Below, piece after piece: positions 1 through 23,610 of a DNA stretch of 23,610 nt. Position 1 is the first letter of the stretch; each line of letters begins with the position of its first letter. Both the position numbers and the translations under genes were made by a program. This DNA comes from a virus. The stretch spans positions 1 to 23,610 of IMG/VR virus record IMGVR_UViG_3300020459_000070. The stretch is one strand, 5' to 3'. Below the pieces are notes generated by a model. The model was not told the origin of the DNA, did no database searches, and was given only the letters and a program-made list of their open reading frames with translations.

Positions 1-93
1 TGGTCATCCGCGCTCGATTTGTGCCTAGCGCTAGAAAATCTGGACCCTTAACGTCTTTTAGAACCTAGGCTGAAGCAGTTAACGAATAAGCCT
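1..93 (+). other. Left edge: possible tail end of an upstream gene
   Basis: Two frames are open from the window edge: frame 3 ends at a TAG at 66-68 (about 21 codons, ending PLTSFRT) and frame 1 ends at a TAA at 49-51 (16 codons). Either could be the C-terminus of an upstream gene, but neither is long enough to recognise. The remaining bases up to the TTG at 94 form a short leader for the small terminase gene. No convincing promoter boxes are visible here. Confidence 0.2.
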
Positions 94-621
94 TTGCTGA
101 TTACTCCGTCTGATTTGGCAAGGCTGAAAGGTGTCTCTTTGCCTGCGGTTTCTCAGCGCATCAAGCGCGGGGGATTGGCTGAGGCTGTTGTTGAGGTTGA
201 CGGTAAAAAGCTGATCCATAAAGACAAGGCCCTAGAGCTGTGGGATATGTCACGCCTAGGGCGACCACCTGCGGGGCTAGTCGATGCGACCAAGCAGCCG
301 CATGATGTAGCCGCTGCGCTTGTCGATGCGACGCCGTCCGAAGCGGTCCCCCCGTTGGCGGTGTCTAAGGCAAAGCGTGAGTTCTACTTGGCGGAACTGG
401 CACGGCTCCAGGTTGAGCAGCAGAGCGGGGAGCTCCTGGCTGCTGACGCTGTCAAGGCGTCTGCTTTCGCTATGGGTCGTGCCATCCGTGAGGGGTTGGC
501 GAACCTGGCTGATCGGTTGAGTTATGAGCTTGCGGGCGAAAGCGACGAATCGGTGATTAACAAAGTGCTCACTGATGAGCACCGGCAGGTGTTGGAAGAA
601 CTTGCAAAGGTCACGGCATGA
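94..621 (+). CDS. terS: Terminase small subunit (lambda Nu1-like)
   Basis: This 175-residue protein probably recognises the packaging site on phage DNA and hands it to the large terminase. Residues 1-45 look like a winged helix-turn-helix (SDLARLKGVSLPAVSQRIKR followed by a short wing), as in lambda gpNu1. The middle is a charged helix (about residues 92-118) and the C-terminal half is helical, matching the Nu1 layout of DNA-binding head plus assembly helices. Length is close to gpNu1 (181 residues). The start is taken as TTG at 94, because an in-frame stop lies at 49-51 and no ATG or GTG precedes the helix-turn-helix. The stop overlaps the terL start as ATGA. The function rests on the fold-like pattern and on position, since small terminases diverge strongly. 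Confidence 0.8.
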   Translation: MLITPSDLARLKGVSLPAVSQRIKRGGLAEAVVEVDGKKLIHKDKALELWDMSRLGRPPAGLVDATKQPHDVAAALVDATPSEAVPPLAVSKAKREFYLAELARLQVEQQSGELLAADAVKASAFAMGRAIREGLANLADRLSYELAGESDESVINKVLTDEHRQVLEELAKVTA

Positions 622-2471
622 ATTCATGGGAAACAGGATTTACCGACGGGCTGAGGCCAGATGAGCCGCTGACGGTTAGCGAATTTGCCGACAAGCACAT
701 CAGGCTCAGTTCAAAATCAAGCGCAGAACCCGGGCCGTGGCGAACTAGCAGAACGCCATTCTTGAGAGAGGTGATGGATGAGTTGAGCGCCGGCAGTTTG
801 ACTGAGCGTGTTGTGCTTATGTTTGGAGCGCAGACCGGGAAAACTTCCGCAGGGCTGAATTGGCTTGCCTACTTGATAGCGCATAACCCGGGGCCGGTTT
901 TGTGTGTCCAGCCGACTTTGGAGATGTGCAAGCGCTTGTCAAAGCAGCGGCTAGAGGACCTGATCAAAGACACGCCGATTGTTAATGAAAAGATTGCGCC
1001 GGCACGCGCGCGAGATAGTGACACGACACTTTTTAGTAAGACATTCCCCGGCGGGATCATGCTCCTTACCGGGGCCAATAGTCCAACGGGACTCAGGTCT
1101 GCTCCTTGTAAGAACATCTTCCTTGATGAGGTCGACGCGTACCCCGTCACCGCAGAAGGTGACGCCATCGAGCTTGCAATTAAGCGCGCGTCGACGTTTT
1201 CCAAGCGAAAGATCCTAATTACCAGCACCCCGACGATTAAGCACTTCTCCCGCGTTGAGGCTGAATATGAGCGCAGCGATCAGCGCCGCTGGTTTGTACC
1301 TTGCCCCCACTGCGGCTGGGAGCAGGTGCTGAGGTTCCCTCAGCTGAAATGGGAGAAAGATCGGCCTGAGACTGCTGAGTATGAATGCGAGAAATGCGGG
1401 GAACGATTCGGCGAACGCTGCAAAACTGAACTGTTGCGGAAAGGCCGCTGGCTGAGAACAGGGCCAGAGAATCGCAAGATTGCAGGCTTCCATCTTTCGT
1501 CGCTTTGTTCGCCGCTGGGTTGGCTGAGCTGGGCTGAGTTGGCGGACGAGTTTCTACGCGCGAAGGGCAACGCTGCGACGCTGCAGACGTTTGTGAATAC
1601 CCGCCTTGGGGAAACCTTCGAGCCTGACCATGTGGCCAAGGTCAGCGCAGAGGGCCTGCTGCAGAGGGTTGATGATTACGCAGAAGGGACAGTGCCTGTT
1701 GATGTTGTCCTGATCACGCAGGGCGTTGATGTGCAGCAGGACCGCCTAGAGATCTCGACCTGGGGATGGGGGCCAGGTGAGACGGCCTATCTCATCGATC
1801 ATCAGCAGCTGTGGGGTGATCCGATCCGTCCTGAGGTGTGGCAACAGCTAGACGCACTGATCACTACTGAGTGGCAACGAGTGGATGGCTACAAGCTGCG
1901 CTCAAAGGCAACGGCTGTTGATTCTGGATTTATGACGGCGACCGTCTACCAGTACGCACGCGAGCGGCAAGCCTTGGGAGTAATTGCCATTAAGGGGCAG
2001 AGCGTACGCAATAAGCCACCCCTAGGGAAGCCTGTACGGGTCGACATCAACCGCAAGGGCCAGACGCTTAAAAAGGGCGGGACGGTTTACCCGGTCGGTT
2101 CTGACACGATCAAATCCCTGTTGATCGGTCGGTTAAAGATCACAGAGCCAGAGGTAAAGGGCTCCCTGCATTTTCACCGCACGACAGCAGAGGAATACTT
2201 CAAACAGTTGACAGCCGAAAGGCAGCAAAGAAAGACCAGTAAGACAGGGGTTGTCAGCTATGAATGGGTCTTGACGCCGGGGATGCGCGCTGAGGCTCTC
2301 GATTGCATGGTGTATGCCTACGCGGCAGTGCATCGCTGCTATCAGTTATTTGACCGCCGGAGCATCTGGGATCAGATGGCTAAGCGTGTTGTAAGCCAAG
2401 ATAAGACCACGCAGCAGCCGATAACTAAACTGCAGCAGGCCTCAGCGTCAGGTTATGTCCATCAGTGGTAG
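618..2471 (+). CDS. terL: Terminase large subunit (GpA family)
   Basis: This is the ATP-driven DNA packaging motor and nuclease that cuts concatemers and pumps DNA through the portal. Walker A is visible as GAQTGKT at residues 70-76 and Walker B as FLDEVD with D170 and E171. A zinc-ribbon-like insertion has C229-x2-C232 and C257-x2-C260. The C-terminal nuclease part shows acidic residues in conserved surroundings: D371 in GVDVQQDRLE, D435 in AVDSGF and D562 in ALDCMVYA. At 617 residues it is close to lambda gpA (641). The gene overlaps terS by 4 bases. The lambda gpA assignment, as opposed to HK97- or T4-type TerL, fits the motif spacing and the lambda-like gene order downstream. Confidence 0.96.
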   Translation: MNSWETGFTDGLRPDEPLTVSEFADKHIRLSSKSSAEPGPWRTSRTPFLREVMDELSAGSLTERVVLMFGAQTGKTSAGLNWLAYLIAHNPGPVLCVQPTLEMCKRLSKQRLEDLIKDTPIVNEKIAPARARDSDTTLFSKTFPGGIMLLTGANSPTGLRSAPCKNIFLDEVDAYPVTAEGDAIELAIKRASTFSKRKILITSTPTIKHFSRVEAEYERSDQRRWFVPCPHCGWEQVLRFPQLKWEKDRPETAEYECEKCGERFGERCKTELLRKGRWLRTGPENRKIAGFHLSSLCSPLGWLSWAELADEFLRAKGNAATLQTFVNTRLGETFEPDHVAKVSAEGLLQRVDDYAEGTVPVDVVLITQGVDVQQDRLEISTWGWGPGETAYLIDHQQLWGDPIRPEVWQQLDALITTEWQRVDGYKLRSKATAVDSGFMTATVYQYARERQALGVIAIKGQSVRNKPPLGKPVRVDINRKGQTLKKGGTVYPVGSDTIKSLLIGRLKITEPEVKGSLHFHRTTAEEYFKQLTAERQQRKTSKTGVVSYEWVLTPGMRAEALDCMVYAYAAVHRCYQLFDRRSIWDQMAKRVVSQDKTTQQPITKLQQASASGYVHQW

Positions 2472-2477
2472 GGGAAA

Positions 2478-3053
2478 ATGAGCAGCGCAGATTTCCCCTC
2501 TAAGTTCACAGCTGGGGAGACGATCCGCTGGCGATTGTCGGCGGGTAAAAACCATCTAGGCGAGGATGTCTCAAATTCTGATTACGCCCTGACGTACTAC
2601 CTGCGCACTAATCGTGACGGGCAAGGCAAAACAGTCACGGGCACGAACTACAGCACGGGGTGGGAGTTTGTTCTGACCTCTGCTGAGTCTGTCGCCATGG
2701 ATGCCGGGGACTGGGAGTTTCAGGCCATTGCTACAAAGTCTGACGACACGGTCGTTTTAGCCAAGGGCCGTTTTCAGATCTTGGCCTCGCTGTCTTTCAC
2801 AGGCACTAGCGGCGCACATGATCCACGGACAGATACCGAAAAGGAACTAGAGGTATTCGTTGCTGCCATCAATGCGCTTGGCTCTGACAAGACAAAGCAA
2901 TTCACGATCGGGACTAGAACCTTTTCACGGATCGATCTCCCGGATTTGATCGCGCGAGAAAGTCAATTGCGAGGACGTTTGTGGCGAGAGCGTCGCGCTG
3001 ATCTCAAGGCTCAGGGCCTTGGCGATCCCAACCGTCTGCATGTGAGGTTTTAA
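2478..3053 (+). CDS. Ig-like protein with a gpW-like head-tail connector domain
   Basis: This 191-residue protein sits where lambda gpW lies, between terminase and portal. It appears to have two parts. Residues 1-110 are strand-rich with alternating polar and hydrophobic positions and read as an Ig-like fold (GETIRWRL, WEFVLTSAES, GDWEFQAIAT). Residues 118-191 resemble gpW: two helices around a short hairpin (TIGTRTFSR), then DLPDLIARESQLRGRLWRER and a basic end finishing in HVRF. gpW seals the portal channel after packaging and forms the surface to which head completion proteins and the tail bind. I recall prophage proteins with the same two-part layout next to portals. A purine-rich AGGGG lies just upstream of the ATG. 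The gpW part is inferred from pattern, length and position. Confidence 0.7.
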   Translation: MSSADFPSKFTAGETIRWRLSAGKNHLGEDVSNSDYALTYYLRTNRDGQGKTVTGTNYSTGWEFVLTSAESVAMDAGDWEFQAIATKSDDTVVLAKGRFQILASLSFTGTSGAHDPRTDTEKELEVFVAAINALGSDKTKQFTIGTRTFSRIDLPDLIARESQLRGRLWRERRADLKAQGLGDPNRLHVRF

Positions 3054-3056
3054 GCC

Positions 3057-4571
3057 ATGGGTATTCGCGCAGCATGGGCGGCCCTATGGGGGCAGCCGCA
3101 GCCAGTGCCACGGCGTCGGATGTATGCCGGGGCTAATACAGGGCGCCTAGCTGCTGGTTGGGTTACCAGCACCACGTCTGCTGATCAAGAGATTAAGCAC
3201 AGCATTAAACGCCTACGCGCGCGGAGTCGACAGCTAGTCAGAGATTCTGACTGGGCCCGCGGCGCCGTCCGTCTTGTGCGTAATCAAGTCATTGGACAGG
3301 GCGTGCGGTTGCAGGCCCAGGTGCGCAAACAACGCGGCGGCCGGCTTGATGATCGCGTCAATCGCGTAATCGAGGAGGCATGGTCTGACTGGTGCAGGCG
3401 TGATTCTTGCGATGTCGCAGGCCTGCTGAGCTTTGCCGGCATTGAGCACATGGTCACTACGGCTATTGCTGAATCGGGCGAGGTTTTCGTGCGGATGGTC
3501 CGCCAGCCGTTCGGGCGTTCTGTGGTCCCGCTTGGCTTGCAGATCTTTGAGGCTGACCAATGTGATGAGGAATTTAACGGCCCCCTACTTGCTGCTGGTA
3601 ATGAGTGGCGCATGGGCGTTGAGGTCGACCGCTATGGCAGGCCGCAGCGTTATGCGTTCCACAGCCGCCACCCTGGGGATTCAAGCTTTCACGTCAAGCG
3701 GGGGGCTGATGCAAAGCACCTGCTGCTAGACGCAAAGGATGTAGTTCATCTGTTCTCACAGGATGGGCTGAGGCCTGGCCAGACGCGCGGCGTCCCGATG
3801 ATGGCCAGCGCGTTAAACACATTGCACCACCTGCAGGGCTTCCAGGAGGCGCACCTAGTGCGCAAGCGGGCGGCATCAGCGCTAATGGGCTTTATCCAGA
3901 CCCCAGAAGGTGAACTAGACCCAGGCGGTGAAATCTACGACAACGAAAGGGTCACATCGTTTACCCCTGGAACGTTTTCTTACTTGGCACCGGGCGAATC
4001 TGTGCAGGTGCCAAACCTGGACGATGACGCCGATTTTGAGCCGTTCGTTCGTCAAATGCTGCGCTCTATGGCGTCAGGCTTTGGCGTGTCCTTTGAGCTG
4101 CTCAGTTCTGACTACAGCCAGAGCAACTACAGCAGCAGCAGGCTTTCACGCCTTAGCGATAAGGACACCTGGCAGGCGTTCCAGACCTATTTACGTGAGA
4201 CGTTCTATCAGCCTGTGTTTGAGGAGTGGCTAAAGCTTGCCGTCTTGTCTGGAATGGTGAGCCTGCCAACCTATGAAACAGAGCCGCAACGGTTCCAACG
4301 CGTGCGCTGGGTGTTCCGGGGATATAGCTACGTCGACCCACAGAAGGAAGTGCAAGCTAGCGCTGATGCCGTGCGGGCAGGATTTAAGACGCTCTCCCAA
4401 TGTATTAGCGAGCAGGGCGGTGATTTCGAGGAGGTGATGCGCCAACGCGCTCAGGAGCTGGAGCTAGCAGAAGAGCTAGGGCTGAACTTTGACACCAGCC
4501 CCCCCGCAGTGATTGAGCCTGTCCAGGCAGAGAATCAGCCAGCAGAGACTGACGCCAGCTCTGATCAATAA
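3057..4571 (+). CDS. Portal protein (lambda gpB family)
   Basis: The portal forms the ring at one capsid vertex through which DNA enters and leaves and to which the terminase docks. The N-terminal region carries the family-typical SDWARGAVRLVRNQVIGQG segment (about residues 64-82), a hallmark of the lambda gpB type. The central part contains the wing and stem regions (DVVHLFSQDGLRPGQTRGVP near residues 227-246) and the typical YSQSNYSSSRLS segment at about residues 354-365. The C-terminus is acidic and glutamate/alanine-rich. At 504 residues it is close to gpB (533). Only 3 bases separate it from the preceding connector gene. In lambda a separate protease gene follows; here the protease is fused to the capsid protein instead. 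Confidence 0.95.
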   Translation: MGIRAAWAALWGQPQPVPRRRMYAGANTGRLAAGWVTSTTSADQEIKHSIKRLRARSRQLVRDSDWARGAVRLVRNQVIGQGVRLQAQVRKQRGGRLDDRVNRVIEEAWSDWCRRDSCDVAGLLSFAGIEHMVTTAIAESGEVFVRMVRQPFGRSVVPLGLQIFEADQCDEEFNGPLLAAGNEWRMGVEVDRYGRPQRYAFHSRHPGDSSFHVKRGADAKHLLLDAKDVVHLFSQDGLRPGQTRGVPMMASALNTLHHLQGFQEAHLVRKRAASALMGFIQTPEGELDPGGEIYDNERVTSFTPGTFSYLAPGESVQVPNLDDDADFEPFVRQMLRSMASGFGVSFELLSSDYSQSNYSSSRLSRLSDKDTWQAFQTYLRETFYQPVFEEWLKLAVLSGMVSLPTYETEPQRFQRVRWVFRGYSYVDPQKEVQASADAVRAGFKTLSQCISEQGGDFEEVMRQRAQELELAEELGLNFDTSPPAVIEPVQAENQPAETDASSDQ

Positions 4572-4596
4572 CATGATCTCAGCAAGCCGATGATCC

Positions 4597-6555
4597 ATGG
4601 CAGAAGAGCAAACAACGCCGGAGGCCTTAGAGGCACCGCCGGAGGATGATCAGCGCGTAACGCAGGAGCTATTCAAGCGCGCGGGGGAAACTACATTTCG
4701 CAGCGTTGATGAGCGCGTTTTTGAGTTTAGTTTCTCTTCTGAGTTCCCTGTTCAGAGATCTTATGGGAACGAGGTCCTCTCCCATGAGCCAGGGGCCATG
4801 GATGCAAGCCGCCTAACAGGTCAGGCGCCGTTGCTGTTCAATCACGATATGGACCGGGTGATTGGTGTTGTGGAGCGGGGCTATGTGGACAAAGACAAGA
4901 AAAAAGGGATCGCTAGGGTCCGATTTTCGCGCAATAGCTTTGCGCAAGAGGTCCTTAATGATGTGCGCGATGGGATTATGAGTTCCGTCAGTGTTGGCTA
5001 TCGGATCAATGAGATGGAAGAGCAGGGGGATGATTTTGTAGCCACCAAATGGGCCCCCTATGAGATCAGCGTTGTCGCGTCGGCTGCAGACCCGCGCGTT
5101 GGTTTTGGACGCTCTTTGATAGAAGAAACTAACCTGTCGGAAGGCAGTGCAAAAGCACAACCTGCGGCAGAAGTCGCACCACCTAATCCCGTTGAGGATC
5201 GAAAAGTGACCACCACCCCAGACCTAGAAGTGGTGCGCGCTGAGGCCGAAAAGAAGGCTCTCAGCAATGAGCGCGCCCGCGTCGCATCTATTCGCCAGCT
5301 ATGCACTGATCATGGATTGCCCAAGCTTGGCCAGCATGCAGAAGACAATGGCCTGAGCATTGAAGAGACACGGGAGCTCGCTCTCAAAGAACTGCGCAAC
5401 AAACCTGTGGAGACTGTTGCACCCATTGACCTAGGCGGCGCACAGCGTGAGACAAAGGTCGACTACAGCGTGGTCTCAGGCCTGTTAGCTGCTGCCCGTG
5501 GTGATTGGTCGTCTCGTGAGGCTGGGTTCGTCCGTGAGATGAGCCAAGAAATCGAACGCAAAGGCGGCGTCATGCGCACAGCTGAGCGGTCATTCTTTGT
5601 CCCTTATTCCGCGCTAGCTAAACGCGCCACACACGTCACTTCGACGGCTGGAGCGGGTGGCAATTTGGTTGCCACTGATCTGTTAGCCGATGAGTTCGTC
5701 GAGAGCTTGGCCAACAATGAGGGCGTCATGGCAATGGGGCCGCGCATCTTGTCGGGCTTAGTTGGCAATATTGACATCCCGCGCCGTTCGGGGAGTTCAA
5801 CTGCGTACTGGATCTCAACAGAGACAACAGCAATTACACAGTCAGAGAGTACGTTCGATCAGGTGTCAATGGCACCAAAGCAGTTAGCGGCTCTTAGTAA
5901 GTTCTCGCGCCAGACGATGCAGCAGACAACGCCAGGCATCGAAGATCTGGTGCGCGATGATCTCAACAAGAAAATCCGGCTAGCGCTTGATCTGGCACTT
6001 TTGAGTGGTTCAGGCTCTAATGGTCAACCAACCGGCATTTTGAACACCACCGGAATCGGCAGTGTTGCCATGGGGACCAATGGCGGAAATATCACCATGG
6101 AGGCGGTGATTGACCTAGAGAATGAGCTAGGCCAAGACAATGCCCTGACCGGCAATCTTGGTTATCTGACCAATTCCAAAGTGATGACGCAGCTCAAGAA
6201 ACTGCGCGCTGGCGGTTCTGCTGCTGGTGATGGTGTGTTTCTCTACAACACCGATTTATCAGCCATTGGCCGCGGCCCTACTCCAGGTGCCATCAACGGT
6301 TATCCCATCCTGCCTAGTAATCAGGTTCCGTCGAATCTGACCAAAGGCACAAGCAGCAGCAACTGTTCTGCCATGCTTTATGGCAACTTTGATGATTGCG
6401 TCGTCGGCCTCTGGGGGTCAGGTGTTGAGATCACGCTAGGGGAAGATTCAGACGACTTCTCCAAGATGCTGACTTCAGTCCGTGCTGTGACCACCATGGA
6501 CATGGTCGTCACCCGTGCCGAATCGTTCGCTGCGATTCTCGACATCACCGCTTAA
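4597..6555 (+). CDS. Prohead protease-major capsid protein fusion (HK97 fold)
   Basis: This single 652-residue chain joins two proteins that are usually separate. Residues 10-175 look like the HK97 prohead serine protease: H83 in LLFNHD, S132 in SVSVGY and E156 in YEISVV match the expected catalytic His, Ser and acidic positions. Residues 180-325 are helical and charged and could act as the internal scaffold (delta domain). From about residue 331 the chain is an HK97-type capsid protein, with TSTAGAGGNLVATDLL, the IPRRSGSSTAYWISTE segment, and GSGSNGQPTGILN in the axial domain. The protease probably assembles inside the prohead as part of the shell protein, then cuts itself away to leave a capsid subunit of roughly 320 residues. 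The exact cut site cannot be read from sequence. No separate scaffold or decoration gene is present. Confidence 0.93.
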   Translation: MAEEQTTPEALEAPPEDDQRVTQELFKRAGETTFRSVDERVFEFSFSSEFPVQRSYGNEVLSHEPGAMDASRLTGQAPLLFNHDMDRVIGVVERGYVDKDKKKGIARVRFSRNSFAQEVLNDVRDGIMSSVSVGYRINEMEEQGDDFVATKWAPYEISVVASAADPRVGFGRSLIEETNLSEGSAKAQPAAEVAPPNPVEDRKVTTTPDLEVVRAEAEKKALSNERARVASIRQLCTDHGLPKLGQHAEDNGLSIEETRELALKELRNKPVETVAPIDLGGAQRETKVDYSVVSGLLAAARGDWSSREAGFVREMSQEIERKGGVMRTAERSFFVPYSALAKRATHVTSTAGAGGNLVATDLLADEFVESLANNEGVMAMGPRILSGLVGNIDIPRRSGSSTAYWISTETTAITQSESTFDQVSMAPKQLAALSKFSRQTMQQTTPGIEDLVRDDLNKKIRLALDLALLSGSGSNGQPTGILNTTGIGSVAMGTNGGNITMEAVIDLENELGQDNALTGNLGYLTNSKVMTQLKKLRAGGSAAGDGVFLYNTDLSAIGRGPTPGAINGYPILPSNQVPSNLTKGTSSSNCSAMLYGNFDDCVVGLWGSGVEITLGEDSDDFSKMLTSVRAVTTMDMVVTRAESFAAILDITA

Positions 6556-6566
6556 ACCATCCTCAC

Positions 6567-6590
6567 AGGGGCCCTGCGGGGCCCTTTTTT
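6567..6590 (+). terminator. Intrinsic terminator after the capsid gene
   Basis: A GC-rich hairpin is followed directly by a run of six T. The arms are AGGGGCCC and GGGGCCCT around a TGC loop, paired apart from one mismatch or bulge, and T6 covers 6585-6590. It starts 11 bases after the capsid stop codon. It lies inside an otherwise continuous + strand operon, so it probably lowers transcription of tail genes relative to capsid, or is bypassed by antitermination. Confidence 0.85.
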
Positions 6591-6593
6591 CTT

Positions 6594-6764
6594 ATGTACG
6601 TCCAAATGACACGCGCCTGCGTTGTGCAGGGCCAGCCTGTGGAGCCTGGTAAGACCTATGAATTCCCCGTCGACATTGCAAACAGGCTGATTGCAATGGG
6701 CCGCGCTGTTGAGGGCAAAGCACCAGCCAAACCAAAGCGGAAGGCTGCCGATGTGGATAAGTGA
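6594..6764 (+). CDS. Small protein between capsid and head-tail joining genes
   Basis: This 56-residue protein begins MYVQMTRACVVQGQPVEPG and has a short strand-rich body (KTYEFPVDIANRLIAMGRA) and a lysine-rich tail (KPKRKAADVDK). It resembles the small proteins of about 50-70 residues often found just after capsid genes in siphoviruses, whose pattern is strand, PG turn, then an 'xxLIxxGxA' helix. Their function is not known to me. The start lies 3 bases after the T-tract of the terminator, so it has no Shine-Dalgarno sequence; a second ATG at 6606 is also possible. Its stop overlaps the start of the next gene by 14 bases, which supports it being translated. Confidence 0.6.
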   Translation: MYVQMTRACVVQGQPVEPGKTYEFPVDIANRLIAMGRAVEGKAPAKPKRKAADVDK

Positions 6765-7029
6765 ATCTCTGGCCCCTTTCCTTAAGGACGTTGGGGTTTT
6801 CGCTGAGTCAGGCACAAAGTCTGGCTGGGGGATTCTTGACACGCCCTCTCAGGTGCTAGTTGGCGAGGTGATCATGAGCACTGATTACAGCTTTATCTGT
6901 GAGGCGTCTGTTTTTGCAGCCCTGACGGCGGGCGCATCTATAACCGTTGATTCAGTGGCCTATACGGTGCGCGAAGCGCGGCTACAAGATGACGGGATGC
7001 TCTGTGAGCTATCACTGCAGAAATCATGA
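6751..7029 (+). CDS. Head-tail joining protein (lambda FII-like)
   Basis: This 92-residue protein probably attaches to the gpW-like connector and forms the surface to which the finished tail binds, as FII does in lambda. The sequence has the FII layout: a short N-terminal helix (LAPFLKDVGVFAES), a strand-rich core with a turn (GILDTPSQVLVGEV, ICEASVFAAL), then GASITVDSVAYTVREARLQDDGM, close in pattern to the lambda 'GDTLTIGEENFWVDRVSPDDGG' region. The ATG at 6751 was chosen over the in-frame ATG at 6691 because it leaves a normal FII length and only a 14-base overlap with the preceding gene. Its stop overlaps the next start as ATGA. The family call rests on pattern and position. Confidence 0.75.
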   Translation: MWISESLAPFLKDVGVFAESGTKSGWGILDTPSQVLVGEVIMSTDYSFICEASVFAALTAGASITVDSVAYTVREARLQDDGMLCELSLQKS

Positions 7030-7457
7030 CAACACGCCGCGAAAACATCCTTGATGGCGTTGTGTCGGCTTTGGCTGGTACAACGGGCGTCAGCACGCGT
7101 ATCTATCGCAGCCGGGCTGTCGCGCTGAGCAGGGCTGAGACACCCGCTCTGATCGTCGAATGGTCGACAGATTCGCCTGATCGCGTCAGTGCCGGAACGT
7201 CCCTGTCATGGGATTTGACGGTGACTGTGTCTGTCGTTGTAAGGGGCGACAAGCCTGACGAAATAGCAGACCCCATCATTGAAAGCCTGCACAACAAAAT
7301 TACAGCTGATGTGACATTGAGCGGGCTGTGTTTTGACGTTGTACCCGGGCCTCATTCGCTGCAAATTGTTGATGCTGATCAGCCTGCAGGTGTAATCGGT
7401 TGTGAATATGTGATCAGGTATAGAACGCGCGAAACGGACCTGTCGCAAGCGGCTTGA
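7026..7457 (+). CDS. Tail terminator protein (gpU-like)
   Basis: This 143-residue protein lies between the FII-like gene and the tail tube gene, the place of lambda Z and U. It starts with an amphipathic helix (RRENILDGVVSALAG), followed by strands (ALIVEWSTD, WDLTVTVSVVVRG), a second helix (DEIADPIIESLHNKI) and a final strand (CEYVIRYRTRE), which matches the fold of gpU, the ring that stops tail tube growth and joins the tail to the head. Lambda gpU has 131 residues. No separate gpZ-like gene is seen. The coupling ATGA start and the gene order add support. Confidence 0.75.
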   Translation: MTTRRENILDGVVSALAGTTGVSTRIYRSRAVALSRAETPALIVEWSTDSPDRVSAGTSLSWDLTVTVSVVVRGDKPDEIADPIIESLHNKITADVTLSGLCFDVVPGPHSLQIVDADQPAGVIGCEYVIRYRTRETDLSQAA

Positions 7458-7493
7458 TTACAGTGTGCTCATACGTCTGCGCAGTGGTAGAGC

Positions 7494-8477
7494 ATGCAGA
7501 GAACAGCGAAGGCCCTGCTGCTGGTAGGGATTGAGAGCACCTACGGGACAGCAATTGCCATCGGCAGTTGCTCCAAAGTGGTTGCAAAAAGCCTGGAAGT
7601 CCAGCCGCTCCAGGCTGATGTGATCGATCGTGAGCTGATCCGTGGATATACGGGCAGCTACGACCAGATCTTGACCAATAAGACAGTGTCTTTGACTGTC
7701 GAAGTTGAGCTGGCCGGCCCTGGCGGTGCTGGTCAGCCCATTGTTGTCCCTCAGTGGGATGCTCTGATGCAGGCCTGTGGGCATTCTTCTACCTTGTCTG
7801 ATTCGGCCTTAGTAGGGGACCAAGACTCAACAAATGACACGGTCACGTATGAGCCGCAAAACCTCAGCAGCCTTGCCAGCATCAAAGGGCTGACGATTTA
7901 TTACCTGCTAGACAACGTCCAGCACAAGGTCACAGGCGCGCGCGGGAGTTTCAGTTTGTCCTGTGAAGTCGGCGCAATCCCCTCAATCACTTTCTCAATG
8001 CAGGGGATTTATCACGAGCCAACAGCGGTCACCCCTCCAGGCGGAAGTGAGCCTGACTATGCCGTCGCGGAAGCATTCACAAACGCCAACTCATCTAGTT
8101 TCATCGTTCACGGTCAAACTGCAGCGGCTCAGTCTTTCAGCTTTGATCAGGGGGCTTCTGTGGTGTATCGCTCCTTAGTGGGTGGACCTGAGGAAGTCTT
8201 GATTACGGACCGGCGCTCGGAAGGCTCCTGCACTATTGAGGCCCCTGGGGATTCTGTAACTCCCGCTTATTTTGCCAAGGCAACCGGCGAGATCACCGGC
8301 AGCACGTCTTTTGTTCATGGGTCTACAGCTAGGAATCGCGTTAAGTTCACAGTGCCGCGCACTGACCTAGGACTTCCTAGCTATTCAGACGACAATGGGA
8401 TTCAGATGCTGACCCTGCCATTCCGCGCGCTTCCTTCTACCAGCGGGTCTGATGAATACAAAATCGAGGTCTACTGA
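7494..8477 (+). CDS. Major tail tube protein
   Basis: This 327-residue protein probably forms the hexameric rings of the tail tube. The N-terminus (ALLLVGIESTYGTA) is typical of siphovirus tube proteins, and the body is strand-rich with few helices. Segments such as VSLTVEVELAGPGGAG and GARGSFSLSCEVGAIPSITFSMQG fit the tube beta-barrel. It is longer than lambda gpV (246 residues), so the C-terminal part (about residues 190-327) may be an extra surface domain. It directly precedes the G/GT chaperone genes, as the tube gene does in most siphoviruses. A gap of 36 bases separates it from the tail terminator gene and the start has no strong Shine-Dalgarno sequence. Confidence 0.88.
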   Translation: MQRTAKALLLVGIESTYGTAIAIGSCSKVVAKSLEVQPLQADVIDRELIRGYTGSYDQILTNKTVSLTVEVELAGPGGAGQPIVVPQWDALMQACGHSSTLSDSALVGDQDSTNDTVTYEPQNLSSLASIKGLTIYYLLDNVQHKVTGARGSFSLSCEVGAIPSITFSMQGIYHEPTAVTPPGGSEPDYAVAEAFTNANSSSFIVHGQTAAAQSFSFDQGASVVYRSLVGGPEEVLITDRRSEGSCTIEAPGDSVTPAYFAKATGEITGSTSFVHGSTARNRVKFTVPRTDLGLPSYSDDNGIQMLTLPFRALPSTSGSDEYKIEVY

Positions 8478-8512
8478 TTGACGGCTAGTGTGGACGTACT
8501 AGAGCTAATTAT

Positions 8513-8863
8513 GTGGCTTTAATCCGCAAAAAGACCAGCAACGTTCTCACCCCTGTCAGTGTCAGCACGCCGCAGGACGGGGGCGGATTTACTGAGGAAA
8601 CACTGCAGGTCAGGCTTTCGATCATCAAGCGCTCTAGGTTGCGTGAGATTATCGAACAGAGTCAGGCCGGGGATTTGAACGATGACGACATAGCGCGAGA
8701 GCTTGTCGTCGGTTGGGAAGACTATCTAGACGAAAGCGGGCAGCCCGTGGCCTTTTCTTATGAGGAGCTAGAAGAGCTTCTAGAGAATCCGTTTGTACCT
8801 AGCGCCATTGCTTACGCAGTGGTCAATATGTACACAGGGGACGGGGCGAAAGCAAAAAACTAA
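8513..8863 (+). CDS. Tail assembly chaperone, short form (gpG-like)
   Basis: This 116-residue protein is the short product of a G/GT-type pair, which coats the tape measure protein and recruits tail tube subunits during assembly. It is acidic in its second half (DDDIARELVVGWEDYLDESG, EELEELLENPF) and mainly helical, as expected. The start is GTG at 8513: an ATG at 8511 leads to a stop after three codons, and an in-frame TAG at 8486 excludes any upstream start. The last codons are GCA AAA AAC TAA, so a slippery heptamer A AAA AAC (8854-8860) abuts the stop. The -1 frame downstream encodes the GT extension. Confidence 0.88.
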   Translation: MALIRKKTSNVLTPVSVSTPQDGGGFTEETLQVRLSIIKRSRLREIIEQSQAGDLNDDDIARELVVGWEDYLDESGQPVAFSYEELEELLENPFVPSAIAYAVVNMYTGDGAKAKN

Positions 8864-8893
8864 GGGGCGCTGCTGAATATCTGCTAGGCGGCG
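8854..8893 (+). promoter_or_regulatory. Programmed -1 ribosomal frameshift signal
   Basis: The heptamer A AAA AAC (8854-8860) is in the correct phase for codons GCA AAA AAC and is followed at once by TAA. After a 7-base spacer a weak hairpin can form: CGCTGC at 8868-8873 with GCGGCG at 8888-8893, six pairs including one G-U, with a 14-base loop. The heptamer is strong evidence; the hairpin is modest and may not matter. Confidence 0.8.
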
Positions 8894-9186
8894 ACCAAAC
8901 CGCAAAGCTCCAACAAGACGCGGCGGCCTGGGGGGTAAAGCTGGACCTAGACCAACACACTCAAGATTTTGAAGTGTGGGAGGAACATCTGACGGCGGTT
9001 GAATGTTTCTTGAGGTGCCAGACTCAGTGGCGGGTCAGTACGTCGGGGGTTGTTGGGCTTGATTATTCGGCAGTGCGTTGGATCTTTAGACTGTATGGGG
9101 TAAAAGACCACGCTGGCGTGCTGGAGGATCTGCAGATCATGGAAGCGGCGGCGGTCCAAATCATTAACGAGCGGGGCAGCAAATGA
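8860..9186 (+). CDS. Tail assembly chaperone extension (gpT / DUF1799-like), made by -1 frameshift
   Basis: This frame has no ATG; its only GTG (8974) would remove the first third of the domain. It is therefore probably made as a G-GT fusion of about 224 residues after a -1 slip at 8854-8860. The visible sequence runs LRGAAEYLLGGDQ, then a W-containing helix, QTQWRVSTSGVVGLDYSAV and EDLQIMEAAAVQII. This matches the DUF1799 pattern (QTQWR, G-LDY, DL-x-MEAA) found downstream of tail chaperone genes in many phages. The -1 frame is open from 8764, so the slip must occur between there and the stop at 8861; only one canonical heptamer lies in that stretch. The stop overlaps the tape measure start as ATGA. 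Confidence 0.85.
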   Translation, partial: LRGAAEYLLGGDQTAKLQQDAAAWGVKLDLDQHTQDFEVWEEHLTAVECFLRCQTQWRVSTSGVVGLDYSAVRWIFRLYGVKDHAGVLEDLQIMEAAAVQIINERGSK

Positions 9187-11183
9187 AAGAAGTGTTCCGG
9201 CTGCTAATCGATGCCAAGACCAAAGGCTCTGAGAACATCAAGCGTCTTGGCAATTCCATGCAGGGGCTGCAGGGAAAGGTCAAAAATGCTGGGTTAGCAG
9301 TCCAAGGGCTTGGCAAAGCCTTCGCTGCACTTGGCGTTGCGATGAGCGCCGGGGCGTTTGCTGCAGGAATAAAGAGCGCCATTGATCAGGCCGACGCAAT
9401 GGGCAAGCTCAGCACGCGAACGGGGATCGCTGCTGACAAGTTGCAAGCGTTGGTCAATGCTGGAAAGCTTGCGGACGTTTCTCAAGAGCAGCTGACTGCC
9501 GGCCTGCGTCTTTTCGCGCGTACGCAAACACAGGCCGCCAAGGGCGTTGCTACTTACACAGAAGCCTATGGCAAGTTGGGGCTTAGCGTTGCCAATCAAG
9601 ACGGGACCCTAAAAGCTTCTGATCAGTTGCTGGGTGAGCTTGCCGACAAGTTCGCAGCCTTGCCCAATGGCCCAGAAAAGGCTGCAGTTGCAATGGACCT
9701 ATTTGGGGAAAGTGGCGCCCAGATGATCACTTTGCTGAATGGCGGGTCTGAGTCACTGGAGCGATTTAATTATGAGCTGAGTGAGAACTTTGCGCAGAAC
9801 GCAGAGCTTTTCAACGATGAGATTACAAAAATGCAGATTGGTTTTGAGCGCATGGGAATGACGCTGACTGATCGACTATTGCCAGCACTACTCACCACTA
9901 TGGATGTTTTTGGCCAAGTTTTTAGCACTGAAGACGACTGGACGAAATTCTTTGATCTTGTAATAAATGGCTTTAAGGGAATCGCCATAGCTGCGCTGGC
10001 CACTGGCCGTTTTATGGAAGAAACGGTTCGTGGTTATTTTGCGTTTTTTCGTGCCGTTGATGCGATGAGGCGTCTTGATTTTGGGGCGTTGCAAGAAAAT
10101 TCAAAGCAATATCAGGCAGGATTTGCGGACAGATTTAGCAAGAATATTGAGCAATTCCAGCAACTCCTAGACGCAGCCAAGCAGGCGCCAAGCGATTACG
10201 GCGGGGGCGATAATCAAAGCGTTTTTCAGATGCCGTCTTTAACGGCAGGCCTTGGATCGTCTGCGTCAGAGCGGGATCGTCTAGAGCAACAAATTTTGCA
10301 GGCCCGGGAACGTCAGCTAGAAGCTGCAGCGGCTGCACTGACGGCTGATCGCAAACAGATTGAAAACCTGCATCAGCGGTTAAGCGGCGCCAACTTAGAG
10401 CAGCAGATCCTTTTAGAGACAGATGCAATCAAGCGCATCCAGCTTGAATCTGACCAGCGCAGAAATGCCTTGTATGCAGAGCATGCCCGGCAGATGCAGG
10501 GCGGCGTGAGCATTGAACAGTCCCTAGTGGCGGCGCAGCTGCTACAGGTCCAACTCAGCACTGAGAAGATACAAACGCAGCAGCAGCTCGCTAAAGCAAT
10601 TGCCAACGCTAAGGACGAATCAAAATCTTTTGATCAGTCGTTCCGTGATGGCTTAGAGCAGATGGGCAATCTGGCAGAGAACCTAGGCAACCGACTCAGT
10701 TCTGCTGTTGGCGAATTCAGCGACGCGTTCACAGATTTCTTGATCACTGGTAAGCAAAGCTTCCAAGAGTTTGCAGCATCACTGCTGTCTGATCTGTCCC
10801 GTGTTTTCATGCGCTTTGCCATGATCAACGCCCTAAAGGCTGTGATCGGTAGCGCGGATGGCAACGTATTTCAAGGCGGCTCAATCGTCCCGTATGCAAA
10901 GGGCGGAATTGTGAGCCGGCCAACGTTGTTTCCTATGGCTAATGGCATGGGCCTGATGGGCGAAGCCGGGCCTGAAGCTGTCATGCCCCTTAGGCGCCAT
11001 GCAAACGGTCGTCTAGGCGTTGAGGCTTCAGGCGGAGCCGGTAACGTTGTTGTGAACGTCGACGCGCGCGGGACGCAAGTTGAGGGCGACAATGCGCGCA
11101 GCCGTCAGCTAGGCGATGCCATCGGTGTTGCTGTCAGAGAGGAGCTGATTGCACAAAAACGCCCAGGAGGCCTTCTCAGCTGA
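9183..11183 (+). CDS. Tail tape measure protein (lambda gpH-like)
   Basis: This 666-residue protein spans the tail lumen and sets tail length. The N-terminus is helical and alanine/glycine-rich with a hydrophobic stretch near residues 36-64 (LGKAFAALGVAMSAGAFAAG). The segment ADKLQALVNAGKLADVSQEQLTAGL is typical of siphovirus tape measures. A coiled-coil stretch rich in Q, E and L occupies about residues 360-440. The C-terminal part has SFQEFAASLLSDLSRVFMRF (about 521-540) and the MGEAGPEAVMPLRR signature (about 592-605), seen at the end of many lambda gpH-like proteins. By the usual scaling of about 0.15 nm per residue, the tail would be roughly 100 nm. The gene starts by overlapping the chaperone stop as ATGA. 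Confidence 0.93.
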   Translation: MKEVFRLLIDAKTKGSENIKRLGNSMQGLQGKVKNAGLAVQGLGKAFAALGVAMSAGAFAAGIKSAIDQADAMGKLSTRTGIAADKLQALVNAGKLADVSQEQLTAGLRLFARTQTQAAKGVATYTEAYGKLGLSVANQDGTLKASDQLLGELADKFAALPNGPEKAAVAMDLFGESGAQMITLLNGGSESLERFNYELSENFAQNAELFNDEITKMQIGFERMGMTLTDRLLPALLTTMDVFGQVFSTEDDWTKFFDLVINGFKGIAIAALATGRFMEETVRGYFAFFRAVDAMRRLDFGALQENSKQYQAGFADRFSKNIEQFQQLLDAAKQAPSDYGGGDNQSVFQMPSLTAGLGSSASERDRLEQQILQARERQLEAAAAALTADRKQIENLHQRLSGANLEQQILLETDAIKRIQLESDQRRNALYAEHARQMQGGVSIEQSLVAAQLLQVQLSTEKIQTQQQLAKAIANAKDESKSFDQSFRDGLEQMGNLAENLGNRLSSAVGEFSDAFTDFLITGKQSFQEFAASLLSDLSRVFMRFAMINALKAVIGSADGNVFQGGSIVPYAKGGIVSRPTLFPMANGMGLMGEAGPEAVMPLRRHANGRLGVEASGGAGNVVVNVDARGTQVEGDNARSRQLGDAIGVAVREELIAQKRPGGLLS

Positions 11184-11530
11184 TGACAAGCACATTTCCA
11201 GCAATTGCACCTGCCCTAGGGGCTACAAAAAAGCGCCAACCGACTCAGAAGAGGGTTCAGTTCGGTGATGGCTACGAACAGGTCTTGAGGTGGGGCTTAA
11301 ACCAAAACCCTGCAGAATGGACTTTGACGTTTCGCAACATCACAGACGTTGAGGCTGCGTCCATTGAAAACTTTTTAGACAGTCGCGCTGATGATGGCGC
11401 TGCTTTTAACTGGTCACCACCTGACGAGTCATCAGCCTATAAGTGGCGCTGCGACGCTTGGACAAAGCAAATCCCCGTTAACGGCAGAAACACCATCACC
11501 GCAACGTTCCGACAGGTTTTTGATCCGTAA
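11183..11530 (+). CDS. M: Minor tail protein M
   Basis: This 115-residue protein is a tail tip subunit in the lambda gpM family. Family features visible are RVQFGDGYEQVLRWGLN near residues 24-40, WTLTFRNITDVEAASIENFL in the middle, and a final strand (NTITATFRQVF). gpM (109 residues in lambda) adds to the tail tip between the tape measure complex and gpL. The gene starts at TGATG, overlapping the tape measure stop by one base, and ends at TAATG with the gpL start. The gene order H-M-L-K-I-J is kept exactly. Confidence 0.92.
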   Translation: MTSTFPAIAPALGATKKRQPTQKRVQFGDGYEQVLRWGLNQNPAEWTLTFRNITDVEAASIENFLDSRADDGAAFNWSPPDESSAYKWRCDAWTKQIPVNGRNTITATFRQVFDP

Positions 11531-12282
11531 TGGCCATTCCTCACGCTGAGCTACAGAAGGTCAACCCCAGCGCAGTCATTGAGCTGTATGAGCTGCAGCT
11601 GAAGCAAGATCTGCACGGTGACACTGCCCTATATCGCTTCCATGCGGGCGTCAATGAATTGAGCGCTGGTGCCGATGTTGTATGGAATGGCAACACATAT
11701 CAGCGCTTCCCTGTTGAGGCTTCAGGATTTGATCTGACTGGTAACGGGCAGTTGCCCCGGCCGCGGTTGCGTATTTCCAACGCGCTGGGAACGGTTAACA
11801 ACAGCCAGCAAACTACCTTCTCTCAGATCCTGCTTACTGTTAACGCCGTAACCCCAAACAATGACCTGGGCGGTGCCACCTTTACAAGGATCAGAACGAT
11901 GGCCCGATTCCTAGATAGTGCCAACTTCAGCAGCACCAACCCTGACGCAGACGCGACCGCTGAATGGCCAAGACAGGTCTTTTTCGTCGACCGCAAGGTT
12001 TTTGAGGACAGGGAAACGATCGAATGGGAGCTAGCCAGCGTTTTTGATCTTGCAGGCGTACGCGCGCCCAAGCGGCAGTGCATTTCTGCAATCTGCCAGT
12101 GGGTCTACAAAGACCCGGAGACTTGCGGCTACAGCGGCACTACCTACTTAGACGAGAACGATCAGACGACTACCGCAGCGCTCGACCAATGCGGAAAACG
12201 ACTTAGCAGCTGCAGGGCCCGCTTTCCTGATCAGGCCCTGCCGTTTGGGTCGTTCCCTGGCGTTGGGACCTATAGCCAGTGA
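11530..12282 (+). CDS. L: Minor tail protein L with a likely iron-sulfur site
   Basis: This 250-residue protein is a gpL-family tail tip protein. Residues 1-175 form the strand-rich hub domain (VIELYELQL, NTYQRFPVEASGFDLTGNGQLPRPRLRIS). The C-terminal region has five cysteines, at residues 184, 189, 199, 221 and 228. The last four follow C-x9-C-x21-C-x6-C, close to the four-cysteine pattern of lambda gpL, which is reported to bind a [4Fe-4S] cluster. The segment CQWVYKDPETCGYSG is typical. Length is near lambda gpL (232). Its TGA overlaps the GTG start of gene K by 4 bases. Confidence 0.93.
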   Translation: MAIPHAELQKVNPSAVIELYELQLKQDLHGDTALYRFHAGVNELSAGADVVWNGNTYQRFPVEASGFDLTGNGQLPRPRLRISNALGTVNNSQQTTFSQILLTVNAVTPNNDLGGATFTRIRTMARFLDSANFSSTNPDADATAEWPRQVFFVDRKVFEDRETIEWELASVFDLAGVRAPKRQCISAICQWVYKDPETCGYSGTTYLDENDQTTTAALDQCGKRLSSCRARFPDQALPFGSFPGVGTYSQ

Positions 12283-13010
12283 GCTGGCAAGAATTGGCGG
12301 CTGATCACGCAACGCGTGAGGCTCCCTGCGAATCTGTTGGGCTCCTTGTGGTCATCAAGGGCAGAGAGCGTTACAGGCCATGCAAGAACATCTCAACAGA
12401 GCCGCGCGACACGTTCGTCATTGACCCAGAGGATTGGGCCTCTGCTGAGGATGAGGGGCACATCACCGCGGTTATCCATTCGCACCCGCAGACACCGCCA
12501 GAGCCCAGCAGAGAGGATCAACAGGCTTGCGATGCCTTAGGCCTCCCTTGGCACATTTACAGCGTCCTGAGCGGCTCATGGGGCGTCTGCAGGCCTCAGC
12601 ATCAACGGCTCTCTTTGATTGGTCGCGTTTGGTCTTGGATCTATGCAGACTGCTGGACTCTCACGCGCGATTTCTACGCGCTCCATGGCATAGAGCTGCC
12701 TGACTGGCAACGTCCGCGCACCTTTGAGGATTTCATGAGAGCGCCGATGTTCGGCGACTGCTGGCCCCTAGCCGGCTTCCGAGAGCTTGAGCCTGATGAG
12801 CAGCTCAGCTATGGCGATGCGTTGCTATTTGATATGCACGGGACAGGCCCTGACCACGTCGGTGTGTATCTGGGAGACATGGAGGTTTTGCATCATCTAA
12901 AGGGCCGTCTTTCGTCTCGTGATTTGTACGGGGCCTTCCTGCAATCCTCAACTGTTCAGAGGCTGCGTCATTGCAGCGTTTCTACGCTGGAGACAGTCGC
13001 AATTGGTTAG
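12279..13010 (+). CDS. K: Tail tip protein K: JAMM peptidase plus NlpC/P60 domain
   Basis: This 243-residue protein has two enzyme-like domains. The N-terminal JAMM (MPN) metalloprotease has E18 in CESVGLL and the H67-x-H69-x7-S77-x2-D80 motif (HSHPQTPPEPSRED), all metal and catalytic residues present. The C-terminal NlpC/P60 domain has C125 in YADCWTL, H193 in PDHVGVYLG and a further H205/H206, consistent with a cysteine peptidase that cuts cell-wall peptide stems. In lambda, gpK is needed for tail tip assembly; the NlpC part may act on peptidoglycan at injection. The GTG start overlaps the gpL stop (GTGA). All active residues look intact, so both domains could be functional. Confidence 0.94.
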   Translation: MSWQELAADHATREAPCESVGLLVVIKGRERYRPCKNISTEPRDTFVIDPEDWASAEDEGHITAVIHSHPQTPPEPSREDQQACDALGLPWHIYSVLSGSWGVCRPQHQRLSLIGRVWSWIYADCWTLTRDFYALHGIELPDWQRPRTFEDFMRAPMFGDCWPLAGFRELEPDEQLSYGDALLFDMHGTGPDHVGVYLGDMEVLHHLKGRLSSRDLYGAFLQSSTVQRLRHCSVSTLETVAIG

Positions 13011-13648
13011 TGGCAGAGATTCGCGTCTATGGCCATCTGGCTCAGTTCTTAGGCCGTAGAAGGTTTTTTGCTGCTGTCTCTAGTGCGGCTGAGGCTATGC
13101 GTTTTCTGCTTTGCAACTTCCCGCAGCTGCAACGCCATATGGCCGACCAGAGGTACACAGTGAAGGCCGGCAGCTATGCCCTGGCAGAGGATGAACTAAC
13201 CAACCCCAGCGGACAGCAGACGATCAGCATCATTCCGGTGGTCTCAGGTGCTGGCGGCCGTGGCAGTGCAATCGGTCGCATTCTTGGCGGGATCGCGTTG
13301 GTTGCTGTTGGCGTCCTGACCGGTGGCTTTGGTGTTCCTCTTATTGCTTCCGCCATGGTGGGCATTGGCGCGAGCTTGGCGCTAGGTGGTGTGGCTTCTT
13401 TGCTGACGCCTGTCCCTAATGTTTCATCCGCTGGGCTTGCTGGGCCGGTTGGTGCTTCATCGTTCAGCGGCGGCCGGGCGATGCCTACCACGCGTGAATC
13501 TGAATTTGATCCCCAGAAGAGTTACAGCTTTTCAGGTATCCAAAACGTAAGCCGTGTTGGTGTCCCGATCAGCGTTGCCTATGGTGAGACCATCGTTGGC
13601 AGCATTGTGATTTCTGCCGGTTTTGACACTGAGCAAGTAACCGCCTAA
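13010..13648 (+). CDS. I: Tail assembly protein I
   Basis: This 212-residue protein belongs to the lambda gpI family. The N-terminal part is a ubiquitin-like fold (EIRVYGHLAQFLGRRRF, AEAMRFLLCNFPQLQRHM, ISIIPVVSGAGG). The middle is a glycine/alanine-rich hydrophobic segment (GGIALVAVGVLTGGFGVPLI and the following 30 residues), which could insert into or pass through a membrane. The C-terminus (SYSFSGIQNVSRVGVPISVAYGE) matches the part that contacts gpJ. I chose GTG at 13010, which overlaps the K stop as TAGTG; a TTG at 12971 in the same frame would overlap K by 40 bases and add 13 residues. Confidence 0.88.
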   Translation: MAEIRVYGHLAQFLGRRRFFAAVSSAAEAMRFLLCNFPQLQRHMADQRYTVKAGSYALAEDELTNPSGQQTISIIPVVSGAGGRGSAIGRILGGIALVAVGVLTGGFGVPLIASAMVGIGASLALGGVASLLTPVPNVSSAGLAGPVGASSFSGGRAMPTTRESEFDPQKSYSFSGIQNVSRVGVPISVAYGETIVGSIVISAGFDTEQVTA

Positions 13649-16600
13649 TGGGACGCCGCCGGCCTGTCATTGTCCATCAGCACGTAACGCAAAATATCAT
13701 TGCGCCCGTGCGGAATCCTGTCAGGACTGCTGACAGTTTGGCGAGCAAACAGCATCTCTCTTTCTTTGATCTGGTCAGTGAGGGTGAGATCGAGGGATTT
13801 GCAACGCCTAGCCGTTTGGGCCTGACACCCGGCAGTGCGGCTTATAGAAACGCAGCCCTGAAAGACGTTTACCTCAACGGGACATCAATCCTTGCTGCTG
13901 GCGCTGATGTCAACTCCCCTACAGATGCAGATTTCAATTTTAAGGAGGTGGGGCTTCAGTATCGATTAGGCACACAAAGCCAGACGTACATTCCCAGTTT
14001 TCTGGATTTTGAGCAAGCGGATAATTTAGACCCAAGTGCCAACCCTTTGTCAAATGGCGTCACCCCTGTGGCCACGTTTGCTGTTGGCCCTGAGACTGAA
14101 TTTTCAGTCAATACTGAGGTTCAATCAGGGACGCCCATCACTGCATCGATCACATCCCAAAATGTTGACGCAGTCCGCCTGACTTTGACTGTCCCGGCCC
14201 TGCAATCGTTTAGCTCACTGGGTGACATTTACGGGGCAAGCGTAGAGTTTACAGTTGCTGTCTATTACACAGGAGGCAGTGCGCCTAGCACAGCATGGGA
14301 GGATAAATTTACAGATCAGATCACAGGCAGGACGGCTGATAGGTATCAGCGAAGCTACAGGATTGATCTTGCAGACACTGGCTGGAGCGGTGTTGACATA
14401 CGCGTCACAAAATCAACGGCAGACTCAACAGATCAAACATCACTGCAAAATTCTCTGGTCTGGTCCTCTTACACAGAGCTAATCTACGAAAAACTACGCT
14501 ACCCACACAGTGCAATTGTTGCGCTGAGGCTTGATAGTGAGCAGCTAAGCAGCATCCCTGCCCGCAGCTATAAGTTACGGGGAAAGAAGGTCAAAATACC
14601 CAACGGCGTTACCGTAGATAATGACAACGGCCGGATTGTGTATCCAGCCGGCTACATATTCGACGGCACGCTTTCATCAGCTAAGGCGTGGTCATCAGAT
14701 CCGGCCTGGATCTTGTTTGACGTTCTGACATCCCGGTCAGGCTTTGGGTCTCATATTTCAGAGTCTGATCTGGATCTATTCGCTTTCTATGCGGCGTCTA
14801 AGTACAGCAGCGAACTTGTCAACGATTCCAGCGGAGGGCTTGAGCCGCGCTTCAGTTGCAATGTTCTTTTGAGTAATGGTGATGAGGCGTTCCGTCTAAT
14901 CAATGATCTGTCTAGCGTCATGCGCTGCATGCCTTACTGGTCAAGCGGCTCACTGACTATTTCACAAGACAGCCCGCAAGACGCTGCTTATCTTTTCACA
15001 CAGGCCAACGTCACCGATAAGGGGTTCAACTACAAAGGCACAAGTATCAAAGCAAGGCACACAGTCTGTGTTGTCTCTTATTTAGATATCGAGTCTCAAG
15101 AAATCGCCTATGAGGTCGTAGAGGATCACGCCGCAATTGCAAAATTCGGGGTCGTGCAAACAGAGATAAAGGCGTTTGCCTGTACTAGCCGCGGCCAGGC
15201 AAAGCGTTTAGGCGAATGGCTTCTGTATAGCGAAGCGCAAGAGGGCCAGGTCATCAGCTTTGAGTCCAGCGCCGACGCCGCCAGTGTCCTACGGCCTGGC
15301 CATGTGATCGAGGTTGCCGACCGTATGCGCAGCGTCAGCAGGCGCGGTGGCCGTTTGGTCTCAGCCTCTAGCGGTGTTGTCACTATTGACGACACATCAG
15401 AGACAGCCGTTGTGTTCACGACAGGGACAGTCGCCACGCTCTCTGTTGTTTTGCCTGATGGGAGCGTTGAGTCTCGCGAGGTCACAGGTAGCAATGGCGC
15501 CCAGCTCAATCTGATCAGTCCGTTTAGTACCACGCCAGCACAGAACGCCGTCTGGTTATTGGAAACAACAGGCGGGGAGGTTCTTCAGCCTTCTACCTGG
15601 CGGATTGTATCGATTGAGGAGAAAGAGCCGCATCTGTATCTATTCAACGCTGTTAGTTACAACGCCAGCAAATACAACCACATTGAGCGCGGGGAGGCCC
15701 TGCAAAATCGCAACATTACGGTCACTGAATATGCCCCTGCAGCGCCTGGCACTATCAGCGGAGAGTCCCGCTTTTATGTCGTCGGTGAGTTGTTGCTGCA
15801 GAAAATTAAGCTTGCCTGGGAGCCTGTAGCTGGGGTCAGTTCTTATCAGGTCCGCTACAGATACCAACAGCAAAATTGGGTGACCTTTGAGGTTGCGGGT
15901 CCATCGGCTGACATTTTGGAGGCCACAGAGGGTAGCTATGAAATCGAGATCAAAAGCCTCAATGCCACAGGTAGGCCGTCAAATGCAACGTCTGCCCTGA
16001 CCTATCAGCACAGTGGGAACCCTTCCCTACCTGATGATGTAACGGGCGCATCTTTGCTCCCCATCAGTGACACTCAGGCCATCATCACTTGGGACCGTTC
16101 GACACAGCAGGAGATCGTCTTAGCAGGAAGTGTGATCATCCGGCACACGTCAGCCACGGGGGGCGCTGCCACCTTTGCAAGCGCTCAAGACGTTGCGGTT
16201 GTTGTTGGCTCTCAGACGCAGAAGGTTGTCCCTCTGCTTGATGGGACTTACTTCCTGAAATTTCAAATCGGCACCGGCGCAACTGCTAAACGCAGTGAAA
16301 CGGCCGCTGCTCTACCAGTTACAGCCCCAAAGGTCCAGCAATCAAAACTGATTAGCACTGTTGCAGAGGAGACGGCCTTTAACGGCACCCTCAGCAATAT
16401 GTCAGCCCTAACCGTTGGTGGTACGCCTGGGATTGCCCTAGCTGCTGCTGGGCTGATTGATGAGGTGGCCAATCCCCCCGGTGTTGATCTAATCGGAAAT
16501 ATGGACCTTCTGGGCGGTGTTGCGCCTAGCGGGTCTTATGAATTCAGCACTGCTGGTTTGCTGACCTTGGCCGCCGGTGTTTTTGATGTGAACCTAACGC

Positions 16601-17130
16601 GTCGCATCACGTCGAATCCGTACATCGCAAACGATTACATCGACACATGGCCCAGCCCTCCCGGCATTGATGCGCGCGAAAAATTCGACGGCATCGAAGG
16701 GCAGAACGTCAACGCAAAGCTCTACGTTTCAAGCTCAACTGATGGCGTCACATATAGCGCATTCAGTGAGCTACAGAATGCTGTGGTCCGCGGTTCACAT
16801 TTCAAATTTAAGCTAGAGGCGACATCTGCCGCGACAAACGAAAACGTGCATATCAGTCAGCTAGGGGCCTTTGCTTATCTAGCCGCGCGTTCTGAGCAAG
16901 CCAGCGCAACAGGGGCAGCAGGCTTGCAGGCGGTCACCTTTGGGTCTGCTTTTTATGAGCCCCCGACGATCAGTGCAGCCATCAATGACGGAAGCATGCA
17001 GAGCGGTGATTTCGTCACGGTAAGCAGTGTTACTAGGACCGGCTTCAGCTTTACCTGTACCAGCAGCGCAGGTCAGAGCGTTGCCCGTGACATTATCTAC
17101 ACTGCATCAGGTCATGGAGCCCAGGTTTAA
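13648..17130 (+). CDS. J: Tail tip host-specificity protein J
   Basis: This 1160-residue protein is the central tail spike of the lambda gpJ family (1132 residues in lambda). The N-terminus (HLSFFDLVSEGEIEGF) and the block with RSGFGSHISESDLDLFAFY are family-typical and form the baseplate-like hub. From about residue 690 two fibronectin type III-like domains follow (KIKLAWEPVAGVSSYQVRYR and ITWDRSTQQ), then a strand-rich stretch. The last 70 residues (AFYEPPTISAAI, GDFVTVSSVTRTGFSF, IIYTASGHG) resemble the C-terminal carbohydrate-binding-like module seen on many phage fibres, which could touch the cell surface. Middle and C-terminal parts diverge from lambda. Start overlaps gpI as TAATG. Confidence 0.94.
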   Translation: MGRRRPVIVHQHVTQNIIAPVRNPVRTADSLASKQHLSFFDLVSEGEIEGFATPSRLGLTPGSAAYRNAALKDVYLNGTSILAAGADVNSPTDADFNFKEVGLQYRLGTQSQTYIPSFLDFEQADNLDPSANPLSNGVTPVATFAVGPETEFSVNTEVQSGTPITASITSQNVDAVRLTLTVPALQSFSSLGDIYGASVEFTVAVYYTGGSAPSTAWEDKFTDQITGRTADRYQRSYRIDLADTGWSGVDIRVTKSTADSTDQTSLQNSLVWSSYTELIYEKLRYPHSAIVALRLDSEQLSSIPARSYKLRGKKVKIPNGVTVDNDNGRIVYPAGYIFDGTLSSAKAWSSDPAWILFDVLTSRSGFGSHISESDLDLFAFYAASKYSSELVNDSSGGLEPRFSCNVLLSNGDEAFRLINDLSSVMRCMPYWSSGSLTISQDSPQDAAYLFTQANVTDKGFNYKGTSIKARHTVCVVSYLDIESQEIAYEVVEDHAAIAKFGVVQTEIKAFACTSRGQAKRLGEWLLYSEAQEGQVISFESSADAASVLRPGHVIEVADRMRSVSRRGGRLVSASSGVVTIDDTSETAVVFTTGTVATLSVVLPDGSVESREVTGSNGAQLNLISPFSTTPAQNAVWLLETTGGEVLQPSTWRIVSIEEKEPHLYLFNAVSYNASKYNHIERGEALQNRNITVTEYAPAAPGTISGESRFYVVGELLLQKIKLAWEPVAGVSSYQVRYRYQQQNWVTFEVAGPSADILEATEGSYEIEIKSLNATGRPSNATSALTYQHSGNPSLPDDVTGASLLPISDTQAIITWDRSTQQEIVLAGSVIIRHTSATGGAATFASAQDVAVVVGSQTQKVVPLLDGTYFLKFQIGTGATAKRSETAAALPVTAPKVQQSKLISTVAEETAFNGTLSNMSALTVGGTPGIALAAAGLIDEVANPPGVDLIGNMDLLGGVAPSGSYEFSTAGLLTLAAGVFDVNLTRRITSNPYIANDYIDTWPSPPGIDAREKFDGIEGQNVNAKLYVSSSTDGVTYSAFSELQNAVVRGSHFKFKLEATSAATNENVHISQLGAFAYLAARSEQASATGAAGLQAVTFGSAFYEPPTISAAINDGSMQSGDFVTVSSVTRTGFSFTCTSSAGQSVARDIIYTASGHGAQV

Positions 17131-17132
17131 GA

Positions 17133-19631
17133 ATGCCCAAGTCTGATCTGAATGCTCCCAATAGCGACGGGCTTACATACCGCAACACTGTAAATGGCGC
17201 GCTGCAGTCTCTTGCCAGCATGCAAGCCGGCAGCGGTGGTGCAACTAGCGTTGCCACGCTTCCCTCTACAACGTATGAAAACCAGCTTTTTTACGATGCC
17301 AGCGACGGCAAGATAAAACAAAAGCAGGCAGGCAGCTGGGTTGTTATTGGCGACCGTGCGGAGAATTGGGGGTTAGCAACTAAGGCAGCGCCGGCTTTCA
17401 CTGGTGCGGCTACTTTCTCCGGCAGTGTTTCGATCACTGCAACGTCTTTCATTCAGCTGCCCAGTGGGACAGACGCGCAGCGGCCCGGCTCACCGGCTGC
17501 AGGAATGCTTCGCTGGAATAGTGAGCAGGCGCGCTTTGAGGGTTACTACGGCGGCGCATGGGACGTTTTGACAACGTCTCTGCCTCTTGCTGATGACTCT
17601 GTAACTACAGCCAAAATTCTTGACGGGGCTGTTACTAAAAGCAAGCTAGCCAGCAGTGTTACGCGCGGCCAGGTGAAGGGCCGCAAGCTGGGTATGAACC
17701 TGTACAACGTATATACACGAGCAGTGAATATCCCTCTGACTAATATCTACCATTCAACCAGTATCCTCTCCTATGACCTGATCGATACTTACGGGCGCGG
17801 GAATATTCGTACAACTTCTTTCAGCAAGGCCAATGGCTCCAGCTTTATTTCTACTAATGGCGATGTTTTCGTCTGGGGGACAAGCTACTACTGGTCAATC
17901 AGCACCAAAAACTATTCACTATACGAGCCCACTCGCGTAAGCCTAAGGTCGCCAAAGTGGTTGCATGAGCTCTATTTTGGCGACTCATCGCTTAGCACTC
18001 TTGACATTAAAGTTCTGCCGATGGCGTCAGCATCACCGCAAGAGAGCTTTACTAGGCGTAATGGTACTGAGCGTTGGTCGATTTTTGGGACTACTTGGCA
18101 AGCCAACATGTTCTCCCCTTATCCCGCAATGCCAAAGGTTGCAGAACATTACCCGCATGAATTGTTTAATCATTATCTGACAGAAAACGGATGTTTATTT
18201 GTCGCTGGCTATGGTGGAACCTCCGCACTGCTAGGTAACGGGTGGTCTGGCGCTTCTGTTCATGTGCCAACTGAGGTGCAGTTTTTTAATACTGACGGAA
18301 CACATCTGACAGGCACTAGCAAGCCGAAGATTATTCATTTTGCCTGTTCGCATCAAGGGGGAGCTGGTATCGCAGGCGGGAACATAACGGTTACATTTTA
18401 CGCCGTAGACAATGCTGGCTATGTTTACAGCTGGGGAGACAACGCTTATGGCCAGCTGGGCATCAATACTACAGGCGGAGCTCAGCACTATGCCAAGCGA
18501 ATTGACCCGGTCAGATTTGGCAATGAGCCTGTCTATTACATAACAGCCGGCGGGTCTAATTATGGCCATGCGTTTGCAATTACTGGCACGGGCAAGTGCT
18601 ATGGGTGGGGCTACAACGCTTATGGCCAGCTGGGCATCATGAATACAACGACCACAAATGCGCCTGAGTCATTAACAACCATGACATCCAACGGCCTATA
18701 CCAAAAAGCTGTTGTCCACGTCATCACGACTGACTGGTACACAACAAGCTACCCCGGGTGTCACACGTTGTTTTTAACTACAACGGGTGAGGTGTTTGCA
18801 TGTGGCTATGCCAAGGACCACGGCGAATATCTCGGCGTTTATCAGACATTGACAGCCCAGAACATCACCAACCCCACCAAGTTGACAGATCACCCTGATG
18901 TCGCGAATGAAAAGGTCCTAGCAATGTATTTGTTTGGCAGCTCTTGGAACGCTCAGACGTATCTGATAACTGAGGGCGCCGGAGGGCGTCGGCTTGCCTA
19001 CAGCTTTGGGAACAACGCCAATGGCCAGCTGGGACGAACAACTGCAACCACTAGCCCGGCATCAGCTAGCGGGCAATTCGCTAATGGGACTTCCGACGAG
19101 TCTTGGTTTTGCCGTCAGATCAAATATCGCGATTATGGGGACACTGAGCTGGCGACCAGTGCGGTCACTGGGGCAAATGAAACCATCGGCTATAGCAACG
19201 AGCTGAGCGGTGGAAACACGATCTGGTATGGCAGCCAAGCGGGCACCTCATGGCGGCCAATGGGCAACCCCTGCGCGTTCTTCTCTGATTCAGATGGTTA
19301 TCACAACTACAGCACGGTTGTGATGCTTGACAGCCGCGGCACTTGCTGGACTTGTGGGAAGGAAGTCTTAAACGAAGGCGTGAACATGAACAACACAGAC
19401 AACAGCACCGGCGGGGTAACTTATGAGTGGTACTTTGCGCGATGGCTGCAACAGCCTGAGCAGGGCACTGGCTTTATGTTTAATACCTACAACTCAGGCA
19501 CACTTTCATACACTTTCCTTGGCGCGTCTGGGACTGTTTATGTCGGCGGATATAATTCAAGCTACGCGATGGGCAAACCCTACAATAATGGGTATTACCC
19601 AGTAACACCCCTTGCAATCACAACCGGCTAA
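17133..19631 (+). CDS. Large tail fibre with RCC1-like beta-propeller repeats
   Basis: This 832-residue protein follows gpJ and is likely a host-binding fibre. Residues 1-200 are an attachment and shaft region (QNLFYDASDGK-type segment, GTDAQRPGSPAAGMLRWN, ADDSVTTAKILDGAVTKSKL). From about residue 240 to 832 it carries RCC1-type repeats. Clear copies are YSWGDNAYGQLG (W434), YGWGYNAYGQLG (W492) and YSFGNNANGQLG (F625). Weaker ones begin near residues 248, 356, 557, 741 and 805 (VFVWGTS, FVAGYGG, FACGYAK, TCGKEV, VGGYNSS). Seven or eight blades would make a closed propeller, which usually binds proteins or sugars at its face. Two repeats share a perfect 27-base DNA match, showing recent duplication. 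The binding target cannot be told from sequence. Confidence 0.85.
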   Translation: MPKSDLNAPNSDGLTYRNTVNGALQSLASMQAGSGGATSVATLPSTTYENQLFYDASDGKIKQKQAGSWVVIGDRAENWGLATKAAPAFTGAATFSGSVSITATSFIQLPSGTDAQRPGSPAAGMLRWNSEQARFEGYYGGAWDVLTTSLPLADDSVTTAKILDGAVTKSKLASSVTRGQVKGRKLGMNLYNVYTRAVNIPLTNIYHSTSILSYDLIDTYGRGNIRTTSFSKANGSSFISTNGDVFVWGTSYYWSISTKNYSLYEPTRVSLRSPKWLHELYFGDSSLSTLDIKVLPMASASPQESFTRRNGTERWSIFGTTWQANMFSPYPAMPKVAEHYPHELFNHYLTENGCLFVAGYGGTSALLGNGWSGASVHVPTEVQFFNTDGTHLTGTSKPKIIHFACSHQGGAGIAGGNITVTFYAVDNAGYVYSWGDNAYGQLGINTTGGAQHYAKRIDPVRFGNEPVYYITAGGSNYGHAFAITGTGKCYGWGYNAYGQLGIMNTTTTNAPESLTTMTSNGLYQKAVVHVITTDWYTTSYPGCHTLFLTTTGEVFACGYAKDHGEYLGVYQTLTAQNITNPTKLTDHPDVANEKVLAMYLFGSSWNAQTYLITEGAGGRRLAYSFGNNANGQLGRTTATTSPASASGQFANGTSDESWFCRQIKYRDYGDTELATSAVTGANETIGYSNELSGGNTIWYGSQAGTSWRPMGNPCAFFSDSDGYHNYSTVVMLDSRGTCWTCGKEVLNEGVNMNNTDNSTGGVTYEWYFARWLQQPEQGTGFMFNTYNSGTLSYTFLGASGTVYVGGYNSSYAMGKPYNNGYYPVTPLAITTG
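18439..18639 (+). repeat. Perfect 27-base direct repeat in RCC1 blades
   Basis: The 27 bases at 18439-18465 recur without change at 18613-18639, 174 bases (58 codons) apart, in frame and at matching blade positions. A third copy at 19012-19033 matches 20 of 22 bases. Matching at silent positions implies recent duplication or gene conversion rather than protein-level conservation alone. Confidence 0.9.
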
Positions 19632-19846
19632 TGGCTGATAATTATTCCTACAAGTTCACCGGGAAGATGGAGGAATGGGGGGCCGGCCTCTTCGACTACA
19701 CCAAGGTCGTCATTAACCCAGACCATGGCGATGGTTCACGGCCTGTTTTCACCCTGGCAGAAGGGGCCACAGTCGCCGACGTTGAAAACCCCACCATCAC
19801 CCTGGAGAAGGTCGGCACTGACGGCGTGACCTTGGCCAGTGACTAA
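19631..19846 (+). CDS. Small protein of unknown function in the fibre cassette
   Basis: This 71-residue acidic protein starts MADNYSYKFTGKMEEWGAG and contains a likely two-strand region (TKVVINPDHGDGSRPVFTL and TITLEKVGTDGVTL). I do not recognise it. Its start overlaps the stop of the RCC1 fibre gene (TAATG), and it precedes a BppU-like gene, so it may be a fibre adaptor or chaperone. No signal peptide or membrane segment is visible. Confidence 0.65.
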   Translation: MADNYSYKFTGKMEEWGAGLFDYTKVVINPDHGDGSRPVFTLAEGATVADVENPTITLEKVGTDGVTLASD

Positions 19847-19870
19847 CCTCTAAAGAGGGCACAGAGGCTG

Positions 19871-20209
19871 ATGGGGATTAAGCCGGGCGTTCACAATTTC
19901 GAGGTCGTCAGGCGCAGTGATCATTCGCTGTCGCTGGAATTCAAAGACGGCAACGATGCAGCCATCAGTCTTGTGGGCTCAACTGTCACCGCGCAATGCT
20001 GGGACAAAGCACGAACGCAAAAATTTGCTGATTTCGCTGTGTCCTATGTCGACCGTGCGGCGGGGAAGGTCGACATCAGCTTGTCAGATGCTCAGACAAC
20101 AGCGCTGCCTGATTCTGTTCACTATGACGTGCTGGTTGCTAATTCAGCTGGCCACCGCGACTACTTCCTGACAGGGACTGTCACTGTCCAGCAGGGTTAC
20201 TCATCATGA
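19871..20209 (+). CDS. Baseplate-type Ig-like protein (BppU N-terminal-like)
   Basis: This 112-residue protein reads as a single strand-rich, Ig-like domain: HNFEVVRRSDHSLSLEFKDG, then AAISLVGSTVTAQCWDKA, then KVDISLSDAQTTALPD and YDVLVANSAGHRDYFLTGTV. The pattern (modified field of polar and hydrophobic residues, 'VTAQxWDKA' and a final 'GTVTVQQG' strand) resembles the N-terminal domain of siphovirus BppU-type upper baseplate proteins, which attach receptor-binding proteins to the tail. In this position it may serve as the platform for the fibres that follow. Its stop overlaps the next start as ATGA. The family call is by pattern only. Confidence 0.7.
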   Translation: MGIKPGVHNFEVVRRSDHSLSLEFKDGNDAAISLVGSTVTAQCWDKARTQKFADFAVSYVDRAAGKVDISLSDAQTTALPDSVHYDVLVANSAGHRDYFLTGTVTVQQGYSS

Positions 20210-20469
20210 CGACAGTAAACGTAACCACAAGCCAGAACACTGTCAGCATCACAGAGGGCAATCAGACAACGGTTGTCTCTGCACCTTCTGCGGTTGTTGT
20301 CACCGCTTCTGCCGCTGGGCCTGCTGGCCCCCCAGGGCCTTCGGGGACTAATTTCAACGACTCTGGGGTCGTAGACAAATCAATTATCTACTATGACAGC
20401 AACGCCGGCGAGTTTGTTGCTAACTCGACCTGGACCACGCAAACACTTGTTACCGGGGGCAATTTTTGA
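20206..20469 (+). CDS. Short collagen-like linker/fibre protein
   Basis: This 87-residue protein has a strand-rich threonine/valine front (VNVTTSQNTVSITEGNQTTV), a short collagen-like stretch GPAGPPGPSG at about residues 38-47, and an end with SIIYYDSNAGEFVANSTWTT finishing in VTGGNF. I recall the same layout, including the final GGNF, in short proteins next to tail fibre genes of cyanophages and other marine phages. The collagen-like triplets suggest a trimer, so it may be a joint between baseplate and fibre. It overlaps the preceding gene by 4 bases and ends 3 bases before the next gene. Confidence 0.75.
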   Translation: MTTVNVTTSQNTVSITEGNQTTVVSAPSAVVVTASAAGPAGPPGPSGTNFNDSGVVDKSIIYYDSNAGEFVANSTWTTQTLVTGGNF

Positions 20470-20472
20470 GCC

Positions 20473-21504
20473 ATGGCGAACGTCATCCGCATAAAGAAGA
20501 GGGCGGCTAGCGGCCAGGCCGGTGCCCCTTCATCTCTCGCGCCGAGTGAGCTTGCTTTCAACGAAAACAGCAGTGATCTTTCTCTGTATTACGGCCTAGG
20601 CGATGACGGCTCAGGGGGTGCAACGTCAGTTATCAAGATCGCCGGGCCGGGCCACTATTTCAGCAAGACAGACACTAGAACAGCCAACACCGTCCTAGCT
20701 GGGCCTAGTTCAGGCACAGCAGCTGCGCCAACCTTCCGCAGCTTGGTTGCTGGTGACATACCAACGCTATTAGCGGTAAAGATCAGCGATTTTGACACTC
20801 AAGTCAGAACCAGCCGCATTGATCAGATGGCAGCCCCTACGTCGTCTGTGGCGTTCGGCTCCCAGAAAATCACTGGGCTTGCAACGTGCGTAGCTGACAC
20901 GGACGGGGCAAACAAAGCCTACGTTGATGGCGTTGCTCAGGGCCTCGCAGTTAAGGACTCCGCAAGAGTCGCGACGACAGCGAACATCACACTCGGCGGT
21001 AACCAAATGGTTGACGGCGTTTCGGTTATTGCGGGGGATCGCGTCTTAGTTAAAGATCAGAGCTCTGCAAGTGCCAACGGTCTATATGTAGTTTCAGCGC
21101 AAACCTGGGCACGCGCTGACGACTTGGACACAGGGGCTAATGCGGCCGGTGCTTTTGTCTTTATTGAAAGCGGCACGACTCAAGCGGATCGCGGCTTTGT
21201 TTGCACATCAAATACAGGCTCCGCGGTTGTTGGGACCAACAACCTTTCATTCACGCAGTTCTCGTCAACCGGTGAGGTTTCGGCTGGTGATGGATTAGAT
21301 AAGACAGGCCTTGTCTTTTCTGTCGATCTCAAGGCGAATGGCGGCCTAGTGATTGAGTCTACTGAGGTAGCTGTTGACCTAGGCGCTTCTTCTATCACTG
21401 GGACGCTAGCCCTTGCTGATGGTGGGACAGGGTCAACAACAGCCAGCGGAGCACGAACAAATCTAGGCATCCCAGACCTAGAGATTGATGGGGGGACCTA
21501 CTGA
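20473..21504 (+). CDS. Tail fibre protein
   Basis: This 343-residue protein is probably a trimeric fibre. The N-terminus (MANVIRIKKRAASGQAGAPS, then LAPSELAFNE and LYYGLGDDG) is an attachment module also seen, in shorter form, in the next gene. The middle has repeated short strands (SVAFGSQKITGLATC, AYVDGVAQGLAVKDSARVAT, RVLVKDQSSASANGLYVV), a pattern common in fibre shafts, where the KDQ and NGLYVV segments recur in many phages. The end has GTLALADGGTGSTTASGART, a motif often placed just before a fibre tip domain. No tip domain is present, so the tip may be supplied by the next gene. Start at ATG follows the prior stop by 3 bases. Confidence 0.85.
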   Translation: MANVIRIKKRAASGQAGAPSSLAPSELAFNENSSDLSLYYGLGDDGSGGATSVIKIAGPGHYFSKTDTRTANTVLAGPSSGTAAAPTFRSLVAGDIPTLLAVKISDFDTQVRTSRIDQMAAPTSSVAFGSQKITGLATCVADTDGANKAYVDGVAQGLAVKDSARVATTANITLGGNQMVDGVSVIAGDRVLVKDQSSASANGLYVVSAQTWARADDLDTGANAAGAFVFIESGTTQADRGFVCTSNTGSAVVGTNNLSFTQFSSTGEVSAGDGLDKTGLVFSVDLKANGGLVIESTEVAVDLGASSITGTLALADGGTGSTTASGARTNLGIPDLEIDGGTY

Positions 21505-22109
21505 TGGCAAATACCATCGTCCTCAAAAGATCTTTCACAGCAGCATCCCAGCCGGCTGTTAACGATTTGGCGCAGGGGGAGGTTGCCTGGAATGTTGCGG
21601 ATGGGATGCTGTATGGCCGCCAGACCGTCGGCATGAATGATTACATCTGCGAAGTAGGCGCAAAGCCGACCCAAACGGCTAGCACATCTGCTAGCGATCA
21701 CTTCCTGCTTTTCTCAGATTCAAGCACTACCGGGGCGGGCTATTTCTACAAAGCAGCCGGGATCAAAGTGCAACCCAGCACCAACTCACTGATCTGTACA
21801 GGCAACGTCACCGCCTACTCAGACATCCGCCTAAAAAAAGACATCAGACCAATCTCTGATCCTATTAAGAAGGTGCAGCAAATCAGGGGCTGCACTTTTG
21901 AGTGGCTTCATGGTGCTGCATCTGCTGCAGGCCGTTCGGTTGGTGTTATCGCCCAAGAGGTTGAGGCGGTCCTCCCTGAAGCTGTGCATACAGGCGACGA
22001 CGGATACAAAAGCCTGGCCTATGGCAACATGATCGGCCTGCTCATTGAGGCGATCAAAGAGCAACAGACCCAGATAGAAGCGCTCCAGGAGGCCCTAGGT
22101 AATGCCTAA
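21504..22109 (+). CDS. Tail fibre with self-cleaving S74 chaperone domain
   Basis: This 201-residue protein has a short fibre part (residues 1-105) followed by a peptidase S74 intramolecular chaperone. The signature is SDIRLKKDI from residue 106: S106 and K111 have the Ser-x4-Lys spacing of the known catalytic dyad. The following QIRGCTFEWLHG, VGVIAQEVEAVLPEAV, and YGNMIGLLIEAIKEQQTQIE are the helical chaperone core. The domain should help the trimer fold and then cut itself away just before S106, leaving a mature chain of only about 105 residues. Residues 1-35 (MANTIVLKRSF, QPAVNDLAQGEVAWN) match the N-terminal attachment module of the preceding gene. The stop overlaps the next gene by 8 bases. 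Confidence 0.93.
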   Translation: MANTIVLKRSFTAASQPAVNDLAQGEVAWNVADGMLYGRQTVGMNDYICEVGAKPTQTASTSASDHFLLFSDSSTTGAGYFYKAAGIKVQPSTNSLICTGNVTAYSDIRLKKDIRPISDPIKKVQQIRGCTFEWLHGAASAAGRSVGVIAQEVEAVLPEAVHTGDDGYKSLAYGNMIGLLIEAIKEQQTQIEALQEALGNA

Positions 22110-22515
22110 GGAAACCATCCCTGAGCATTCAGTGCCCTACACAGAGGAGCACCAACAGGAGGCACCTGCAGCCCCTACCAGCGAGTACACCTGGAAAGTT
22201 CTCTCTTTAGATGTCAAAAATACCCGCTATCACCAGCAGGTGGTCCTTTCAGCTGTCGTTGAGGGTTCAGTCAAGACAAGCGACGGCTACAGCGCCACAA
22301 CAAAGCAGCTAGTCGACCTTCTGGTTCCAGATGATCTTGATGTTGAGTATTTCAGGGACTTTGCCCTGCTCAGTGAGGAAAATGTTCTGGCGTGGGCCTT
22401 TCAGCGTCAGCCTAAGGAATCTTTCTATCTAGAGCTAGAGCAGCAAGTTGCACTATTGCGCCAGAGATATTTCCGCGCGTATGGGATCTTTCTTCCCTGG
22501 TTTGTGCATCCTTAG
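22102..22515 (+). CDS. Small fibre-associated protein of unknown function
   Basis: This 137-residue protein has a proline/glutamate-rich lead (residues 1-27), then TWKVLSLDVKN, a strand-rich part (HQQVVLSAVVEGSVKTSDGY), then an acidic helix with ENVLAWAFQRQ and LELEQQVALLRQR. The order TW-x-hhh-LDV, DGY-x-A, 'LSEENVLAW' and a Q-rich helix resembles a small family that I recall beside tail fibre genes in cyanophages. Its function is unknown to me. It overlaps the S74 fibre gene by 8 bases and lies 2 bases before the glycine-rich adhesin gene, so it is probably made with them and may be a fibre assembly factor or adaptor. Confidence 0.75.
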   Translation: MPKETIPEHSVPYTEEHQQEAPAAPTSEYTWKVLSLDVKNTRYHQQVVLSAVVEGSVKTSDGYSATTKQLVDLLVPDDLDVEYFRDFALLSEENVLAWAFQRQPKESFYLELEQQVALLRQRYFRAYGIFLPWFVHP

Positions 22516-22517
22516 CA

Positions 22518-23610
22518 ATGGTTCTACAAACATCTGGTGCTATCAGTCTGAGCGATGTTGAGGGTGAGTTTCAAGGCAGCGCGCCTACGTCTATTGATGA
22601 ATACTACCGGGGCGGTGTGTATGTACCGGATACAACCGCGAACGCTTCTATTCCTCAATCGGGGACAATCGACCTAGGCGATTTTTATGGTGGGGACGAT
22701 ACCCCAGCTACAACAGATCTTTATTTTTTTAATTCAAACACTTTCGAGAACTGCGGGAGCGGAGGCCAAGACGGCCCAACGTTGGCGCAGTGTCAAAGCA
22801 CATACGCAGGGCAGGCTTTCCTCTCCAGTCACTTTTCAGTGAACAACGGCATTCAGCAGTGGGTTGTTCCTTCTACGGCTAACTACACATTCAAAATCAG
22901 GGGCGGCCATGGCGGGGCCGCAAAAACTAATTACAACACGAGCGGCACGTCTGGCGGAGAAGGTGCTTACCTTCAATTTGACATCGACTTAAACATGGGC
23001 GATGTCCTCAAGCTTGTCGTTGGTCAGGAACCAACCTATGCGGTAAACCCTGGCGGCGGGGGTGGGTCTTGGGTTGTTAAGTATGACTCAGACACTGCGA
23101 CAGAGACACTGATTGCAGTTGCTGGCGGTGGCGGTGGCGGTGGTACGAATGGCACCAGTTACACAGCCACAGATCAAGGCGGGCAGTCTGGGACTGCTGG
23201 CGGCACCGGGCGGCATAACAGCCAATACATCGGGTCAAACGGCGGCACGTCTGGGAACGGCGGCGAATCAGCCGGCGGGTGGAATGGTTCAGGCGGTGGC
23301 GGGGCTTGGAATGGCGACGGTGATGAGGTCTGGTTTACCTCGGGCGGTTCTGGCTCTAGCCAGCCTCAATACGCCAACAGGAACGGCAAGGGCTGGAGCA
23401 ATGGGCTGCAGGGTGGCACTAGACGGGTCTACGGGTCTTACAACAACGCTCACGGCGGATTTGGTGGAGGCGGTGCGGGTGGTATTCACCCTTACCCCGG
23501 CTACGGCGGCGGGGGCGGTGGTTACAGCGGCGGTGGCGGTGGCTGGTGGAATGGCCGGCCGTGCGAAGGCGGCGGCGGGGGCAGTTTTGTCGCTGCTAGT
23601 GCAATCAATG
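22518..23610 (+). CDS. Glycine-rich tail adhesin, ALK-type glycine-rich domain (truncated by window edge)
   Basis: The frame is open for 364 codons and runs off the right edge, so the C-terminus is missing. Residues 1-55 (AISLSDVEGEFQGSAPTSID, YYRGG, IDLGDFYGG) match an N-terminal attachment module I recall from cyanophage fibres. From about residue 72 the pattern is close to the glycine-rich domain of the animal receptor ALK: F-x2-C79 followed by GPTLAQC92, GIQQWVVPSTANYTFKIRGG, GDVLKLVVGQ, LIAVAGGGGGGG, then many glycine runs (GGFGGGGAGG, GYGGGGGGYSGGGGGWW). These glycine runs are expected to form poly-glycine II helices, as known in ALK and in some phage tip adhesins. It is likely a receptor-binding tip. 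No signal peptide is seen. Confidence 0.88.
   Translation, partial: MVLQTSGAISLSDVEGEFQGSAPTSIDEYYRGGVYVPDTTANASIPQSGTIDLGDFYGGDDTPATTDLYFFNSNTFENCGSGGQDGPTLAQCQSTYAGQAFLSSHFSVNNGIQQWVVPSTANYTFKIRGGHGGAAKTNYNTSGTSGGEGAYLQFDIDLNMGDVLKLVVGQEPTYAVNPGGGGGSWVVKYDSDTATETLIAVAGGGGGGGTNGTSYTATDQGGQSGTAGGTGRHNSQYIGSNGGTSGNGGESAGGWNGSGGGGAWNGDGDEVWFTSGGSGSSQPQYANRNGKGWSNGLQGGTRRVYGSYNNAHGGFGGGGAGGIHPYPGYGGGGGGYSGGGGGWWNGRPCEGGGGGSFVAASAIN

Follow-up and report, generated by a model that had tools for sequence, protein, structure and literature searches.

The fibre-tip protein gp24 of cyanophage Pam3, which has a related glycine-rich and TNF-like fold and for which host binding has been shown or proposed, resembles ALK of C. 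elegans with a deviation of 2.6 Å over 125 CA atoms (PMC9608196). Host binding has also been shown or proposed for the related fibre tip gp38 of T-even phages (PMC12892980), and in a Klebsiella phage fibre the host-adaptation mutations fall in a related glycine-rich/TNF-like domain (PMC12671077). The poly-glycine bundles of ALK and of gp38 of phage S16 have been named together before (PMC13243192). Similarity of a phage fold to ALK is therefore already published for Pam3 gp24. On a sequence-level link of the ALK glycine-rich domain (GRD) to phages or bacteria, the literature that we searched holds just the fold comparison in PMC9608196 and the remarks on poly-glycine bundles in PMC13243192. 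It gives no account of a GRD family defined by sequence, of its cysteine pattern, or of its cellular members; two ALK structure papers from 2021 lay outside the search.

Here, we analyse 23,610 bases of one virus record (IMGVR_UViG_3300020459_000070), referred to as the window, at the right edge of which an open reading frame (ORF) encodes a GRD. The domain is a true homologue of the ligand-binding TNF-like and glycine-rich domain of ALK and LTK. Within a large family of prokaryotic and phage proteins that can be recognised by sequence, the unusual fold known from these animal receptors forms one branch, and the picture of this family gives a clearer evolutionary frame than we found in print in the literature searched.

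Gene content of the window and layout of the GRD ORF

The genes of the window are arranged in the head-to-tail order of a siphophage (Table 1). The terminase gene is followed by portal-, protease/capsid-, and tape-measure-like ORFs, assigned from gene order and ORF content only. The terminase match hints at a cyanobacterial host but does not establish one. The protein with RCC1-like repeats is also conserved in L004, the phage locus that encodes a complete homologue of the GRD protein, and its matches to most isolated phages are limited to the part around residues 95–143. Small genes are located between the RCC1-repeat gene and the 20473–21504 stretch, behind the J gene. The S74 chaperone domain is encoded by a separate gene a short distance upstream of the GRD gene, and the gene 2 bases upstream of the GRD ORF has a weak match to DUF7936, below the cut-off. 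The GRD ORF is the fastest-changing of the eight genes compared, with 85% identity to L004 versus 89–98%. Long open frames overlap the glycine-rich part on the same strand (23113–23610) and on the opposite strand (23289–23609), and are probably by-products of runs of GGN codons rather than genes.

Table 1. Coordinates of the features of the window
Feature	Position	Strand	Remarks
Terminase	618-2471		Nearest large terminases: Synechococcus phages S-CBS1 and S-CBS3, 44%
Tail-tip protein J (host specificity)	13648..17130	+	First gene of the tail-fibre region
Tail-region protein with RCC1-like (beta-propeller) repeats	17133..19631	+	832 aa
Gene with a decoration/virion-protein match	20473-21504
Gene with peptidase S74 (endosialidase) chaperone domain	21504..22109	+	201 aa; tail-fibre type
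Gene 2 bases upstream of the GRD ORF	22102..22515	+	137 aa; conserved in L004
GRD ORF	22518..23610	+	364 aa inside the window; open at the right edge
N-terminal phage module	22518..22694	+	Residues 1-59 (SGAISLSDV..EYYRGG.YVP...IP.SG.IDL.DFYGG); phrog_30374, 3e-9
ALK-type GRD	22713..23609	+	Residues 66-364; predicted TNF-like beta-sandwich strands and poly-glycine bundle
F76-x2-C79-G...GPTLAQC92 block	22743..22793	+	Cysteine spacing as in ALK/LTK
GIQQWVVP ... YTFKI	22848..22898	+	Residues 111-118 and 123-127; sandwich strands
GDVLKLVVGQ strand motif	22998..23027	+	Residues 161-170
Glycine-rich part	23052..23591	+	Predicted poly-glycine bundle of the GRD

The product of the GRD ORF begins MVLQTSGAISLSDVEG, with no signal peptide recognisable by eye. 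Its N-terminal module also occurs in Vibrio and Xanthomonas phages, in proteins that are otherwise unrelated, and probably serves to attach the protein to the virion. The remainder of the ORF is occupied by the GRD, the final strand of which is absent from the window because the gene runs off the record. The initial annotation had placed the domain at 22731–23610, which is the right location, although both the ORF and the domain start slightly earlier. The complete homologue in L004 has 1024 residues, and its GRD is 83% identical to that of the window. The sequence GPTLAQC spans residues 86–92, and Cys79 and Cys92 probably form a disulfide equivalent to that of ALK and LTK. Glycine makes up 16% of the head (residues 73–175) and 37% of the sequence from residue 176 on, with glycine runs extending from the GDVLKLVVGQ motif to the right edge.

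Sequence homology with ALK and LTK

The order of motifs in which the initial annotation had recognised ALK is present in full at the places given, and the family profile, the predicted fold, and a shuffle test of the head agree that the match is specific to the GRD of ALK and LTK. The low-glycine head, without the glycine runs, was compared with 5,000 composition-preserving shuffles. The Smith-Waterman score of the window head against human ALK is 120, compared to a shuffle mean of 29 (SD 5.3, maximum 68; Gumbel p ~2e-10), and that against LTK is 135, compared to an average of 29 and a maximum of 54 for 5,000 shuffles (p ~4e-12). In the alignment to human ALK, 36 of 86 residues are identical, 27 of which are not glycines. 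The match is thus not confined to low complexity, and the C-GPT-QC-GIQ-W-VP block aligns.

Used alone, the window ORF matches only ALK and LTK in the PDB, and does so weakly (best E = 0.004). The search against the Pfam family PF12810 (gathering cut-off 24.5 bits), which the initial annotation had proposed as a check, gave no match for the window sequence, and neither did NCBIfam or the Gly_rich_2 profile (PF21722), which does match P0004 and P0005, neighbours in cyanophage S-SZBM1. PF12810 matches 14 of 45 relatives at E <= 0.01, the best at 1.8e-10; an archaeal GRD scores 47.9 bits, and some cellular members are above the cut-off. The head block lies outside PF12810: in the matches listed, the alignment to the profile begins directly behind the GIQ-W-VP strand. 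The S-SZBM1 protein P0002 matches ALK in the PDB at 1e-17, and its non-glycine part alone at 4e-11 with a bias of 0.6. In the PDB, a family profile built from 45 members, 42 of them viral, matches LTK at 7.7e-37, ALK at ~1e-36, and the worm receptor SCD-2 at 1e-18, followed by the next protein at 0.55. The match to LTK and ALK is collinear over profile positions 10–286 of 288, and the LTK head alone matches the family profile at 7.5e-19 with a bias correction of 1.2 bits.

Predicted fold

The GRDs of L004 and of the window were modelled using AlphaFold (AF2) with pLDDT values of 89 and 86 and pTM values of 0.92 and 0.89, respectively. The predictions contain a TNF-like sandwich with an inserted poly-glycine bundle. 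Foldseek searches of the PDB returned 21 ALK, LTK, and SCD-2 chains per model at E < 0.001 and no other protein, in agreement with the ALK-like fold that had been proposed from the sequence. The TM values for ALK and LTK are mostly 0.6–0.7. The next match of the L004 model is the Pam3 fibre (PDB: 7yfw), with E = 0.15. The nearest solved structure is therefore a human receptor rather than a phage protein.

Occurrence in phages, bacteria, and archaea

A single-sequence search for relatives found none, and alignment-based searches succeeded. They located 80 GRD loci from IMG/VR in addition to L004. The domain was found in 32 of 189 genomes of the phylum that contains a Myxococcales genome, where heads are up to 49% identical to that of human ALK, in 6 of 147 genomes of an archaeal phylum, and in 3 of 100 genomes of the Neomarinimicrobiota phylum. 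The cellular GRD proteins look secreted and have DUF4215, MopE-type metal-binding, or Ig-like domains as companions. In one Myxococcales MAG (G003, containing L024) 13 places match the GRD profile, and these apparently form a paralogue family of secreted proteins. Because bacteria, archaea, and phages all carry the domain widely, its kinship with ALK and LTK, although real, is not peculiar to the phage of the window.

Both animal sequences have the cysteine pair, as do all 9 archaeal sequences and 32 of the 33 bacterial ones. By its spacing pattern, it was recognised in just 4 of 135 phage domains, plus the window phage. The pair may be a disulfide that secreted proteins retain and that has mostly disappeared from proteins assembled in a reducing cytoplasm. 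The loss from most phage copies fits assembly in the host cytoplasm; the window phage departs from this pattern.

Of 80 complete phage proteins, 74 have the GRD as their C-terminal domain, behind a median of 57 residues. The architecture of L004 belongs to the other six, with more than 40 residues behind the GRD. Two or three ALK-type GRD genes are located close together in single phage contigs (L018, L027, L028, L029, L030, and 21 further IMG/VR loci), as if they were a set of alternative binding proteins. Matches to the GRD fold in BFVD include viral proteins that UniProt calls "receptor protein-tyrosine kinase", for example those of Caulobacter phage CcrBL10, cyanophage S-RIM12, and Tetraselmis virus 1. 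This name, which our results do not support as a function, was probably transferred from ALK in error; a gene of the lake phage DSL-LC01 is labelled "ALK tyrosine kinase receptor" in GenBank. For phage biology, the family provides a fold name for many proteins that are listed as hypothetical or mislabelled as receptor kinases.

Phylogeny and possible origin of the domain

A careful unrooted tree was calculated from 64 rows and 271 columns, with two vertebrate sequences (ALK and LTK) representing the animals and an uncertain alignment of the glycine-rich part. The window stands together with all 23 other phage rows and 4 bacterial rows on one side of a branch supported at 99 (bootstrap) and 92 (SH-aLRT); on the other side are ALK and LTK with 26 bacterial and 8 archaeal rows. 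The group of four phages to which the window belongs is firm (98/96), and ALK and LTK adjoin Myxococcales paralogues with a support of just 88–89. Head identity to ALK has a median of 44% in archaea, 42% in bacteria, and 34% in phages; the window head has 35%. A quick tree of 87 rows placed the long-branched phage row L045 weakly with the animals (79); this row was omitted from the careful tree. The GRDs of four bacterial proteins (L117, L118, L121, and L126) group with those of phages, and the proteins that host them carry MopE-type, hexapeptide, Dicty_CTDC, or weak DUF4215 repeats. They may reflect exchanges between phages and bacteria.

It is scarcely credible that the resemblance to ALK is one of glycine-rich low complexity and convergence with no common descent. 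Glycine runs align with any glycine-rich sequence, and the window alone is a weak match in the PDB and misses PF12810; nevertheless, the low-glycine head stands far above its shuffles, the profile match to the LTK head carries little bias correction in an alignment that is collinear throughout, and the cysteine spacing is conserved in bacteria, archaea, and animals. As far as sequence can decide, the head shuffle test led us to reject a low-complexity artefact. Direct exchange of the domain between phages and early animals would also account for the homology of their domains and for the ALK-like cysteines of the window, and a clade of the animals with the small group of the window is above the 5% rejection level (p-AU 0.063). 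However, a clade of the animals with all phage rows is rejected (p-AU 0.0096), ALK and LTK, the two vertebrate sequences sampled, fall among the cellular copies, and bacterial and archaeal heads are closer to ALK, which makes such an exchange very improbable. The kinship of phage and animal domains that the initial annotation had suggested holds, whereas the special link that it had drawn between phage receptor binding and animal receptors is not supported, the tree placing ALK and LTK on the cellular side.

Tentatively, and with somewhat less than even confidence, we propose that animals or their ancestors took the ligand-binding domain of the ALK family from a secreted bacterial or archaeal module that is also deployed on phage tails. 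A cytokine receptor and phage host recognition would then share one inherited scaffold. The prokaryotic and phage family offers a testable evolutionary source of the ALK domain, a deep alignment with which its scaffold residues could be separated from the binding surface, and simple soluble homologues.

Proposed role of the GRD protein

We consider it probable, with moderate confidence, that the GRD ORF encodes a modular tail-associated protein that docks on the virion by its N-terminal module and binds the host surface by its GRD. The ORF would be the start of such a protein of a small siphophage. Behind the short docking module, the next ~310 residues would form a beta-sandwich head, the long glycine loops of which fold into a rigid poly-glycine bundle presenting variable loops, and further beta repeats and a C-terminal domain would come after the GRD, as in L004. 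The GRD most likely binds a host-surface molecule during adsorption, either alone or together with the C-terminal domain. The domain may long have served secreted proteins of bacteria and archaea as a binding module; phages carry it in tail and virion genes, and the animal ALK/LTK lineage would carry a relative of the cellular form. We infer the role from the gene order, in a tail region behind J, the RCC1 protein, and the S74 gene, and from the N-terminal module; an adhesin is plausible but unproven. The rapid divergence of the ORF from L004 and the roles published for similar folds (PMC9608196, PMC12671077, PMC12892980) also speak for host binding.

The GRD might instead have a structural or spacing function partway along a fibre, leaving host recognition to the ~320 residues that end the protein in L004. 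In that protein, the GRD (residues ~60–385 of 1024) is followed by sub-threshold Calx-beta-like repeats and then by an extensive C-terminal region that has no known relatives, the C-terminal parts having no match in the PDB or PHROGs and just weak matches in cyanophages. With 640 residues behind it, the GRD need not be the tip here, and since many related phages have two or three adjacent GRD genes, not every copy need bind a host. Nevertheless, the L004 architecture is a minority one, the GRD is the last domain in most complete phage proteins, as expected of a distal binding domain, and receptor binding has been shown or proposed for fibre tips of related fold (PMC9608196, PMC12671077), so we regard a spacer as unlikely, if worth bearing in mind. 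It is improbable that the product, like its bacterial and archaeal relatives, is secreted or displayed at the cell surface during infection or lysogeny rather than built into the virion. The secreted appearance and companion domains of those relatives, and the cysteine pair that the window shares with them, would fit such a protein. Furthermore, the S-SZBM1 homologue gp50 is absent from the 30 proteins of purified virions, in which its neighbours 51–54 are present (PMC9146016, Table 1), and the virion location of the GRD protein is therefore putative. Against secretion, the gene is located within the tail region, the protein start has no recognisable signal peptide, and the N-terminal module is shared with other phage proteins.

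Comparison with known systems

The GRD of the window has the same order of motifs, spacing of head cysteines, collinear glycine-rich part, and predicted fold as human ALK and LTK (PDB: 7mzy, 7nx0, 7n00, 9g5i), C. elegans SCD-2 (PDB: 7lir), and the PF12810 family (ALK_LTK_GRD). It differs from ALK and LTK in being embedded in a phage tail-region protein and in having a sequence below PF12810 detection. The complete L004 homologue has no Pfam match to a kinase domain; the gene of the window itself is cut.

The Pam3 tail fibre gp24 (PDB: 7yfw) has the same TNF-like and glycine-rich architecture, but it has no sequence match to the window and was reached by Foldseek only at the E-value given above. 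The gp38 adhesins of S16 and T-even phages use a poly-glycine bundle for host binding (PMC13243192, PMC12892980), but have a beta-helix in place of the TNF-like head (PMC9608196). The comparison with S16 made in the initial annotation proved weak: gp38 was found neither by sequence in the PDB nor among the fold matches listed, and was rejected as the closest relative.

The same GRD is present in gp50 of S-SZBM1, gp65 of S-CREM1, and the "ALK" protein of DSL-LC01. The GRD of S-SZBM1 is 41% identical to that of the window over 86 aligned columns; unlike the window, its head has no cysteines, and the domain is C-terminal in S-SZBM1 and S-CREM1. The proteins of Myxococcales (L024, L107–L140) and of archaeal MAGs (L025, L141–L148) contain the same domain with a C-...-GP-x4-C head, and have DUF4215, MopE-type, or Ig-like companions instead of the phage N-terminal module. 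These proteins are the nearest prokaryotic relatives of ALK.
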